Source of the DNA: Bacteroidaceae bacterium
Lineage (GTDB): Bacteria; Bacteroidota; Bacteroidia; Bacteroidales; Bacteroidaceae
Assembly (NCBI GenBank): GCA_017448965.1
Contig: JAFSKK010000063.1
Span: 62,001-126,000 of the forward strand
Reading direction: 5' to 3'
DNA: 64,000 nt
A program made the position numbers and the translations under genes. The notes beneath the pieces were generated by a model. It searched no databases. It had not been told where the DNA came from and saw only the letters and a list, made by a program, of their open reading frames with translations. Shown one piece after another: positions 1 through 64,000 of this stretch; the first letter of the stretch is position 1, and every line of letters begins with the position of its first letter.

Positions 1-4
1 TTAT

Positions 5-997
5 ATGATTAATAAAAGCGGTTACGAGCCTTTTATAGATTTTTTGAAGGGTTTATGTATCCTCTCTGTTATATGGGAACACGGAATGCCTTTTCTGCGT
101 GAGACATTATTCTATTTCTGGGGTAAAATGGCTGTTCCGCTATTCCTGGTTATACAATGTTTTCATGTTTTTAAAAAGGATTCTATTTCTTATCCAAGCT
201 TTTCCAAATTATACAAAAGGATTTTGCAGCCTTTCTTGCTGGTCTCTTTTTTAATTCTCATAATAAAATATGTATTAGGAGATTTTTCATTATCCGATGA
301 CTCTTTTTGGCTTAAAGCGTTGAAAAGTGGAGGGTGGGGACCTGGTTGTTATTTCCCATGGATATATATACAATTTGCAATTCTTGCCCCAGTTATTTAC
401 AGGTTGTTACAGGGGAAATCCAATAAGTTCCAATTCTTGTCCATACTGTTAGGTAGCATTGTTATTGAGTTAGCTTTCACTTATATGGGGGGAGAAGAAT
501 GGTTGTGGAGGATTTTAGTGATTCGTTATTTATTTCTGATGGCTATTTCTTTTTTCTTATGTAAGTCAAATATAAGGTTGACAAAGGCTAACATTGTTTT
601 CTCCATAATAGGAATTATTTTTATTGCTCTATTTGAATATTTAGACTTCAGTTTTACTCCTTTATTCTTTGATAGTGCACGTAACTGGAGAAGTACCCAT
701 TGGGTATGTTTTTTGTATTTATTCCTTTTGATTTTTGTAATTCGTATAGGATATGAGAAAAGTTCTGGTTTCATGAAAGCAACTATATCCTATTTGGGAA
801 AAGCTTCATTTGAAATATTTCTTGTGCAAATGATAGTATTTTCAACAATAGGCGAACATGTTGCAGAAATAATTGATGGACTTGGACTTCATGGGGTCTT
901 GGGACTTTTTTATTATTTGGCGATATGGGTTCTCTGCTTAGGGTTGGGTGTATTAGTATATCGTCTAAAAAGGAAATCAATTATCGTGAATAATTAA
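5..997 (+). CDS. Acyltransferase-3 family membrane protein
   Basis: This is a 330-residue polytopic membrane protein with the acyltransferase-3 opening, in which FIDFLKGLCIL is followed by an H in WEHG around residue 26. About nine or ten hydrophobic segments follow, as usual for the family. Members move acetyl or other acyl groups onto surface sugars at the cytoplasmic membrane, so a role in O-acylating the polysaccharide made by the next genes is inferred. The gene is AT-rich compared with the kdsB-like gene just downstream, which fits mosaic capsule loci. The start at the very left edge looks complete because the family N-terminus is present. Confidence 0.8.
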   Translation: MINKSGYEPFIDFLKGLCILSVIWEHGMPFLRETLFYFWGKMAVPLFLVIQCFHVFKKDSISYPSFSKLYKRILQPFLLVSFLILIIKYVLGDFSLSDDSFWLKALKSGGWGPGCYFPWIYIQFAILAPVIYRLLQGKSNKFQFLSILLGSIVIELAFTYMGGEEWLWRILVIRYLFLMAISFFLCKSNIRLTKANIVFSIIGIIFIALFEYLDFSFTPLFFDSARNWRSTHWVCFLYLFLLIFVIRIGYEKSSGFMKATISYLGKASFEIFLVQMIVFSTIGEHVAEIIDGLGLHGVLGLFYYLAIWVLCLGLGVLVYRLKRKSIIVNN

Positions 998-1020
998 GGT
1001 GGATTTTTAAAAATATAACT

Positions 1021-1758
1021 ATGAAAATTATTGGTATGATTCCTGCGCGGGGTGGTTCTTCGCGCTTTAACAACAAGCCTTTGGCTTTGATTTGTGGTAA
1101 ACCTATGGTGTATTGGGTGTGGAAGCACTCGAAGGAGGTGAGCGTGTTTGAGGAGGTGTATGTGGCGACGGACAGCGAGGAAATCCGGCAGACGGTGGAG
1201 GGTTTTGGTGGCAAGGTCATCATGACGAGCAAGGACTGCGAGACGGCTACGGAACGTTTGTATGAGTGCAGCAAGAAGGTGGAGGCAGACTTGTGGGTGA
1301 TGGTGAACGGGGATGAGCCGCTGGTGTTGGCGGATGACATCGTGAAGTGCATCCCTGCGGAGATTCCTGCGGATGGTTTCTATGTGAGCAACCTGATGAC
1401 GGATTTCCAGAATCCTGTTGAGGTCGTTGACCCGACCAACTTGAAGATTGTGACGAACAAGGAGGGTGTGTGCCTGTTTATCAGTCGTGCGCCGATTCCT
1501 TTCCCCAAGGGAGAGATGAATTATGCTTATCAGAAGTTTGTCGGAGTGGGTGCTTTCACGAATGTAGCATTGGAATACTATCATTCCACGCCTCGTGGTC
1601 CTGTAGAGAAGATCGAGGAGAATGATTCGTTCCGTTTCATCGAAAACAGGAAGGATTGTTATTATATCAATGCTCACTGCAAGACCCTCTCTGTGGACAC
1701 TCCGAAGGACAGGGTGGCGGTGGAGCGATATATGATTGAACATAACATGGCTGATTGA
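1021..1758 (+). CDS. kdsB: KdsB-like CMP-sugar cytidylyltransferase
   Basis: The 245-residue protein opens with the nucleotide-binding signature IPARGGSSRF...KPL (residues 7-20) and has the KdsB-like stretch VMTSKDCETATERL slightly further on (as IMTSKDCETATERL), then NGDEPL. The family couples CTP to 3-deoxy-manno-octulosonate or a related ulosonate, giving CMP-Kdo. The next gene encodes an arabinose-5-phosphate isomerase, the first step toward Kdo, so the pair forms a Kdo-type supply module in the capsule locus. Its first-motif spacing is intermediate between KdsB and NeuA-type enzymes, so a different CMP-ulosonate is possible. The stop overlaps the next start by one base. Confidence 0.8.
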   Translation: MKIIGMIPARGGSSRFNNKPLALICGKPMVYWVWKHSKEVSVFEEVYVATDSEEIRQTVEGFGGKVIMTSKDCETATERLYECSKKVEADLWVMVNGDEPLVLADDIVKCIPAEIPADGFYVSNLMTDFQNPVEVVDPTNLKIVTNKEGVCLFISRAPIPFPKGEMNYAYQKFVGVGAFTNVALEYYHSTPRGPVEKIEENDSFRFIENRKDCYYINAHCKTLSVDTPKDRVAVERYMIEHNMAD

Positions 1759-2702
1759 TGGGTAAGATTGCGGAAATAGGCATCAAGTGCTTGCAGGATG
1801 AGGCGGCGGCAATCATGGACTTGGTTCCGACGATCGGTGAGGATTTTGAACGTGCGGTTGACCTGATGCTGAGATGCAAAGGGCGGGTTATCGTGACCGG
1901 GGTTGGCAAGTCTGGGCATATAGCCAGTAAAATTGCTGCTACGTTGGCAAGTACGGGCACTCCCTCTTTTTATGTGAATGCATTGGATGCATTTCATGGA
2001 GATCTAGGCATGTTTTGTCCCGAAGACATCGTCATTGCTATCAGCAATTCGGGTAATACTTTTGAGCTTACTCGTTTATTGCCTTCATTGTTGGAACGTG
2101 GAATTCCCATTATTGCCATGACCGGTACGGAGGACTCGTTGCTTACTCATAATGCCGTTTGTTGGCTCAATATCAGTGTGAAACATGAGGCGTGTCCTCT
2201 TAACTTGGCACCGACATCCAGTACGACGGTAAGTTTGGCATTAGGTGATGCATTGGCGTGTGCGTTGATTGAGGAGCGGAATTTTAAGGCGAGTGACTTT
2301 GCGAAGTTTCATCCAGGTGGAAGTCTTGGTAAGCATTTGTCGAAAGTGGGAGACTACATGACAACAGATAATCTGCCTATAGTCAATCCCGATTCGTTAG
2401 TTAGTGATACGATGATTGTCATCAGCAATGGCAAGCATGGATTGGCAGTGGTGGCTGACGACGAAAAAGTGGTTGGTGTGATTACTGATGGTGATGTGCG
2501 ACGTGCCATGCAGAGGGATCGTAACCGATTCTTTGAAATGACGGTGAAGGAAATCATGAACCGTGCTCCTAAGACAATCCGTTATACCGACCGTCTTTCG
2601 AAGGCTGAGAAAATCATGCAGGATTATAAGATATATGCCTTGATTGTGGTAGATGAGGTTGGCAAGGTGAAGGGGGTGATAGATAGTATCAGTTGTTTGT
2701 AG
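1758..2702 (+). CDS. kpsF: KpsF/GutQ-type D-arabinose-5-phosphate isomerase
   Basis: The 314-residue protein has an N-terminal SIS sugar-isomerase domain (GVGKSGHIASK and the stretch through DAFHGDLG, roughly residues 45-85; ISNSGNTFE near 100) and two CBS domains in the last 110 residues. This is the full KdsD/KpsF architecture. The enzyme interconverts ribulose-5-phosphate and arabinose-5-phosphate, the precursor of Kdo. I chose ATG at 1758, which shares its A with the TGA of the upstream kdsB-like gene, over the TTG three bases earlier. The capsule setting suggests a capsule-dedicated KpsF rather than the housekeeping KdsD. Confidence 0.88.
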   Translation: MGKIAEIGIKCLQDEAAAIMDLVPTIGEDFERAVDLMLRCKGRVIVTGVGKSGHIASKIAATLASTGTPSFYVNALDAFHGDLGMFCPEDIVIAISNSGNTFELTRLLPSLLERGIPIIAMTGTEDSLLTHNAVCWLNISVKHEACPLNLAPTSSTTVSLALGDALACALIEERNFKASDFAKFHPGGSLGKHLSKVGDYMTTDNLPIVNPDSLVSDTMIVISNGKHGLAVVADDEKVVGVITDGDVRRAMQRDRNRFFEMTVKEIMNRAPKTIRYTDRLSKAEKIMQDYKIYALIVVDEVGKVKGVIDSISCL

Positions 2703-2715
2703 GTTGTATGATAAG

Positions 2716-3921
2716 ATGAAGCCACGTATTCTCATCATGATGCATTACATGGAGCTGGGAGGAGCAGAGAGTGCTCTTCTGGGTCTCTTGCAGAGCATTG
2801 ACCCGGCAAGGGTTGATGTCGATGTGTTCATCTATGACCACCGTGGTAAGTTGATGCAATATATCCCGACAGACAAGGTGAGGCTGCTGCCGGAGGTGAA
2901 GGCGTATAAGATGATAGAGCGTCCTGTGAAAGAATGTCTGAAATCGGGACAGTTCGGCGTGGCGTTAGGGCGATGGTGGGCAAAGCGGACGGTGGACAGG
3001 AGTCCTGTGCCGGAAGGGAAGGACGATATACGCATCTTTACACGCATTGCAGATTGTGTGGAATGTTTTCTCCCGGACATCCAGCCTCATATCGAGTATG
3101 ACTTGGCGATTTCATTCTTGATACCCCACAACTATGTGCTCAGCAAGGTGAGGGCGAAGAAGAAGATGGGCTGGATTCACACCGACTATTCCACCGTGTA
3201 TGTGGATGTGAAAAGAGAGCTCCCCGTGTGGAGCCAGCTGGATTATATAGCCAGCATTAGCGATGAGGTGGGGGAAAAGTTCGTGGAGACCTTCCCAACG
3301 TTGAAGGACAAGATTATTCCTGTCGAGAATATCTTGAGCTCGAGGTTTATTCGTCAGCGGGCAGAGGAAGAGGTGATTTCTTTGGATTCCAATCCCTCGA
3401 CCATCAAGCTATTGACCATGGGCCGTTTCTCGAACCCGAAGAAGATGGAGGAGATTCCTATGATTTGTAGGAAGATTGTGGATGATGGTATGGACATTAA
3501 ATGGTTTATTATTGGATATGGCAGCGTGGAAATTGAGCAAGAGGTGCGGGACAACGCCCGGCGCGAAGGGGTGACAGACAGGGTGATTCTGTTGGGAAAG
3601 AAAGAGAATCCTTATCCATACATCAAGGCTTGTGACATTTATGTGCAGCCCAGCCGCTATGAGGGGAAGTCTATCACGGTGAGGGAGGCTCAGATTCTCT
3701 GCAAACCTGTAATTGTCACAAATTACCCAACGGCATCATCGCAGATTCAGTCGGGCATGGATGGAGTGATTGTGCCTTTGGAGGTGGATGCTTGTGCGCA
3801 CGAGATGGCTGACTTTATCCGCGATAAAGAGGGACAAGCTCGAGTGGTAAAATATTTGGAAACCCATGATTATGGGAACGAGCAGGAAATAGAAAAGATA
3901 TATCAGTTGGTGGGAGCATGA
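2716..3921 (+). CDS. GT4-family glycosyltransferase
   Basis: A 401-residue GT-B glycosyltransferase. It begins with MKPRILIMMHYMELGGAE, the glycine-rich GGAES acceptor loop of GT4 enzymes. Its C-terminal donor domain has MGRFSNPKK, the FIIGYGS strand, and the E-x7-E motif in QPSRYEGKSITVREAQ. It should transfer a nucleotide-activated sugar to the growing lipid-linked repeat unit on the cytoplasmic face; donor and acceptor cannot be read from the sequence. The ATG at 2716 is preferred over a TTG at 2704. It overlaps the next gene by four bases (ATGA), indicating translational coupling. Confidence 0.85.
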   Translation: MKPRILIMMHYMELGGAESALLGLLQSIDPARVDVDVFIYDHRGKLMQYIPTDKVRLLPEVKAYKMIERPVKECLKSGQFGVALGRWWAKRTVDRSPVPEGKDDIRIFTRIADCVECFLPDIQPHIEYDLAISFLIPHNYVLSKVRAKKKMGWIHTDYSTVYVDVKRELPVWSQLDYIASISDEVGEKFVETFPTLKDKIIPVENILSSRFIRQRAEEEVISLDSNPSTIKLLTMGRFSNPKKMEEIPMICRKIVDDGMDIKWFIIGYGSVEIEQEVRDNARREGVTDRVILLGKKENPYPYIKACDIYVQPSRYEGKSITVREAQILCKPVIVTNYPTASSQIQSGMDGVIVPLEVDACAHEMADFIRDKEGQARVVKYLETHDYGNEQEIEKIYQLVGA

Positions 3922-4451
3922 TACATACAATCTTCCTTGTTATATATAATGTGTGTCGATTTGCTCTGAATAAACTGGCAAATTGGAAACGCTTTGATGT
4001 GCATTGGCTGCAGCGTATCAGTCCTTTGTGCACATTGAAAGTGTTTCAACATGGTGTCATTCGGGTGGAAAGAAATTGTGAGTTTGCTGCCTATTGTGAT
4101 TTCGAGGCACATGGTGATGGGGTATTGGAGATAGGAGCAGGAACCTATTTCAATCGTTACTGTATGATTAGTGCGCATGAGCGTGTGACGATAGGCAAGC
4201 ATTGCATGTTTGGCCCAGGTGTGAAAATCTTTGATAATAATCATGTGCACTCACCGGAGAGCGGCGTGAGTGGGAAATTAATCACAGGAGCCATTTCTAT
4301 TGGAGATAACAGCTGGGTTGCTTCTGATGCTATCATCCTGAAGGGAACGCATATCGGTAAGAATTGTGTGATTGGAGCTGGATGTATTGTGAGGGGTGAG
4401 ATACCGGATGGAAGTGTGGTGGTGAATAAGCAAGATGTGATGATTAGGTAG
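3918..4451 (+). CDS. Left-handed beta-helix (hexapeptide) acyltransferase
   Basis: A 177-residue WbbJ/maltose-acetyltransferase-like protein. The C-terminal half shows repeated hexapeptide [LIV]-G-x4 turns (IGAGTYFNRYCMI, IGKHCMFGPGV, IGDNSWVASDAII, IGKNCVIGAGC) and the catalytic-type H in NNHVHS. Such enzymes O- or N-acetylate sugars using acetyl-CoA. It starts within the stop codon of the upstream glycosyltransferase gene, so it belongs to the same transcription and translation unit and probably decorates the same oligosaccharide. It is the last gene before the inserted ATPase cassette. Confidence 0.85.
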   Translation: MIHTIFLVIYNVCRFALNKLANWKRFDVHWLQRISPLCTLKVFQHGVIRVERNCEFAAYCDFEAHGDGVLEIGAGTYFNRYCMISAHERVTIGKHCMFGPGVKIFDNNHVHSPESGVSGKLITGAISIGDNSWVASDAIILKGTHIGKNCVIGAGCIVRGEIPDGSVVVNKQDVMIR

Positions 4452-4511
4452 ATGCTTGCATTGGTCTTAGAACGAACAAAGAAAAGGATAAGAGAAGAAT
4501 TACCCCCATTC

Positions 4512-4546
4512 GATTACACAATTTGTGTTACACATTTTGTGTAATC
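4512..4546. repeat. 35-bp palindrome upstream of the ATPase gene
   Basis: Perfect 10-bp arms GATTACACAA (4512-4521) and TTGTGTAATC (4537-4546) enclose a centre that also contains TGTG/CACA half-sites. The right arm contains the TTTG (4536-4539) that would serve as the -33 box, so a protein bound here would block or control the promoter of the next gene. It looks like an operator. Confidence 0.6.
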
Positions 4547-4566
4547 AAAAAAGTTCTGTATCTTTG
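4536..4566 (+). promoter_or_regulatory. Bacteroidota promoter of the ATPase gene
   Basis: The -33 box TTTG at 4536-4539 and the -7 box TATCTTTG at 4559-4566 are separated by 19 bp, matching the Bacteroidota sigma-ABfr consensus. It implies independent transcription of the ATPase within the capsule locus. Confidence 0.65.
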
Positions 4567-4592
4567 TGCGCCTAAACACAAAGAATTATATA

Positions 4593-5720
4593 ATGAAGAA
4601 TCCATTTGTAATCAAACCATACGAATCTAAAGAATTGTTCTGTGACCGTGAAGAAGAATTGAGCCTTATGGTTCAAGGATGCATCAATCACACAGACATG
4701 ACACTCATTTCTCAACGGCGTATGGGAAAGACGGGGCTAATACTTCGCCTGTTTGATGAGCTTCATGAAACGGGACTGAACCGACAAACTATTTATGTGG
4801 ACATCTATGCTTCGCGCTCGATTGATGATTTCATTAAGTTATTAGCTGAGGCGGCCATGAGAACTTTTCAACCAAAATCTTCCATCGGGGAAAAGTTGAT
4901 TTCATTTATCAAGTCTTTACGTCCACAACTTTCATTTGACACAATTACAGGTGAACCACAGTTGCAGATTGCTTATCAGACAATGCATGAAAAGGAATAT
5001 ACCTTACGTGGCTTGTTCGATTTTCTTGATGCACAAGGGGAGCCAGTCATCATTGCCATCGATGAATTTCAGCAAATCCGTGATTATCCAGAAAAAAATA
5101 TGGAAGCGTTGTTGCGATCCTATATTCAACAGACTCACAATCTTACTTTTATATTCTGTGGCAGTAAGAAACATTTGATGGCAGATATTTTTGCAAACGA
5201 GAAAAAGCCATTTTACTCTAGTACAACGTTTGTCTCCTTAGAAAAGATTTCAGAGGCGTCTTATGCAAACTTTATACGCCATCATTTCAACTTGGATGGA
5301 CGCACAATTGACGATGAATCTATTCAGTTTATTTTAGATTGGACGAGGCGTCACACTTATTACACTCAGCAACTATGTCATACGATTTTCGCCAATAGCG
5401 ATAAAAATGTCACATTTGATGTGGTGAGGGCGGCATGTGGGCAGTTAATGAAACAGGGTGAGGCTGTTTATCTTCAATATCGTCAGATGCTAACAGACAA
5501 GCAATGGAATTATCTGATAGCGGTGGCAAAAGAAGGTAGTGTTAAGCAAATTACAGCCTCTGCTTTCTTGAAGCATCATAAAATAGGTACTCCTTCTGTT
5601 TCGCGGCGATTAGCTGGAGCACTTGTCGAAAAGGGATTGCTGAATGATGATGTACGCATAGATGGTACGACATATACCGTTAGTGACGTGTTCTTCTCAC
5701 ATTGGCTGGAGAGATTATAA
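4593..5720 (+). CDS. AAA-type ATP-binding protein with C-terminal winged helix
   Basis: The 375-residue protein has a RRMGKT-type Walker A (residues 41-47), a Walker B VIIAIDE (152-158), and a C-terminal region that looks like a winged helix. It resembles the archaeal-ATPase-like proteins common as scattered single genes in Prevotella; their function is unknown. Start choice: an upstream in-frame GTG at 4566 lies inside the -7 box, so the ATG at 4593 is correct. It has no evident capsule role, carries its own promoter and palindrome, and interrupts the glycan gene series, which suggests an independent insertion. Confidence 0.8.
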   Translation: MKNPFVIKPYESKELFCDREEELSLMVQGCINHTDMTLISQRRMGKTGLILRLFDELHETGLNRQTIYVDIYASRSIDDFIKLLAEAAMRTFQPKSSIGEKLISFIKSLRPQLSFDTITGEPQLQIAYQTMHEKEYTLRGLFDFLDAQGEPVIIAIDEFQQIRDYPEKNMEALLRSYIQQTHNLTFIFCGSKKHLMADIFANEKKPFYSSTTFVSLEKISEASYANFIRHHFNLDGRTIDDESIQFILDWTRRHTYYTQQLCHTIFANSDKNVTFDVVRAACGQLMKQGEAVYLQYRQMLTDKQWNYLIAVAKEGSVKQITASAFLKHHKIGTPSVSRRLAGALVEKGLLNDDVRIDGTTYTVSDVFFSHWLERL

Positions 5721-5750
5721 CTTCACTTATATGCAATCTGTGGGAGAAAG

Positions 5751-6461
5751 ATGATACCTAAGATTATACATTATTGTTGGTTTGGAGGGAAGCCTCTTCC
5801 CAAATTGGCTGTAAAGTGTAAGAAGAGCTGGGAAAGAATCTTCCCCGATTATGAGATAAAGGAATGGAATGAGAGCAACTTTGATGTGAATGCGGTTCCA
5901 TATACAAAATATTGTTACGAACACAGGCAATGGGCTTATCTGAGTGATTATGTGCGGCTGTGGGTTGTTGAACATGAGGGAGGTTTGTATTTCGACACGG
6001 ATGTGGAGGTGGTAAAGAACCCTGGAGAACTGCTCAAATCAAGCCATGCGTATTTTGGATGGGAAACCCTGGAATATATCAATACAGGTTTGGGGTTTGC
6101 AGCAGAGGCACATCATCCGGCGGTGAAGGCAATGATTGCCATGTATGATGATTTGGTGAAGGATGGTCAGTACATGTTTGACACGATGCAGGGATGTCCT
6201 CAGCTGAACACAAAGGCACTTGTGGCACATGGTTTGAAACGAGATGGAACCATGCAGGAGGTTTGTGACGCGTTGATTCTGCCCAGTGAGTATCTGTGCC
6301 CATTCCGTGATGCCACGGGCGAACTGAATAGAACAGAGAACACCATCTCGATTCATTGGTTCAGTAAGTCTCCCCATGGAAAATGGGCGGCATGGAAAAT
6401 GAAGTTGACGAGACCATTGCATAGATGGTTTTGTAATCGATATAAAAACGGCGGAAAATGA
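5751..6461 (+). CDS. GT32-family glycosyltransferase
   Basis: A 236-residue protein of the capsular polysaccharide/mannosyltransferase OCH1-like family. It begins MIPKIIHYCWFG, has the family block ending in the DXD metal/nucleotide-sugar motif (DTD, residues 82-84, in GGLYFDTDVEVV), and the downstream IHWFSKSP. GT32 enzymes add single sugars such as mannose or galactose. A second GT32 gene lies at 12530, so the repeat unit probably receives two residues from this family. Its stop overlaps a 27-codon reading frame that follows. Confidence 0.85.
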   Translation: MIPKIIHYCWFGGKPLPKLAVKCKKSWERIFPDYEIKEWNESNFDVNAVPYTKYCYEHRQWAYLSDYVRLWVVEHEGGLYFDTDVEVVKNPGELLKSSHAYFGWETLEYINTGLGFAAEAHHPAVKAMIAMYDDLVKDGQYMFDTMQGCPQLNTKALVAHGLKRDGTMQEVCDALILPSEYLCPFRDATGELNRTENTISIHWFSKSPHGKWAAWKMKLTRPLHRWFCNRYKNGGK

Positions 6462-6541
6462 GTGATTTTAAAGTCCCTGTCGCCTCCTCTGTTGGGAAAC
6501 TTATATCTGGCGACATGGATGTGTTTGTTAAGATGATTTAG
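6458..6541 (+). CDS. Possible 27-residue mini-ORF or gene remnant
   Basis: A short frame starts with an ATGA overlap at the stop of the GT32 gene and ends at TAG 6539-6541. It fills the otherwise empty 98-bp spacer before the polymerase gene. It has no recognisable domain and could be the leftover 5' end of a lost capsule gene, or chance. Confidence 0.2.
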   Translation: MSDFKVPVASSVGKLISGDMDVFVKMI

Positions 6542-6559
6542 AAAGAAGAACTAAAAAAC

Positions 6560-7756
6560 ATGTTTCCACTACCTTTAGACCCACGAATATTTCCAGTCAT
6601 CAATTTCTGGGGAATCTCCATCTTTTGTATTCTTCTGGGATTGAAATATGTTTCGTCGGATTCTTGCGATAATCTGTTGCAGCAGAAGAGTCCCGCATGG
6701 GCTACCATCTTTTGTTTTATATGGATATTCTTCTTAGGATTGCGACCTGCACATTATACGTTTGGCGACACCGCTGTGTACGCACATACGTATTTGCGTA
6801 CCTCTACAGAATATGCTGAGATTGATTTTCACAAGGAATGGTTGTTTGCATTGTTTAGGACATGGTGCCGAGCAATGGGCTTCTCGGTGACGACCTTCTT
6901 CTTGCTGATAGAGTTGGGATATGTCGGTTTTATGCTGTTGGCGTTCAAGAAGTTGCTGTGGGAGGATACATGGTTGGCTGTGTTGTTCTTCTTTAGTGCT
7001 TATTCCTTTTATGTATATGGGGTCAATGGTATCCGCAATGGTTTGGCTTGCTCTATCTGCTTGGCGGCGTTTGCCATCATCTTGAAAGATAAGAACTATT
7101 TGATGGGGAGTGTGTTGTTGTTTGCGGCTTTTTCAATCCATAAGAGTACGTTGCTGCCTATTGCGGCTTTGGTGGCGGCTCTCTTTGTCATTAAAAAACC
7201 AAGGTTGGCTTTGTTTTTCTGGCTTGCCAGCATCCCGTTGTCATTGGTGGCAGGTGGTCCCATTTCGAATTTCTTTATGAGTCTGGGATTCGATGATAGA
7301 ACTGAGGCATATTTGTCGGGTGACAACATGAAGTATGGCAATTTCTCGAATACGGGTTTCCGTTGGGATTTCCTTTTGTATAGTGCCATGCCTGTTTGGT
7401 TGATTTGGGAGGCTCAGAAGAAGATTGAGAAAAAGAGGGAAGAGATGGGAGGTGTCTGTGCGGAAGAAGAGGAGAGTGGTGTTTATGGAGCTGGAATCAT
7501 TGCTGATACCGAAAGTATGCGGATTTTCAATGTGCTCTCAACTATTTATCTATTGACAAATGCGTTTTGGGTGATGGTTATCAAGGCGGCATTCTCCAAC
7601 CGTTTTGCCTATTTGAGTTGGTTTTTGTATCCATTGATTATTGCCTATGCAGTCGTTCGTCTGCATATATGGGAAGACCAAGACCGAAAGGCTGGATGGA
7701 TACTTATTGGACATGCCGCATTTACGATGTTTATGTTCTTGACCGGAAAAATATAG
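6560..7756 (+). CDS. EpsG-family (Wzy-like) polysaccharide polymerase
   Basis: A 398-residue polytopic membrane protein with about ten hydrophobic segments. It has the EpsG-type features GLRPAHYTFGDTAVY near residue 55 and the segment with YGVNGIRNGLA near 155, followed by an H-K pair in SIHKSTLLP. EpsG proteins are the Wzy-type polymerases of many Bacteroidota and Firmicutes exopolysaccharide loci and join lipid-linked repeat units at the outer face of the cytoplasmic membrane. It is the only polymerase candidate in the locus. The next gene starts six bases after its stop. Confidence 0.8.
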   Translation: MFPLPLDPRIFPVINFWGISIFCILLGLKYVSSDSCDNLLQQKSPAWATIFCFIWIFFLGLRPAHYTFGDTAVYAHTYLRTSTEYAEIDFHKEWLFALFRTWCRAMGFSVTTFFLLIELGYVGFMLLAFKKLLWEDTWLAVLFFFSAYSFYVYGVNGIRNGLACSICLAAFAIILKDKNYLMGSVLLFAAFSIHKSTLLPIAALVAALFVIKKPRLALFFWLASIPLSLVAGGPISNFFMSLGFDDRTEAYLSGDNMKYGNFSNTGFRWDFLLYSAMPVWLIWEAQKKIEKKREEMGGVCAEEEESGVYGAGIIADTESMRIFNVLSTIYLLTNAFWVMVIKAAFSNRFAYLSWFLYPLIIAYAVVRLHIWEDQDRKAGWILIGHAAFTMFMFLTGKI

Positions 7757-7761
7757 AAGCA

Positions 7762-8745
7762 ATGAAAACACTGACGGTTTTTACACCTACATATAATCGG
7801 AAGCATACACTGCCTCGTACATACGAGTCGTTATGCCGTCAAACATCAGATGATTTTGAGTGGCTGATTATAGATGATGGGAGTACAGATGGCACACGGG
7901 AGTGGGTGGAAGGTCTTGGTAAAAAGGTCATTGATGCGGGGACGAAGTTTGATTGGATGGGAAGAGTTGTTGAAGGTGAAGACGGGAATCATTTTGTCAT
8001 AGAAAGTGTTGCGGCAGCTCGCTCTTCCTTGACGATACACTATATCTACAAAGAGAATGGAGGGTTATACACGGGATACAATACTGCTTATTCAAGCATT
8101 CGGACGGAGTTGTGTGTATGTATAGATAGTGACGATTATATGCCAGATGATGCGGTGGAGAAAATTGTGGAGAAATGGAGGAAACGCCCCTCAACAAAGG
8201 AGTATTGTGGGATAGTGGGTTTGGATTTTAACGTGGTGGACGGTATGCCGATAGGAGGAATGTTTCCGGAAGGTTTGATGGATGCTTTCCAAATGGAAGT
8301 GCCTCATTCTGGAGATGTTAAGCAGGTGATGAGAACAGACTTGATGAGGAAAGTTGCTCCACAGATTGGTTTTGAGGGTGAACGGGACTTTAATCCTTTT
8401 TATATGCTGGTACAGGTATTGGATAAATATCCTATTTTGATTGTCAATGAGAATTTTTGTTGGGTCGAATACCAGATAGGTGCAGATAGCATGAGCCAGG
8501 GCATCTGGAAACAATACATGCGTTCTCCGCGTAGTTTTGCTAAATACCGAATCAATCAGATGACATTGAAGCATGGCAACTCGTGGAAGAACAAGCTGAG
8601 ATTGTGTGCCCATTATGTGGCATCATGTATTCTAAGTAGAGACGGAAATTGGCTTAAGCATTCTCCTCTAAAGGTTATGACCTTATTTGTCGTCCCTGTG
8701 GGAGTGTTGGTGGCAATATTGGTGATATGGACAAATCGGAAATGA
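7762..8745 (+). CDS. GT2-family glycosyltransferase
   Basis: A 327-residue GT-A enzyme: VFTPTYNRKHTL at the N-terminus, the substrate-binding IIDDGSTDGT (residues 36-45) and the metal-binding DSDD (122-125). Between them is KENGGLYTGYNTA, typical of the WcaA/EpsH-like subgroup. The ATG at 7762 lies just after the polymerase stop, and a longer upstream frame is rejected because it lies inside the polymerase gene. The last four bases overlap the next gene. Confidence 0.87.
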   Translation: MKTLTVFTPTYNRKHTLPRTYESLCRQTSDDFEWLIIDDGSTDGTREWVEGLGKKVIDAGTKFDWMGRVVEGEDGNHFVIESVAAARSSLTIHYIYKENGGLYTGYNTAYSSIRTELCVCIDSDDYMPDDAVEKIVEKWRKRPSTKEYCGIVGLDFNVVDGMPIGGMFPEGLMDAFQMEVPHSGDVKQVMRTDLMRKVAPQIGFEGERDFNPFYMLVQVLDKYPILIVNENFCWVEYQIGADSMSQGIWKQYMRSPRSFAKYRINQMTLKHGNSWKNKLRLCAHYVASCILSRDGNWLKHSPLKVMTLFVVPVGVLVAILVIWTNRK

Positions 8746-9854
8746 TACGTATTCTTCACATACTCCATTCCATGAATCGTGGTGGTGCAGAGGCGATGCT
8801 GATGAACTACTACAGGAATATCGATAGGACTCGTGTGCAGTTTGACTTCCTGCTGACAGAACAGAATAGATGTCAGTATGAAGAAGAGATTGAGCAGATG
8901 GGGGGGCGTGTGTATCGTGTGCCTTTGTTGACATTCAGTAACCCTTTTCCGTACATAAATGGTGTAAAGAATTTTTTGAAAGAACATTCTGAATATCGTA
9001 TTGTACATTCTCATACATCCAGCAAAAGTGCAGTGCCATTATGGGTGGCCAAAAGATGTGGTGTTCCAGTGAGAGTCTGTCATGCTCATAGTAGTAACTC
9101 TGGGAGTGGATTCGAGGGGGGTGTACGATGGGCATTAGGCGTGTGGCTCAAACGGGTCGCAACCGACTTTATGTCTTGTGGTGAAGGGGCTACCATTTGT
9201 TGGTATGGCAAGGAGTATCTGAACAAGACACGTTTTGTCCCCAATGCTGTAGATATGGATAAGTATAGTTTTGATGCTTCCGTGCGCAACACCAAACGTG
9301 CTGCCCTGGAACTGCCTACTGATGCTTGTGTGTTAGGAATGGTGTCTCGATTTCATCCTGTGAAGAATCACCTCTTTGCCCTTGATGTGCTGGCGGCCTT
9401 AAAACAACGTCGTTGCAATGCTAAACTATTGTTTGTGGGCGATGGGGAATTAAGGCAAGAAATAGAAAAAAAAACAGATGTATTAGGACTTCATGACGAT
9501 GTGATCCTGGTAGGATTGGTGAATGATGTCCCCAATTATCTTCAAGCGATGGATATGGTTTTGATGCCATCTTTTAACGAAGGATTGCCTGTTTCATTAG
9601 TGGAGGCTCAAGTCAATGGATTATATGTTGTGGCCAGTACAGGAGTGCCTCATGAGGTGGATGTGACGGGCAATGTGACGTTTCTTCCTTTGGATGTCTC
9701 TGTTTGGGCGGATTGTTTGGCAGCCAAAGTCGCAGAGGGAGTGAAACGTGATTCGGAGGCTGTGAAGAAAGTACGGCAGGCTGGTTATGATATTAAGATT
9801 GCAAGTGGCAAGTTGGAACGATGGTATATGAATGTGATAAAAACAAGAAAATGA
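8742..9854 (+). CDS. GT4-family glycosyltransferase
   Basis: A GT-B enzyme of about 370 residues with IRILHILHSMNRGGAE at the N-terminus, the Rossmann-linked VSRFHPVKNH and LLFVGDGELR, and the E-x7-E signature in PSFNEGLPVSLVEAQ. This resembles the EpsF/Cps-type transferases. I start it at ATG 8742, which gives an ATGA overlap with the upstream GT2 gene; an alternative ATG at 8727 would add five residues. Its own last four bases overlap the cytidylyltransferase start, so the string from 7762 to 11589 is tightly coupled. Confidence 0.87.
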   Translation: MIRILHILHSMNRGGAEAMLMNYYRNIDRTRVQFDFLLTEQNRCQYEEEIEQMGGRVYRVPLLTFSNPFPYINGVKNFLKEHSEYRIVHSHTSSKSAVPLWVAKRCGVPVRVCHAHSSNSGSGFEGGVRWALGVWLKRVATDFMSCGEGATICWYGKEYLNKTRFVPNAVDMDKYSFDASVRNTKRAALELPTDACVLGMVSRFHPVKNHLFALDVLAALKQRRCNAKLLFVGDGELRQEIEKKTDVLGLHDDVILVGLVNDVPNYLQAMDMVLMPSFNEGLPVSLVEAQVNGLYVVASTGVPHEVDVTGNVTFLPLDVSVWADCLAAKVAEGVKRDSEAVKKVRQAGYDIKIASGKLERWYMNVIKTRK

Positions 9855-10570
9855 AAAATATTGCTGTTATTTTTGCAGGTGGAGCGGGAAAGCGAATGAA
9901 TACGGTTTCTCGTCCTAAGCAGTTTTTGGAACTTCGGGGAAAACCGATTATAATATATACGTTAGAGTTATTTGACACCCATCCCGATGTGGATGGTATA
10001 ATTGTGGCTTGTATAGAATCATGGATTCCTTTCTTGGAAAAGCAAATTAAGAAATTTGAAATAACAAAGGTCGTAGAAATTGTTTCTGGTGGAAATACGG
10101 GTCAGGAGAGCATATATAATGGGCTGATGGCAGCGAAGAGACATTTCTCAGATAACACTTGTGTTATGATTCATGATGGTGTTCGTCCGCTTATAACTCA
10201 ACAAACCATCACAGATAATATTACAAAGGTTCGCGAGAATGGGAATTGTATAACGTGTGTGCCAGCAACGGAGACATTTGTTGTATGCAAGAAGAATGGG
10301 AATTTTGAGATACCTCCCCGTGTGGATTCTCTGATAGCACGAGCCCCACAAAGTTTTGTTTTGTCGGATATATGTGCAGCCCATGAGAAAGCAAGAGCTG
10401 AGGGATGTAACGATTTTATTGACTCATGTACAATGATGAGTCATTATGGATACAAGATGCATACCATTATTGGTCCCATGGAGAATATTAAGATTACGAC
10501 TCCTACAGATTTCTTTGTTTTCCGAGCAATGGTGGAAGTACATGAAAATCAACAAATATTCGGATTTTGA
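9851..10570 (+). CDS. IspD/TarI-like CDP-alditol or CDP-sugar cytidylyltransferase
   Basis: A 239-residue protein of the IspD/TarI family: GGAGKRM (residues 10-16), PKQF (22-25), IHDGVRP and the RAPQSF block. Family members make CDP-methylerythritol or CDP-ribitol. Its position next to a short-chain dehydrogenase and a LicD gene argues against an isoprenoid role and for making a CDP-activated polyol or sugar that LicD transfers as a phosphodiester. This is similar in logic to the TarI-TarJ/Bcs1 system, although the exact product is unknown. It overlaps the previous gene by four bases and the next by one. Confidence 0.8.
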   Translation: MKNIAVIFAGGAGKRMNTVSRPKQFLELRGKPIIIYTLELFDTHPDVDGIIVACIESWIPFLEKQIKKFEITKVVEIVSGGNTGQESIYNGLMAAKRHFSDNTCVMIHDGVRPLITQQTITDNITKVRENGNCITCVPATETFVVCKKNGNFEIPPRVDSLIARAPQSFVLSDICAAHEKARAEGCNDFIDSCTMMSHYGYKMHTIIGPMENIKITTPTDFFVFRAMVEVHENQQIFGF

Positions 10571-11589
10571 TGAATAAAGTACAAAATCAAGATATAAAAG
10601 ATTTCGTGTCATCTTTTGCGTTGGCGAAAGATTTGCAAGATGCTACCTTTTTGATTACAGGGGGAACAGGGCTGATTGGCTCGTTATTGATACACTGTTT
10701 GTTGGCTCTTGATAAGAATATACATATTGTCGCTCCTGTTCGTAATAAGTTTAAAGCTGAAGCTCTTTATGAGGGATATGGGTCACAAGTGACTGTTGTG
10801 GAATGTGATTTGTTGACTTGTAGTTATGATAGTCTGGGGAAGGTGGACTTCATTATTCATTGTGCGTCTCCTACCGCATCTAGGTTTTTTGTGGAACATG
10901 CAGTGGAAACATTCGATACTATTATATACGGAACCTCTGTATTGTTACAATACGCACGAAAAAATCCCGTGAAAAGTTTTGTCTATCTGTCTTCTTTGGA
11001 AGTGTATGGGTGCATAGATGATGATAGTGAATATGTTACAGAAGACGTACAAGGCTATTTGGATCCTATGGCTGTTCGAAGTTCATACCCTATGGCAAAA
11101 CGTGCTGCGGAGAATATGTGTGCTCTATATGCTCAAGAATATGGTGTCCCAGTTAAGGTGGCAAGGTTAACGCAGACGACTGGTGCAGGAATTGCAAAAG
11201 ATGACAATCGGGTGATTGCTCAATTTGCTCGCATGGCTGCAGATGGCCACGATATTGTTCTCCATACTTTAGGGGACTCGGCACGTCCATATTGTTACAC
11301 AATAGATGCCATTACCGCACTCCTTTATATCTTGTTGAAGGGGAATAATGGTGAGGCTTATAATGTGTCAGGCAAAGAAACATATGTGTCAGTGTATGAT
11401 ATGGCGATGTTTGTGAAGGATACTTTTAATTCCGACATCAACGTGAGGATTGAGCTTGATGATACAATGGGGTATGCACCTGTTACAAAGTTGCGATTGA
11501 GTACAGAAAAACTGGAATCATTGGGTTGGGTTCCCCAATATGGGTTGAAGGATATTTTGGGGAGACTGATAGAATATTTGAGGTCATAG
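10570..11589 (+). CDS. NAD-dependent epimerase/dehydratase (extended SDR)
   Basis: A 339-residue extended SDR with the Rossmann motif GGTGLIG (residues 31-37) and the catalytic YxxxK as YPMAK (173-177) preceded by a serine-rich strand. It begins in the stop codon of the cytidylyltransferase gene. Enzymes in this position are thought to act on the polyol, sugar-nucleotide or sugar-phosphate used by the neighbouring IspD-like/LicD pair. It is larger than the classical-SDR TarJ' half of Bcs1, so simple ribulose-phosphate reduction is not assured. Confidence 0.78.
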   Translation: MNKVQNQDIKDFVSSFALAKDLQDATFLITGGTGLIGSLLIHCLLALDKNIHIVAPVRNKFKAEALYEGYGSQVTVVECDLLTCSYDSLGKVDFIIHCASPTASRFFVEHAVETFDTIIYGTSVLLQYARKNPVKSFVYLSSLEVYGCIDDDSEYVTEDVQGYLDPMAVRSSYPMAKRAAENMCALYAQEYGVPVKVARLTQTTGAGIAKDDNRVIAQFARMAADGHDIVLHTLGDSARPYCYTIDAITALLYILLKGNNGEAYNVSGKETYVSVYDMAMFVKDTFNSDINVRIELDDTMGYAPVTKLRLSTEKLESLGWVPQYGLKDILGRLIEYLRS

Positions 11590-11608
11590 TATTTACATAA
11601 GATAACAT

Positions 11609-12526
11609 ATGCGTTCGTATAAAGATAAACTGAACGATTTGTCTCGTAAGTCATCGGCGTTGAGGCAGTTGACAAGTGAGGAAGAGAAGGCTTTGAAAAA
11701 GCTGCTCATAGAGATGTTGCGAGACATCATCTGTTTGTGTGATAAACATGGGCTGACATGGATGATGGGAGGCGGTTCTTGCTTGGGAACCATCCGTCAT
11801 AAGGGATTTATTCCTTGGGATGATGATTTGGATTTAAATATGCCACGAAGAGATGCGGAAAAGTTGAAAAGTCTTTTGAAGGAGCATGCATTAGGAGGTG
11901 ATTACGAATATACATGTCCTAATAGTGGGAAAGATGCTCCATGTATGTTTCTTAAAATTTTCAAGAAGGGTACAAGAATGCTGGAATTGGGGCAAGAGTT
12001 TTCGGATTATCCACACGGCGTTTTTATAGACATCTTCATATTGGATGGAGCACCAGCTCATAGATGGACAAGAAAACTTAAAGGTTGTGTGGCTAATATG
12101 TTGAGGTTGATATCCAATATGGTGATGGAGTCGAAATCTCCTATGAGTGGGACACAGAAAGAGTTTTTCCTCTCAGATAAGAATACGGCATTTATGATGC
12201 ACATGCGTCGTATGATGGGGCACGTGTTTGGTGTTTTGTCTCATCGGTTCTGGATTGACACCTTTGATTCTTTCGTGAGAGATGAAGATACCAATCAAGG
12301 GTGGGTCACATTTCCAACTGGAAGGAAATTGTATGAAGGCGAATCTTTACCGGCCTCTGTGTTCTTTCCTGTGAGGCAGGCTGTTTTTGAAGGAGTGAAA
12401 GTGAACGTTCCAGGACGTGTGGAGGAGTATCTTGTAAATCTATACGGAAGAAACTATATGCAATTGCCTCCTGTAAACAAAAGGGAAAGACATTTCATCG
12501 TGGAATTTGATTTAAATGCTAATTAG
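11609..12526 (+). CDS. LicD-family phosphotransferase
   Basis: A 305-residue LicD/FKTN-type protein: MMGGGSCLGTIRHKGFIPWDDDLDLNMPR spans residues 52-80, quoted here only as its two key pieces GGSCLG and PWDDDLD. The acidic cluster binds metal. LicD enzymes move phosphocholine, phosphoribitol or similar groups from CDP donors to sugars. With the two preceding genes it forms a complete module for adding a phospho-substituent to the polysaccharide. It would give the glycan a negative, or with an amine a zwitterionic, charge. Confidence 0.85.
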   Translation: MRSYKDKLNDLSRKSSALRQLTSEEEKALKKLLIEMLRDIICLCDKHGLTWMMGGGSCLGTIRHKGFIPWDDDLDLNMPRRDAEKLKSLLKEHALGGDYEYTCPNSGKDAPCMFLKIFKKGTRMLELGQEFSDYPHGVFIDIFILDGAPAHRWTRKLKGCVANMLRLISNMVMESKSPMSGTQKEFFLSDKNTAFMMHMRRMMGHVFGVLSHRFWIDTFDSFVRDEDTNQGWVTFPTGRKLYEGESLPASVFFPVRQAVFEGVKVNVPGRVEEYLVNLYGRNYMQLPPVNKRERHFIVEFDLNAN

Positions 12527-12529
12527 TCA

Positions 12530-13342
12530 ATGATACCCAAAATTATTCATTTTAGTTGGTTCTCCAATGATCCTATGCCAGAAGTGTATATTCAAATCAT
12601 GGAGAATTGGAAGAAGGTTCTCCCTGATTATGAATTTAAACTCTGGGACGCCAAAGCTCTGAAAGAGGCAAACATCATGTTTGCAAATGAGGCTGTTAGC
12701 GTCAGAAAATGGGCATTCGCAGCAGATGCAATTCGAGTGTATGCGGTATATCATTATGGTGGTATATGGTTGGATGGGGATGCTGTAGTGTATAAATCTT
12801 TTGACCCATTCTTGGATTGCAGAATGTTCATTGGTAAGGAACATACGATGGAATTTCAAAATGATGGGTGTAATCATAACATCAATTTGCTTACTTCACA
12901 TTGTTTTGGCGCAGAAAAGGGACATCCTTTCGTCAAAGAATGTGTGGATTATTATCAAAGTAGACATTTCATCCTTTCTGATAAAGAAAATCTTCCAGAG
13001 GGATTACGCTATGACATGCGTTTGATGCCATCTGTGCAAGCATTGTTGGCGGTGAAATATGGATATCAGGGGAGAATCCCAAACTTGGATGAGATAGAAG
13101 TGCTGGATGAGGATATTCGTGTTTATCCTCCGTATTATTTTGATGCCCCAAGATATCATAGTACGAAAGATTCTGTATGTGTGCATCTTAAAAGTGGGTC
13201 ATGGAGAGTGACTAATACATGGAGCCCTGCTATGGCTATGCATATTGCAAAGCGTAAGAAAGGGTGGTTCTATTATGTATACTCTTGGACTAACAAATAT
13301 CTGGTGAAAAGGGGGTATTATCTGAAAGTGATTAGTGTGTAG
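12530..13342 (+). CDS. GT32-family glycosyltransferase
   Basis: The 270-residue protein opens MIPKIIHFSWF and carries the DXD equivalent DGD at residues 82-84 (GGIWLDGDAVVY). Later stretches such as HCFGAEKGHPF are typical of GT32 polysaccharide enzymes. It is related to, but clearly diverged from, the protein at 5751. The start codon lies three bases after the licD stop. The sugar donor is not predictable. Confidence 0.83.
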   Translation: MIPKIIHFSWFSNDPMPEVYIQIMENWKKVLPDYEFKLWDAKALKEANIMFANEAVSVRKWAFAADAIRVYAVYHYGGIWLDGDAVVYKSFDPFLDCRMFIGKEHTMEFQNDGCNHNINLLTSHCFGAEKGHPFVKECVDYYQSRHFILSDKENLPEGLRYDMRLMPSVQALLAVKYGYQGRIPNLDEIEVLDEDIRVYPPYYFDAPRYHSTKDSVCVHLKSGSWRVTNTWSPAMAMHIAKRKKGWFYYVYSWTNKYLVKRGYYLKVISV

Positions 13343-13374
13343 CGTTCCATTTCCGCATGATTAAATAAGAGTTT

Positions 13375-13959
13375 ATGTTGTACGAATTAGCACATTGGTT
13401 ACAGAACAAGTGCCCATGGATGTGGGAGGCAGTGGAGGAGCTTAATGCAGCCGTGTGTGGATTGAAGATTGGGGATGGAAGACGTTTGCAGAAATGTATG
13501 TCGGTAGGTGTTCGTCTGGCAGATATTAATGATGCAGGTCGTTTGGCAGACTTTTTCGCTCGTCAACCAGAAGATAGTTACAAGTGGTTCCGTCCGCATG
13601 GATTTGATGAGGCAACGCTACGGAAATTGTTGAGGCGAAAATCCTACATTGTTTATGTGATGGAGGAGGATGACGAGATAATCGGGTATGCGTTCCTGCG
13701 ATGCTTTGTAAATGGAAAGTGTTTCTTGGGTAAAATGGTGGATGTGAATCATCAGGGGAAAGGTGTGTGCACGAAATTGTGTGCAGTAGGGATGAATGTG
13801 GTGGAAACATTGGGATGGAGAATGTTTGAGAGTATCAATAAGGAGAATATAGGGTCAATGAAAGCAAGTCAGAAAGCATGTGATGTGATTGTGGTGGAAG
13901 AGTTGGAAGATGGAGATGTGTTGATTGAAGACAGACCAAAAGGGACATTGAAACCATAA
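13375..13959 (+). CDS. GNAT-family N-acetyltransferase
   Basis: A 194-residue protein with a GNAT core: IIGYAFLRCF (beta-4), then KMVDVNHQGKGVCTKLC matching the acetyl-CoA loop Q/R-x-x-G-x-G/A. It lies directly before the initiating sugar-phosphate transferase and two genes before an aminotransferase. A plausible job is N-acetylating a 4-amino sugar, in place of the hexapeptide PglD enzyme. This is inference from position. Confidence 0.75.
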   Translation: MLYELAHWLQNKCPWMWEAVEELNAAVCGLKIGDGRRLQKCMSVGVRLADINDAGRLADFFARQPEDSYKWFRPHGFDEATLRKLLRRKSYIVYVMEEDDEIIGYAFLRCFVNGKCFLGKMVDVNHQGKGVCTKLCAVGMNVVETLGWRMFESINKENIGSMKASQKACDVIVVEELEDGDVLIEDRPKGTLKP

Positions 13960-13961
13960 CG

Positions 13962-14008
13962 ATAACCTTAACTTTCTCTAAATTCTCATCTCTAAACTCT
14001 AAACTGAA
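13962..14008. repeat. TAAACTCTAAACT-type intergenic heptad repeat
   Basis: The 51-bp gap before the sugar transferase gene consists largely of degenerate CTCTAAACT/TTAACTTTCT units, like the spacer at 50878-50905. These units resemble other heptad-type spacers in the window. Confidence 0.5.
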
Positions 14009-14010
14009 CA

Positions 14011-14586
14011 ATGAAATGGCTATTTGATAGAGTGGTTTCTTTTATAGGCTTGTGCTTTTTGTGGCCTGTCTTGTTGGTCGTTTGGGTGTTGATTCATATT
14101 AAGATGCCTGGCGGTCCTGCCATCTTTACACAGAAGAGAGTGGGGAAGGATGGAAAGTTGTTTACAATGTATAAGTTCAGAAGCATGACAGTGGGGCATG
14201 GTGGTAGTTCTGTGTCGGTGGCAGGTGAGAGCCGAATCACACCATTGGGGGCAAAATTGAGGAAGTATAAGTTGGATGAATTGCCTGAGTTGTGGAATGT
14301 GCTGATTGGAGACATGAGTTTTGTGGGACCACGTCCTGATGTGCCAGGATATGCGGACCAATTGCAAGGTGAAGATAGACTCATTCTGAAGTTGCGTCCG
14401 GGTATAACAGGACCTGCTTCATTGAAATATAAGAATGAAGAAGAAATCCTGGCAAAGGTGGAAAATCCTCAGAAATATAACGATGAGGTGATTTATCCAG
14501 ACAAGGTGAAAATCAATCTTGAATATTATTATCATCATTCATTAGTAGGTGATATTAAACTAATATTGCGGACTATTTGTGGGTAA
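14011..14586 (+). CDS. Initiating phosphoglycosyltransferase (PglC/WcfS-like)
   Basis: The 191-residue monotopic enzyme has one N-terminal membrane segment (residues about 5-30), KFRSM (55-59), the catalytic DE pair (89-90) and GPRP (106-109). This is the minimal small-PGT core of PglC and Bacteroides WcfS, without the extra N-terminal membrane domain of WcaJ. It moves a sugar-1-phosphate from a UDP-sugar to undecaprenyl phosphate and so starts the repeat unit. The neighbouring aminotransferase and dehydratase genes suggest that the first sugar is an amino-trideoxy hexose. Confidence 0.9.
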   Translation: MKWLFDRVVSFIGLCFLWPVLLVVWVLIHIKMPGGPAIFTQKRVGKDGKLFTMYKFRSMTVGHGGSSVSVAGESRITPLGAKLRKYKLDELPELWNVLIGDMSFVGPRPDVPGYADQLQGEDRLILKLRPGITGPASLKYKNEEEILAKVENPQKYNDEVIYPDKVKINLEYYYHHSLVGDIKLILRTICG

Positions 14587-15691
14587 GAAAATTGTGCGTG
14601 CCGCTACAATTGGCATGTCGTTGAACATCTTTTGTGGAGGGTTGTTGAAAGAACTTGTTGACGAGGGGTATGATGTGGTGGCATTGAGTAGCCCTGATGA
14701 TGATTTGAGAGAACTTGCTCAAAGAGAGGGCGTGCGTATAGTTGGTGTGGAGATGGAAAGGCATATGAGTCCATGGAAAGACTTCGCTTCTTTAGTCGGA
14801 TTAATTCGTGCGTTGAGAAGAGAAAAACCTGATATGGTGCATTCGATGACGCCGAAGGCGGGATTGTTGTGTATGATGGCTGCTCGTTTGGTTGGTGTTC
14901 CCGTCAGGGTGCATACTTTTACGGGACTTGTTTGGCCAACAGCGACAGGGCTGTCACGGAAGGTCTTGATGATGACCGACAAGGTGACATGCTTATGTGC
15001 CACCCATGTAATTCCTGAGGGAGAGGGAGTCAAGCAGGATTTGCAGAGGTGCATCACGAAGAAACCGATGGAGGTGCTTGGATATGGGAATGTGAGAGGG
15101 GTCGATTTGGACTACTGGAAGAGAAATGTGGTCGAGAACAAGAAAGCGGTGTTCACTTTTGTTTTTGTTGGGCGAATAGTTCGCGATAAAGGTGTGAATG
15201 AGATGGTTTCTGCATTTGTGAGATTGAATGAAAAGTATCCTGATAGTCGATTGTTGCTGGTGGGTCCATCGGAGGACACGTTGGACCCGGTCTCGCCAGA
15301 AACAAGGAGATTGATGGATGAATGTGCTACGATAGAATCTGTGGGATCTCAAAAAGACGTGAGACCATTTTATGAGGAGAGTGATGTGCTGGTGTTCCCA
15401 AGTTATCGGGAAGGTTTCCCTAATGTGGTGATAGAAGCAGGGGCCATGGGATTGCCGTGCATCGTAACGGATATAAATGGGTCTCGTGAGATTATTGTTG
15501 ATGGGGAAAATGGTTTGGTGATACCTCCACGGGATGAGGCTTCTTTGTACGATGCTATGGAATGGATGTTGGAACATCCTGTAGAATGTGCAAAGATGGC
15601 GGAAGCGGCGAGACCCATGGTGGCGGGTCGCTATGAACAGGGATTTGTGAGGAGATGCTTAAAAGACTATTACAAAAAGATATTGGTGTAA
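14579..15691 (+). CDS. GT4-family glycosyltransferase, PglA-like
   Basis: A 370-residue GT-B enzyme starting at GTG 14579, eight bases inside the upstream PGT gene. It has VHSMTPKAGLL and the HTFTGLVW stretch seen in PglA-type enzymes, then FVGRIVRDKGV, LLLVGP and the E-x7-E motif in PSYREGFPNVVIEAG. PglA-type enzymes add the second sugar, often GalNAc, to the undecaprenyl-diphospho-bacillosamine-like primer. Its place right after the PglC-like gene fits this. The exact sugar remains open. Confidence 0.83.
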   Translation: MGKKIVRAATIGMSLNIFCGGLLKELVDEGYDVVALSSPDDDLRELAQREGVRIVGVEMERHMSPWKDFASLVGLIRALRREKPDMVHSMTPKAGLLCMMAARLVGVPVRVHTFTGLVWPTATGLSRKVLMMTDKVTCLCATHVIPEGEGVKQDLQRCITKKPMEVLGYGNVRGVDLDYWKRNVVENKKAVFTFVFVGRIVRDKGVNEMVSAFVRLNEKYPDSRLLLVGPSEDTLDPVSPETRRLMDECATIESVGSQKDVRPFYEESDVLVFPSYREGFPNVVIEAGAMGLPCIVTDINGSREIIVDGENGLVIPPRDEASLYDAMEWMLEHPVECAKMAEAARPMVAGRYEQGFVRRCLKDYYKKILV

Positions 15692-15712
15692 CTTTTTATA
15701 CAATTTTGCTAT

Positions 15713-16867
15713 ATGGATAGAATCTATTTGTGTCTTGCCCACATGAGCGGCAAAGAACAGCAATACATACAGGAGGCATTTGACACGAATTGGGTCGTGC
15801 CTTTGGGACCAAATGTGAATGCGTTTGAATCAGATCTGGCGACATTTGTGAATTGTTCAGACTCGGCTGTTAAGACGAAGGAAGTTGTGGCACTCAGTGC
15901 GGGAACGGCTGCCATTCACCTTGGGCTAATTATGCTAGGGGTGGATAAAGGTGATGAAGTTATCTGCCAGTCATTCACCTTTGCGGCGAGTGCCAATCCC
16001 GTTGTTTATCAAGGTGCCACTCCTGTCTTTGTGGATAGTGAGGTGGGAACGTATAACATGGATCCGCAGTTGCTTGAGGAGGCTATAAAAGACAGGATAG
16101 CCAAAACAGGCAAAAAACCGAAAGCCATTATTCCGGTCTATCTGTATGGTATGCCTGCAAGAATTGACGAAATCATGGAGATTGCCCATCGCTATGAGAT
16201 TCCAGTGTTAGAAGATGCGGCAGAAGGTTTCGGTTCTCGATATAAGGGACAGGTATGTGGCACATTTGGAGAGTATGGCGTGATGTCTTTTAATGGTAAT
16301 AAAATGATTACCACAAGTGGAGGTGGTGCTTTGATCTGTCCGAATGAAGAGGCAAAGAAGCGTGTAATGTTTTATGCCACTCAGGCTCGTGAGCCATTCC
16401 CCTATTATCAGCATGAGAAGATTGGATATAACTATCGTATGTCCAATATCTGCGCTGGTATTGGTAGAGGACAAATGACGGTGGCTGATGAACATGTTAA
16501 ACACCATCAATGGGTACATCAGCAATATGTGGAGAAACTGGGTGGTATAGATGGTATCATAGTGCATAGTGCGCCAGCAAGTGAAATGGAATCTAATTAT
16601 TGGCTTTCCACCATTCGATTTGAGGATGATAAACATACGATAGAGGGCAATCTGTTGTCGTTCATAGATGCCTTGAGTACTGCGGGTATTGAGACTCGTC
16701 CACTCTGGAAACCCATGCATGCTCAGCCTGTCTATAAAGATGCTCCGGCATACACGAATGGGGTGAGTGAACGTATGTTCTCTTGCGGACTCTGTCTGCC
16801 CAGTGGCCCATACGTGAAGGAAGAGGAAATTGACTATATCGTCAAAAGCATCAAGGCTCATCTGTAA
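15713..16867 (+). CDS. DegT/DnrJ/EryC1 sugar aminotransferase
   Basis: A 384-residue PLP-dependent enzyme: GTAAIHLGL (PLP phosphate), LEDAAE around D168, and the Schiff-base lysine K197 in SFNGNKMIT with the GGG that follows. It resembles PglE and WcfR, which transaminate the C4 ketone of a UDP-4-keto-6-deoxy-HexNAc. The CapD-like dehydratase encoded at 18330 would supply that ketone, and the PGT at 14011 would use the product. Confidence 0.88.
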   Translation: MDRIYLCLAHMSGKEQQYIQEAFDTNWVVPLGPNVNAFESDLATFVNCSDSAVKTKEVVALSAGTAAIHLGLIMLGVDKGDEVICQSFTFAASANPVVYQGATPVFVDSEVGTYNMDPQLLEEAIKDRIAKTGKKPKAIIPVYLYGMPARIDEIMEIAHRYEIPVLEDAAEGFGSRYKGQVCGTFGEYGVMSFNGNKMITTSGGGALICPNEEAKKRVMFYATQAREPFPYYQHEKIGYNYRMSNICAGIGRGQMTVADEHVKHHQWVHQQYVEKLGGIDGIIVHSAPASEMESNYWLSTIRFEDDKHTIEGNLLSFIDALSTAGIETRPLWKPMHAQPVYKDAPAYTNGVSERMFSCGLCLPSGPYVKEEEIDYIVKSIKAHL

Positions 16868-16894
16868 GATGGAGAGGCACAAATCTCTGGAAAT

Positions 16895-18136
16895 ATGAGA
16901 CAGCTATATATATTATTGGCATTGTTGGTTCTGGCTGTGCCGGGATATGCTCAACGCCAACAAAAATGGAAGGCTCCTAAGCGGCCTAAACCTTTGAAGT
17001 GGGTGCCCCCTAAGCAAAAGGCTCCCGAAGTGATAGACGTGTGGAGACCATACGTTTTTTCGGATAACTGGTTCGTGGATCTTCGGGGAGGAGTGAATTT
17101 CTCTTTGGCAGAGAACATGGCAGGGCATGGTCTTGACATTTGTCAGCCCAAAATCGACTTGGGAATTGGAAAGCAGTTCTCGAACGCGTGGAGCACTACG
17201 TTGTCTATTGGTATTGGTAAACAGAAGGGATGGGCGAGTAAGGAGTCTCTTGCTGCAAGTTCTCTGATGGAGTCTGGCGATTATAATTTCCAGGTGATTT
17301 CCTTGTATGTAGAGGAGGAATTCAGCATTGTTCGCCAGTTTTTCCCTTACAATGAACAGCGCAGGTTTGATGCTCAAATGTTTGTGGGCGCAGGAATGAA
17401 CTACTCTTTTAACTTTGACGATAAAGTGGATCGATGGAGCCGCTATGGATATCCTGTGGATGGTACTGATTATGTGAACTTTGCTTTTCGGGGAGGGCTT
17501 CAGTTCCTGTTTAGAGCAAGTGAAACGGCTGATTTAGTGTTGAGGGGTAGTTACCATATGGTGGGCGATAATTACAATGGAGTGAAACACTCTCCATCCT
17601 TCGCTTTTGATTCTTATGCAGACGTGACAGTGGGAGTCAGATTGCATCTGGCAGATCATTATGGAGATCATCGGTACTATAAAGTACGTCGATGGGAAGC
17701 CACATCGCTACGGACGACAGAGCCCAAAGTCGCAGATTTGTTGGATGATGAGAAAGTGAAGGAGTACCAGGCTCGGGAGGCAACAGAACATGTGGTTTTC
17801 GGTGAATTGATGCAGACACATATCTCTTTCTATATTGACCGTACTTTTGTGAATGATTATCAAATGGACAATATTCGTATTGTGGCGGACTTTCTACGTC
17901 GTCATCCGAATGTGAATCTCATTCTGAAAGGATATTGTGGAGCATCCAGTAAAAGTGAGTCGCCTGACATGCATTTAGCAGAACGGCGTGTGGCTGCAGT
18001 CAAAAAGGCATTGGTTAAATATTATGACGTGAGTCCATCACGTTTGGAAATATGGTTTGATGAAACGGCAACACCTCCTTTCCCCATGAAAGGTGAATGG
18101 ATTGATGGTGTTGTTTTTCAGATGGTGGAAAAGTAG
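16895..18136 (+). CDS. OmpA-like outer-membrane protein, paralogue 1
   Basis: A 413-residue protein with a signal peptide ending near residue 19 (GYAQ), a proline/lysine-rich linker, a barrel-like region of about 220 residues with alternating aromatic strands (VDLRGGVNFS, LRGSYHMVG), and an OmpA C-terminal-like peptidoglycan-binding domain (ISFYIDRTFV to the end, with a GYCGASS/LAERRVAAVKKAL pattern). Two relatives follow at 19947 and 21264. It probably links the outer membrane to the cell wall. Why it sits in the capsule locus is unknown. Confidence 0.75.
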   Translation: MRQLYILLALLVLAVPGYAQRQQKWKAPKRPKPLKWVPPKQKAPEVIDVWRPYVFSDNWFVDLRGGVNFSLAENMAGHGLDICQPKIDLGIGKQFSNAWSTTLSIGIGKQKGWASKESLAASSLMESGDYNFQVISLYVEEEFSIVRQFFPYNEQRRFDAQMFVGAGMNYSFNFDDKVDRWSRYGYPVDGTDYVNFAFRGGLQFLFRASETADLVLRGSYHMVGDNYNGVKHSPSFAFDSYADVTVGVRLHLADHYGDHRYYKVRRWEATSLRTTEPKVADLLDDEKVKEYQAREATEHVVFGELMQTHISFYIDRTFVNDYQMDNIRIVADFLRRHPNVNLILKGYCGASSKSESPDMHLAERRVAAVKKALVKYYDVSPSRLEIWFDETATPPFPMKGEWIDGVVFQMVEK

Positions 18137-18180
18137 CAATCTTGAATTATAAAAAAGGTGTATCGGCCGTACAAAAAGAG

Positions 18181-18188
18181 TATCTTTG
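18181..18188 (+). promoter_or_regulatory. Possible -7 box before the CapD-like gene (distal)
   Basis: TATCTTTG fits the Bacteroidota -7 consensus, but no good -33 box lies 19-21 bp upstream. It is one of two candidates in the 193-bp gap 18137-18329. Confidence 0.35.
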
Positions 18189-18274
18189 AGGTCAAAAAGG
18201 CGACTTTTGCAAGAAAAAGATGCCATAAAAAAGGAAAGAGAGACTTTTTTTATATATATATGATTCGTTTTTTG

Positions 18275-18282
18275 TAATTTTG
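18275..18282 (+). promoter_or_regulatory. Possible -7 box before the CapD-like gene (proximal)
   Basis: TAATTTTG matches TAnnTTTG 48 bp before the start codon. The upstream run is T/A-rich (18245-18261) without a clear TTG. Confidence 0.4.
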
Positions 18283-18329
18283 TACCGTCAATGTTTAATT
18301 GATAGGGCGCAATTGATTTTCAATTAGCT

Positions 18330-19928
18330 ATGACTACAGCAAAGAAGGGCTACATTCAAAAGTTTACTAGTTGGTATTTCTCCAGAGAGGCATTGCCTTT
18401 TTGGGCGATTAGTGTATTGGACATATTTATCATCTTTGTGTCCTTGTCGTTGATGTATGCTTTGGTTTATGGCCCTGCTAAGCTTGTCAGCAATGGTGCC
18501 ACGGTGCTTTATACTTTAATCATGGATTTGGTTTTCTACGGTATAGGCATGCGAGTGTTCCACACCTATGCGGATGTTTCAAAAATTTTGGAATTTAAGG
18601 ATTTGTCACGCACGGCGTTCTCAACATTGTTGGGCTCCGTTTTGTGTATGGCTTTCCGTTGGGCTGTAGACTTATGTCCTTTTACAACTCAGATACCATA
18701 CCGTGTGTTTGTGTTGACATTTTTCAGCGCGACAGCAGTCTTATGGTTGTGGCGTATTGTAGCGAGAAATTTTTCCGATTTGATTCGTGATAATGTGCGT
18801 GAGGAAGTGGAATTGTTGCCCCGCCAAGAGATTGAGGTGAATATGGAGAAAATTGGCGGTTTGCTTCGGGGGAAATGTGTGCTTATCACGGGCGCTGCAG
18901 GAAGTATCGGAAGTGAAATGGTTCGTCAGATAGCCAGTTACAGTCCTAAACGGCTGATATTGATAGATCAGGCAGAGACCCCGATGCATGATGTCATGCT
19001 GGATGTCCAAAAGACATGGAGTTATCTGGATGTTCTGTTTATAGTCTCTTCCATTACCAATAAGGAGTTGATGGAGAGGATATTCGCCACGCATAAACCG
19101 AACTATGTCTTCCATGCTGCAGCATATAAGCATGTTCCGATGATGGAGGAAAATCCGAGTGTGAGCATACAAAACAACGTGGTTGGAACACGTATCTTGG
19201 CGGATTTGTCCGTCAAATATGGTGTGACGAAATTTGTGATGATTTCTACAGACAAGGCTGTCAATCCAACGAATGTGATGGGTTGTTCGAAACGTCTGTG
19301 TGAGATATATGTACAGAGTTTGAATGCGCATCTGCTCAAAGCGTCGAATACGGCAGAAACGAAAACGCAATTTGTGACGACGAGATTCGGCAATGTGTTG
19401 GGCTCTAATGGGTCTGTTATTCCATTGTTTAAGAAACAGATAGAAGAAGGTGGACCTGTCACTGTGACACACCCGGACATTATCCGTTTCTTTATGTTGA
19501 TACCAGAGGCTTGTGCGTTGGTGCTTGAGGCGGGCACGATGGGAAATGGTGGTGAGATATTTGTTTTTGACATGGGGCAGCCTGTGAAAATAGCTGATTT
19601 GGCTAGGAAAATGATTCAGAATAGTGGGCGAAGGGATGTGAAAATTAAGTATACAGGATTGCGCGGCGGAGAAAAATTGTATGAAGAGGTACTCTTTAAG
19701 GGTGAAGAGGAAGTCCCCACTGTGCATCCCAAGATTCATGTGGCGAAAGTGCGACAGTACGAATATGAAGATGTTTGTACACAATTAGATGAGTTAGAGG
19801 AATTGGCAAGGGGGGGAGATGATATGCAAATTGTACGTAAAATGAAGATGATAGTTCCCGAGTTTAAGAGTAATAATTCTAAGTATGAAAGCCTTGATCG
19901 TGAACTGGCAAATGGTAAGAATGAATGA
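18330..19928 (+). CDS. CapD/FlaA1-like membrane UDP-sugar 4,6-dehydratase, short form
   Basis: A 532-residue protein with four membrane segments in residues 25-150, then an SDR domain with GAAGSIGSE (188-196), HAAAYKHVPMME and STDKAVNPTNVMG...K. It should convert UDP-GlcNAc to the 4-keto-6-deoxy sugar. Full-length relatives (PglF, CapD) are about 590-650 residues because a second Rossmann-like domain lies between the membrane part and the SDR; here only about 35 residues separate them, so that domain is missing. It may start its own transcription unit, given the -7 boxes upstream. Confidence 0.85.
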   Translation: MTTAKKGYIQKFTSWYFSREALPFWAISVLDIFIIFVSLSLMYALVYGPAKLVSNGATVLYTLIMDLVFYGIGMRVFHTYADVSKILEFKDLSRTAFSTLLGSVLCMAFRWAVDLCPFTTQIPYRVFVLTFFSATAVLWLWRIVARNFSDLIRDNVREEVELLPRQEIEVNMEKIGGLLRGKCVLITGAAGSIGSEMVRQIASYSPKRLILIDQAETPMHDVMLDVQKTWSYLDVLFIVSSITNKELMERIFATHKPNYVFHAAAYKHVPMMEENPSVSIQNNVVGTRILADLSVKYGVTKFVMISTDKAVNPTNVMGCSKRLCEIYVQSLNAHLLKASNTAETKTQFVTTRFGNVLGSNGSVIPLFKKQIEEGGPVTVTHPDIIRFFMLIPEACALVLEAGTMGNGGEIFVFDMGQPVKIADLARKMIQNSGRRDVKIKYTGLRGGEKLYEEVLFKGEEEVPTVHPKIHVAKVRQYEYEDVCTQLDELEELARGGDDMQIVRKMKMIVPEFKSNNSKYESLDRELANGKNE

Positions 19929-19946
19929 TAATAGTAAATAATAGGT

Positions 19947-21215
19947 ATGGTAAAAAAAATTGCGGGCATATTAGTCGCGATGTTGATGGGCGCGACATCG
20001 TTTGCCCAGGATCGTAGAGACTCCACCGTTACTTTGTTTGAGGATTTGAATGTCCCTTTGGTGGAAAAAAAGCATGTGGCTAACACGAACTTTCAGGATA
20101 ACTGGTATGTCAGTTTGTATGGTGGTGTCACCTCAAACTGGGGAAGTGATTGTTCACATTCAGGTTTCTTCCGTCTGATGGGACCTGCTGCTATGTTGGC
20201 TGTTGGAAAGGAAATTACGCCTATCAGTGGTGTTCGTTTCCAAATTAACTATGTAAGAAATACGGGTGTGACAGACAACCAATTTGGTTCTGTTAGAGAC
20301 CTAAATGGAATATGGCAAGATACAGGTTTTGGCGATTTGACCCACAACCGCTATAAATGGAACTCTTATGGACTTAGCATTGATTACCTTTTGAACTTTA
20401 CCAACTTGATTTTGGGATTCCGTGAGCACCGAAAGTTTCATCTTCAGGGTGTTGTTGGTATCGGTGGCTCTGTGTCACGAAACTACACGACGGATGAGTA
20501 TGTAAATGCTATCAAGCAGATTACAGGTGATGATGATTATAACCGTCATGAGAATCAGTTGCATAACAAAGATAAGTACGATAACCGTCAGCACTCGCTC
20601 ATCTGTCTGCGTGCAGGTGTAGCTGGTACATTCATGGTCGCTCGCAATTGGAATCTTCATGTAGAGGCTGTTGGTAACCTTCTGGACAACTCTTATGATA
20701 GTAATCCGACTACCAAGAACACATGGGATGGACATACCGATTTCTTAGTGGGTGTAAGTTATCGCTTCAATAACACGGGAGGACAGGCACCTGGATTCTA
20801 TTATCCACGTCATGACATGAGTGAATATCGCAAGCGCATAACGGCTATTGAGAGTCTACGTTCACAGACCAGAAGGCGTAGGGAAGAACTGGCGGCCATG
20901 ACCGATACAATTGACGTGGATGCTCAGGTGATGTATACGTTGATTGCATTTGATGAAAATGATACTGCTATTGACCGTTTGCAGCAGACAAACATCTATA
21001 CTACGGCTTATGCTTGGGCGAAAACCCCACGTAGTATCATTTATATAACAAACAGCACAGGTGTGGACGATAAACTGTTCCGTAAAAGAGCGGCTGCCAT
21101 TCGTGACATTCTGCTTGAACGCTATGAAATACCTGCATCTAAGGTCTGGATTGTTGCTAGTGAAAAGGACATAAAACCTGTTGGAGACTATATAGAATTG
21201 ATTGTAAATGACTGA
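19947..21215 (+). CDS. OmpA-like outer-membrane protein, paralogue 2 with degenerate C-terminus
   Basis: The 422-residue protein has a signal peptide (residues 1-20, ending TSFAQ), the barrel opening FQDNWYVSLYGGV shared with its two relatives, and repeated amphipathic strands to about residue 290. A long basic helix follows (ITAIESLRSQTRRRREEL). The last 90 residues align loosely with the OmpA-like domain of the paralogues but lack the usual conserved residues. It lies 18 bp after the CapD-like gene, so it is probably co-transcribed. Confidence 0.7.
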   Translation: MVKKIAGILVAMLMGATSFAQDRRDSTVTLFEDLNVPLVEKKHVANTNFQDNWYVSLYGGVTSNWGSDCSHSGFFRLMGPAAMLAVGKEITPISGVRFQINYVRNTGVTDNQFGSVRDLNGIWQDTGFGDLTHNRYKWNSYGLSIDYLLNFTNLILGFREHRKFHLQGVVGIGGSVSRNYTTDEYVNAIKQITGDDDYNRHENQLHNKDKYDNRQHSLICLRAGVAGTFMVARNWNLHVEAVGNLLDNSYDSNPTTKNTWDGHTDFLVGVSYRFNNTGGQAPGFYYPRHDMSEYRKRITAIESLRSQTRRRREELAAMTDTIDVDAQVMYTLIAFDENDTAIDRLQQTNIYTTAYAWAKTPRSIIYITNSTGVDDKLFRKRAAAIRDILLERYEIPASKVWIVASEKDIKPVGDYIELIVND

Positions 21216-21263
21216 TGTTGTTGTAAAGAAACAGAGGTAATACATATTGTTTATTAGGATACA

Positions 21264-22592
21264 ATGAAAAAAGTTTATATATTCATGATGGTCATGCTGA
21301 TAAGCGGTTCAGCATTTGGACAAGGCTATCAAGTGGTTGATTCACTTTCTAGTCGTACAAAGTTGGATCAAGATAGTTTGTACTATGATGACTGGGCTTA
21401 TCTGGATGATTATCATTTCTGGGATAATATTTTTATTTCAGGACAAATAGGTGTGAGTCACTCCATGTCAGAAAATACCCGTTTCGGTAATTTCTTTGGC
21501 AATGAGCGTTTAAGCTTCAATATTGGTGTGGGAAAGTGGTTTTATCCATCGTTCGGAATGCGCATTACAGCAGGCCTTCATCCTCAGGTTGGTCGTGCAG
21601 AGTGGAGTATCAGTGAGGCTTATCCAGAAACGTTTGGTAATTATACCTACAACATGTTCTCTGGTTATGTTGATGGACTTGTTAACCTGACGAACGTGGT
21701 TTTGAAGTATAAGGAAGACCGAATGTTCAACTTGGTTGCACTCTTTGGTTTTGGCTACAATCATACATTTGGTTTTGACAAGGAGAAGTGTGCCATCATG
21801 AGTGCCGGTCTGGATGCAAATCATAAACCTCGATATAATAATCCTGAGGCTGGCGAAAGGATTATGGGCTATGATGTGGACACTCGTCCAGGCAACTACT
21901 TTGCGGCTCACGTGGGTTTACAAGGTCGTTGGAAAGTGAGTGCCGCATGGGATATTGTTGGCGAAGTTACATTTAATGGTACGGACGATAAGTATAATGG
22001 TCATGAGTACGACCGTGTGTACGATACCTATTTTGATGTGTTGGTGGGTGCACAGTTCCACTTCAAAGACTGCCACGGACGTCGTCGTTTCCACTATGTG
22101 AAGAACCTGAATGCTGCGGTGATTGAGCGTTTGGAGAGAATGAGAAGTGATGAGAACGAACGACTTGCAGAGGCAAACATGGCTGTTCCAGAAATCTTTG
22201 AAAAGCTTAAGTTCAACGAGGCTTTGCAGACCACGGTGTCTTTCTATGTGGACCGATATTACATCACCGACGCACAAAAGAAGAATGTGAAGAGTGTGGC
22301 GACTTTCCTTGCCACTCACCCTGATATCAATTTGGTTGTCACTGGATATGCTGACATCGAAACAGCTTATCCTGCATACAACCTTCGTCTTTCTCAGAAG
22401 CGCGCACAAGCTGTATATGATATGTTGGTTAATGAATTCCATGTTCCAACCAATCGTCTTCGTATTGATTACAAGGGTGATACCGTGCAGCCCTATACTT
22501 CTGTGAACGAATGGAACCGTGCCGTTATCTTCTTCCTTGACCGTAATGGCGGAAAGAGCCAAGTTCTTGAATCAGAAACACCCAATGAATAA
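21264..22592 (+). CDS. OmpA-like outer-membrane protein, paralogue 3
   Basis: A 442-residue protein with a signal peptide (residues 1-19, SAFGQ) and a barrel of about 250 residues beginning WDNIFISGQIGVSHS. The OmpA C-terminal domain spans roughly residues 320-432 (VSFYVDRYYITDAQKKNVKS, NLRLSQKRAQAVYDML). It has the best-preserved OmpA domain of the three. The stop overlaps or nearly touches the next gene. Confidence 0.78.
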   Translation: MKKVYIFMMVMLISGSAFGQGYQVVDSLSSRTKLDQDSLYYDDWAYLDDYHFWDNIFISGQIGVSHSMSENTRFGNFFGNERLSFNIGVGKWFYPSFGMRITAGLHPQVGRAEWSISEAYPETFGNYTYNMFSGYVDGLVNLTNVVLKYKEDRMFNLVALFGFGYNHTFGFDKEKCAIMSAGLDANHKPRYNNPEAGERIMGYDVDTRPGNYFAAHVGLQGRWKVSAAWDIVGEVTFNGTDDKYNGHEYDRVYDTYFDVLVGAQFHFKDCHGRRRFHYVKNLNAAVIERLERMRSDENERLAEANMAVPEIFEKLKFNEALQTTVSFYVDRYYITDAQKKNVKSVATFLATHPDINLVVTGYADIETAYPAYNLRLSQKRAQAVYDMLVNEFHVPTNRLRIDYKGDTVQPYTSVNEWNRAVIFFLDRNGGKSQVLESETPNE

Positions 22593-22593
22593 A

Positions 22594-23355
22594 ATGAAGA
22601 AAGTCTTATTTTTCGCATTAGTTATGATGACCTCAGTGTGCATGTTTGCACAGAATGAGGGTGATGTTGTTATTCCCGATGGTCAGACTTCCATTCCAGA
22701 CTCTGCTTATTATAAGAGTATGGAAATGACATCGTTGACGGTGCCTGCATCGGTGGAGAGCATCGGTAACAACGTGATAGACCATTGTTTCAGATTGGTT
22801 TACATCAATGTGGATGCTGCCAATCCAACTTTCAAGTCGGTGGGCGGAGTCGTCTATTCAAAAGATGGCAAGACGTTGGTGTTGTGTCCTCCTGGTAAGA
22901 CGGGCGAGTTTGTCATTCCATCCCAAGTGACAGCCATTGCTCCTTATGCTTTCCGTACATGTAAGAAGTTGACATCCATTGTCTTGCCAGAAGGTATCAC
23001 GGAGATCCCCGACGGAGCATTCATGGGCTGCTGGGGTCTTGAGAAGGTGAACTTGCCACAAGGTTTAAAGCGCATTGGTAAGCATGCTTTCGATGGAACA
23101 ATCGTGCAGAAGATGAATATGCCGACAACAATGGAATTTATTGATGATGAGGCATTTGTCAATACGAGTCTTGTTGAGGTGAATCTTCGTGTCACTGAAC
23201 CATTCGAGTTGGGAGAGAATGTCTTTGGCGAAATTCAGGTCACTCGTCTGAACGTTCCTACGGCAGGTCTTCAAAACTTTAAGAAGCACCCCAAGTGGGG
23301 CAAGTTTGGTCGCATCACCCCAACCCATAGTTATTGGACAGTGAAACTGCCATAA
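22594..23355 (+). CDS. BspA-like leucine-rich-repeat secreted protein
   Basis: About 253 residues with a signal peptide (MKKVLFFALVMMTSVCMFAQ) and four or five TpLRR/LRR_5 repeats, recognisable from LTSIVLPEGITEIPDGAF and the related LEKVNLPQGLKRIGKHAF. Such proteins are surface or periplasmic and often bind host matrix or partner proteins. An in-frame ATG at 22585 would overlap the upstream gene by eight bases; 22594 gives the cleaner signal peptide. A strong terminator follows. Confidence 0.75.
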   Translation: MKKVLFFALVMMTSVCMFAQNEGDVVIPDGQTSIPDSAYYKSMEMTSLTVPASVESIGNNVIDHCFRLVYINVDAANPTFKSVGGVVYSKDGKTLVLCPPGKTGEFVIPSQVTAIAPYAFRTCKKLTSIVLPEGITEIPDGAFMGCWGLEKVNLPQGLKRIGKHAFDGTIVQKMNMPTTMEFIDDEAFVNTSLVEVNLRVTEPFELGENVFGEIQVTRLNVPTAGLQNFKKHPKWGKFGRITPTHSYWTVKLP

Positions 23356-23393
23356 AGGCGATCTCATAAAAAGACTGATATATTCAAATAATG

Positions 23394-23435
23394 AAGGAGG
23401 GCAACCCGCTCAGTGTGGGTTGCCCTCCTTTTTTT
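23394..23435. terminator. Intrinsic terminator between convergent genes
   Basis: Perfect 14-bp arms AAGGAGGGCAACCC (23394-23407) and GGGTTGCCCTCCTT (23417-23430) with a 9-base loop are followed by a T run to 23435. It ends the capsule/OMP unit on the + strand. It is close enough to the stop of the convergent upxY-like gene to serve both. Confidence 0.9.
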
Positions 23436-23985
23436 ATTTGATGATCCTCACATATTGTGGCTCAATGTGGGTGCCCAGTGCACCAAGCATCTCGAAGTTG
23501 ATGAGGAACATACGTTTGGCACGGCCTTTGGCTTTCAAGAGAGTGCCTTCATAACCGTCAAACAGACCACCGACGATGCGCACTCTGTCACCCTTGTGCA
23601 GTTCTACCTCTTCAGGATGGAAATAGGTGATGTCATTCTTCATCTTTGTGGACGATTCGATGAATCGTTCCATCTCGCGGGTGGGCACTTGCAAGATTTT
23701 ATACTTACCCTCCATCTTCTTATAGGCGTAAGTGATGAACGTGTGCGTGTTGCGGATGGCGTTCAGTTGGCGGAATGGAGCAAAGGCAAACAGCGTGTTG
23801 GGAATCAGGGGGCGTTCCACGATGGTCTTTTTCCCGTGGACGGTCATATCGTTCTGTACCATAGGGCAGAACGTGCGCACCCCTGCTGTTTCTAGCACGT
23901 CTATGGCCTTCTTCTCTTTACGGCTGGCTTTCAGTGCGAACCATTGTGGTTCCTCTGCTATTCGTTGTTCGGTTCTTCCTTCCAT
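23434..23985 (-). CDS. UpxY-like NusG-family transcription antiterminator
   Basis: A 183-residue protein with an N-terminal NGN domain (PQWFALKASRKEKKAIDVL and FCPMV) and a C-terminal KOW motif (LHKGDRVRIVGGLFDGYEG). UpxY proteins of Bacteroidota load on RNA polymerase and prevent early termination in the capsule operon they precede. Here the gene is not at the head of an operon: it is convergent with the capsule genes and divergent from a GH106-like gene. Its target could be this locus or another. Transcription should start at the palindromic promoter at 24019-24063. Confidence 0.85.
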   Translation of the reverse strand: MEGRTEQRIAEEPQWFALKASRKEKKAIDVLETAGVRTFCPMVQNDMTVHGKKTIVERPLIPNTLFAFAPFRQLNAIRNTHTFITYAYKKMEGKYKILQVPTREMERFIESSTKMKNDITYFHPEEVELHKGDRVRIVGGLFDGYEGTLLKAKGRAKRMFLINFEMLGALGTHIEPQYVRIIK

Positions 23986-24018
23986 CGCTTCATTTACAGG
24001 CTAACCTGATATAAAAAC

Positions 24019-24063
24019 GGTGCAAAGTTAGTGAAAAAAACAATTTTTCGCTAACTTTGCACC
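24019..24063. promoter_or_regulatory. Palindromic divergent promoter (upxY-like / GH106-like)
   Basis: 13-bp perfect arms GGTGCAAAGTTAG (24019-24031) and CTAACTTTGCACC (24051-24063) continue inward as GAAAAA/TTTTTC, with only one mismatched pair. Each arm contains the -7 box TAACTTTG for its own direction (+: 24052-24059; -: 24023-24030). Both genes would start from mirror-image sites in the same 45 bp. Confidence 0.7.
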
Positions 24064-24078
24064 ATAAACCTATCCGAA

Positions 24079-26535
24079 ATGAAGAAACTAACTGATTATT
24101 CGTGGAGGGTGAAGGCCCTTCTTCCACTTTATCTTACTTGCTTATTCAGCCTGAGCGTCCATGCTCAGCAGTGGCTTCCCATTCCGCAGGAAGCAAAGCC
24201 ATACACCCGTTGGTGGTGGTTGGGCAGTGCTGTCGATTCGGCAGGTTTGGATTATCATCTCTCAGAGTTTGCCAAAGTCGGTATTGGTGGTGTGGAGATT
24301 ACCCCTATCTATGGAGTGCAGGGCAACGATACCAATGACATCTCTTATCTTTCTCCCCTATGGATGCACATGCTGAAGTATGTGGAGACCCGTGGCTCGG
24401 AGTTGGGCATCGAGACCAACATGGCAACGGGAACGGGTTGGCCGTTTGGTGGTCCCTTGGTGTCGAAGGAAGATGCTGCTTGTAGGCTTGTGTTCGATGC
24501 CAATGGTGAAGCAAGTGTGGGTCGTACAGGCCAGAAGGTGAAACGTGCGGCTCCTGGTGGTGAAGGTTTTGTGATAGACCACTTCGACAAAGGAGCTGTG
24601 TCTCGTTACTTCGAGCGTTTCGACACCGCTTTTGCCAATCAGAATGTGCCATTTCCATCCGTCATGTTTAACGACTCCTACGAGGTGTATGGTGCCGATT
24701 GGACGCCTCGTCTCTACGAAGAGTTTCAGCAGCGGAGAGGCTACGATTTGAAGCCTTTCACATCTATATTAAATAAGAAAGACTCCCTCCGTACTGATGC
24801 CGACCGACGCATCATCAGCGATTACCGTGAGACTTTGGGTGAGTTGCTTCTGGAGAACTTCACCATGCAATGGACAGATTGGGCGCATCGTCACGGAAGT
24901 ATCACTCGCAATCAGGCGCATGGCAGTCCTGCCAACCTGCTCGACATCTATGCCGCTGTTGATATTCCTGAGTGTGAGGGTTTTGGACTGTCCGACTTCG
25001 GCATTCGCGGTCTTCGCACCGACCCTGGTTTCACCAAGAAGAACGACTCCGACATCTCCATGCTGAAGTACGCCTCTTCGGCAGCCCATGTTGCTGGCAA
25101 GCCGTTCACCTCTTCAGAGACTTTCACGTGGCTCACCGAGCATTTCCGTACTTCTCTCTCTCAATGTAAGCCCGACCTCGACCTCATGTTCCTGTCGGGT
25201 GTCAACCACGTTGTTTTCCACGGTTCCTGCTATTCACCCAAGGATGAGCCGTGGCCAGGGTGGCGGTTCTATGCCAGCGTGGATATGACCCCTTACAACC
25301 CGCAATGGGATGCGATGCCTGCCTTCTGTCAGTATATCGCCCGTTCGCAGGCCTTTCTGCAATGGGGGGAACCCGACAACGACTTCCTTGTCTATCTGCC
25401 GTTCTATGATATGATTTATGAGCAGCCGGGCACCATCGCACTTTTCGATATCCACAGCATGGATAAGCGGGCACCGAAGTTCATTCAGACCATTCAGCGC
25501 ATCATTCAGGGGGGGTATGATGTTGATTACATCTCCGACCGCTATCTTCTCACCGACGCTTTCCGTCGCTACGATGCCATCATCGTGCCCGATGTGCGCT
25601 TCATGCCTGTTGCCACGCTCAACCGTCTTCGTGCCATTGCCGATCAGGGCACCCGTGTCATCTTTGTCGGCAACTATCCGCAAAGTGTGCCTGGCTATGG
25701 CCGTCTCGACACGGAGCAACCGCTCTTCGATGCCGCTTTGGCAGCGCTGAAGGAGAAAGCCATTCTTGCCAAAGACTACAGTGAGGCTCTTGCTCAGGCA
25801 GGTGGAACGATAGAACCCATGCGTCTGGATGCAGGTCTCTCCTGTATCCGCCGCAGCAACCCTGAGGGGCACCATTACTTCATCTCCAACCTCACGCCCA
25901 ACGACGTTGATCAATATGTCAAGGTGGGTGTGGAGTTTGCTACTGCCGAGTTTTATAATCCCATGACGGGTGCTGTCACTCGCCCCGATGTGCACAATGA
26001 TAGCATTCGTCTCCAACTCTCCAGCGGTGAAAGCGTCATCCTCAGAACTTATCAAGCCGTAGCCGCTCATGCGGAGACTCCCCAGCATCCCTATCGAAAC
26101 ACCATCCTCCATCAGCAGGAACTTCGCTTCAAGGAGCTCACTCATCCGAAGGAACGTGATGCCGATTTCCATCGACGCTACACCGCTAATTTCTCCCTTC
26201 AGCATATCGATGGCACTCGCCTGATGCTCGATCTTGGCGATGTGCGTGAATCAGCCCGTGTCGTTCTTAACGGACAGGAAGTTGCGACGCTGTTTGCCGT
26301 CCCTTTCCGTTGCGACATCACTCCTTATATCAAGAAGGGCAAGAATAAACTCCAGATTTATGTCACTAACCTGTCTGCCAACCGCATCGCACAGATGGAC
26401 CGCGATGGGGTGGAGTGGCGTAAGTTCAAGGAAATCAATGTCGTTGATCTCAACTACAAGAAAACCCACTATGATGCATGGGAACCTGTTCCCTCAGGGT
26501 TGAACAGCGAGGTCAAACTCATGCAGGTCAGGTAA
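24079..26535 (+). CDS. GH106-like glycoside hydrolase (alpha-L-rhamnosidase type)
   Basis: The 818-residue secreted enzyme has a signal peptide (ending VHAQ near residue 30) and the GH106 opening RWWWLGSAVD with GIGGVEITPIYGVQG. Further on are GTGWPFGGP, FNDSYEVYGADWTP (a candidate acid in the family), HGSPANLLDIYAAVDIPE and a C-terminal beta-sandwich with LMLDLGDVRESARVVLNGQEV. GH106 members cleave terminal rhamnose from pectins and other plant glycans. It is shorter than the roughly 1100-residue BT0986-type enzymes, so the exact substrate is unsure. Base composition rises compared with the capsule genes. Confidence 0.8.
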   Translation: MKKLTDYSWRVKALLPLYLTCLFSLSVHAQQWLPIPQEAKPYTRWWWLGSAVDSAGLDYHLSEFAKVGIGGVEITPIYGVQGNDTNDISYLSPLWMHMLKYVETRGSELGIETNMATGTGWPFGGPLVSKEDAACRLVFDANGEASVGRTGQKVKRAAPGGEGFVIDHFDKGAVSRYFERFDTAFANQNVPFPSVMFNDSYEVYGADWTPRLYEEFQQRRGYDLKPFTSILNKKDSLRTDADRRIISDYRETLGELLLENFTMQWTDWAHRHGSITRNQAHGSPANLLDIYAAVDIPECEGFGLSDFGIRGLRTDPGFTKKNDSDISMLKYASSAAHVAGKPFTSSETFTWLTEHFRTSLSQCKPDLDLMFLSGVNHVVFHGSCYSPKDEPWPGWRFYASVDMTPYNPQWDAMPAFCQYIARSQAFLQWGEPDNDFLVYLPFYDMIYEQPGTIALFDIHSMDKRAPKFIQTIQRIIQGGYDVDYISDRYLLTDAFRRYDAIIVPDVRFMPVATLNRLRAIADQGTRVIFVGNYPQSVPGYGRLDTEQPLFDAALAALKEKAILAKDYSEALAQAGGTIEPMRLDAGLSCIRRSNPEGHHYFISNLTPNDVDQYVKVGVEFATAEFYNPMTGAVTRPDVHNDSIRLQLSSGESVILRTYQAVAAHAETPQHPYRNTILHQQELRFKELTHPKERDADFHRRYTANFSLQHIDGTRLMLDLGDVRESARVVLNGQEVATLFAVPFRCDITPYIKKGKNKLQIYVTNLSANRIAQMDRDGVEWRKFKEINVVDLNYKKTHYDAWEPVPSGLNSEVKLMQVR

Positions 26536-26546
26536 TTGCCGTTCCC

Positions 26547-27494
26547 TTACAGCAGGAAGGTGACCAGCAGAGGAATGGAAATCATCGAGAGTAGGGTGGT
26601 GATGAAAGTCACCTCGGTAATGAGGGTGGTGTCCTTGCCGTGACGCAGGCAAAGGATGGTGCCGTATGTGGCGACGGGCATGGCGATGACCACGGTGTTG
26701 ATGCCTACGACGAAGGGAGTGAACACAGCGATGCTTGGGACGAAAGTCTCAAGCATTTTTTCTAAGGCGGTGCACAGAAAGTGGATGGCAAGGGGGAGCA
26801 CTGCGAGCCGCATGAGGGTGGTGGCATAGACGCTACCGTTGCCCAGCATGGCACGCAGGGGCAGGTTGGACATCGACGAGCCGATGATGAGCAGGGCGGC
26901 AGGCACGGTGATGTTGCCAATCATGGTGAGTGGCTGGCTGATGAACGTGGGAATATCTTTGATTCCCAGTGCCACGATGAGCATGGTCAGGTAGGCGGAC
27001 AGCATCGGTGTGCTCCAGAGAACTTTCTTCTGAAACTTCGGTCCATTGACGGTCTTCCCAGTGATGAGGATGGTGCCGATGGTGAAGACGGCGAAGGTGT
27101 TGACCACATTGAGCACGGCTGCGTAGAAGACGGCTTCGTGGCCGAAGATGCTGGCGACGATGGGGTAGCCCATGAAGCCGACATTACCAAACATCAGTGC
27201 AAACCCGATGGGACCTTCATCGTCTTTTTTCTTGGTGAGGAAACGGGGCAGCAGCAGCGCCACGCCTGTCAAGATGAGGTAGGTGATGATGCTGATGGTC
27301 AGTAGGGGTAGGATATAGCGGCGGTCAGGCAGTTCGCCCGTCATGGCCGACGAGAGAATCAGCGCTGGGCAGGTGATGTCGATGACTAACTTGGAGAGCC
27401 GCTTGTCGAATGTGCCCCCCATATATTCGTTTTTGCCAGCGATGTAGCCCACCACCACGATGGCAAAGAGTGTTAGCATTACTTGTGCAATCAT
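26547..27494 (-). CDS. AEC-family transporter
   Basis: A 315-residue membrane protein with about ten hydrophobic segments. It matches the auxin-efflux-carrier family through FDKRLSKLVIDITCPALILSS in the first third and VGFMGYPI in the middle, with inverted-repeat topology. Bacterial AEC proteins move small organic acids such as malate. It ends 11 bp from the convergent GH106-like gene and begins next to a family A repeat. Confidence 0.85.
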   Translation of the reverse strand: MIAQVMLTLFAIVVVGYIAGKNEYMGGTFDKRLSKLVIDITCPALILSSAMTGELPDRRYILPLLTISIITYLILTGVALLLPRFLTKKKDDEGPIGFALMFGNVGFMGYPIVASIFGHEAVFYAAVLNVVNTFAVFTIGTILITGKTVNGPKFQKKVLWSTPMLSAYLTMLIVALGIKDIPTFISQPLTMIGNITVPAALLIIGSSMSNLPLRAMLGNGSVYATTLMRLAVLPLAIHFLCTALEKMLETFVPSIAVFTPFVVGINTVVIAMPVATYGTILCLRHGKDTTLITEVTFITTLLSMISIPLLVTFLL

Positions 27495-27504
27495 TTCGTT
27501 TTAT

Positions 27505-27641
27505 TTAGAAGTTAAAGAAGTTAGAGAAGTTATCGGTTCTTTGCGAGCAAAGCGCTTCGCGATGGCGCTCGAAGTTAGAGACGTATGTGATGCTGTTGAC
27601 AAGGTGTCGTCTTTAACTTCTCTAACTCCTTTAACTTCTTA
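27505..27641. repeat. Family A repeat, copy 1
   Basis: A 137-bp element has ends built from GAAGTTA/AAGGAGTTA units in inverted orientation and a core that contains the sub-palindrome GCGAGCAAAGCGCTTCGC. The core from AGAAGTTATCGG through AAGTTAGAGAC (about 57 bp) is repeated exactly, inverted, in copy 2. It fills the whole gap between the AEC and GNAT genes and ends seven bases from the GNAT stop. Confidence 0.8.
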
Positions 27642-27647
27642 TAATTG

Positions 27648-28175
27648 TTACTCATGTTCCCCAATGATTTTCTCCATCCAAATCATGTCGTACCACCGTC
27701 CGAACTTCTTGCCGCACAGATGGAAATGCGCCACACGCTGGTAACCCATCCGTTCGTGGAAGTGGACGCTGTCGAGTGTCAGGTGCTCATCTTCCGATTC
27801 CGTATACGAGATGCAGGCATTCATGTTGAGGATGCCCCGTGTCTTCAAGGCTTTTTCCAAGGCATCGTGCAGTTTTCTGCCGATGCCTTTTCTTTTTTCC
27901 TGCCTGTCCACATAGATGGAGGTCTCCACCGCCCACTGATAGGCAGCTCTCTCCTTGAAGGCACAGGCGTATGCATATCCCACCATGCGTTCCTCTTCCT
28001 CCGCCACCAGATAGGGGTACTTTTCGCTGATGTGCACAATGCGCTGACGGAACTCCTCTTCCGTCGGCACTTCATATTCGAACGTGATGGCGGTGTCCAC
28101 CACATAAGGCGCATAGATGGCAAGCAATGCTGCCGCATCATCGGGTGTTGCAGGTCTGATGTTCAATCTCGTCAT
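27648..28175 (-). CDS. GNAT N-acetyltransferase, phosphinothricin-acetyltransferase-like
   Basis: A 175-residue GNAT: IRPATPDDAAALLAIYAPYVV then AITFEYEVPT (the PAT-type opening), YVDRQEKRKGIGRKLHDAL for acetyl-CoA binding, and MNACISYTE. PAT-like enzymes acetylate amino acids or analogues such as methionine sulfoximine. The start is at 28175, since an upstream open extension lies behind the promoter and before the initiation region. Confidence 0.82.
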   Translation of the reverse strand: MTRLNIRPATPDDAAALLAIYAPYVVDTAITFEYEVPTEEEFRQRIVHISEKYPYLVAEEEERMVGYAYACAFKERAAYQWAVETSIYVDRQEKRKGIGRKLHDALEKALKTRGILNMNACISYTESEDEHLTLDSVHFHERMGYQRVAHFHLCGKKFGRWYDMIWMEKIIGEHE

Positions 28176-28204
28176 CTTTGTCTGTTTGTGTGTCTTAATG
28201 ACTG

Positions 28205-28236
28205 CAAAGGTATGACTTTTTGATGAAGTTAGCAAG
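28205..28236 (-). promoter_or_regulatory. Promoter of the PAT-like GNAT gene
   Basis: On the minus strand, -7 box TACCTTTG (28205-28212) and CTTG (28233-28236) are separated by 20 bp. The start codon is 30 bp downstream. Confidence 0.65.
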
Positions 28237-28319
28237 AAAAACGGTATGAGACTGATTTCCACAAACGGCTTGGGGTTTGCTCCACAAGCGGCTTGCCCTC
28301 TACGCCGTAGGAGAAGTCG

Positions 28320-28397
28320 TTCATAAGTTATGAATATTTGTTCATAAGTTATGAACAATTATCCGTAAGTTATGAATAATTATCCATAAGTTATGAA
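28320..28397. repeat. Four palindromic 15-mers at exact 21-bp spacing
   Basis: Copies of TTCATAAGTTATGAA start at 28320, 28341, 28362 and 28383; the last two differ only at the left end (TCCGTAAG.., TCCATAAG..). The unit is a 7+1+7 palindrome. A 21-bp period is two helical turns, so a dimeric protein could bind side by side on one face. The array sits just upstream of the HU-like gene promoter. Confidence 0.8.
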
Positions 28398-28413
28398 CAA
28401 CTTTGGGCTTTTC

Positions 28414-28444
28414 TTGCAGGGGATGGTAAAAAGGCGTAAATTTG
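28414..28444 (+). promoter_or_regulatory. Promoter of the HU-like gene
   Basis: TTG (28414-28416), 20-bp spacer, TAAATTTG (28437-28444). The start codon is 22 bp further on. The palindrome array ends 16 bp before the -33 box. Confidence 0.7.
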
Positions 28445-28466
28445 TGGCGAACAAAACAGGATTTGT

Positions 28467-29138
28467 ATGGAATATTCGTTTAGAGAAATGCCCGACCTGC
28501 ACAGCACGGGCAAACGGTTGATGGTGCCGGAACCCACGTTCTGCAGCCAGATCAGTTATAAAGACTTCCTGAAGGAGTGCGCCTCCAGTGGGAGCGGATT
28601 CACCGAGGCGGACATCGACGGAGCGGTGCGACGCATCGTGAACCGCCTGAACTTCTATCTCGACATCGGGCACTCGGTCAAGATAGACGGTCTTGGCACC
28701 TTCCGCGTGAAGCTGAGCATGAAGAAAGGGGAGGAGGTGCCCGACCTCAAAGACCTGAAGCACCGACATCCGACGGAGAAGGTGGAGATTGACTCCATCC
28801 AGTTTCGTGCTGACCCGGAGTGGATAGGACTGCTGAAACGCCGTTGCCAGCTGGAATACAGCGGGATGGACAGGCGAAACAATCGGGTGAAGACCACCCC
28901 TGAAGAGCGCTTGCAGATGGCGCTCGACTATCTGGAGACGCACCACGAGATGCGCCTCTCCGACTATGTGCGCCTGACGGGATTGGCCAAGACGACGGCG
29001 AGCGTGGAACTACAACATTTCCGTCGCGACCCCAATTCTGGCATCATGGGCATCGGCAACCGCAACCAGCTCCGCTACGTGAAGCGGCCGACCCTCGACG
29101 ACCCCGATTTTGTGCCCCAGCGGATTCCCTGGAAGTAA
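28467..29138 (+). CDS. HU-related DNA-binding protein with C-terminal extension
   Basis: A 223-residue protein. Residues about 25-125 follow the HU-like fold of the Bacteroidota HU-related family (SYKDFLKECASS, NRLNFYLDIGHSVKIDGLGTFRVK). Residues about 145-215 form a helical segment resembling a winged helix (MRLSDYVRLTGLAKTTASVELQHF). It may organise DNA locally or act as a regulator. The palindrome array upstream could be its own binding site, which is only inference. Confidence 0.72.
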   Translation: MEYSFREMPDLHSTGKRLMVPEPTFCSQISYKDFLKECASSGSGFTEADIDGAVRRIVNRLNFYLDIGHSVKIDGLGTFRVKLSMKKGEEVPDLKDLKHRHPTEKVEIDSIQFRADPEWIGLLKRRCQLEYSGMDRRNNRVKTTPEERLQMALDYLETHHEMRLSDYVRLTGLAKTTASVELQHFRRDPNSGIMGIGNRNQLRYVKRPTLDDPDFVPQRIPWK

Positions 29139-29249
29139 GGTCTTTTTTATCCAAAGTGTACTTTCTTTTATCATAAATGGAACACCATTTGGGTGTGTAG
29201 TTTATTTTGTGTTCCTTTGCAGCGAGAAAACTTCAGACAGGTACGAACG

Positions 29250-30176
29250 ATGAATCCAACGAGAGCGATATTGACCATCACGGGTAGCGACGGCACAGGC
29301 GGTTCGGGCGTGCAGGCGGACATCCGCTTCATCCGCGAACTGGGTGGGGTGGCGGCATCTGCCATCACGTCCATCACGGTGCAGAACACGTTGGGTATTC
29401 AGGAGTTCTACGACTTGCCGGCATCGACCGTGAGGATGCAGGTGGAGGCCATCATCAACGACTTGCAGCCACAAGTGGTGAAGGTGGGACTGTTGCGCCG
29501 CATCGATGTGGTGGAGGCAGTGGCAGACGTCTTGCGCCGTTACCGTCCCCGACACATCATCTATGCGCCTGTGCTGGAATCGACACGTGGTGAACGCTTG
29601 CTTTCTTCCGAGGTGTATGAGGCCATCGAACGGTTGCTGTTGCCTTTGTGCACGGTCGTTTTGGAGGCACGTCATGAGGGACAGCACGGTAAGGCCAACC
29701 AACTCTCTTCGGCAGTGGCGGTGTTGCTCAACCGAGGAGAGCAGCCTGATGAGGCGATGCGCCACGCTCGTGAGTTGCTGGATGAGTTGCCTGCAGGCTA
29801 TGTGGAGCCGACGGGTCGCAGCGGCGAACTCTACAATCAGTTTCTCGACACTGTGGAGCGGTTCTATCATCGCTATGCCGATGTGGCTTTCTATGCCGAG
29901 CAACTGAATGTCAGCCCCCGCTATCTGGGGCAGGTGACCCGTCGCATCGCAGGCCGTTCGCCCAAAACCATCATCGACGAGCGCATCACGACGGAGATGG
30001 CCACGTTGCTCACCACGACCACCCGTTCGCTCAAGGAGATCGCCCATCAGTTGGGCTTTTCCTCGCAGGCGCACCTGTCCCGATTCTTCAAGAAACAGAA
30101 GGGTGTTTCGCCCATACAATATAGGAACAAAAAAGAAGTTAAAGGAGTTAAAGACGACACTTTGCCACCAGTATGA
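29250..30176 (+). CDS. ThiD-like domain fused to AraC DNA-binding domain, probable PLP regulator
   Basis: 308 residues. The N-terminal part (1-160) matches ThiD/PdxK-type kinases at ITGSDGTGGSGVQADI, but the region between PLCTVV and LSSAVAVLL has lost about 80 residues, and the active-site HGTGC/D motif is replaced by HGKANQ (146-151). The C-terminal part (205-292) is an AraC pair of helix-turn-helices ending GVSPIQYR. It probably senses a pyridoxine or pyrimidine-like ligand and controls pdxST 112 bp downstream. The last 16 residues are encoded by a family A repeat. Start is ATG 29250. Confidence 0.78.
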   Translation: MNPTRAILTITGSDGTGGSGVQADIRFIRELGGVAASAITSITVQNTLGIQEFYDLPASTVRMQVEAIINDLQPQVVKVGLLRRIDVVEAVADVLRRYRPRHIIYAPVLESTRGERLLSSEVYEAIERLLLPLCTVVLEARHEGQHGKANQLSSAVAVLLNRGEQPDEAMRHARELLDELPAGYVEPTGRSGELYNQFLDTVERFYHRYADVAFYAEQLNVSPRYLGQVTRRIAGRSPKTIIDERITTEMATLLTTTTRSLKEIAHQLGFSSQAHLSRFFKKQKGVSPIQYRNKKEVKGVKDDTLPPV

Positions 30177-30260
30177 CATTTGTCTCTAACTTCGAGCGCC
30201 ATCGCGAAGCGCTTTGCTCGCAAAGAACCGATAACTTCTATAACTTCTCTAACTTCCTCA
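30132..30260. repeat. Family A repeat, copy 2 (inverted to copy 1)
   Basis: The element overlaps the last codons of the ThiD-AraC gene and fills most of the gap to pdxS. Its core is the exact reverse complement of copy 1 over about 57 bp. The pair brackets the segment 27.6-30.2 kb in inverted orientation. Confidence 0.8.
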
Positions 30261-30288
30261 AATTCAAATAAAAAAATAAAACACGACA

Positions 30289-31164
30289 ATGGTAAACGAA
30301 AGACAAGACTTGAACCGTCAGTTGGCTCAGATGCTGAAAGGCGGTGTGATTATGGATGTGACTACTCCTGAACAGGCACGTATCGCCGAAGAGGCAGGAG
30401 CGTGTGCAGTGATGGCTCTCGAACGTATTCCTGCCGATATCCGTGCGGCTGGTGGTGTGAGCCGCATGAGCGACCCGAAGATGATTCGTGGCATTCAAGA
30501 AGCGGTCAGCATCCCCGTGATGGCCAAATGCCGCATCGGACACATTGCTGAGGCACAGATTCTGCAAGCCATCGAGATTGACTACATCGACGAGAGCGAG
30601 GTGCTCAGCCCTGCCGACAACATTTACCACATTGACAAGACAAAGTTCGATGTGCCCTTTGTGTGCGGCGCGAAGAACTTGGGCGAGGCATTGCGTCGTA
30701 TTGCCGAGGGTGCTACGATGATTCGCACGAAGGGGGAACCTGGCACAGGTGATGTGGTGCAGGCAGTCAGTCACATGCGATTGATGCAGAGTGAGATACG
30801 CCGTCTTGTCTCGATGAGTGAAGACGAACTCTTCGAGGCTGCCAAGCAGTTGCAAGCCCCCTACGAACTGGTGCGTTTCGTGCATGAAAACGGAAAACTG
30901 CCCGTTGTGAACTTCGCGGCAGGAGGTGTCGCCACACCAGCCGATGCGGCGCTGATGATGCAGTTGGGTGCCGAGGGCGTCTTCGTGGGCAGTGGCATCT
31001 TCAAGAGCGGCAATCCACGGAAACGTGCTGCCGCCATCGTGCAGGCAGTGACCAACTATCAGGATGCCAAACTGTTGGCAGAACTCTCTGAGGATCTCGG
31101 TGAGGCAATGGTCGGCATCAACGAACAGGAAATAGAGTTGTTAATGGCTGAAAGAGGAAAATGA
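30289..31164 (+). CDS. pdxS: Pyridoxal 5'-phosphate synthase lyase subunit
   Basis: The 291-residue PdxS/PDX1 barrel has the family opening [23 protein letters not shown], the lysine-containing VMAKCRIGH near residue 81, and the [12 protein letters not shown] phosphate-binding loop near 150. It condenses ribose-5-phosphate (or ribulose-5-phosphate), glyceraldehyde-3-phosphate and ammonia into PLP. The ammonia comes from PdxT, whose gene overlaps by four bases. No good promoter is seen directly upstream, so it is probably transcribed with the ThiD-AraC gene. Confidence 0.95.
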
Positions 31165-31730
31165 GAATAGCAGTTTTGGCCCTGCAAGGGGCATTCATCG
31201 AGCACGAACAGGTGCTGCAGCGGTTGGGTGTGGAGACCTTTGAGGTGCGCCAGCTCTCTGATTGGCAACAACCTAAGGATGGTTTGATACTGCCGGGTGG
31301 CGAAAGTACGGTGCAGATGCGCCTGCTCTCCCAACTCGGTCTTCTCGAACCTGTGCGTGAGGCCATTCAGGGTGGTCTTCCTGTCTTTGGCACTTGTGCC
31401 GGCATGATACTCCTCTCCGAAGGGTATCTGGGTACGATGGACATCCGTGTGCGCCGTAATGCCTACGGTCGGCAACTGGGCAGTTTCCACACCGAAGGGC
31501 AAGTGGAAGGAACGGGAAATCATGTGCCCATGACCTTCATCCGTGCGCCCTACATCGAGGAAATCCTTTCTCCCCGTTGTCAGGTGCTGGCTGAGGTGGA
31601 CGGCCACATCGTTGCTGCCCAGCAAGGCAACCAACTCGCCACGTCGTTCCATCCGGAATTGGATCAAGACCTGCGCATTCACCAGCACTTCTTGCAGATG
31701 GTTGCTGGCGAAACGGCGCTTGTTGCATAA
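31161..31730 (+). CDS. pdxT: Pyridoxal 5'-phosphate synthase glutaminase subunit
   Basis: A 189-residue class-I glutaminase: LALQGAF at the start, GGEST (residues 46-50), the nucleophile C79 in FGTCAGM, and a C-terminal H-x-E pair in SFHPELDQD. It frees ammonia from glutamine and channels it to PdxS. The ATGA overlap with pdxS gives coupled, balanced synthesis. Confidence 0.95.
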
Positions 31731-31746
31731 AATTATTCATGATTTG

Positions 31747-31777
31747 TTGTGTGTCCCGTTTTTTTGCCTTACCTTTG
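31747..31777 (+). promoter_or_regulatory. Promoter of the GH95 gene
   Basis: TTG at 31747-31749, 20-bp spacer, TACCTTTG at 31770-31777, 33 bp before the ATG. It separates the GH95/DUF3237 unit from pdxST. Confidence 0.65.
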
Positions 31778-31810
31778 GAGAAATAAAACTCTCTAAAAAC
31801 GAGACAATCA

Positions 31811-34312
31811 ATGAAAAAGACTTTTTTGATGATGAGCGTTTGTGCTGTTGCTGCGATGGCGACCGCACAAACGCTGCATTATAAACGCCCTGCCGACTAC
31901 TTTGAGGAAGCCCTTGTCATCGGCAACGGCATGATGGGTGGCACCGTGTATGGTGGCACCGTGAAGGATAAGATTTCACTCAACGACATCACTCTGTGGA
32001 CAGGCGAACCCTGCAACATGAACGTTTATTCGCCCGATGCGCATAAGACCATCCCTGCCATCCGCGAGGCACTGCGCAAGGGCGACTATCGGGAGGCTGA
32101 CCGTCTGCAACGTGATGTGCAGGGACATTTCTCTCAGAATTATCAACCCCTCGGCGAACTCTCCATCGAATATCTGGACACGCTTGGTGAGGTGAGTAAC
32201 TATCGCCGTTGGCTCGACATTGGCAACGCGACAGCACACACCGCGTGGCATCGGGGTGTGTATCAGTATGCGGTGGAGTATTTTGCCACCAATCCTGATT
32301 CGGGTATGGTCATCCGCATCACGACCGACAACCCGAAGGGCATCCATGCACGGGCGTCACTCGGCAGCCAATTGCGACATGAGAAACGGGTGGGGAACGA
32401 TGGCGTGATGACGGTCGATGGCTATGTGGGTTATGCCTCGTTGCCCAGTTACTATGATGCGAAGGAGAAGTTTGCCTACGATCCCAATCGAGGCATCCAT
32501 TTCCGCACGAAGATGCAAGTGGCGGCTGCGAACGTGAGGGCTGACAGCGATGAGGCTGTGCTGATTGATGGTAGCAAGGAAGTGACGCTCTATCTGGTCA
32601 ATGCCACCTCTTTCAATGGTTACGATAAAGACCCAGTGAAGGAAGGGAAACCTTATCAGGCAATCGCGGATGCACGGTTGCAGCATCTCTCGGCTATGGA
32701 TTACAACGACTTGCTGAATCGTCACATGAACGATTATAAGAACATATACGATAGAGTAAAACTCTCTCTAAGCCCCCTCCCAACCTCCCCCAAAGGGGAG
32801 GAGTTCCGTCCGGATGGTTCATCCCCCCTTGGGGGGACAGGAGGGGGGCTCCCAACAGATGAAATATTGAAGGAGTACCTTGACGAAGGCATCTACAATC
32901 CTGAACTTGAAGCCCTCTACTTCCAGTATGGCCGCTATCTACTCATCTCCTGCTCGCGCACCCCGAATGTGCCTTCCAACCTGCAAGGCTTGTGGAACGA
33001 GTCGCTGTTGCCGCCTTGGTCGTGCAACTACACCAGCAACATCAATGTGGAGGAGAACTATTGGGCAGCGGAGACGGCAGCGCTGCCTGAGATGCACCAG
33101 TCGCTCTTCACCTTCATGAAGGAACTGCAAGGCTCTGGCGAACTGACGGCTAAGGCATATTATGGTGTGGACAAGGGTTGGTGCCTCGCTCACAACACCG
33201 ACATCTGGGCGATGACCTGTCCAGTGGGTCTCCACACGGGCGACCCCATGTGGGCGAACTGGAACATGGGCGGTGCATGGCTCTCCACCCACATCTGGGA
33301 GCACTACACCTTCTCGCTCGACAAGAACTTCCTGAAAGAATACTATCCTGTGCTGAAAGGCGCGGCGGAGTTTTGTCTTGGCTGGCTCGTCTCCACTAAG
33401 GATATGGGCGTGCCCGGAACAGAGTACCTCATCACCGCTCCCTCCACCTCTCCTGAAAACTGCTTCATCACTGATCAGGGTTATCACGGACGCACGTGCT
33501 ATGGAGGTTTTGCCGACATCGCCATGATTCGCGAGTGTTTGACCGATGCCCGTAATGCCGCAACCATCTTGGGGGTGGATAATGACTTCATTGATGAGGC
33601 CACGGTGGCATTGGTGAGTCTTCAACCCTACAAGATTGGCAAGAAAGGAAATCTGCAGGAATGGTTCTACGATTGGGAGGATGAAGATCCTCATCATCGC
33701 CACCAAAGTCATCTGTTTGGTGTTTATCCAGGACATCAAGTCAAAGCCCCCGAATTGCTTCGTGCCGCTTCCAAGACCCTTGAACTGAAAGGTGATAAGA
33801 CAACGGGTTGGAGCACGGGCTGGCGTGTGAATCTCTATGCCCGTCTGCACGATGCCAAGAACGCTTATCACATGTATCGCAAACTGCTCTCCTACGTGAG
33901 TCCTGATGGTTATCGTGGTGCAGATGCCCGTCGTGGTGGTGGTACCTATCCCAATCTGTTGGATGCCCATTCACCCTTCCAAATCGACGGCAACTTTGGC
34001 GGTTGTGCTGGTGTGATTGAGATGTTGATGCAGAGTGAGTTTAGCTTCGAACTTGCACAGCCGAAGAACCGCCTCGTGATGCAACCGCAGATTGCCATAG
34101 AACTTCTTCCTGCCCTCCCCGCCAACTGGAAGGATGGCTCCGTTTCTGGCATCCGTGCCCGTGGTGGCATCACGGTTGATATGAAATGGGAAAACAGCCG
34201 CGTCACGACCTTGACCCTTACAGCGCAGAAAGCCTGCAAGGTGACGCTCATCATGAACGGGCAGCAGAAGGTGGTGAAACTGAAAAAAGGAAAGAACAAC
34301 TTATTAAGATAA
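31811..34312 (+). CDS. GH95-family glycoside hydrolase (alpha-L-fucosidase/galactosidase)
   Basis: An 833-residue secreted enzyme with a signal peptide (residues 1-20) and the GH95 N-terminal sandwich ([29 protein letters not shown]). The catalytic barrel has [28 protein letters not shown] (seen in pieces) and [14 protein letters not shown] near the end. GH95 members remove alpha-1,2-fucose or L-galactose from host and plant glycans. About residues 321-348 (rich in P, G and S) are encoded by a family C repeat set in frame in the loop before LPTDEILK. The frame stays open. Confidence 0.88.
32771..32852 (+). repeat. Family C palindromic element inside the GH95 gene
   Basis: 82 bp running from AGCCCCCTCCC to GGAGGGGGGCTCC (outer arms) with an inner CCCCCCTTGGGGGG and a second inner CTCCCCCAAAGGGGAG. 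Related copies lie in the SufT-like gene and around the DUF559 gene. It encodes 28 extra residues. Confidence 0.85.
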
Positions 34313-34318
34313 CAACAC

Positions 34319-34843
34319 ATGAAAAAGTCTATTCTATTGACATTGCTGGTCATGCTGATGACGCTGACCATGCAGGCACAGACAGACGTGAAAGCTGTGC
34401 CGCCAGCACCAGAACTGGAGTTTGTGGTGCAGCTCAATGTGAACATCTCTGGAGCCTATTCCGTGGGAGAGACACCTCATGGCCGCCGTATGGTTATTCC
34501 CATCACGGGCGGCACTTTCGAAGGCCCTTTGTTGAAGGGTACTGTCTTGAACGGTGGTGCCGACTATCAGTTGGCAAACAAAGAGGGCAACCGCACCGAG
34601 CTGGAAGCCATCTACTCTATCAAGACAGACGATGGTGTCCACATCCACGTGCGCAACCGTGGCATCATCTACAGCGGTCCTGATGCCAATGGTAATCCCA
34701 CTTTCTACTTCAAGGCCGCACCTCAGTTTGAAGCACCCACTGACAGCCGTTATGCGTGGCTCAACAACTCCCTCTATGTGTGCCAGCCTGCTCAGCAGAG
34801 CATTCCTGGCGGCATCACTCTTAACGTGTGGAGGGTGAAGTGA
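34319..34843 (+). CDS. DUF3237-family secreted protein
   Basis: A 174-residue protein with a signal peptide (MKKSILLTLLVMLMTLTMQAQ) and a DUF3237 beta-barrel (LEFVVQLNV, GRRMVIPITGGTFEGP, HIHVRNRGI). The family's function is unknown. It sits six bases after the GH95 gene and is probably co-transcribed, which hints at a carbohydrate-related role. Confidence 0.8.
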   Translation: MKKSILLTLLVMLMTLTMQAQTDVKAVPPAPELEFVVQLNVNISGAYSVGETPHGRRMVIPITGGTFEGPLLKGTVLNGGADYQLANKEGNRTELEAIYSIKTDDGVHIHVRNRGIIYSGPDANGNPTFYFKAAPQFEAPTDSRYAWLNNSLYVCQPAQQSIPGGITLNVWRVK

Positions 34844-34878
34844 AAATGACTGAGTGTCATTTTCAACTTAGTCCATAA

Positions 34879-34922
34879 CGCAAGAAGGCCCGCCATCAAC
34901 GTTGATGGCGGGCCTTCTTGCG
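34879..34922. terminator. 44-bp perfect palindrome between convergent genes
   Basis: A perfect inverted repeat without a spacer has arms of 22 bp meeting at AACGTT (34900/34901), reading CGCAAGAAGGCCC at the left end. It lies between the DUF3237 stop and the convergent GH43-like stop (5 bp away). T-rich sequence follows on the + side. It is probably a bidirectional terminator, although a loop-free palindrome this long is unusual. Confidence 0.75.
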
Positions 34923-34926
34923 ATGT

Positions 34927-36066
34927 TTATTTCTTCTTTTTCCAATATCTTTCCAATGCCTTAGCTTCCTTCACTGTGAGAGGAGCCACTGCTGCATGCT
35001 TTTGCTCTGCGAAGTTGGTACGTTTCATGGGGCTGCCTTCTTGATCGAAGTAGCCGATCATGTTGAAGGTCTGGAAGTCGGTGGTCTCCACAAAACCGAA
35101 GTTGTGTGGGCGGCGGCTGTAGTTGTCGAACATGATGACGTACTTGTCTTGACCGAGGCGTTTCCAGCAATTGGGTGCCTCATGTCCTTGTTTTTCGCCA
35201 TCGTTGTATTTATCGTCCATCACGTAGGGACCTGTGATGTTCTTGGAGGTGGCATGCTTCACCGTAGCGGTATGCTCGTGCGAAACATAGAAGAGGTGGT
35301 AGGTGCCGCCTACGTGGATGATGTCGGAGTCAATGACCGTATAGGCTGGTACGCCATTCTTTCCCAATGGTGCTTCGAACAGAAGTTTAGGTTCTGAGAG
35401 CATCTGGGTGAAGTCGTCATTCATGTAGATGTAATAAATCATCTCGGTACCGTTCTTCATACGGGTGGTGAAATGTACGAGCAGGTGTCCCGCTTCGTAG
35501 TCATAGACCGTTTCAGGTGCCCATACGCAGCCCACTTCACTCCAAGGGATAGGATTGCCGTGCATGTCGGTCACTCCTGTGGAGCAGGTGAGTTTGGAGA
35601 AGTCGAGATTGGTGCGTGTCCAGTGGATGAGGTCGAAGGATTTCATCATCACCAGCCCTCGGTTGTTGCCCCATCCGTAGGCGGCACCGTCACGTTCCCA
35701 TTGGGTGGTACGATAGACTTTGGTGTTTTGATGTCCCTCGCTCGATGCAGCAGCCCTTGAACCAAAGATGTGGAGGTCGGTCATGGCGAGGTAGAAACCA
35801 TCATCGGGACCTCGGAAGATGTGTGGGTCACGAATGCCGTATTGCATGGCGATGGTGTCGCCTGCAATCACTGGCTTATCGTCGTTAAGCGCTGTCCATG
35901 TGTAGGAGTCATAACTGAGTGCCATGTGGAGGCTGTGGTCAGCATCCTTGTGATAAACCATGATGTAGGCACCCATGTCAGCCTCAGTAGGAACTTTGTT
36001 GGTTTTCTGTGCATTGATGCCGAGGGCTGCAATGAAGGCGTAGGAAAGGATTAGTGCTTTCTTCAT
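34927..36066 (-). CDS. GH43-like family glycoside hydrolase
   Basis: A 379-residue secreted protein with a signal peptide (residues 1-19, ALGINAQ) and a five-blade propeller pattern: GIRDPHIFRGPDDGFYLAMTD, WAPETVYD with an acidic pair typical of the family, and VIDSDIIHVGGTYHLFYVSHE. Related enzymes act on arabinose- or xylose-containing glycans; the substrate is not clear. The start agrees with the signal peptide. Confidence 0.78.
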   Translation of the reverse strand: MKKALILSYAFIAALGINAQKTNKVPTEADMGAYIMVYHKDADHSLHMALSYDSYTWTALNDDKPVIAGDTIAMQYGIRDPHIFRGPDDGFYLAMTDLHIFGSRAAASSEGHQNTKVYRTTQWERDGAAYGWGNNRGLVMMKSFDLIHWTRTNLDFSKLTCSTGVTDMHGNPIPWSEVGCVWAPETVYDYEAGHLLVHFTTRMKNGTEMIYYIYMNDDFTQMLSEPKLLFEAPLGKNGVPAYTVIDSDIIHVGGTYHLFYVSHEHTATVKHATSKNITGPYVMDDKYNDGEKQGHEAPNCWKRLGQDKYVIMFDNYSRRPHNFGFVETTDFQTFNMIGYFDQEGSPMKRTNFAEQKHAAVAPLTVKEAKALERYWKKKK

Positions 36067-36116
36067 TTTGGGTTAGTGTTGTTGTCAGATGGATAAAATG
36101 AGAAGGTTTTCGGGTA

Positions 36117-37262
36117 CTATGCCCCGAGAACCTTCTTGAACTTTTCAATAAACTGCTTAGCTTCGTCCATCGAGAGGCAAAGCGGTGGCAACAGACGGAT
36201 AACGTTGGTGCCTGAACAGCCAGTGAAGCAGTGCTCTTCCTTGATGAGGCGAGTACGTGGTTCCTTGTAGGGAATGTCGAGTTCTATACCAATCATCAGG
36301 CCGATGCCACGAACATCCACCACGTGTGGCAGGTTGCCCGCTTTCATCTCAGTTGTAAGCGTGTTGATGAGGTAGGTACCGACTTTGGCCGCATTCTCTA
36401 CGAGTTTCTCCTGTTCGATAATGTCGAGCACTGCCAATGCACCTGCACAGCCGAGGTGATTGCCGCCAAATGTGGTGCCCAGCTGACCATAGACAGGTGT
36501 GAACTTGGGTGAGATGAGGACACCACCCATTGGGAAACCGTTGCAGATGCCTTTGGCAACCGTGATGATGTCGGGCTTCACCCCGAAGTGCTGATGAGCG
36601 AAGAACTTTCCGCTTCTACCGTAGCCACACTGGATCTCGTCGCAGATGAGCACGGTGTTGTGCTGGTCGCAAAGGGTACGCAATGCTTGCAGGAATTCCT
36701 TGGTGACACAGCGGATGCCACCCACACCTTGAATACATTCGATGATGACTGCACACACATCATTCTTTTCCAACTCTTTTTTCCAAGGCTGGATGTCATT
36801 GATAGGCAAGTAGGTGACGTGTCCGTTATCATTGATGGGTGCGATAATCTTGGGATTGTTGGTCACTTCGACCGCCAGCGAAGTTCTGCCATGAAAGGCT
36901 TTCTCCATCGACAGCACACGGGTTCTTCCATTGTGGAAGGAAGCCAGTTTCAGTGCATTCTCATTCGCTTCGGCGCCAGAGTTGATGAGGAACAATTGGT
37001 AGTCCTCATAGCCTGATGCTTTGCCGAGTCTGGTGGCCAGTTCCTTCTGGAGTGGGTTCTGTACGGAGTTGCTATAAAAGCCCAACTTGTTGAGTTGCTG
37101 GGTCATGGCCTCGACATAGTGAGGATGGCAGTGGCCTACGCTGATGACAGCGTGACCACCATACAGGTCAAGGTATTCCTGTCCCTCTTCGTCCCACACG
37201 TGGCAACCCTTGCCGTGGTCGATGGCTATGTCGAAAAGTGGATATACGTCAAATAAGTTCAT
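36117..37262 (-). CDS. argD: Acetylornithine (or succinylornithine) aminotransferase
   Basis: A 381-residue class-III aminotransferase: LDLYGGHAVISVGHCHP, SGAEANENALKLA, ICDEIQCGYGRSGK and the PLP lysine in TVAKGICNGFPMGG. It transaminates N-acyl-glutamate semialdehyde, following the ArgC product. Bacteroidota can use succinylated rather than acetylated intermediates, which the sequence alone does not settle. It is the last gene of the minus-strand arg operon, and a family B element separates it from argC. Confidence 0.9.
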   Translation of the reverse strand: MNLFDVYPLFDIAIDHGKGCHVWDEEGQEYLDLYGGHAVISVGHCHPHYVEAMTQQLNKLGFYSNSVQNPLQKELATRLGKASGYEDYQLFLINSGAEANENALKLASFHNGRTRVLSMEKAFHGRTSLAVEVTNNPKIIAPINDNGHVTYLPINDIQPWKKELEKNDVCAVIIECIQGVGGIRCVTKEFLQALRTLCDQHNTVLICDEIQCGYGRSGKFFAHQHFGVKPDIITVAKGICNGFPMGGVLISPKFTPVYGQLGTTFGGNHLGCAGALAVLDIIEQEKLVENAAKVGTYLINTLTTEMKAGNLPHVVDVRGIGLMIGIELDIPYKEPRTRLIKEEHCFTGCSGTNVIRLLPPLCLSMDEAKQFIEKFKKVLGA

Positions 37263-37274
37263 GATATATAAAGT

Positions 37275-37385
37275 TATAAGTGATAAGTGTAAAATGAAAA
37301 ATTTGCTGCCGCGCTAGCATGCTACCTGTTGGACAAACACATGTGGTAGCAAATTTTTTACTTTTCATTTTAACCTTTTACTTTT
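37275..37385. repeat. Family B palindromic element between argC and argD
   Basis: The arms resemble GTGAAAAATTTGCTACCGC / GCGGTAGCAAATTTTTCAC (here diverged: TGAAAAATTTGCTGCCGC and GTGGTAGCAAATTTTTTAC) around a loop of about 35 bp. The element starts at the base after the argC stop codon. Its loop is nearly the reverse complement of the loop in the copy at 54417. Confidence 0.8.
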
Positions 37386-38555
37386 TTAAAATGCGCTTGC
37401 CTTGAGATTAAGTCCGGCTCTTTCATCCAAGCCGAACATGATGTTCATATTTTGTACTGCCTGACCGACGGCACCTTTCAGAAGGTTGTCAATCATACTG
37501 GTAATCACGACTTTCCGTCCGAACACCTCCACATGCACAAGCGCCTTGTTGGTGTTCACCACCTGCTTGAGGTCAAGGGCTTTGTCTGAGTAGTGAGTGA
37601 AGGCGGTTCCCTCATAGAAGGTTTTGTATAGAGCGACGATGTCGCTCTCAACAGGACGTTGGTCGAGTGTCACCACCTCTGTGCAGAAGATGCCACGTGG
37701 GAAGTCACCGCGATAGGGGATGAAATCCACCGTGATGCCATCGGCTTCGTAACCCTCATCCAGCGTGTCCACCACATGGGGCGCACCAGCAGGCTTCAGT
37801 TCGTTGAGCGTCTGGCAAATCTCGTGCAGATGCTGATGGGTGAAGAGCTTATACACCGAGAAATTGTTGTCGCGCCATGAGAAGTGGGTGGTGGCACTTG
37901 GCTTTTGACCAGCTCCTGTAGAACCTGTGATGGCATTGACGGCAATATCCTTGGTGAGCAGTCCTGCCTTTGCCAATGGCAACAAGCCCAACTGGATGCA
38001 CGTAGCAAAACATCCAGGATTTGCCAAGTGCTGACACTTCGCAATCTCTTCCCTGTGTGTCTCAGGCAAACCATAAATAAAGTTATAGGGAAAAGTGATA
38101 AGTGAAGAATTTGCTACCGCATTGGGTGCATCTGCGGCAGCCGATTTTTCACTGTTCACTTTTACTTTATCCTTTCTAATCCGGAAGTCCTGCGCCATGT
38201 CGATAATCTTCACGTTCGCGGGGATGTCGTGCTCCTTCAAGAACGCCTCGCTCTTGCCATGTCCGAAGCAGAAGAACACTACATCAACTTGGTCAAATGG
38301 CATCTCCGACGTGAATTCCAACTCCGTCTCTCCGATGAGTCCTTCATGCACGTCATAGACCTTGTTGCCAGCGTTCGATTCCGAATTGGCAAACACGATT
38401 TCTGCCTGCGGATGGTTGATGAGCAGACGGATGAGTTCACCGCCCGTGTAACCAGCTGCACCTAATATACCAACTCGGAGTCCCCCTCTTGTCCCCCCAA
38501 GGGGGGATGAACCATTCGGGGTGTTGGTCGTTTGTGCTTTATGAATGTCTGTCAT
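37386..38555 (-). CDS. argC: N-acetyl-gamma-glutamyl-phosphate reductase with two repeat-derived inserts
   Basis: A 389-residue ArgC: Rossmann motif VGILGAAGYTGGE (28-40), catalytic C182 in ANPGCFATC, and the SGSTGAG-type motif seen as ITGSTGAGQKPS. The first 26 residues replace the usual start near MKVGI and include residues encoded by a family C repeat (12-26). Residues 128-158, between DFR and FIYGLPE, are encoded by a family B element. The ATG overlaps the stop of the DUF559 gene (ATGA), so argC is now coupled to that cargo gene. Confidence 0.92.
   Translation of the reverse strand: MTDIHKAQTTNTPNGSSPLGGTRGGLRVGILGAAGYTGGELIRLLINHPQAEIVFANSESNAGNKVYDVHEGLIGETELEFTSEMPFDQVDVVFFCFGHGKSEAFLKEHDIPANVKIIDMAQDFRIRKDKVKVNSEKSAAADAPNAVANSSLITFPYNFIYGLPETHREEIAKCQHLANPGCFATCIQLGLLPLAKAGLLTKDIAVNAITGSTGAGQKPSATTHFSWRDNNFSVYKLFTHQHLHEICQTLNELKPAGAPHVVDTLDEGYEADGITVDFIPYRGDFPRGIFCTEVVTLDQRPVESDIVALYKTFYEGTAFTHYSDKALDLKQVVNTNKALVHVEVFGRKVVITSMIDNLLKGAVGQAVQNMNIMFGLDERAGLNLKASAF
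38082..38174 (-). repeat. Family B element in frame inside argC
   Basis: The element retains TTGCTACCGCA and TGCGGCAGCCGATTTTTC arms with a short loop and the usual GTGAAAAG flank, and has no stop in the argC frame. It encodes the 31-residue insert at 128-158 of ArgC, a surface-loop position in the family. Confidence 0.82.
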
Positions 38556-38995
38556 AAATGTTCTTTAATTGTTTGTAATACTGATTCAATATTGGCAATC
38601 ACTTCTTCGTTGGTGAAGCGAATCACGTTGAATCCTTGTTCGTTGAGCCATTTTGTACGTACCTCATCATTAGCTTCTTGTTGTGGAAGTTGATGATATC
38701 CTCCATCAATCTCGATGACAAGTCGTGCAGGTAGGCATACAAAGTCTGCGATATAATTCCCGATGATATGTTGCCTCCGAAAAGGTGCCCCTGCACCGCT
38801 CCTTTTGAGAAAATCCCAAAGAATGGATTCTGCCTCCGTAGGATGTCTCCTATTGTTACTAGCAAACTCCTTCAGCAAATCATAATTAAGGATATCTGCT
38901 GTACAATAATCGTACTCCTTTTTCATTGTTCCATTTTTTTTTCTAAACAATCCGGATGGCAACCCCTCCCCCTTGGGGGAGGCTGGGAGGGGGCT
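38477..38995 (-). mobile_element. Family C element split by a DUF559 gene
   Basis: The two halves of a family C element lie on either side of the DUF559 gene. The half at 38951-38995 has GGGAGGCTGGGAGGGGGCT and CCCCCTTGGGGG; the half at 38477-38521 has CCCCCCAAGGGGGG and GGAGTCCCCCTC. Together they rebuild the order seen in the uninterrupted copies at 32771 and 50674. One end touches the argG stop codon (38996-38998); the other encodes part of ArgC. This is read as a cargo-bearing palindromic element. Confidence 0.65.
38552..38926 (-). CDS. DUF559 endonuclease-like protein, cargo of a repeat element
   Basis: The 124-residue protein has the DUF559/Vsr-like nuclease fold: HPTEAESILWDFL, FRRQHIIGNYIADFVC and LVIEIDGGYHQ with the D/E-x-D/E-x-H residues of the PD-(D/E)xK type, then VIRFTNEEV. 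Its biological role is unknown; Vsr relatives nick DNA. The start is at ATG 38926. It lies between argG and argC, an unusual place, inside a split palindromic element, and ends in the argC start. Confidence 0.8.
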   Translation of the reverse strand: MKKEYDYCTADILNYDLLKEFASNNRRHPTEAESILWDFLKRSGAGAPFRRQHIIGNYIADFVCLPARLVIEIDGGYHQLPQQEANDEVRTKWLNEQGFNVIRFTNEEVIANIESVLQTIKEHL

Positions 38996-40198
38996 TTATC
39001 TTTCTTCGTTTGGATGTGCCAAATAATAAGCACGGAGTGGGGTAGATGTTACTTTGATGAAGCCTTTGGCATCTTCTGATGACCATGCCTTGGCAGTCTC
39101 ACCATACTCGCCGAGCTTGTTCTTCACGAGGTCGTTAGGAGAATCCACACCGACTGTCTGGAAACAGAGTGGACGGAGTTCGAGGGTCACTTCTCCTGTC
39201 ACATTGCGCTGTGAAGAAGTCAACATGGCCTCGATGTCTGGCATGACAGGCTCCAGGTACTGGCTCTCGTGCAGGAACATGCCGTACCAGTTGCTCACTT
39301 GATCTTTCCAATACTGCTGCCACTTCGACAATGTGTACTTTTCCAAGAAGCGGTGTGCACCGATAATCAACATAGGAGCAGCAGCTTCGAAGCCCACACG
39401 TCCCTTGATGCCAATGATGGTGTCGCCCACGTGGCAGTCACGACCGATGCCGTAAGCGGCACCAATCTCCTCTACTGCTTGGATGGCCTTGATCTTGTCG
39501 TTATACTTGACGCCGTTCACGCTGCACAGCTCGCCCTTTTCGAAGCCCAACTTCAGGAGTTCTGGACCTTCCTTCGTGGGGTGCTTCAGGTAAGCAGACT
39601 CAGGCAGACCCTGTGTGGAGTCGAGAATCTCACCACCGCAGATAGAGGTGCCCCAGATTCCCACGTTGTAAGAGTACTTCAGCTTCGCGAAATCAGCGGC
39701 AAAGCCATTCTTGTTCAGGTAATCAATCTCCTCCTGACGGCTCAGGTTACCATCGCGGGTCAGCGTGATGATTTCCACACCCGGAGCCATCACGAGGAAG
39801 GTCATGTCGAAACGAATCTGGTCGTTACCTGCACCAGTTGAGCCGTGTGCAATGGCGCTGGCACCAATCTCCTTGGCATAACGTGCAATTGCCAAAGCTT
39901 GGAAGATGCGCTCGGAAGACACAGAGATGGGGTAGCAGTTGTTTCTCAACACATTGCCAAACACCATGTATTTGAGTGATTTAGCGTAGTATTCCTGCGT
40001 CACGTCGAGTGTCACATATTTTGTGGCACCCAACTTGTAGGCGTTCTCCTCGTTCGTCTTGAGCTGTTCTGCCGAGAAACCACCTGTGTTGGCACATGCA
40101 GCATACACTTCATAACCTTTCTCTTTTGCCAGATACATTACCGTGTAAGAGGTATCCAGACCGCCGCTGAAGGCAACGACAACCTTTTTCTTTTCCAT
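38996..40198 (-). CDS. argG: Argininosuccinate synthase
   Basis: A 400-residue enzyme with the PP-loop SGGLDTS (11-17), followed by YPISVSSERIFQALA, AHGSTGAGNDQIRFD and GRVGFEAAAPMLIIGAH, all typical. It joins citrulline and aspartate using ATP. Its stop codon abuts the family C element, and a family B element with its cargo gene lies upstream. Confidence 0.95.
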   Translation of the reverse strand: MEKKKVVVAFSGGLDTSYTVMYLAKEKGYEVYAACANTGGFSAEQLKTNEENAYKLGATKYVTLDVTQEYYAKSLKYMVFGNVLRNNCYPISVSSERIFQALAIARYAKEIGASAIAHGSTGAGNDQIRFDMTFLVMAPGVEIITLTRDGNLSRQEEIDYLNKNGFAADFAKLKYSYNVGIWGTSICGGEILDSTQGLPESAYLKHPTKEGPELLKLGFEKGELCSVNGVKYNDKIKAIQAVEEIGAAYGIGRDCHVGDTIIGIKGRVGFEAAAPMLIIGAHRFLEKYTLSKWQQYWKDQVSNWYGMFLHESQYLEPVMPDIEAMLTSSQRNVTGEVTLELRPLCFQTVGVDSPNDLVKNKLGEYGETAKAWSSEDAKGFIKVTSTPLRAYYLAHPNEER

Positions 40199-40201
40199 AA
40201 T

Positions 40202-40680
40202 TGATTAAGTTAAAAGTGAAAAATGAAAAGTGAAAAATTTGCTACCGCTTTCCATCTTCACATCTTTTATATATTTTGTTTTGTTGTTTTTATTGATGAT
40301 ATTAAGAGCACGAGTAATTCTCGGCAGTCTTTTTCTAAACTTGTATGCTCATCTATCTGTAAATAATCTGTATCTTTCAGAAGATTTAGCCAATAAAGAG
40401 TTTCATTACATTCTTTCATGGCGATAGATAGTTTGCTGATGAAGTCTTTCGGACTTTGTGCATAAGTGGATTCGCTTACCAATGCTCCAATCGCTGTGCC
40501 TGAGCGGAAAACTTGATTGAGCATACCGTATTCTTTAGGGCTACATACAATATCTCTTACCATCTTAACGATTCTGATAGCAAAGCAATAACTCTTTACC
40601 GTTAATGGCGATTGATTGTTTTGAAGATAACTCATACAGTAGCGGTAGCAAATTTTTCACTTTTCACTTTTCCTTTTACC
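40202..40680 (-). mobile_element. Family B element carrying a four-helix-bundle gene
   Basis: Exact 20-bp inverted arms, GTGAAAAATTTGCTACCGCT (40230-40249) and AGCGGTAGCAAATTTTTCAC (40641-40660), enclose the S23/IVP-like gene. Outside the arms are the GTGAAAAG runs found in every family B copy. Other copies have a loop of about 30 bp; here it is about 390 bp and codes for protein. This suggests a cargo-bearing version of the repeat. Confidence 0.75.
40267..40635 (-). CDS. Four-helix-bundle protein (S23/23S rRNA IVP family)
   Basis: The 122-residue, all-helical protein is of the IVP/Avd-type family: SYCFAIRIVKMVRDI, the RSGTAIGALVSES turn typical of the family, and KLSIAMKECNETLYWLNLL. Relatives are encoded in intervening sequences of 23S rRNA or help reverse transcriptases in diversity-generating retroelements, where they bind nucleic acid. 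The start codon is five bases inside the right arm of the surrounding family B element. No reverse transcriptase is seen nearby. Confidence 0.82.
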   Translation of the reverse strand: MSYLQNNQSPLTVKSYCFAIRIVKMVRDIVCSPKEYGMLNQVFRSGTAIGALVSESTYAQSPKDFISKLSIAMKECNETLYWLNLLKDTDYLQIDEHTSLEKDCRELLVLLISSIKTTKQNI

Positions 40681-40686
40681 CTTATA

Positions 40687-41322
40687 TCACATCAACCCTC
40701 TTGTCACCATCTCCTTCATGATTTCTTGGAATATCTCGATGGGTGTTGGTTCGCCCTTGTGCTGTGCAGGGTCGTACAGCATGCCTGTGCAGATGCAGAA
40801 CTTACGGTTCTTCATCTCCAGGATGGGGTGATTGATGCATCCACGACATCCGCGCCAGAAGGCGTCATCGTCTGTCAGCTGGTTGAAGCTCACAGGCACG
40901 TAACCTAATGCTGTGTTCATTTTCATGACTGCATCACCGCTTGTGAGCGAGAATATCTTGGCGTGAGGCCAACGCACACGTGCCAACGTGAAGGTATGGT
41001 CCTTGATGCGCTTGGCGATGTTGCGTCCCTGATAGTCAGGATGCACAATCAGACCAGAGGTCGTTACATACGACTTGTTTCCCCATGTCTCAATGTAGCT
41101 GAAACCCACGAACGTGTCGCCCAACTCTGTCTGCTTGCTGGGGTCAAGTGCCAACACCGCCTTGCCCTCCTTCATCTTCGTCGCCACATACTCATGGGTG
41201 CGCTCAGCAATGCCCGTTCCACGCTTCTTTGCAGCTTCACGTATGGTGTCGAGAATCAAGTCCACGTACTTCTCGTGGCTTGCATCCGCTACAATCACCT
41301 TAATTCCGTCTTCGTATATCAT
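40687..41322 (-). CDS. GNAT acyltransferase of the arginine operon
   Basis: A 211-residue GNAT with LIVHPDYQGRNIAKRIKDH as the acyl-CoA loop and a cysteine-containing C-terminal part (RGCRGCINHP, CICTGMLYDP). Between argR and argG, it could be the missing first enzyme that N-acetylates or N-succinylates glutamate in place of ArgA/ArgJ. This is inference from the operon. A family B element begins about five bases after its stop. Confidence 0.72.
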   Translation of the reverse strand: MIYEDGIKVIVADASHEKYVDLILDTIREAAKKRGTGIAERTHEYVATKMKEGKAVLALDPSKQTELGDTFVGFSYIETWGNKSYVTTSGLIVHPDYQGRNIAKRIKDHTFTLARVRWPHAKIFSLTSGDAVMKMNTALGYVPVSFNQLTDDDAFWRGCRGCINHPILEMKNRKFCICTGMLYDPAQHKGEPTPIEIFQEIMKEMVTRGLM

Positions 41323-41340
41323 TTTTTACATTTTATTTAA

Positions 41341-41443
41341 GTGAAAAAGTAAAAGTGAAAAGTGAACAATTTGCTTCCGCATGTATGTGCTACCAATGGA
41401 AGAGCGATTGCGGTAGCAAATTTTTCATTTTTCATTTTTCACT
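41341..41443. repeat. Family B element between argR and the GNAT gene
   Basis: The arms are AATTTGCTTCCGCA and TGCGGTAGCAAATTTTTCA, with GTGAAAAG runs outside. It begins directly at the argR stop codon (TAAAGTGAAAAATG on the minus strand) and fills the gap. Confidence 0.8.
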
Positions 41444-41929
41444 TTACACATGGCTTCCCGGATAAACCGGTACAATTGTTCTCAAGTTTGCTTCTAAAGT
41501 ATTTTTGTTGAATCCCTCTTCCAGTGCCAGAAAGATGGTGTCATCTCCGGCGATGGTGCCGATCACCTCTGGAATGTGGGCATTGTCAATGTCGCTTGCC
41601 AATCCGCTGGCATAACCGGGTCGGCACTTGATGACTGCCAGTTGTCCCGATATGCGGATGGACATAAAACCGTTGCGGATGGCTGTTCCCTCCTGCCGAT
41701 GCTCCCTCACCCTGCGGTAATAGGGATTTTCTGGCAGCATGTAGATGGAACGTCCCTTGGGCGAGAACCCCTTCACCACCTTCAGCAGTTTCAGGTCGCG
41801 CGACAAAGTGGCCTGCGTCATGTTCACGCCCTCCTTCGAGAGCGCCTGTGCCAACTCATCCTGACGCCCTATCTCCTGTGTCTGGATGATGGCCTTGATG
41901 ATGTCTAGTCTCGATTGTCTTGCAGTCAT
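41444..41929 (-). CDS. argR: Arginine repressor
   Basis: A 161-residue ArgR: N-terminal winged helix (IKAIIQTQEIGRQDELAQAL then VNMTQATLSRDLKLL, whose SRD is the DNA-reading part) and the C-terminal hexamerisation and arginine-binding part (GYASGLASDIDN, IPEVIGTIAGDDTIFLAL). It should repress the operon it heads when arginine is plentiful. A candidate operator lies upstream of its promoter. Confidence 0.93.
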   Translation of the reverse strand: MTARQSRLDIIKAIIQTQEIGRQDELAQALSKEGVNMTQATLSRDLKLLKVVKGFSPKGRSIYMLPENPYYRRVREHRQEGTAIRNGFMSIRISGQLAVIKCRPGYASGLASDIDNAHIPEVIGTIAGDDTIFLALEEGFNKNTLEANLRTIVPVYPGSHV

Positions 41930-41942
41930 CGCTTATCCGATA

Positions 41943-42055
41943 TTATAAGTGAAAAAGTAAAAGTGAAAAGTGAAAGATTGGCTACCGCAAACGTGTGCTA
42001 CCAGACTGTGAACAAACAAATGCGGTAGCAAATTTTTCACTTTTCATTTTTCACG
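41943..42055. repeat. Family B element in the argR 5' leader
   Basis: The arms are GATTGGCTACCGCA and TGCGGTAGCAAATTTTTCAC, with the usual GTGAAAAG outer repeats and a loop of about 33 bp. It lies between the inferred start of transcription and the argR ATG, so it would form a hairpin in the mRNA leader. Confidence 0.8.
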
Positions 42056-42093
42056 TTTCCCCTCTTATTGCATATTTATTCACAAATCGGCTG

Positions 42094-42124
42094 CAAAGGT
42101 ACGATATTCTTTGCATACGACAAG
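42094..42124 (-). promoter_or_regulatory. Promoter of the arg operon
   Basis: On the minus strand: -33 CTTG (42121-42124), 19-bp spacer, -7 TACCTTTG (42094-42101). It is 165 bp from the argR ATG because the family B element occupies the leader. Confidence 0.72.
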
Positions 42125-42128
42125 CGTT

Positions 42129-42150
42129 TTATGCAGAATATTTTGCATAA
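42129..42150. promoter_or_regulatory. Candidate ArgR operator
   Basis: TTATGCA (42129-42135) and TGCATAA (42144-42150) with an A/T-rich centre form an 18-22 bp palindrome of ARG-box shape, with further TGCATA half-sites at 42112 and 42153. It sits just upstream of the -33 box. Confidence 0.5.
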
Positions 42151-42216
42151 AGTGCATAAAAATCGCATAGATGATTTGAAACAGTGATAAGCTCTAGGTT
42201 GTCATTCAATCACCAT

Positions 42217-42257
42217 GATGGGCACTCTGCACAGGTCGTTGTGCATAAGTGCCCATC
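42217..42257. terminator. Hairpin after the lipoprotein gene
   Basis: The 10-bp perfect arms GATGGGCACT (42217-42226) and AGTGCCCATC (42248-42257), with an inner GCACA/TGTGC pairing, lie downstream of the minus-strand lipoprotein gene and before the arg promoter. There is no clear T run on the minus strand, so terminator function is moderate. Confidence 0.55.
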
Positions 42258-42318
42258 TTTAGTCTACTCAATGTCACATCAGAAGGATGTGTTGTGCATT
42301 GTCACGTGTTGTAGATGC

Positions 42319-42780
42319 TTATCTTGTACGCGCATAGGCAGGCTGATCGGTCACCGTGTTGTGCGTCTGTTCTATGGTCTCTTCCTCCGATGGTGTTGGG
42401 GTGGGAGATGCGCCTTTCTGAGTGACGGTCAGATTCACTTTGTCTTGCGATGTGCCGACAATAATTACCTTCGTTTTTCGCTCACTTGTTTTAGGGTTGC
42501 TGGTTGCGGTGAGCTTCACCACAGGCGCTCCCGATGTATAGGTCATCACCTCTACTGTAAGCCAGTTGTCCTGAACCGTTGCTGATGTGATAGGGCAATC
42601 CAGTGGGGTAACTGTGACTTGGGTTGGAGAACCTTCTGCATCTATCGTGGCTGACATACTGCTTGTCTTGGGATTGCTCCCGCTCCCTCCGCCGTTGTCC
42701 TCCTCCTCGTCATTACCTCCGCATGCAGCAAAACAACAGAGCATGGTTATACTGCACAAAAACACAAGTGCTTTCTTCAT
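42319..42780 (-). CDS. Surface-type lipoprotein with BACON-like domain
   Basis: A 153-residue protein with a lipoprotein signal (LCSITMLCCFAAC) whose cysteine is followed by GGNDEEED, an acidic signal that can direct Bacteroidota lipoproteins to the cell surface. Residues about 45-130 form a BACON-like beta-sandwich (WLTVEVMTYTSGAP..., KTSERKTKVIIVGTS...VNLTVTQKG). BACON domains are thought to bind carbohydrate or act as spacers. It follows the large RCC1 protein gene and is probably co-transcribed. Confidence 0.75.
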   Translation of the reverse strand: MKKALVFLCSITMLCCFAACGGNDEEEDNGGGSGSNPKTSSMSATIDAEGSPTQVTVTPLDCPITSATVQDNWLTVEVMTYTSGAPVVKLTATSNPKTSERKTKVIIVGTSQDKVNLTVTQKGASPTPTPSEEETIEQTHNTVTDQPAYARTR

Positions 42781-42834
42781 ACTGATGGATTTCCTTATAT
42801 TATAAATCTTTTTCATATCTTTGTCCTCTTAGTT

Positions 42835-45800
42835 TTATTTGACGATGTATTTCTTTCCATGATGAATGTAGATGCCTTTCGATGTTGGCTTCGAGATGTG
42901 GCGACCTTGCAGGTCATAGTAATTATCGTTCGTCCTTGCTGGATTCTCCATTTCTACACCCACAATGCTAGTGGCTTCATCTTCCATGATGTAGGAACGT
43001 GTATTTGCACCTGCCGATGTTGGAACTGCCAACCACGCCTTGTGCCCTGCAATGCTGAATGCACCACCATTGGCTGCACCCCAATACCAGCCGAACACGT
43101 TGCTTTGTGCTGAGCCAGAAGGACCGTATGAAAGTTTGTAGAACCAGCTGTTGCCGCCATCTGAAGTGGTTGTCGTTGCCTCGTCGCTGCCTTTCAACCA
43201 GTTGGTGTTACCGTATGTGGCATCGTTATCTGTCGGTTTCAGTGTATAGGAAGATGTTTCCTTTTTCTTGCTGGTCAGCATCACCGCCACACCTTTCGGA
43301 ATGACATTGTTGCTTTTTCCGCCTTCAGCAATGACTTTGTAGGTCAGTTTTTCGTTGTTTACGCCTGTCACCACGCTGGCCGTCAAACCAGATGGCAGGG
43401 TGTAAGCTGATTGGGAATCGTAGAATGTGGCGTACTTGGCTATTTCAAGAGTCTTATCTTCGGCCTTAGGCTCCATAACGGTAATCTTTTGAGTACGAAC
43501 AAACTTGTTGTCTTCGGTTTCCACTTCGAGACGGACTGTTGTCGTTCCCACAGCCTTTGCTGTCAAAACACCACGTTGGGAAATTGTTGCAATGTCTTCA
43601 TCGTCAACGCTCCATGTCATGGATGTGTATTTCCCGTTAGATGGAGTTAAATGTGCTTGGAACACATACTTCTCATTGATGAAGTACGAAGAAGTATTAT
43701 CAGTTTCTAATATAACCTCTTCAAGTGGTGGGATAATATTGCCTTCCATGATTTTAACAGGTGAAAGTCTTTTTGTATTGGTTCCGTCACCAATAGGTGC
43801 CAACCCCCATCCCCATAAAGAGCCGTCCTTCTTTAGGGCGTAGATTTGTGAACCAGACATCCAAAATTGAGTAATGTCTTCCATTATTTCAACCATTGAT
43901 GTACTTAACTCAGTCGTACCATTTCCTAATTGCCCATAATCGTTATCACCCATTCCCCATAATGTGCCATCTTTCTTCAATGCAAAACAATTACTGGTAC
44001 TCGCATGTGCAGAAACTACATCATCAAGGATTTTCTTCGGTGTATGCCATTCTCTATCAGAATTAGGGAATCCTGATATGTTAAAAACCAATCCCCATCT
44101 CCATAAACTACCATCTTCTTGTATTACGATGTTTTGCCATGAGTTTGCTTCTATATATTTAGCGTCAGATAATATTTTAACAGGAGAACTTCTGTTTGTA
44201 GTTGTTCCATCTCCAATTTCCCCATGTGTGTTCTGCCCAAAGCTCCATACTGTTCCATCTTGTTTTAGAACAAGAACATGATCTGCATATTGGGAAGAAA
44301 TTGCAGCCACGTCTGTCATTTTCTTTAATGGCGTTTTTTGAGTGGAACTGGTTCCTATGTAAGTACTTCCTCCCCATACCCATACACTGCCATCATTCTT
44401 CAGCGCAACGGTATGCCTTGTGCCCAACGAAACCTCCTTCACATCTTCAAGAACTTTTACAGGAGATAGTTGACCAGCGGTTGCCGTCGTGCCATTTCCA
44501 ATTTGACCACAAGCATTTCTTCCCCATAGCCAAAGTGAATTGTCGTTTTTGATAGCTCCCATGTGCCAGCTTCCATGACAAATGTTCTTGACATCTTTCA
44601 AAATTTCGACAGGTGTTTTACGTGAGATTTTTGTTCCATCACCTAATATACAAATGGATTTGTACAAATCACTTTCATTTTCATAATGGTTAAAATTTCC
44701 TCCCCATCCCATTAGTACTCCGTCGGATTTCAATATATAGTTATTGGGATAATTACGATCGTAATCATCTATATCGTCATATAGAATAAATGGGGTATTT
44801 GTATCAGAATAATTAGGACTTGGGTAATTGTAAGATGAAGTAGATCCCCATGCATAAAGGGTGTTGTCTGATTTTAAGATTCTGTTACTGCCTACTTTTA
44901 TTATATTATTCTCCGATGATGATGTTACGAATTGGATTTCAAAAGGAAGATTCGACTCCCCATTAGAACCTGTTATACTATTCAATGGTATAGTCATTCG
45001 ATAGGTACCATCATCAAGATATTCTTTGGATACGAAATACAGTGTATTCCCAGAAATAATCCGTTCTCCAACCACTTCTTCGGATCCTTTTCTCATCAGT
45101 TTAATATCTGCAAAATTGTCTCCTTGCTTTATTTCCGTATTGAATGTCACCGAAGGTGTCGTATTCCGGCCTAAATCCGTAGCACCATTCTCGGGGTTTG
45201 TACCGACAACCTTTAGTGATGTCACTTCGTAGTTTGCAGTAAGGACATTGCTTGTCTTGTAGTCGTCATGGTATGCAATGGCTTTCAATACTTGTTTCCG
45301 ATCAATCGCAATGGGGGCTATATACCGTGTGCTGTTTTGATTAGGTGTGCTGCCATCGAGTGTATAATGAATGGCGGCATTTTTGTTGCTTGCGGTCAGA
45401 GTTACGGTCGCACCCTTTTCCAATAGTCCGCCTGATGGATTCGCTGATAAAGTTAGTGTCGGTTTCTCTACTGTTACATTACAGAAGTCTGAGTAACCGT
45501 ATCCGTCAATCTCAGCCGTTATACGTACCGTTCCTACCTTTTTCCCTGTTACTGAACCTGAAGATGTAACAGTGGCTATACTTGCATCACTAGAAATCCA
45601 TGTTAAGGAATAATCCGCTCCAGACGGATAAACTGTCGGTGTTATCGTTTTTGATTCTCCCACGATTAATGATAGACTGTTTGGTAGTGAAATGCCTGTT
45701 GGAGTAGCCTCCTTCACTGTTACCTTGCAGTATGGAGCATTCGCTGCATTTGAAATCTTTGAGTACACATTGATGTATGCCGTTCCTGGCTTTAGTGCTG

Positions 45801-46308
45801 TGACCGTTCCATCTTTGGACACAGAAACGCAAGTGCTTGAGCAACTGAAATATGCTTGAGCATTAGATGTGTAGTTGTTGGAATATCTGTGGCTGTAACT
45901 AACATGTCTCGTTTCTCCTACTATCATTTCCATGTTTGTCGGAGAAATCGACACGGGGTTTTCGGTACAGGTAAAATACCATGTTCTTGAACCTCTCTCT
46001 TGTTTTCCGCCATAATAAAGCGTATATCGCCAACTACATGTTACACTTGCTGTGCCAGACCAGTATTGTGTGGCTGTAACCGTTCTGTATAATCCTGACC
46101 CTGTTAAACTGATATATCCACCACTTGACGACCATGAAACATCCGTGATGGATCCCAGCGTGGAAGAAGTTGCATCACAGGTGTACGTCTCCCCCACCCA
46201 TAATGATTTGGTCACTTGGGCATTTGCATTTAATGCCAATAGTAAAGAGATGACACAGGCACAAAATCTACGAAGTGCCTCATTTTTGAAATGTTTTGTT
46301 TTTCTCAT
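42835..46308 (-). CDS. Large secreted protein with Ig-like, RCC1 and sorting-tail domains
   Basis: 1157 residues. Signal peptide 1-31; Ig-like/Big2 modules about 32-285 (SLSLIVGESKTITPTVYP, VSWSSSG); a chitobiase-C-like module about 285-362 (IHYTLDGSTPNQNSTRY); a Big_5-like module about 365-465. At about 475-865 there are seven RCC1-type propeller repeats (WLWGRNACGQIGNGT, WSFGQNTHGEIGDGT, WGMGDNDYGQLGNGT). Another Big2 module covers about 870-945, and the protein ends with the type IX-like tail (YYDLQGRHISKPTSKGIYI). RCC1 repeats are more common in eukaryotes. It is likely surface-anchored, and binding partners are unknown. Confidence 0.85.
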   Translation of the reverse strand: MRKTKHFKNEALRRFCACVISLLLALNANAQVTKSLWVGETYTCDATSSTLGSITDVSWSSSGGYISLTGSGLYRTVTATQYWSGTASVTCSWRYTLYYGGKQERGSRTWYFTCTENPVSISPTNMEMIVGETRHVSYSHRYSNNYTSNAQAYFSCSSTCVSVSKDGTVTALKPGTAYINVYSKISNAANAPYCKVTVKEATPTGISLPNSLSLIVGESKTITPTVYPSGADYSLTWISSDASIATVTSSGSVTGKKVGTVRITAEIDGYGYSDFCNVTVEKPTLTLSANPSGGLLEKGATVTLTASNKNAAIHYTLDGSTPNQNSTRYIAPIAIDRKQVLKAIAYHDDYKTSNVLTANYEVTSLKVVGTNPENGATDLGRNTTPSVTFNTEIKQGDNFADIKLMRKGSEEVVGERIISGNTLYFVSKEYLDDGTYRMTIPLNSITGSNGESNLPFEIQFVTSSSENNIIKVGSNRILKSDNTLYAWGSTSSYNYPSPNYSDTNTPFILYDDIDDYDRNYPNNYILKSDGVLMGWGGNFNHYENESDLYKSICILGDGTKISRKTPVEILKDVKNICHGSWHMGAIKNDNSLWLWGRNACGQIGNGTTATAGQLSPVKVLEDVKEVSLGTRHTVALKNDGSVWVWGGSTYIGTSSTQKTPLKKMTDVAAISSQYADHVLVLKQDGTVWSFGQNTHGEIGDGTTTNRSSPVKILSDAKYIEANSWQNIVIQEDGSLWRWGLVFNISGFPNSDREWHTPKKILDDVVSAHASTSNCFALKKDGTLWGMGDNDYGQLGNGTTELSTSMVEIMEDITQFWMSGSQIYALKKDGSLWGWGLAPIGDGTNTKRLSPVKIMEGNIIPPLEEVILETDNTSSYFINEKYVFQAHLTPSNGKYTSMTWSVDDEDIATISQRGVLTAKAVGTTTVRLEVETEDNKFVRTQKITVMEPKAEDKTLEIAKYATFYDSQSAYTLPSGLTASVVTGVNNEKLTYKVIAEGGKSNNVIPKGVAVMLTSKKKETSSYTLKPTDNDATYGNTNWLKGSDEATTTTSDGGNSWFYKLSYGPSGSAQSNVFGWYWGAANGGAFSIAGHKAWLAVPTSAGANTRSYIMEDEATSIVGVEMENPARTNDNYYDLQGRHISKPTSKGIYIHHGKKYIVK

Positions 46309-46575
46309 GTTTTTAATAGCTCAATTTTATAGTTAATACTAAAGTTGTTTCACCTCGTTGGGAACGCTGCACTAACCTTTGAGCAAAAGAAAAGCGCAGG
46401 CTTCGCCATACGCTACTCAGGTTCAGGACAACCTACAGGATACTATGGAGAGCCTACGCTTTAATCGTAAGCCTCATTGAATCCTGTTATTGCTCTTTCA
46501 CGTTCCGAGGTCCTGATTCGAGTAGCGAATTGAGCAAATAAAATGTCATGTTCCGAAGAACACGGTTGCAAAGTA
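46309..46575 (-). ncRNA. Candidate structured leader RNA or small RNA
   Basis: A sequence resembling a -7 box (TTACTTTG on the minus strand, 46569-46576) would start a transcript running about 260 nt to the large secreted-protein gene. It can fold into a C(UUCG)G-capped hairpin (46549-46562) and a rod of four stacked helices (46411-46418/46520-46527, 46423-46429/46510-46516, 46435-46441/46481-46487, 46452-46458/46466-46472). A 6-bp GGAACG/CGTTCC pairing could form a pseudoknot or an alternative fold. No known family was recognised with certainty. Confidence 0.45.
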
Positions 46576-46656
46576 AATAAATAATCAGGAAACCGCCAAA
46601 CTTTTCCCATCTTTTTTTATTCGGAGAAGAAAGGATGTCTTTTCTACACTTTCCGT

Positions 46657-46748
46657 ATGGGCACTTCCACTGCTTCAAGTGACTCTCTTCCACTGAGTCT
46701 AATGACTCTCTTCCACTGCCTCGAATGACTCTGTTCCACTGCCTCTTT
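46657..46748. repeat. Four 23-bp tandem repeats
   Basis: Units beginning at 46657, 46680, 46703 and 46726 share TTCCACTG at the same place (TGACTCTCTTCCACTG in the middle copies). They lie 70-160 bp upstream of the promoter of the next gene. The period of 23 bp is about two turns of DNA. Confidence 0.75.
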
Positions 46749-46819
46749 CGAAAGTGTGGAAGAGAGGGCTTGAAAGGAGGCTCAAAGAGGGCTGTTGCAC
46801 ATAAAAAACAGGAAGAGTC

Positions 46820-46850
46820 TTGACTATGTAGAAGATTTGTCGTAACTTTG
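46820..46850 (+). promoter_or_regulatory. Promoter of the 417-residue gene
   Basis: TTG (46820-46822), 20-bp spacer, TAACTTTG (46843-46850); the ATG is 20 bp further on. Confidence 0.7.
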
Positions 46851-46869
46851 TGGCACAAAATCAAAAAAC

Positions 46870-48123
46870 ATGAATCAGGATAGGACTTACTCCAATAAGG
46901 CGCGAGAGTTGCTGGAGGATGCTCGCCAGATTGATTGGACAGCATGGGAGAACGATTCGGAAGGGCTGGCACGGGATGTGTCCGCTGTCATGTTGTTCAT
47001 TTCCCATCTTTCGCGGTTGGATGCCCAATTGCTCAACCTGTACCGTTTGAAAAAGGAAATGCAAGAGATGAGTTTTGAAGACTATGTGATGGACAAGCAG
47101 ATTGTGGATTGTCTGAAAATGATGCGGCGCAGATGGGGAAAGATTCAAAACATCATATTAACTTACACCAATCGCCAGTCCGATGACATCACGCAGGATG
47201 ATGAATTCACGTTGGGAGAAGAACTCGATCCGTGTGGTTATGATCATCTCGTTAAGAGTGCCAATAAATCCCTGCAAAACTTCTGCAAGGAAAGGCTCCA
47301 CACCTTCATAGCACTGGAACCGCTCTTGCGGCATTACCGGGCAATTGCTATGGATTCCATGATTCGTATGGTGGAGGAAGGTAGGGAATTTGCCTCGCTA
47401 TGTAAAAAGCAATACGAGGAATGGTTGCGACAAAACCGCCCTTCCATCGAGCGGAGGCTTAAGAATGGCCTCTACAAGAGCAGTCTTTATGGGAAAACCA
47501 TCATACCGCTGCAGTCTACACCTCCTGGTCGCGAGCATTGGGGTGAGGCATTAGGGCTGAAGATGCAGCAGATTAGGGAAGACTCCATATATAGCTTTAT
47601 TGATGATGACGCATTTCATGAAGTGGGTCGCCCCATCAAATTGACAAGCAGGCTGCTCATTACGGCTCTGAACAGCATCAAGCGGTGCTCGCCCTCCAAC
47701 GCGGAAGAAAATGTCTCATACGAAAAACAGATGAAGGTGTTCTATGGTCATATTGCTGAAATTAACATTCTGAAGGAGAAAATAGCCTTTTCGACCTCAT
47801 CAATCAGTGAAAATATCGGCTATCCGATGAATACAGAAGAAAACGACGAGCAGTCCGTCTATCCTGCCATGACATTATTGGAGCGATTGGTGAGAGTCGC
47901 CATTAAAGAGAAAAAAAGACCCAAATACATCCTCATGCCTGTGAGAGCGGCGAGGGAAGCCGGTGTGCCTATCCCCATCAACGACGTGAAGGGCATGAAC
48001 AAGCATTTTGGCACAGAACTGACAAGGCAGAACTGGAGCCAATGGGTGAACGGCACTGCACAATCCAGTTATGACCCCAAGGAAATGGACCCCATGATAT
48101 CCCAATTTAAGAAACTTGTTTAG
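46870..48123 (+). CDS. Protein of unknown function, mostly helical
   Basis: A 417-residue cytosolic protein with no signal peptide or membrane segment. It is rich in charged helices (VSAVMLFISHLSRLDAQLLNL, FEDYVMDKQIVDCLKMM) and ends with a small domain containing VPIPINDVKGMNKHFGTEL and WSQWVNG. I do not recognise a family with confidence; it may match one of the Bacteroidota-only DUFs. It has its own promoter with tandem repeats upstream and a terminator downstream. The neighbouring DUF5675-like and HU-like genes suggest a small accessory island. Confidence 0.8.
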   Translation: MNQDRTYSNKARELLEDARQIDWTAWENDSEGLARDVSAVMLFISHLSRLDAQLLNLYRLKKEMQEMSFEDYVMDKQIVDCLKMMRRRWGKIQNIILTYTNRQSDDITQDDEFTLGEELDPCGYDHLVKSANKSLQNFCKERLHTFIALEPLLRHYRAIAMDSMIRMVEEGREFASLCKKQYEEWLRQNRPSIERRLKNGLYKSSLYGKTIIPLQSTPPGREHWGEALGLKMQQIREDSIYSFIDDDAFHEVGRPIKLTSRLLITALNSIKRCSPSNAEENVSYEKQMKVFYGHIAEINILKEKIAFSTSSISENIGYPMNTEENDEQSVYPAMTLLERLVRVAIKEKKRPKYILMPVRAAREAGVPIPINDVKGMNKHFGTELTRQNWSQWVNGTAQSSYDPKEMDPMISQFKKLV

Positions 48124-48157
48124 TCCCCCTTTTGGCAGAGAAGAGATGAGATTTCGC

Positions 48158-48228
48158 TTGACAGCGGCTTGACAGCCCGTGACCAATCTTGACATTTCGT
48201 GACACCGCTATACATTTGATGACCCCTG
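48158..48228. repeat. Seven 10-bp-phased TGAC units
   Basis: Units starting at 48158, 48169, 48179, 48189, 48199, 48209 and 48219 carry TGAC (one has TACA) at positions 2-5, mostly as TTGACA or GTGACA. The exact 10-bp step puts all units on one DNA face. The array runs from the stop of the 417-residue gene into the terminator. Confidence 0.7.
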
Positions 48229-48253
48229 CAACAATATGCTTGCAGGGGATTTT
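48223..48253 (+). terminator. Intrinsic terminator
   Basis: CCCCTGCAA (48223-48231) and TTGCAGGGG (48240-48248) with an 8-base loop, then ATTTTT. The right arm supplies the TTG of the next gene's promoter. Confidence 0.8.
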
Positions 48254-48270
48254 TAATGTCCATAACTTTG
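48240..48270 (+). promoter_or_regulatory. Promoter of the DUF5675-like/HU pair
   Basis: TTG (48240-48242), 20-bp spacer, TAACTTTG (48263-48270), leaving a leader of about 97 nt before the ATG at 48373. Confidence 0.65.
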
Positions 48271-48372
48271 CATCGTCAAACAAAGGAACGGCGGATGCAA
48301 ACCTCATTTTGATGATGCCGAACTGCGAAAGAACATCAACATGAATAACAATTCTAAAAACCAAGCAAAGTT

Positions 48373-48873
48373 ATGATGAGATTATTATTAACAAGGTATT
48401 ATGGTGACAAAACAGTCACAAAGAGCATCCTGAATGTATGGGTGAATGGTAAACACGTGATGGAGTGTGAAGCCAGAGAATTGGCTTACAGACACTACAC
48501 GGAAAAGTTTCCAGGCAGTACACTCTTCTGCATCCCCTGCGGAGTCTTCAAGATGAGGGGGCGTAGCACAAAGTATGGCCCTATGACCCTGCGCACACAA
48601 CACATGCCAGTCCACAGCGACGTGGCAATAGGATGGGAAATGCCGAACGACCCCGGGAAAAATGTCATTGTCGTTGGAAGAAGTGACGGCAACCCAGACC
48701 CGATGATGCGTGGACTCGTGGCAAGCCGTGAGACATTCGATCAGCTGACCCATTATGTCTATCAGACTTTTGGAATAAATGTAACCCTCACCGTGACAGA
48801 TGAGGGTGTGCTGACCGAAGACGAATACTGGCTGCAAATGGCAGAAAACAAAGAGATTTCCATGGAAAAATAA
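48373..48873 (+). CDS. Small protein, perhaps DUF5675-like
   Basis: A 166-residue protein (ATG 48373 or 48376) with a beta-rich body. The pattern CIPCGVFKM...YGPMTLRTQHMPVHSDVAIGWEMPN followed by NVIVVGRS recalls the DUF5675 fold, in which a small active-site loop precedes a conserved G-x-S. The match is weak. It precedes an HU-like gene by 49 bp and shares its promoter, as is common for phage-like or accessory HU cassettes in this group. Confidence 0.55.
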   Translation: MMRLLLTRYYGDKTVTKSILNVWVNGKHVMECEARELAYRHYTEKFPGSTLFCIPCGVFKMRGRSTKYGPMTLRTQHMPVHSDVAIGWEMPNDPGKNVIVVGRSDGNPDPMMRGLVASRETFDQLTHYVYQTFGINVTLTVTDEGVLTEDEYWLQMAENKEISMEK

Positions 48874-48922
48874 GTGATCATTAATCCAATTGTTTTATTA
48901 AAAAAGAAAGGAGAACCAAATC

Positions 48923-49351
48923 ATGGGACTTACTTATCGTAAAGCCAAGACAAAGCTCACCTATCGCGAGGGAAAGCCCGAAGTGTACAAGATGCGCCAG
49001 CTCACATTCCCTCCACTGACTTACAAGCAGTTGCTTGCAGAGGTGGTGGTGGCAGGTGTGAACGCCAGCCAGACAGCCGCTGTGGTGGAAGCCGTGGTGA
49101 ACCGTATGGCATTCGTGCTCAGCCTTGGCCACGCCGTACAGTTCGGCTCGTTCGGAACGTTCAAGCCAACTTTCAACTCGAAGGTGGCACACACGCTGGA
49201 TGAGACCACACTGGACACTGTGAAGGTGAAGAAGATCCAGTTCTATCCCGGTGCTGCATTTCGTGAAATGCTGAGCAACCTCGACCTCTTTGAGGACAAG
49301 TCGGTTTCCGAAAAAGATCCAGAGGGAGAGGACGATGAAGATGGTGATTAA
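48923..49351 (+). CDS. HU-family DNA-binding protein with acidic tail
   Basis: The 142-residue HU-related protein has FPPLTYKQLLAEVVVAGVNASQ, NRMAFVLSLGHAVQFGSFGTFKPTF and a final stretch of D/E residues (PEGEDDEDGD). A clear ribosome site (AAAGGAG, 48907-48913) lies 9 bases before the start. It probably bends or coats DNA. A second, longer HU-like gene lies at 28467. Confidence 0.82.
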   Translation: MGLTYRKAKTKLTYREGKPEVYKMRQLTFPPLTYKQLLAEVVVAGVNASQTAAVVEAVVNRMAFVLSLGHAVQFGSFGTFKPTFNSKVAHTLDETTLDTVKVKKIQFYPGAAFREMLSNLDLFEDKSVSEKDPEGEDDEDGD

Positions 49352-49410
49352 CATCTCGTCAGCCACACAGATGGCAGAGTCGTTTGAAAAGGTCTAACGT
49401 TATGTAAGAA

Positions 49411-49450
49411 AGATGCCCTGCAAGGTTTTTGTTCCTTGCAGGGCATCTTT
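49411..49450. terminator. Bidirectional terminator
   Basis: Arms AAGATGCCCTGCAAGG (49411-49426) and CCTTGCAGGGCATCTT (49435-49450), 16 bp perfect with an 8-base T-rich loop, lie between the convergent HU-like gene and lpxH-like gene. Confidence 0.85.
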
Positions 49451-49457
49451 GTATGGT

Positions 49458-50321
49458 TTACAACTCCGTTTCTCCTTCGATAAAGTTGTCCATGAAGAAG
49501 TGCTCGCCATCCCAGACGGCGTATGTGAAGAGGGTGATCCATTCGCCGAGGATGAGGAGGCGGGCCTCGCGGGAGAGCATGAGGTCAAGCTCGATGTGGC
49601 GATGTCCGAAGATGAAGTAGTTCACCTCGGGGTGGCTTTTGAGGTAGTCTTTGGCAAAGAGGACGAGTCCTTCCTTGTCTTCGCCTTTGTAGGGTTCCTC
49701 ACCATTGTCAGGCGCACTTTCATAGCCCACCAGTTTCGTGTCATTCTTGAAACCGTCTGGGGTCATGACACGTCCTTCCTCATCGGGCACTAAGGCTCGA
49801 TTCGGGCGCTTCATGCGTGAATGTTTTGCCCAGTTGAGGCCGAAGTTCATGAACCAGTAGGGATGAATCCAGCGAGCCATCTTCTGCAAGGTCTTGTTGC
49901 GGAAACACCAGAACATGAAACGTGTCTGCCAGCCTCTGTCGTCAATGCCGATGCCGTCGCCATGAGCAAGGTAGAAGACCTTACCCCGGATTTCCAGTGT
50001 GGAGGGTTGGCGATGCAGAATGACGCCGCACTCTTTCTCCAGATAATCCAGCACCCACATGTCGTGGTTGCCCGTGAAGTAGTGCACTTCCACACCCATG
50101 TCGGTGAGTTCGCTAACCTTTCCCAAGAAACGGGTGTAGCCTCTTGGCACCACTTCCTTGTATTCAAACCAGAAGTCGAACATGTCGCCCAACATATAGA
50201 CGGCCTCTGCCTTGTCCTTGATTTTGTCGAGGAAGTTGACGAGGCGACGTTCCTGCGTGCGTCGGTGCTCGATGGCACGGCTGCCCAGATGTGCGTCACT
50301 GATAAAGTAGATATTCTTCAT
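49458..50321 (-). CDS. lpxH: UDP-2,3-diacylglucosamine diphosphatase, LpxH-type
   Basis: A 287-residue calcineurin-type phosphoesterase: FISDAHLG (6-13), YMLGDMFDFWFEYKE, YFTGNHDMWVLDY, LAHGDGIG and IFGHRHIELD. The order and the DFWFE part match LpxH, which cleaves UDP-2,3-diacyl-GlcN to lipid X in lipid A synthesis. It is somewhat longer than the E. coli enzyme, with an added loop near residue 190-220. It is the last gene of the minus-strand operon that starts at 53460. Confidence 0.88.
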   Translation of the reverse strand: MKNIYFISDAHLGSRAIEHRRTQERRLVNFLDKIKDKAEAVYMLGDMFDFWFEYKEVVPRGYTRFLGKVSELTDMGVEVHYFTGNHDMWVLDYLEKECGVILHRQPSTLEIRGKVFYLAHGDGIGIDDRGWQTRFMFWCFRNKTLQKMARWIHPYWFMNFGLNWAKHSRMKRPNRALVPDEEGRVMTPDGFKNDTKLVGYESAPDNGEEPYKGEDKEGLVLFAKDYLKSHPEVNYFIFGHRHIELDLMLSREARLLILGEWITLFTYAVWDGEHFFMDNFIEGETEL

Positions 50322-50335
50322 ATTAGGCAGTTTTT

Positions 50336-50475
50336 AGAAGTTAAAGGAGTTAGAGAAGTTAAAGGAGTTAAAGACGATACTTGTCAACAGCATGTCAATT
50401 GTTCTACATCAGCATAACATTTGTCTTTAACTTCTAAACGAAGCGATAACTTCTATAACTTCTTTAACTCCTTTT
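50336..50475. repeat. Family A repeat, copy 3
   Basis: GAAGTTAAAGGAGTTA-type arms in inverted orientation with a different, less conserved core than copies 1 and 2. One end touches the stop codon of the SufT-like gene (50476-50478). Confidence 0.78.
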
Positions 50476-50868
50476 TTACATAAATCCTAAGTCAAGTTTG
50501 GCTTCTTCACTCATCATGTCCTTGTTCCATTCAGGTTCGAAGACCACATTCACGTTCACCGTCTTGACGGCAGGGATGCCTTCCAGTTTCTGCTGAATGT
50601 CTTCGAGAATGAAGTCGGCAGCAGGGCAGTTGGGGGCAGTGAAGGTCATGTCGATGTCAAGGTCGAAGACCTCGGAGCCCCCCTCGTTCCCCCCAAGGGG
50701 GGATGAGTTGCCGTCCGGATGGGGCTCCTCCCCCAAGGGGGTGGTTGGGTGGGGGCTCACGTCAATCTTGTATATCATGCCGAGGTCCCACACGTTGACG
50801 GGAATCTCGGGGTCGAACACCGTCTTGAGGTATTCGACGGTCTTTTCTTCTACTTCGTATTTCGTCAT
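50476..50868 (-). CDS. SufT/MIP18-like Fe-S assembly factor with repeat-derived insert
   Basis: A 130-residue DUF59 protein: VFDPEIPVNVWDLGMIYKIDV then DIDMTFTAPNCPAADF (conserved cysteine 81) and VNVVFEPEW. Such proteins help place iron-sulfur clusters. Residues 38-65 (PHPTTPLGEEP, DGNSSPLGGNEGG) are absent from usual relatives and are encoded by a family C element in the loop between two strands. The start is at 50868. Confidence 0.85.
   Translation of the reverse strand: MTKYEVEEKTVEYLKTVFDPEIPVNVWDLGMIYKIDVSPHPTTPLGEEPHPDGNSSPLGGNEGGSEVFDLDIDMTFTAPNCPAADFILEDIQQKLEGIPAVKTVNVNVVFEPEWNKDMMSEEAKLDLGFM
50674..50757 (-). repeat. Family C element in frame inside the SufT-like gene
   Basis: An 84-bp element with outer arms AGCCCCCACCC and GAGGGGGGCTCC and inner palindromes CCCCCTTGGGGG and CCCCCCTTGGGGGG. 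84 is a multiple of three, so the frame is intact. Confidence 0.85.
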
Positions 50869-50877
50869 CTTTCTCAA

Positions 50878-50905
50878 AACTCTAAACTTTAACCTTTAAA
50901 CTTTA
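50878..50905. repeat. AAACTCTAAACTTTAACCT-type spacer
   Basis: The 39-bp gap between the SufT-like gene and radC is made of CTCTAAACTTTAAC units, the same type as the spacer at 13962. Confidence 0.5.
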
Positions 50906-50907
50906 CA

Positions 50908-51666
50908 TCATATCTTTCCGTTTTCAGCAAAGCTGTAGTATTCTCCTTCTGTTACTATCACATGGTCAATCATCCGCAGGTTGACGGCTTGTGAGGCGCG
51001 GTTCACCCGTTGAGTCAGTTCCTCGTCATAGCGACTGGGGCGCAAATTGCCGCTGGGATGGTTGTGGATGAGGATGAAACTGGTGGCATCGTGCAGGAGT
51101 GCTTCTTTGAGCAGCATACGCACATCGACCATCGTTTCTGTCAAGCCGCCCGTGCTGAGTTGGGCGAAGTGGAGCAGGCGCGCATTGTTGTTGAGCAGCA
51201 AAGCCCAACTTTTTTCGTGGGTGAGTGTCTGCAGGTGTGGTGTCATGAACTTCAACACGTCTGCACCCGTGCGGAACTGCTGAATGTCTCGACTGTCCTC
51301 CATCATGCGGCGTTTCCCGATTTCAGCGGCAGCGATGATGGTCAGCGCCTTTGCCTCTCCGATGCCATTGTAGCGCATGAGGTCTTGCAGGGTCATGTAG
51401 TTGAGGTTGCGGAGCGAATTGCCGCAATCTCCTAGCACCTCCTGCATCAGTTCCACCGCCGTCTTCTTCGTTGTGCCGCCCCCAATGAGGATGGCAAGCA
51501 GTTCGGCATTGGTCAGCGCCTCCACCCCTTTTGCCATCAGTTTCTCACGGGGGCGGTCTTCCTCTGCCTGTTGTTTGATAGTCGTGTGAGAAGGTGTTTC
51601 TTCCACCTCTTCCTTCACTATCTGCATAGGTTCCTCGTTGAATGGCTGGAAGTCTTTTCTAATCAT
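50908..51666 (-). CDS. radC: RadC-family JAB-domain protein
   Basis: A 252-residue RadC: helix-hairpin-helix region near residues 75-105 (LMRYNGIGEAKALTIIAAAEIGKRR, given here by its key GIGEAKA) and the JAMM-like motif FILIHNHPSGNLRPSRYD. The biochemical role is unsettled; it was once linked to DNA repair. The ATG at 51664-51666 overlaps the upstream GT2 gene's stop. Confidence 0.88.
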   Translation of the reverse strand: MIRKDFQPFNEEPMQIVKEEVEETPSHTTIKQQAEEDRPREKLMAKGVEALTNAELLAILIGGGTTKKTAVELMQEVLGDCGNSLRNLNYMTLQDLMRYNGIGEAKALTIIAAAEIGKRRMMEDSRDIQQFRTGADVLKFMTPHLQTLTHEKSWALLLNNNARLLHFAQLSTGGLTETMVDVRMLLKEALLHDATSFILIHNHPSGNLRPSRYDEELTQRVNRASQAVNLRMIDHVIVTEGEYYSFAENGKI

Positions 51667-52726
51667 AGAAGTTCTTTTCAAATGCCGTAAACTCATCCTT
51701 ACCCTGCACACAGCGCAACCACCATGCCTTGAGGAATCCGAAACCATATCCCATCAACTGCACAAAGGCCGCTTCTACGCTGAGGAATCCAATCACGATG
51801 CTCTTGTTCTTGATGCTCGAATCGATGAAGATGAGCAGCATGTAGAGCGCGATGGGCATGAGACAAAGTCCATACGCAGGGATGAACCCGCCGTTGGGCA
51901 GCAAGATGCCTGTAGCGGTGTTGTTATAATAGTCCCACATGCGGAAGAACACAGCCGCCGCAATAAGTAGCAATACACCGACTGTGAACACCATTGGCAA
52001 CAAGTGCACCAGTTTCAGCGTGCCTGGATGCCGCTTGGTCAGGTTGATGCGGGCAATGCCTGAATTGAACACCTGTTTGAAGAACTTGTCCATATCCGTT
52101 CTTCTCTTGTGCCACACCCATGCTTCGGGGAAGAGTCGGCTCTTGTAGCCTGCTTCCACAATGCGGTAACTGAAGTCGATGTCCTCTCCGAAGCGCATCT
52201 TGCTGAATCCCTTCAACTTCAGGTACACTTCCCGTTTAATGCCCATATTGAACGAACGTGGGTAGAACTTATCCATCGCCCCTTTCTTCTTGCCCCCTCG
52301 AATGCCTCCTGTGGTGAAGAACGAGGTCATGCTGTACGAGATGGCCTTCTGTACATTCGTGAACGACTCATGCGCAGCATCAGGACCTCCGAAGGCATCG
52401 CAGGGGTTCTCGTTCAGTTCTGCCTCAATTGCAGCCAGATATCCTTCTGGCAACACACAGTCGCTGTCGAGGATGAGCACATATTCACCCTTTGAGTGCT
52501 CCACGCCATAGTTACGGGCAGGGCCAGGTCCTCCGTTCTTCTTGGGCAGATATTGGATGTCCAGTTGCTTCGTGTACTTCTCCACCACCTCTTTGCAAGG
52601 CACACTGGAACCATCTTCCACCACGACCACCTCGAAGTCCGTGACCTTCTGATGGGTGAGGCTTTCCAGCAGTTCGTCCACTTCGTCGGGACGGTTATAT
52701 ACGGGTATGATGACAGAATACTTCAT
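51659..52726 (-). CDS. GT2-family glycosyltransferase, membrane-anchored
   Basis: 355 residues: SVIIPVYNRPDEV, VVVEDGSSVPC, PGPARNYGVEHS, the metal site LDSDCVL, and RFGEDIDFSYRI, then two or three membrane segments in residues about 240-330. It makes a surface or envelope glycan at the membrane. It is in an operon with porT-like and radC genes, away from the capsule locus. Confidence 0.87.
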   Translation of the reverse strand: MKYSVIIPVYNRPDEVDELLESLTHQKVTDFEVVVVEDGSSVPCKEVVEKYTKQLDIQYLPKKNGGPGPARNYGVEHSKGEYVLILDSDCVLPEGYLAAIEAELNENPCDAFGGPDAAHESFTNVQKAISYSMTSFFTTGGIRGGKKKGAMDKFYPRSFNMGIKREVYLKLKGFSKMRFGEDIDFSYRIVEAGYKSRLFPEAWVWHKRRTDMDKFFKQVFNSGIARINLTKRHPGTLKLVHLLPMVFTVGVLLLIAAAVFFRMWDYYNNTATGILLPNGGFIPAYGLCLMPIALYMLLIFIDSSIKNKSIVIGFLSVEAAFVQLMGYGFGFLKAWWLRCVQGKDEFTAFEKNFYD

Positions 52727-52731
52727 GGCTG

Positions 52732-53460
52732 CTACTCGAAATAGAAGGTGAAGACAATCATTTTGCTTTGTGCCTTGTTGACGGATTGGGTGAAGATGAG
52801 CTGCGTCTCGTCGGTGATGTCAGAACGTTTCTTGTTGATGACGTTTGACAAGCCGTACATGAACTTCACTTCAGGAATGAACTTGAAGAAGGGCAGGTAG
52901 AAATCGCATCCAAGACCTGCTTCCAGATAGACATCGGTCTGTCTCAGCAGGTATTGTTTCTGTTTCTTCACCGTAAGGTCAAGCGCAGGGGTTACACCAG
53001 CCATCACGTATGGACGGTAGTTGTTGAACCGCTCCGCCGCAAACTTCACATCGACGGGGATGGTGACATAGGTTGACTTGATGGTCTGATACTGCCTGTC
53101 ACCGTTCGTCTCGTTGCGGAACGTGAGATTCTTCGTGCCGAAGTGCAGGGTGGGGATGATGCGCAAGCCAAGGTACTTGGTCAGGTAGAACTCACCAAGA
53201 ATGCCGACAGAAAAGCCTGGCTCATAACTGGGCGTCTCGCAGAACCATTGGTCTCCAGCCTCATTCTTGAGGCCATTCTGCTCCAACTCGATGTCTTGCA
53301 GATGCATGCCCGCAAGGAAACCGTAGTGGAACTTGCGCTGGTCGATATAGGGACGGTTCATCACCTTCCTCTTCTGTGCATGTGCCACACTTGCAGGGTT
53401 GGGCATCATCAGCAACAATGCCCAAAGAATCCCTATTATATAATAATGTGTATATTTCAT
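52732..53460 (-). CDS. porT: PorT-like outer-membrane barrel protein
   Basis: A 242-residue protein with an N-terminal signal (ALLLMMPNPASVAHA) and a beta-barrel with the PorT-type opening FHYGFLAGMHLQDIEL, then EPGFSVGILGEFYLTKYLGLR and a final aromatic FTFYFE. PorT is part of the type IX secretion system in Porphyromonas and Prevotella, which fits the sorting tail on the 1157-residue protein. The wider PorT-like barrel family also includes other proteins, so orthology is likely but not proven. Confidence 0.72.
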   Translation of the reverse strand: MKYTHYYIIGILWALLLMMPNPASVAHAQKRKVMNRPYIDQRKFHYGFLAGMHLQDIELEQNGLKNEAGDQWFCETPSYEPGFSVGILGEFYLTKYLGLRIIPTLHFGTKNLTFRNETNGDRQYQTIKSTYVTIPVDVKFAAERFNNYRPYVMAGVTPALDLTVKKQKQYLLRQTDVYLEAGLGCDFYLPFFKFIPEVKFMYGLSNVINKKRSDITDETQLIFTQSVNKAQSKMIVFTFYFE

Positions 53461-53563
53461 CACTTATAAAACGAGAAAAACCGCCATTTATTTTGTGGAA
53501 AGCGGAGTTTGCCGTAACTTTCACTCCGTGCAAGTTATTTTTGCCCGGAAAAACTCAAATAAA

Positions 53564-53595
53564 TTTGGTTGTTCGCTTGCTTAGTCGTAACTTTG
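53564..53595 (+). promoter_or_regulatory. Promoter of proC
   Basis: TTTG (53564-53567), 20-bp spacer, TAACTTTG (53588-53595). Confidence 0.7.
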
Positions 53596-53636
53596 CCACA
53601 AAGTTAAGCAAAATAAATGAAATAAACACAAAGAAT

Positions 53637-54416
53637 ATGAAACTTACTGTGATTGGCGCTGGCAATATGGGCGGCGCGCTCATCAAAGGGTGGGCAAAAA
53701 GTGGAAAGATTAGCAACATCACCATTGCTGACAAGAACGAGCCGCTGCTGGCTCAGTTCAAGAAAGAATATCCATCACTCCACACCACGACCGACAACGT
53801 CGAGGCGGTCAAAGGTGCCGACATCGTGGTGCTTGTGGTGAAACCTTGGCTGATGAAATTGGTGTTGGCAGAGGTGAAGCATGTGCTCGACCTTGAGAAG
53901 CAGATCATCATCTCCGATGCCGCCAACTTCACTACCGGCATGCTGGCAGAGGAGTTGGGCGAGGAAGGTCAGTTCTTCTATGTCATCCCCAACATCGCCG
54001 CAGAGTTTGGTGCCAGCATGAGTTTCATTGCGAAGGCACCCACGGCCTCCGATGAGAGCCTCAAGGCGGTGGAAAAACTCTATGCCATCGATGGCGACAC
54101 GCTTGTGGTGGGCGAGAACCTTGTGGGGCCAGGTATGATGATGGCATCGTGTGGCATTGCTTACGTGATGCGCTACATCCGTGCCCAGATGGAAGGCGGC
54201 TGCGAGATGGGTTTCTATCCTCAACAAGCCAAGCAGATTGCTCTCCAAACGATGCAGGGTGCTGTTTCCCTCCTCAAAGCTACAGGTTGGCATCCTGAAG
54301 AGGCTATCGACAAAGTGACCACTCCTGGTGGTGTGACCATCAAGGGTCTCAACGAACTCGACCACGCAGGCTTCAATTCGGCTGTCATCCGTTCGCTCAA
54401 GGCAGGATTGAAATAA
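53637..54416 (+). CDS. proC: Pyrroline-5-carboxylate reductase
   Basis: A 259-residue enzyme with VIGAGNMGGALIKG at the start and the C-terminal block ATGWHPEEAIDKVTTPGGVT...LNELDHAGF. It reduces pyrroline-5-carboxylate to proline. The ATG at 53637 follows the promoter at 53564-53595, ruling out the long upstream open frame. A family B element begins directly after its stop. Confidence 0.93.
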   Translation: MKLTVIGAGNMGGALIKGWAKSGKISNITIADKNEPLLAQFKKEYPSLHTTTDNVEAVKGADIVVLVVKPWLMKLVLAEVKHVLDLEKQIIISDAANFTTGMLAEELGEEGQFFYVIPNIAAEFGASMSFIAKAPTASDESLKAVEKLYAIDGDTLVVGENLVGPGMMMASCGIAYVMRYIRAQMEGGCEMGFYPQQAKQIALQTMQGAVSLLKATGWHPEEAIDKVTTPGGVTIKGLNELDHAGFNSAVIRSLKAGLK

Positions 54417-54533
54417 GGTAAAATGTAAAAGTGAAAAGTGAAAAATTTGCTATTGCATGTGTTTGTCCAACAGGTGGCTTGCAAGTGCGGTAGCAAATTT
54501 TTCACTTTTCACTTTTACTTTTTCACTTCTTTT
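54417..54533. repeat. Family B element after proC
   Basis: Arms GTGAAAAATTTGCTATTGCA and TGCGGTAGCAAATTTTTCAC around a loop of about 30 bp that is nearly the reverse complement of the loop at 37275-37385. It begins at the base after the proC stop. Confidence 0.82.
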
Positions 54534-54534
54534 T

Positions 54535-54565
54535 TTTGTTGAATCAAAAAAATGCCTTACCTTTG
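54535..54565 (+). promoter_or_regulatory. Promoter of the tRNA-Leu gene
   Basis: TTTG (54535-54538), 19-bp spacer, TACCTTTG (54558-54565), ten bases before the tRNA. Confidence 0.7.
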
Positions 54566-54575
54566 CACCCGCTAA

Positions 54576-54660
54576 GCCCAGATGGCGGAATTGGTAGACG
54601 CGTTGGTCTCAAACACCAATGGAGCAATCCGTGCCGGTTCGATCCCGGCTCTGGGTACCA
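54576..54660 (+). tRNA. tRNA-Leu (CAA)
   Basis: Class-II tRNA of 85 nt including encoded CCA. The acceptor GCCCAGA pairs with TCTGGGT, with one G-U pair at the end. The anticodon stem TTGGT/ACCAA (54603-54607, 54615-54619) holds the loop CTCAAAC with anticodon CAA for codon UUG. A long variable arm and GGTTCGATC T-loop are present. Confidence 0.95.
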
Positions 54661-54723
54661 CGAAGGGACTTCTGTGAAAAAGGTTTTGCAGAAGTCTTTT
54701 TTTGTCGAAATGCAGAACTACAA

Positions 54724-55344
54724 ATGAAAACAAAAATGATTCTTTGGCTGTTGCTGATGCTTTCAGCCATTGGCATGCAAGCACAGGAAACAGCAAACGC
54801 CCGTCAGGCGCGGCAAATGTTCGACGAGGTGTATGAGAAAGTCTTTGGTAGTCAGGGTGCATCGCTTCATTATAAGGTGAATGTCGCCAGCCTCTACAAG
54901 ACTGAGGGCACCATTTGGTATAAGGGCAAGAAGAGCAAATATGCCTCGAAAACAGGACGGTCGTGGAACGATGGTGTGACTGCCTATGTGGTGAAGGACG
55001 ATAAGAAGCGGGTGGAAATCTACAAAGGCGATGACCCCAAGCAGAGCCGTTTCGGTGATGATTTCAAGTTTGAGCCAGAGAACTACACCTATCAGGTGGC
55101 CAACACCTCAGAAGGTTACCTCATCACCCTTCGAGGCAAGAAAGGAGTGAAGGCCATGAAGGAGATTCGTGCCTTGCTCGACAAGAACACTCGCAATCCC
55201 ATCCAACTCCGCATCAAGGTCGCCATCATCTGGGCAAACGTCGACATCTCCAACTTCAAGTCAGGAGGCATCACCGACCAGACCTTCGTCTTCCCCCGCA
55301 GTCAGTTCAAGGGGTACGAAGTGGTTGACAAGCGTGGGGATTGA
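54724..55344 (+). CDS. LolA-like periplasmic protein
   Basis: A 206-residue protein with a signal peptide (ending GMQAQ near residue 19) and a LolA/LolB-like beta-sheet: LHYKVNVASLYKTEGTIWYKGKKSKY (given in part), AYVVKDDKKRVEIYKGDD and FKFEPENYTYQV. Such proteins carry or bind lipoproteins or lipids in the periplasm. The C-terminal half is diverged. The gene lies 63 bp after the tRNA and ends before a strong terminator. Confidence 0.72.
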   Translation: MKTKMILWLLLMLSAIGMQAQETANARQARQMFDEVYEKVFGSQGASLHYKVNVASLYKTEGTIWYKGKKSKYASKTGRSWNDGVTAYVVKDDKKRVEIYKGDDPKQSRFGDDFKFEPENYTYQVANTSEGYLITLRGKKGVKAMKEIRALLDKNTRNPIQLRIKVAIIWANVDISNFKSGGITDQTFVFPRSQFKGYEVVDKRGD

Positions 55345-55415
55345 GGCTTGACATTCCACGGTGGACATACCTCCACTGTCGTATTTACCCTTACGTCGTT
55401 AACGTAATTATGTCT

Positions 55416-55450
55416 ACGTCGTTTCCGTAATCACGGGAACGACGTTTTTG
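55416..55450 (+). terminator. Intrinsic terminator after the LolA-like gene
   Basis: ACGTCGTTTCCGT (55416-55428) pairs with ACGGGAACGACGT (55433-55445) with one G-U pair, a 4-base loop and TTTTTG after it. The rest of the 256-bp gap 55345-55600 holds a smaller hairpin near 55360 and the next promoter. Confidence 0.75.
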
Positions 55451-55574
55451 TTTTGGTACGTTACCACCTGTTTCCCCATCGGTTTTCTGGTGTTGGAAGA
55501 CGTAAAAGTGTGGCTTTTGGCATGGCGGAGAAAAAATATGCTGTTTTTTTGGTGTTTTCTCGATATTTTTGTTT

Positions 55575-55582
55575 TATCTTTG
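55575..55582 (+). promoter_or_regulatory. -7 box before DUF4492-cydAB
   Basis: TATCTTTG lies 18 bp before the DUF4492 start. A TTTG at 55548-55551 is 23 bp upstream, slightly wider than usual. Confidence 0.55.
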
Positions 55583-55600
55583 CACATCAACGGTTACACG

Positions 55601-55834
55601 ATGAAGAAGGCTGGTTTTTGGCACAGGGTGTTTGACCTCTATTATGATGGGTTCCGCAGCATGACGCTGGGGAAGGTGCTGTGGACGGTCATCCTCATCA
55701 AGCTGTTCATCATCTTTGTGGTGCTGAAGGTGTTCTTCTTCCCCGACTTCCTGAAGGAGAACGCCAGGGAAGGGGAGGAGAGTGACTTCGTGGCGACGGA
55801 ACTGATCAATAGAGTTGAAGAGTTGAAGGATTGA
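55601..55834 (+). CDS. DUF4492 small membrane protein
   Basis: A 77-residue protein with one membrane segment (residues about 25-48, VLWTVILIKLFIIFVVLKVFFF). It is typical of the DUF4492 family, which sits before cydA in Bacteroidota and may serve as a small subunit or assembly helper of cytochrome bd. The last residues (INRVEELKD) come from a GTTGAAGAGTTGAAGG repeat, so the tail may be repeat-derived. Confidence 0.82.
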   Translation: MKKAGFWHRVFDLYYDGFRSMTLGKVLWTVILIKLFIIFVVLKVFFFPDFLKENAREGEESDFVATELINRVEELKD

Positions 55835-55858
55835 AGTTCTATGCGGTACGTTGGTTTC

Positions 55859-55930
55859 TTCAATTCTTTAATTTTTCAATCTTTCTAAAGCTTCAATTTT
55901 TCAATTCTTTAATTTTTCAATCTTTTCTAA
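55859..55930. repeat. Direct TTCAATTCTTTAATTTTTCA repeats before cydA
   Basis: Two copies of a 25-30 bp T-rich unit (55859-55886 and 55900-55930) fill the gap between DUF4492 and cydA. They are one of the degenerate heptad-like spacer families. Confidence 0.6.
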
Positions 55931-55933
55931 CCT

Positions 55934-57502
55934 ATGCTGAATCTCTTATCTATCGATGCCAGTATGATTGAGTGGTCGAGGGCACAGTTTGCTTTGACCG
56001 CCATCTATCACTGGCTGTTCGTGCCGCTGACCTTGGGATTGGCGGTCATCATGGGAATTGTGGAGACGTGCTACTACCGCACGCGGAAGCCCTTCTGGAA
56101 GGATGCGGCGAAGTTCTGGCAGAAGCTGTTTGGTGTGAACTTCGCGATGGGTGTGGCAACGGGCATCATCCTCGAGTTTGAATTTGGTACCAACTGGTCG
56201 AACTACTCTTGGTTTGTGGGCGACATCTTTGGCGCGCCGCTGGCAGTCGAGGGTATTGTGGCGTTCTTTATGGAAAGCACATTTGTGGCGGTCATGTTTT
56301 TCGGTTGGAAGAAGGTGTCGGTAGGCTTCCACTTGGCATCCACGTGGTTGACAGGACTAGGCGCCACCATCTCAGCATGGTGGATTCTGGTGGCCAACGC
56401 CTGGATGCAGTACCCTGTGGGATGCGAGTTCAACCCCGACACGATGCGCAACGAGATGATGTCGTTTGCCGAGGTGGCACTCTCACCCTTCGCCATCGAC
56501 AAGTTCTGCCACACGGTCATTTCTGCATGGATTATCGGAGCCGTGTTTGTGGTTGCCGTTTCTTGCTGGTATCTGATGAAAGGTCGTGAGAAGAAACTGG
56601 CGGTGGAGAGCATCAAGATTGCTGCCATCGTGGGTTTGGTGGCATCGGTGGGTGCTGCGTTGACGGGGCATCAGTCGGCTGCACGTGTGGCTGAAGTGCA
56701 ACCCATGAAGTTGGCAGCGATGGAAGCCCTCTACAATGGTGGTGTTGACCAGAGCTTGACAGGCATTGCCCTGATCAATCCGTTCGAGCAGCCTGATTAT
56801 GAGAAAGGAGAGGAAGCGTCCATGAAGATTGCTGTGCCATACGCCCTCTCGATTCTTGCCACCAACGATCCTCACGGCTATGTGCCAGGCATCAACGATA
56901 TTCTGAACGGTTACACCAAACCAGACGGCACGGTGGAACTCTCGATGGACGAGAAGATAGAACGGGGTAAGAAGGCGATTGAGGCATTGGCTGCTTATCG
57001 GCAAGCGAAGTTTGCTTCCAGCGATGACGGTTCCATTGCCGCATCCCATCTGAAGGTGCTGCAGGAGAACATGCCTTATTTCGGTTATGGTTATATCCGC
57101 GACAAGGGCGAACTCGTGCCCTTTGTGCCCATCAACTTTTACGCCTTCCGCGTAATGGTGGGTGTGGGTTGTCTGCTCATCCTCTTCTTCATGGTCGTGC
57201 TCTTCTTCGTCTATAAGAAAGACATTACGGCCGCACCGAAGTGGTTGCATTGGTCAGCCATCATCATGGTGCCACTGGCATACATCGCCTCTGAAAGCGG
57301 CTGGCTGGTGGCTGAGTTTGGCCGTCAACCTTGGACGATTCAGGACATGCTGCCCACCTGCGCATCCGTCAGCAACCTGCAATCCTCCAGCGTCATCATC
57401 ACCTTCTTCATCTTCTTGGTGCTCTTCACCACGATGCTGGCGGTGGAAATCAACATCTTATTGAAACAGATTAAGAAAGGGCCGGAACACGAAAACAATT
57501 AA
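55934..57502 (+). CDS. cydA: Cytochrome bd quinol oxidase subunit I
   Basis: A 522-residue membrane protein: WSRAQFALTAIYHWLFVPLTLGL with heme-ligand H26, then EFEFGTNWSNYSWFVGDIFG, SAWWILVANAWMQYPVG and the conserved GRQPWTIQDMLPT. Membrane segments are spaced as in CydA, with a Q-loop of about 90 residues after residue 290. It reduces oxygen with electrons from menaquinol, giving this probably anaerobic organism protection from low oxygen levels. Confidence 0.95.
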   Translation: MLNLLSIDASMIEWSRAQFALTAIYHWLFVPLTLGLAVIMGIVETCYYRTRKPFWKDAAKFWQKLFGVNFAMGVATGIILEFEFGTNWSNYSWFVGDIFGAPLAVEGIVAFFMESTFVAVMFFGWKKVSVGFHLASTWLTGLGATISAWWILVANAWMQYPVGCEFNPDTMRNEMMSFAEVALSPFAIDKFCHTVISAWIIGAVFVVAVSCWYLMKGREKKLAVESIKIAAIVGLVASVGAALTGHQSAARVAEVQPMKLAAMEALYNGGVDQSLTGIALINPFEQPDYEKGEEASMKIAVPYALSILATNDPHGYVPGINDILNGYTKPDGTVELSMDEKIERGKKAIEALAAYRQAKFASSDDGSIAASHLKVLQENMPYFGYGYIRDKGELVPFVPINFYAFRVMVGVGCLLILFFMVVLFFVYKKDITAAPKWLHWSAIIMVPLAYIASESGWLVAEFGRQPWTIQDMLPTCASVSNLQSSSVIITFFIFLVLFTTMLAVEINILLKQIKKGPEHENN

Positions 57503-57690
57503 TTATTTTATCAACAACGAATGATTCTAATTTTTCGAATAGAAAGAATGGGCCAAGCCTGTCGAATGAATCCTTTGGATTTTCACGAATGCAAGTCGCA
57601 TCACATTCGTTTTTGTTCGTTGCCGCTTACGGCATTCAACAACCAGACATTCGTTCAGTTCGTTTAATTTGTTGTTTAAAAAGTAGTATT
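57503..57690. other. 188-bp spacer between cydA and cydB
   Basis: The spacer holds repeated CGAAT/ATTCG motifs (AACGAATGATTC, TTTTTCGAATAG, ATTCACGAATGC-like, CATTCGTTCAGTTCG). It looks like another palindromic spacer element. No promoter was recognised. Confidence 0.4.
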
Positions 57691-58869
57691 ATGAGTTACG
57701 AATTTCTTCAGCAATATTGGTGGTTCCTCGTTTCGTTGTTAGGAGCCTTGTTGGTCTTCCTCCTGTTTGTGCAGGGAGCCAATTCCTTGGTCGCGTCTTT
57801 GGGTGGTGATGCCGAAGGTCGCCGACTGGTCATCAACTCCACGGGTCGCAAGTGGGAGTTCACGTTCACCACGCTCGTCACCTTTGGTGGTGCGTTCTTT
57901 GCCTCCTTCCCGCTGTTCTACTCGACCAGTTTCGGAGGTGCTTACTGGCTGTGGATGATTATCCTGTTCACCTTCGTGTTGCAGGCGGTGAGTTATGAGT
58001 TCCAGAACAAACTCGGCAATCTGTTGGGTGTCAAGACCTTCCAGATGTTCTTGGTCATTAACGGCATCCTCGGCCCGCTGCTGCTTGGTGGTGCGGTTGC
58101 CACTTTCTTCGAGGGGAGCAACTTCATCGTGGCAAAGGATAATCTCACCGAACTTTCAACATCCAACTCTCAACTTTCAACTTTCTCATCTCCCGTCATC
58201 AGTCAATGGGCGAATGCCTCGCATGGACTTGATGCCCTGCTCAATCCGTGGGTGCTGGTGTTTGGCTTCGCCGTGTTCTTCTTGGCACGTATCCTCGGCA
58301 TCCTTTATGTGATGAACAACGTGAACGATGCCGACATTCTTGCCCGTGCCAGAGTGCGGTTGATGGGTTCCACCATTGCTTTTCTCATCCTCTTTGTGTC
58401 GTATCTCGTTCATCTGCTGCTGAAGGATGGCTATGCTTACGACCCCGTCACAGGCATCATCTCGATAGAACCCTACAAATATCTCAACAACTTCTTGGAG
58501 ATGTGGTACTTGCTGGTGCTCTTGCTCATCGGTGTGGTGCTTGTCCTCTATGGCATCATCCGAGCAATTGTAAATAGTAAATTGTCCAATAGTAAATCTA
58601 TCTGGCCAGTTGGTATCGGTGTGGTGCTCACCGTGCTGGCTCTCCTGCTCTGTGCAGGATGGAACAACACCGCTTACTATCCCTCCACAGCCGACCTTCA
58701 GTCCTCGCTTACCATCGCGAACTCCTGCTCCAGCGAGTTCACCCTCACCACGATGGCGTATGTCAGTCTCCTCATCCCCTTTGTCTTGGCTTACATCGTC
58801 GTCGCCTGGCGCAAGATAGACAGCAAGAAACTCGACAAGGAGGAAATCATCCACGACGAAGCTTATTAA
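57691..58869 (+). CDS. cydB: Cytochrome bd quinol oxidase subunit II with repeat-derived inserts
   Basis: A 392-residue membrane protein with the CydB pattern of Bacteroidota (FVQGANSLVASLGGDAEGRR, GRKWEFTFTTLVTFGGAFFASFP in two parts). Residues 151-165 (NLTELSTSNSQLSTF) come from a CAACTCTCAACTTTCAAC-type repeat and residues about 293-302 (VNSKLSNSKS) from a GTAAATAGTAAATTGTCC-type repeat. Both lie in loops between membrane segments. The start at 57691 is set by the first membrane helix; an upstream open stretch is spacer. Confidence 0.93.
   Translation: MSYEFLQQYWWFLVSLLGALLVFLLFVQGANSLVASLGGDAEGRRLVINSTGRKWEFTFTTLVTFGGAFFASFPLFYSTSFGGAYWLWMIILFTFVLQAVSYEFQNKLGNLLGVKTFQMFLVINGILGPLLLGGAVATFFEGSNFIVAKDNLTELSTSNSQLSTFSSPVISQWANASHGLDALLNPWVLVFGFAVFFLARILGILYVMNNVNDADILARARVRLMGSTIAFLILFVSYLVHLLLKDGYAYDPVTGIISIEPYKYLNNFLEMWYLLVLLLIGVVLVLYGIIRAIVNSKLSNSKSIWPVGIGVVLTVLALLLCAGWNNTAYYPSTADLQSSLTIANSCSSEFTLTTMAYVSLLIPFVLAYIVVAWRKIDSKKLDKEEIIHDEAY
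58141..58185 (+). repeat. Family D heptad repeat inside cydB
   Basis: CTTTCAACATCCAACTCTCAACTTTCAAC-type units (shown by TCTCAACTTTCAACTTTC) are in frame in a loop of CydB. The same type is seen at 60117-60152 in the GH3 gene. Confidence 0.65.
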
Positions 58870-58885
58870 CACATCATAAAACATC

Positions 58886-61117
58886 ATGAAGAAAATCCTA
58901 ACATTGTTGTCGCTGGCGTTTGCAGCGATGACAGCAACGGCACAGGTGTATCTTGATCCTAACGCTCCCATTGAGGAGCGTGTACAGGATGCGCTGAGCC
59001 GTATGACCACACACGAGAAAATCAAGATTCTGCATGCGCAGAGCAAGTTCACATCGGCAGGTGTGCCACGTTTGGGCATCCGCCAACTCAACATGGACGA
59101 TGGGCCTCACGGAGTGCGTGAGGAATTGGAGTGGAACACGTGGAGTGTGGCTCGATGGACAAATGACTCCATCGTTGCCTTCCCCTCACTCACCTGTCTG
59201 ACAGCCACATGGAACCGCGACCTTTCCGCGCTCTATGGCCACAGCGTCAGCGAGGAGTTTGCCTTCCGAGGCAAGGACATCATGCTCGGCCCAGGTGTCA
59301 ACATCCAGCGCACCCCGATGAATGGCCGTGCCTTCGAGTACATGGGAGAGGATCCCTTCCTGGCAGGCGAAATGGTGGTGCCTTACATTCAGTCGGCACA
59401 GAAGAACGGTGTGGCTTGCTGCTTGAAGCATTTCGTGCTGAACGATCAGGAGATTGACCGATTCAACGTGAATGTGAACGTGTCCGAACGGGCGATGCGT
59501 GAAATCTATCTTTTCCCCTTCAAACGGGCGGTGGACAAGGCGCATGTCTATACCATCATGGGCTCTTACAACCTCTGGAATGGCGACCATTGCTGCCACA
59601 ACGATGCGCTGCTCAATGGCATTCTGAAGAAGGAGTGGGGATGGGACGGTGCCCTCGTCAGCGACTGGGGCGGTACGACCAACACGATGCAGGCGGCATA
59701 CGGCGGCCTTGACATCGAGATGGGCACCTATACCGACGGCAAGGTGAAGGAGGCGCAGCACGGTTACAGTGCCTACTACCTCGCTGACCCCTTCGAGAAA
59801 CTCATCAACGAGGGAAAAATCCCGATGGAAGTGCTCGACGAGAAGGCTGCCCGTGTGCTCCGCACCATTTTCCGCACGTCGATGAATCCGCAGAAGGTCA
59901 TTGGTTTCCAATGCTCTGAGGCTCACTATGATGCATGCCGTCAGATAGGCGAGGAGGGCATCGTGCTGCTGAAGAACGAGAAGGGCATGCTCCCGTTGGA
60001 TGCCTCCAGATACAAGAGAATTTTGGTGGTGGGCGAGAATGCCACCCGTTCCCTCACGCAAGGTGGCGGTTCCTCCGAACTCAAAACCCTCTATGACGTT
60101 TCTCCTTGGGAAGCCTTCAACTCTCAACTCTCCACAGCCAACTGCCAACTCACTCTGGCTCAAGGCTATAAATCAGGCCGTTCCGTCTATGACCACGTGG
60201 ACAAAGTGGACTCTTCTATCAACGACAGCCTTCGCTCTGCAGCGCTCGAAGCCGCCAAGCAGGCTGACCTCATCATCTTCGTTGGAGGATTCAACAAGAA
60301 TCATAAGCAAGACTGCGAGAACGGCGACCGCGAGAGTTACGACCTTCCCTTCGGACAGAGCGCCCTCATCAGTGCCTTGGCCAAGATTCAGCCCAACCTT
60401 ATCATTGTCACCTTTGGCGGCAATCCTTACGCGATGCCTTGGCTTCCACAGGCAAAAGCGCTGCTCCATTGCTGGTATCTCGGCAGTGAGGCAGGCGATG
60501 CCTTGGCGAACATCCTGACAGGCAAGGTGAATCCTTCGGGCAAACTCCCTGTCACCTTCGCCAAACGCCTTGAAGACTATCCATACGCCAAGTTTGGTCA
60601 AGAGGCCTACCCTGGCATCACAGACGTGAAAGTTCCTGCCAACAGTGCAGGCGAAGTGCCTCATCGTCAAGTTTATTACAAGGAAGACATCTACGTGGGT
60701 TATCGCGGTTTCGACAAGGACAAGGTGCAGCCCCTCTTCCCCTTCGGCTTCGGCCTCAGCTACACCACTTTCGCATACGGCAAACCTACCGCTACCGTGC
60801 AGGGGGATAACATCGTCCTCAGCGTAGCTGTCACCAACACCGGCAAAGTGGCAGGCAAGGAAGTCGTGCAGATTTATGCCTCCGCCCCAGCCAACAAGTC
60901 TTTGCCCAAACCGCAGAAGGAACTCAAAGGTTTCGGCAAGACCCGTCTCCTCGCCCCTGGCGAAAGCGAGACCCTCACCATCACCATTCCACGCAGCGAC
61001 CTCGCCTCGTGGAACGAATCCACCCACCAGTGGCAGGTGGACGGCGGCACCTACACCCTCAGCGTGGCAGCCTCTGCTGCTGATGTGCGACAGAAGGTGA
61101 ACGTGAACATCCCCTAA
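58886..61117 (+). CDS. GH3-family beta-glycosidase
   Basis: A 743-residue secreted enzyme with a signal peptide (residues 1-19), the GH3 barrel (LGPGVNIQRTPMNGRAFEYMGEDP, key pieces), CCLKHFVLND and the catalytic nucleophile D260 in ALVSDWGG. A (beta/alpha)6 domain (VVGENATR) and a C-terminal fibronectin-like domain with LFPFGFGLSYTTF follow. Probable activity is beta-glucosidase or beta-xylosidase. Residues about 411-422 (FNSQLSTANCQL) come from a family D repeat, in a loop between strands. Confidence 0.88.
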   Translation: MKKILTLLSLAFAAMTATAQVYLDPNAPIEERVQDALSRMTTHEKIKILHAQSKFTSAGVPRLGIRQLNMDDGPHGVREELEWNTWSVARWTNDSIVAFPSLTCLTATWNRDLSALYGHSVSEEFAFRGKDIMLGPGVNIQRTPMNGRAFEYMGEDPFLAGEMVVPYIQSAQKNGVACCLKHFVLNDQEIDRFNVNVNVSERAMREIYLFPFKRAVDKAHVYTIMGSYNLWNGDHCCHNDALLNGILKKEWGWDGALVSDWGGTTNTMQAAYGGLDIEMGTYTDGKVKEAQHGYSAYYLADPFEKLINEGKIPMEVLDEKAARVLRTIFRTSMNPQKVIGFQCSEAHYDACRQIGEEGIVLLKNEKGMLPLDASRYKRILVVGENATRSLTQGGGSSELKTLYDVSPWEAFNSQLSTANCQLTLAQGYKSGRSVYDHVDKVDSSINDSLRSAALEAAKQADLIIFVGGFNKNHKQDCENGDRESYDLPFGQSALISALAKIQPNLIIVTFGGNPYAMPWLPQAKALLHCWYLGSEAGDALANILTGKVNPSGKLPVTFAKRLEDYPYAKFGQEAYPGITDVKVPANSAGEVPHRQVYYKEDIYVGYRGFDKDKVQPLFPFGFGLSYTTFAYGKPTATVQGDNIVLSVAVTNTGKVAGKEVVQIYASAPANKSLPKPQKELKGFGKTRLLAPGESETLTITIPRSDLASWNESTHQWQVDGGTYTLSVAASAADVRQKVNVNIP
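60117..60152 (+). repeat. Family D heptad repeat inside the GH3 gene
   Basis: Units TCAACTCTCAACTCTCC and CCAACTGCCAACTC are in frame. They replace a short strand-linking stretch that precedes LAQGYKS in relatives. Confidence 0.6.
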
Positions 61118-61160
61118 CACACGAACAGCATACCTGTTCAGCGGGTGAAAGTGAACAATA

Positions 61161-64000
61161 TCATTCAAAAAACATATTAACAATTTTAATTCTTAACAAC
61201 AATAAAAAGCATAAAGAAACAATTATGGATGCTCGCAGCCATTCTGACTTGTGGTCTGACTGTGACGACCATGACATCTTGTTCTGACGATGACGATTCC
61301 GGTAAGCCGCTATACCTCTTGAGTCATCCATATCCCAGATAGGCACCATGTCGTCGCTGGTTTCATGCAATCGCTTCAGGTAGATGTCTGTCACCTTTTG
61401 AGCGAAGTCGAGGAAACGCTTGTTCTTAGTATAGCGATAGACCATGGTGTAGCCGTAGATGGCCCATGCCTGTCCGCGGCTCCACATTGAGTAGTCAGCA
61501 TATCCTTGATGCGTCACGCCCTTGATGAACTTTCCCGTCAAGGTGTCATAGACGGCAACGTGATAGCATGAACCATCGGGCCGGAAGTGATTCTTCATCG
61601 TTGTATCGGCATGACGAACAGCAATATCGTAAAGGTTTGAGGTTTGGCTGTGCCTTTCTTTGTCCGCCCAGAACAGCAGTTCCAGGTTCATCATGTTGTC
61701 CATGATGGTGTTGTGGCCGCCATAGTCCTTCACGTGGCGAGGCCAACTGAGGATGGTGCCCACAGTGGGGGTGAAGAGTGTGATCAGCGAGTCGGCGGCT
61801 TGCAAGGCGAGTTGCTTATAGTGCTCGTTCTTTGTTACCTCATAGCCTTTCAGGAACGAGTTGATAGCGATAAATCTCAGGTCGTGGTCAAATACGGGAC
61901 TATTGATGATAGGTGCAATAGCTTCGGTGTAGCCAATAGCGGCTTTATTGACAGCCTCGCTCTTGTTGTAGTCGAATGCCATCCACAAAATGCCCGGCCA
62001 GAAGCCCGAGCACCATTCTTCGTGCTTTGCCTTACGTAGGTTCCATGTCCGCCCTTCCCTTAAATTGTTGCGTGGCATCATGGTGAAGTCGTAGGGACGC
62101 AAACTTTCTAATGCCTTATCCACCTGTGAAGAGCAGTAGGCCAACTGCTGATTCACGTTGAACTGTCCGATCTCCTTCGTGAAGACCACACCGCTGACGT
62201 GATTGCCCACAAACATCGGCACGTAGTCGGCGGTGGCATACCAGCGAGGCTTGCTGGGCATCTCGTCGTAGATTGGCTGTCCGTTGATTTTCATTCCTTT
62301 GAAGGTGATGTTGCGGATGCCGTGGTCGGTGTCGTAGCCGTTGATGATGGAGAGATTCGGCGTAGTGCCCGTGTAGCGGACGTTGCGGAAGGTGACATCC
62401 TCCACGCCCCTACCTGGTGCCGTGCAATACTTCTGGTTATATCCCACCTTCACCTGCGCAATGCTGCCAGCCTCAATCTGTTCAATGCGAATGTTATCGA
62501 AGAGTACATCGCGCACGAGGTTGCCGTCGCCGCAGTTAATGGCCAGACAGCCCTGGTAGTCCACCTGTGGCTCTGCCTGTCCCAGAATGTCGATGTTCTC
62601 ATAAACCAGATGCTCGATGGTGTCGCCCACCTCAGGGTTGCCGTGAATGCCGATGAAGATAGGGTGCGCCACGTCGGCCCAGAGTGTGCTGTTGCGCATC
62701 CGCACATTTCGGGTGTTGCCGCTGAAGCCCTTCCGAGTGGCGTAGGCCGTGGTGCAGTCATCGCTGTTACGGCAGAACACGCGGTCGAAAAGGACATTCG
62801 AGGAGGCAAAGACATTTAAGCCGTCACCCCATCCAGGATGTGATATGCTCCTGACATCGTGCAGCGTCACACCGTCACTACTACCCACAGGACAGGTGTT
62901 GACGATGAGACCGTCAATCAGCACGTTCTTCGAACGGTGAATATGACAGCCTTCATAGCCACTTGCAGGTCGGGCGATGCCACGGCCTAAGATGCTCACG
63001 TTCTCAGCATTCTCAATGGCAAAGGTGCCCGAGAAATAACTGCCCCCGTCAAGATAGACCGTGGTATTCGACGGCACCTTGATGACATCTTCCGTGTATA
63101 TGCCAGGGGCATAGTAGCGGAAGTCACGGCCCTGTGCTTTGGCAGCTTTCCCGGCATCTTCTTTGCTAATGGTGGGCTTCGAAGTAAATACCAACAGATT
63201 GTCAGTGATGTCGCCGTCCAGTTCCACGCTCACGTTCTCAGGCTGGAACAGAAGGAACTGCACCGTCGAGTCGTTCTGCACGTTGGCAATCGTGCCGCGA
63301 TAGTCGGGACGGATGCGGGCCTTCTTGAATTTCTTGTTTTTGCTAACCACCTTCACAAACACATCGCCCGTGAAGTCGAAGAAGGCGTAGGAAATCTCGC
63401 TAATGGCGTGCTTGCCGCTGCCAGTCGAGGCATTCACCTTCGCCATATATGTGTCTATTTTCGTCCACTCCTTGCTGCCGCGCGGCTGGATGAACACATC
63501 GTAGTCATGCTTCAGAGGCGCACCTTCAGGGGCTGGATACGTAAACACCTGATGCAGTTTCGTACCTTCCTTCACACCCGGCACCCGCACCTCGCGACTC
63601 TCCCCCTTGCGCTCTGCCTTGGCTTGCAGTGCCAGCACCTTTTTCGTGTACGGCATCTTCAGCCCCTTCGCCTTCACATAGTGGTCGTAGGGTTTCTGGT
63701 AGATGTCCCACAGCTTTCCGCGTCCCATCTGCCCCGGTTCCGTCCAGTCGCAGTAGAGACCAGTCAAGTCTGTCCATGTCTCGAAAGGCACGTCGTTGCC
63801 CAGATTGTAGCGGGCCGTGTACTCAAAGCCCTTCATCAGCCGGTTGTCGAGTGCCCCCCAGAGGTCATCGCCCTGCTGCCAAGCCATCTCGCAGATGTCG
63901 GCTATCGCCTCTAGTCCCAACTGCGCGTGTCCTTGGTCGCGTCCTGTCTCCTGACACTGTCCCGTCTCACTGATATAGCGCGGCAGTGAGCCGTTGTCAT
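61161..64000 (-). CDS. Partial multidomain uronate-polysaccharide enzyme (lyase, beta-helix, GH88)
   Basis: More than 940 residues, running off the right edge. From the 5' side: an alginate-lyase-like helical domain (NGSLPRYISETGQ, ALDNRLMKGFEYTARYN), then a right-handed beta-helix of GH28/pectate-lyase type (GCHIHRSKNVLIDGLIVN, NVLFDRVFCRNSDD). A GH88 unsaturated-glucuronyl-hydrolase domain follows (CSGFWPGILWMAFDYN, DNMMNLELLFWA, MWSRGQAWAIYGY). It would cut and clear uronic-acid glycans such as pectin or alginate. The GH88 domain stops after WDMDDS, and the last 52 residues are antisense of the lipoprotein fragment, so its 3' end is broken. Confidence 0.8.
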   Translation of the reverse strand, partial: DNGSLPRYISETGQCQETGRDQGHAQLGLEAIADICEMAWQQGDDLWGALDNRLMKGFEYTARYNLGNDVPFETWTDLTGLYCDWTEPGQMGRGKLWDIYQKPYDHYVKAKGLKMPYTKKVLALQAKAERKGESREVRVPGVKEGTKLHQVFTYPAPEGAPLKHDYDVFIQPRGSKEWTKIDTYMAKVNASTGSGKHAISEISYAFFDFTGDVFVKVVSKNKKFKKARIRPDYRGTIANVQNDSTVQFLLFQPENVSVELDGDITDNLLVFTSKPTISKEDAGKAAKAQGRDFRYYAPGIYTEDVIKVPSNTTVYLDGGSYFSGTFAIENAENVSILGRGIARPASGYEGCHIHRSKNVLIDGLIVNTCPVGSSDGVTLHDVRSISHPGWGDGLNVFASSNVLFDRVFCRNSDDCTTAYATRKGFSGNTRNVRMRNSTLWADVAHPIFIGIHGNPEVGDTIEHLVYENIDILGQAEPQVDYQGCLAINCGDGNLVRDVLFDNIRIEQIEAGSIAQVKVGYNQKYCTAPGRGVEDVTFRNVRYTGTTPNLSIINGYDTDHGIRNITFKGMKINGQPIYDEMPSKPRWYATADYVPMFVGNHVSGVVFTKEIGQFNVNQQLAYCSSQVDKALESLRPYDFTMMPRNNLREGRTWNLRKAKHEEWCSGFWPGILWMAFDYNKSEAVNKAAIGYTEAIAPIINSPVFDHDLRFIAINSFLKGYEVTKNEHYKQLALQAADSLITLFTPTVGTILSWPRHVKDYGGHNTIMDNMMNLELLFWADKERHSQTSNLYDIAVRHADTTMKNHFRPDGSCYHVAVYDTLTGKFIKGVTHQGYADYSMWSRGQAWAIYGYTMVYRYTKNKRFLDFAQKVTDIYLKRLHETSDDMVPIWDMDDSRGIAAYRNRHRQNKMSWSSQSDHKSEWLRASIIVSLCFLLLLRIKIVNMFFE
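61211..61305 (+). pseudogene. 5' fragment of a lipoprotein gene
   Basis: A reading of about 32 codons, KKQLWMLAAILTCGL...TMTSCSDDDDS (in parts), is a standard Prevotella lipoprotein signal with lipobox and acidic surface signal. The first codon is ATA, not ATG, and after SGKP the sequence turns into the antisense of the neighbouring GH88 domain and soon stops. The gap 61118-61210 looks like its normal leader. It marks a rearrangement break near 61300-61320. Confidence 0.6.

Follow-up and report, generated by a model that had tools for sequence, protein, structure and literature searches.

A DUF559 nuclease gene nested in a protein-coding palindromic element between argG and argC: a probable splicing-free homing-type selfish element

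The window analyzed here is the whole 64,000-nucleotide stretch of a Bacteroidaceae draft genome, and its minus strand carries argG (38996–40198) and argC (37386–38555), both assigned by Pfam and NCBIfam models. Inserted between them is an element of 517 bp (38479–38995, minus strand), delimited by comparison with the empty junctions of relatives, and the order on the minus strand is argG, a left half of the palindromic family C, a DUF559 gene, a right C half and argC. The left half (38951–38995, minus strand; AGCCCCCTCCCAGCCTCCCCCAAGGGGGAGGGGTTGCCATCCGGA) consists of an outer arm (AGCCCCCTCCC), an inner hairpin (CCCCCTTGGGGG) and an inner edge, and the right half (38479–38519, minus strand; CCGAATGGTTCATCCCCCCTTGGGGGGACAAGAGGGGGACT) consists of an inner segment, a hairpin (CCCCCCTTGGGGGG) and an outer arm. 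The gene between them (38552–38926, minus strand) encodes a nuclease of 124 amino acids that matches the DUF559 family (PF04480) with a Pfam E-value of 1e-32, and its stop codon overlaps the argC start in the ATGA at 38552–38555. A first-pass annotation of this DNA had one end of the insert touching the argG stop and the other translated as the start of ArgC; both ends lie as described, the left half abutting the stop codon of argG directly upstream and the right half being translated among the extra residues at the N terminus of ArgC. The argC gene takes its start codon and its first 26 codons from the element.

Because the two halves of C can be distinguished (CCTCCCCC..GGGGGAGG in one versus CCCCCCTTGGGGGG in the other), the flanks of the DUF559 gene can be recognized as one left and one right half and not as two whole elements. 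Two separate full elements around the gene are ruled out, as one flank is left-type and the other right-type, and a remnant copy in another genome, in which the gene is mostly deleted, keeps both ends. Each half of the DUF559 copy retains a CCGG-like inner edge (CATCCGGA and CCGAATGG), and these edges look as if the gene had been placed at the center of a C element. The window holds two solo C elements, one (32771–32850, plus strand) within the reading frame of a glycosyl hydrolase family 95 (GH95) gene (31811–34312) and one (50676–50757, minus strand) in frame inside an FeS_assembly_P gene (50476–50877); both show the two halves joined at a CCGG center, CCGTCCGGATGG, which reads CATCCGGATG in some other copies of the genus. 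By eye, the right half at 38479–38519 differs from that of the solo at 32771 in 3 of 41 positions. At the level of sequence, the nesting of a DUF559 gene in a C element, as the first-pass annotation proposed, is upheld by the one half of each kind, by four further genomes that have a DUF559 gene flanked by C halves at argG|argC, by the mostly deleted remnant in a fifth and by the empty argG|argC junction of relatives.

The solo copies sit in coding sequence more often than expected. The fetched genus loci hold 37 unique solo C elements, which are not mutually independent, and a long ORF, with at least 40 codons on both sides of the solo in the best of six frames, runs through 31 of them. Like-for-like random insertions were read through in 417 of 1198 or 508 of 1214 cases (35–42%), and those placed inside ORFs in 41–48%, so the enrichment is about twofold and not sixfold; a random insertion keeps a given host frame in 53 of 407 cases. 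Family models confirmed the GH95 enzyme, the FeS_assembly_P protein, IleRS and TrpA as hosts. The GH95 site was readable in 24 of 30 fetched loci, of which 19 lack the element and the others have it, two in one orientation and three in the opposite one. In the explanation that we consider best, solo C elements would be gene-less versions of the same coding palindrome. By eye, the DUF559 element of G007 also has, within its left half, a solo of about 81 bp that G030 lacks (L005 versus L006), and in L004 a tandem array occupies the position of this insertion. With the threshold used, a scan of the window for palindromes picked up other families but not the C solos.

The DUF559 gene is the sole long minus-strand ORF between the element ends, and no transposase was found in this gene-bearing form; the gene matches PF04480 and MTES_1575 only, and a RAYT (Y1) transposase was not found. 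For intron RNA, there was no Rfam match at gathering scores in window positions 30000–52000, nor did any phage DNA match the window element. Profile comparison related the DUF559 protein to 3hrl (endonuclease-like, 4.3e-34) and to 3r3p (mobile intron protein, 2.5e-7), which we take to be I-Bth0305I; the latter alignment spans only 72 positions, with E72 conserved and D61, D74 and H78 not so in the deposited chain. A DUF559 gene is assigned to the EDxHD homing endonuclease family in the available text of PMC9403480. The nuclease is under purifying selection, with dN/dS values of 0.07–0.12 among the argG|argC copies compared and of 0.05–0.12 in 11 of 14 same-site pairs, three others being not computable and three pairs having a dS above 2 that makes their values rough. 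Some copies are decaying, since that of G030 has an internal TGA.

Occupancy of the argG|argC junction is patchy. We fetched 30 of 41 argG places in 40 genomes, and in 17 of them argC follows directly or within 55 nt, in many relatives immediately after the argG stop; five contain the DUF559 element, one the remnant and two another stretch, and five lack an argC motif in the fetched sequence. The nuclease gene has spread horizontally faster than its host gene. The DUF559 dS was strongly below the argG dS in 6 of 10 pairs of filled genomes, at 0.041 versus 0.904 for G031–G030, 0.070 versus 0.692 for G031–G007, 0.027 versus 0.260 for G007–G030, and 0.29–0.31 versus 0.86–0.96 for G000 with G031, G007 and G030 (0.310 versus 0.962 for G000–G031), and just modestly below it in the four pairs with G026 (0.41–0.50 versus 0.61–0.82). 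Element identity reached 0.987 where argG windows were 0.85–0.90 identical.

The filled genomes G031 and G026 have empty neighbors in the argG tree, G034 and G029, respectively. Between G026 and G029 the argG windows are 0.95–0.99 identical, with 0.91 in the last 150 nt, and the identity of argC is 0.76 in its first 150 nt and then 0.92, 0.97, 0.95 and 0.88. Of 41 informative sites in argC positions 0–180, G026 shares 38 with the filled L195 and three with its empty sister, and over positions 180–360 L195 matched at 2 of 18; judging from the 38 of 41 sites, the element of this genome moved together with about 170 bp of the adjacent argC. Along argC, G031 agreed with the filled L189 at 34 of 38 informative sites, then at 13 of 19 and then at 11 of 42. 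Among the four filled genomes besides that of the window, argC positions 0–180 are 0.89–0.96 identical, versus at most 0.78 to any empty genome; the window's own copy lies outside this shared tract, and its argC start is closest to that of the remnant genome. The co-conversion tract is short and one-sided, clear on the argC side only, with no clean tract in the adjoining part of argG. Short shared tracts could also come from recombination after DNA uptake. The likeness to homing elements noticed in the first-pass annotation has thus gained substance from the patchy occupancy, from the DUF559 dS far below the argG dS in most pairs and from the co-converted argC flank.

Palindromic ends around DUF559 genes are not confined to this junction. 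The window genome has three DUF559 matches, all bracketed by palindromic halves of different families, and 23 of 45 genomes in the genus have a match, giving 41 matches of which 31 were fetched as loci; 30 of these were scored, L025 being left out as a weak match within a long ORF. Inverted ends with a score of 24 or more within 150 bp were found at 30 of 30 of these loci, but at only 2 of 450 pseudo-genes placed in them. Scores for the argG|argC copies are just 24–26 because their two ends are unlike. In wider samples, from which loci without 150-bp flanks and one duplicate were left out, the score was reached by 39 of 66 Bacteroidota loci versus 7 of 990 background placements (17 of 27 scored from 30 fetched automatically, and 22 of 39 scored from 40 hand-picked with short ORFs preferred) and by 45 of 75 loci on named contigs from many phyla versus 8 of 1125, which leaves 27 of 66 and 30 of 75 below it. 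Among the named contigs, short-ORF loci reached it in 25 of 46 cases and long-ORF loci in 20 of 29. GC-rich hairpins of at least 7 bp stood on both sides in 20 of 30 genus, 29 of 66 Bacteroidota and 23 of 75 named loci (backgrounds of 3 of 240, 0 of 528 and 1 of 600, respectively) and on one side only in 4, 26 and 27. A null of mispaired flanks is stricter because the ends share motifs across loci, and under it only 30 of 72 usable named loci exceeded the 95% level and 13 the 99% level. The background controls rule out chance inverted repeats around DUF559.

Eight finished plasmid records of named isolates, hand-picked from 30 listed of 44 matching, gave strong inverted ends in four (scores of 51, 97, 66 and 52), including one from Deinococcus proteolyticus with a 56-base inverted pair and one from Sphingomonas with a sufB-DUF559-sufC arrangement; in two others the gene is, by eye, flanked by palindromes left and right (scores of 20 and 24), and two are one-sided. 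DUF559 as phage or plasmid cargo is unlikely, with matches to one query in 3 of 50,697 phage and 44 of 72,556 plasmid records.

DUF559 also occurs in the reading frame of enzymes. Among 80 named loci, 31 have the domain in an ORF longer than 230 amino acids, a few of which may be chance open frames, and this share is biased upward because three of the five members of the query alignment already sat in long ORFs; several Bacteroidota have DUF559 in long ORFs too. Pfam placed the domain within LeuRS (two), MetH (two), HrpA, ValRS, HsdR (two) and HsdM, and at the N terminus of a HisF-type protein, in ten hand-chosen proteins; the names of hosts outside the model-checked proteins were read by eye from translations. 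One HsdR host comes from a Methanophagales archaeon, and its locus scores 23, just below the threshold. By eye, the domain is flanked in host enzymes by palindrome-coded linkers such as PSPSGRG and LPLGEGRGEG, and a splicing (Hint) or intein domain gave no Pfam match at 1e-5 in the ten selected proteins. Two linker sites of HsdR, read by eye, are occupied variably: L102, L108 and L123 have no insert at the first, where L039 and L144 have a solo palindrome and L127 and L177 have DUF559, and the second carries DUF559 in L102, L108, L123, L039 and L144 and nothing in L127 and L177.

Within the genus, 29 loci fall at about 14 sites, and elements at different sites are all less than 67% identical, so that there is no sign of recent moves to another site. 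The comparison of DUF559 with host divergence is mixed at sites other than argG|argC. At tsaC, two DUF559 groups are 56–59% identical where the host genes are 70–81% identical; the ends of the two groups are unrelated (scores of 13–20), and the two ends of one element match each other at 63–85 in L010, L023 and L024 and at 25 in L008, a pattern consistent with different elements having captured one site. At leuA|leuC, DUF559 is 63–68% identical versus 79–90% for the hosts, with left ends at 21–29 and right ends at 36–56, and the copies may have diverged in place, because the right ends are partly similar and DUF559 outpaces the hosts. In the pair L003 and L014, DUF559 is 0.997 identical and the host genes 0.906 and 0.920. 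The right ends of L014, L017 and L022 resemble N-terminal extensions of the leuC, mnmA and carB products, as in argC.

We consider it probable, from these sequence comparisons, that the element at argG|argC is a splicing-free homing-type selfish element with palindromic coding ends, of which DUF559 would be the predicted cutter. The DUF559 protein, a Vsr/EDxHD-like nuclease, would be expected to cleave the argG|argC junction where it is uninterrupted, in cells that lack the element, and we infer that it is this enzyme that cuts the empty allele. Repair templated by a horizontally transferred copy would insert the element and carry adjoining argC sequence along with it. The ends of the element would be the palindromic halves, which pair as inverted repeats and appear by eye to translate, usually in one frame, into a Pro/Gly/Ser-rich linker. 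Because the halves code for a linker, the element could occupy the beginning of a gene, which would receive its ATG and extra N-terminal residues from it, or, in other lineages, stand in the reading frame of an essential protein with no splicing of RNA or protein. The ends would act both as recognition or repair structures and as tolerated linkers.

The strongest competitor, which we hold to be unlikely, is an arrangement like that of REPINs and RAYT, in which DUF559 mobilizes the palindromes, also acting in trans on the gene-less solos, and the homing-like spread is a by-product. It would account for the ends of the argG|argC element being halves of C solos, for the solo inserted inside the left half in G007 and lacking in G030 (by eye), and for a weak correlation between protein identity and end similarity across different sites (rho of 0.20, 3 of 500 permutations). 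C solos are found in six of six genomes with a C-type element, one of them the remnant, versus 12 of 39 others (p of 0.0023, kinship ignored), but six genomes (G021, G025, G039, G041, G042 and G043) have C-type solos and no DUF559 hit, and the association of C solos with any DUF559 is not significant (12 of 18 versus 11 of 27, p of 0.13, kinship again ignored). Quite improbable is a passenger role, in which the palindromes move by other means and a captured DUF559 serves the host in mismatch repair or defense and spreads by ordinary recombination. A Vsr-like repair role proposed for a Caulobacter DUF559 protein in the available text of PMC12907096 speaks for such a role, as do the S23 genes nested likewise in another repeat family, but it would sit poorly with inverted ends in about 60% of loci across phyla versus less than 1% of background, with several different nucleases at the same site, with the co-conversion tract beside the insert and with the in-frame placement inside unrelated enzymes. 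That chance or misassembly of repeat-rich drafts produced the pattern is scarcely credible, given the background controls and the four strong cases among the eight finished plasmid records, even though the window genome (74 contigs, 85.6% complete) and the relatives used are drafts.

Beyond the preferred homing-type reading of argG|argC, we put forward tentatively, and with clearly less confidence, that DUF559 elements represent a third lifestyle of homing endonucleases in essential genes, next to introns and inteins, in which nothing would be spliced and the linker encoded by the palindromic ends would be tolerated, the nuclease being carried in frame by tRNA synthetases, MetH or restriction subunits of bacteria and archaea; the enzyme would cut the palindrome center (CCGG in the C family) and might mobilize solo coding palindromes such as RPE-like repeats. 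To our knowledge, how in-frame palindromic repeats move is unsettled, and DUF559 would be a candidate enzyme for their insertion in genes. If the homing-type reading is right, many apparent DUF559 fusion proteins would be hosts of a selfish element and not functional fusions, a widespread domain of unknown function would gain a concrete and testable role, and the presence of DUF559 genes within operons and essential enzymes across phyla would be explained.

Like free-standing homing endonucleases, the DUF559 element brings a small nuclease gene to a constant position between conserved genes, is patchily distributed, outpaces its host and co-converts its flank, and DUF559 has detectable sequence similarity to 3r3p; it differs in having palindromic protein-coding ends that are also found as solo repeats, and in lying outside any intron or intein, with the few phage matches to one query given above. 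With inteins and group I introns that carry homing endonucleases it shares a nuclease gene inside essential genes such as LeuRS, but here the DUF559 domain and its linkers stand in the host reading frame with no sign of splicing. REPINs consist of paired inverted hairpins, with solo copies and one gene-bearing form. The DUF559 elements share these traits, but carry a PF04480 nuclease and not a Y1 transposase, and their ends begin, by eye, with AGCCCC, AGACCC or CCCTCACCC and not with a GTAG tag. Rickettsia palindromic elements (RPE) are likewise short palindromes in frame in protein-coding genes, and the available text of PMC3733652 names no nuclease gene for them, whereas the C family has a gene-bearing form. 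The Caulobacter protein VsrA shares the DUF559 domain, and a DNA-damage response depends on VsrA when YGCCGGCR methylation is lacking, as stated in the available text of PMC12907096, in which the protein is studied as a predicted mismatch-repair enzyme; the terms "palindrom" and "inverted repeat" are absent from the searched text of that paper. YGCCGGCR holds CCGG, as does the C center, and this common core is suggestive only. Free-standing homing genes and RPE-like palindromes are each known already. In the literature searched (CC-licensed PMC papers) DUF559 was not found linked with palindromes, and as far as that literature goes, their combination and the splicing-free residence in essential enzymes appear to be new.

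On the other side of argG, an S23/23S_rRNA_IVP gene (40267–40635) lies between the halves of a GTGAAAA-type repeat (40204–40690, minus strand). We fetched 30 S23/23S_rRNA_IVP loci of the genus, four of which were left out as too short, and inverted tandem arrays of 7-mers bracket 26 of 26 usable loci versus 7 of 390 background placements, in agreement with the earlier suggestion of two families of cargo-bearing elements. These arrays resemble the intergenic TAACTGA 7-mer direct repeats of Beggiatoaceae reported in PMC4679880. A palindromic element of the GTGAAAA/GCTACCGC type also lies, by eye, in frame inside argC at 38080–38171. Long imperfect AT-rich palindromes occur in the window at 27507–27639, 28314–28403, 41346–41445, 41953–42058, 50343–50474 and 54411–54532, and several of these six are of the GTGAAAA and GTTAAAGAA types.
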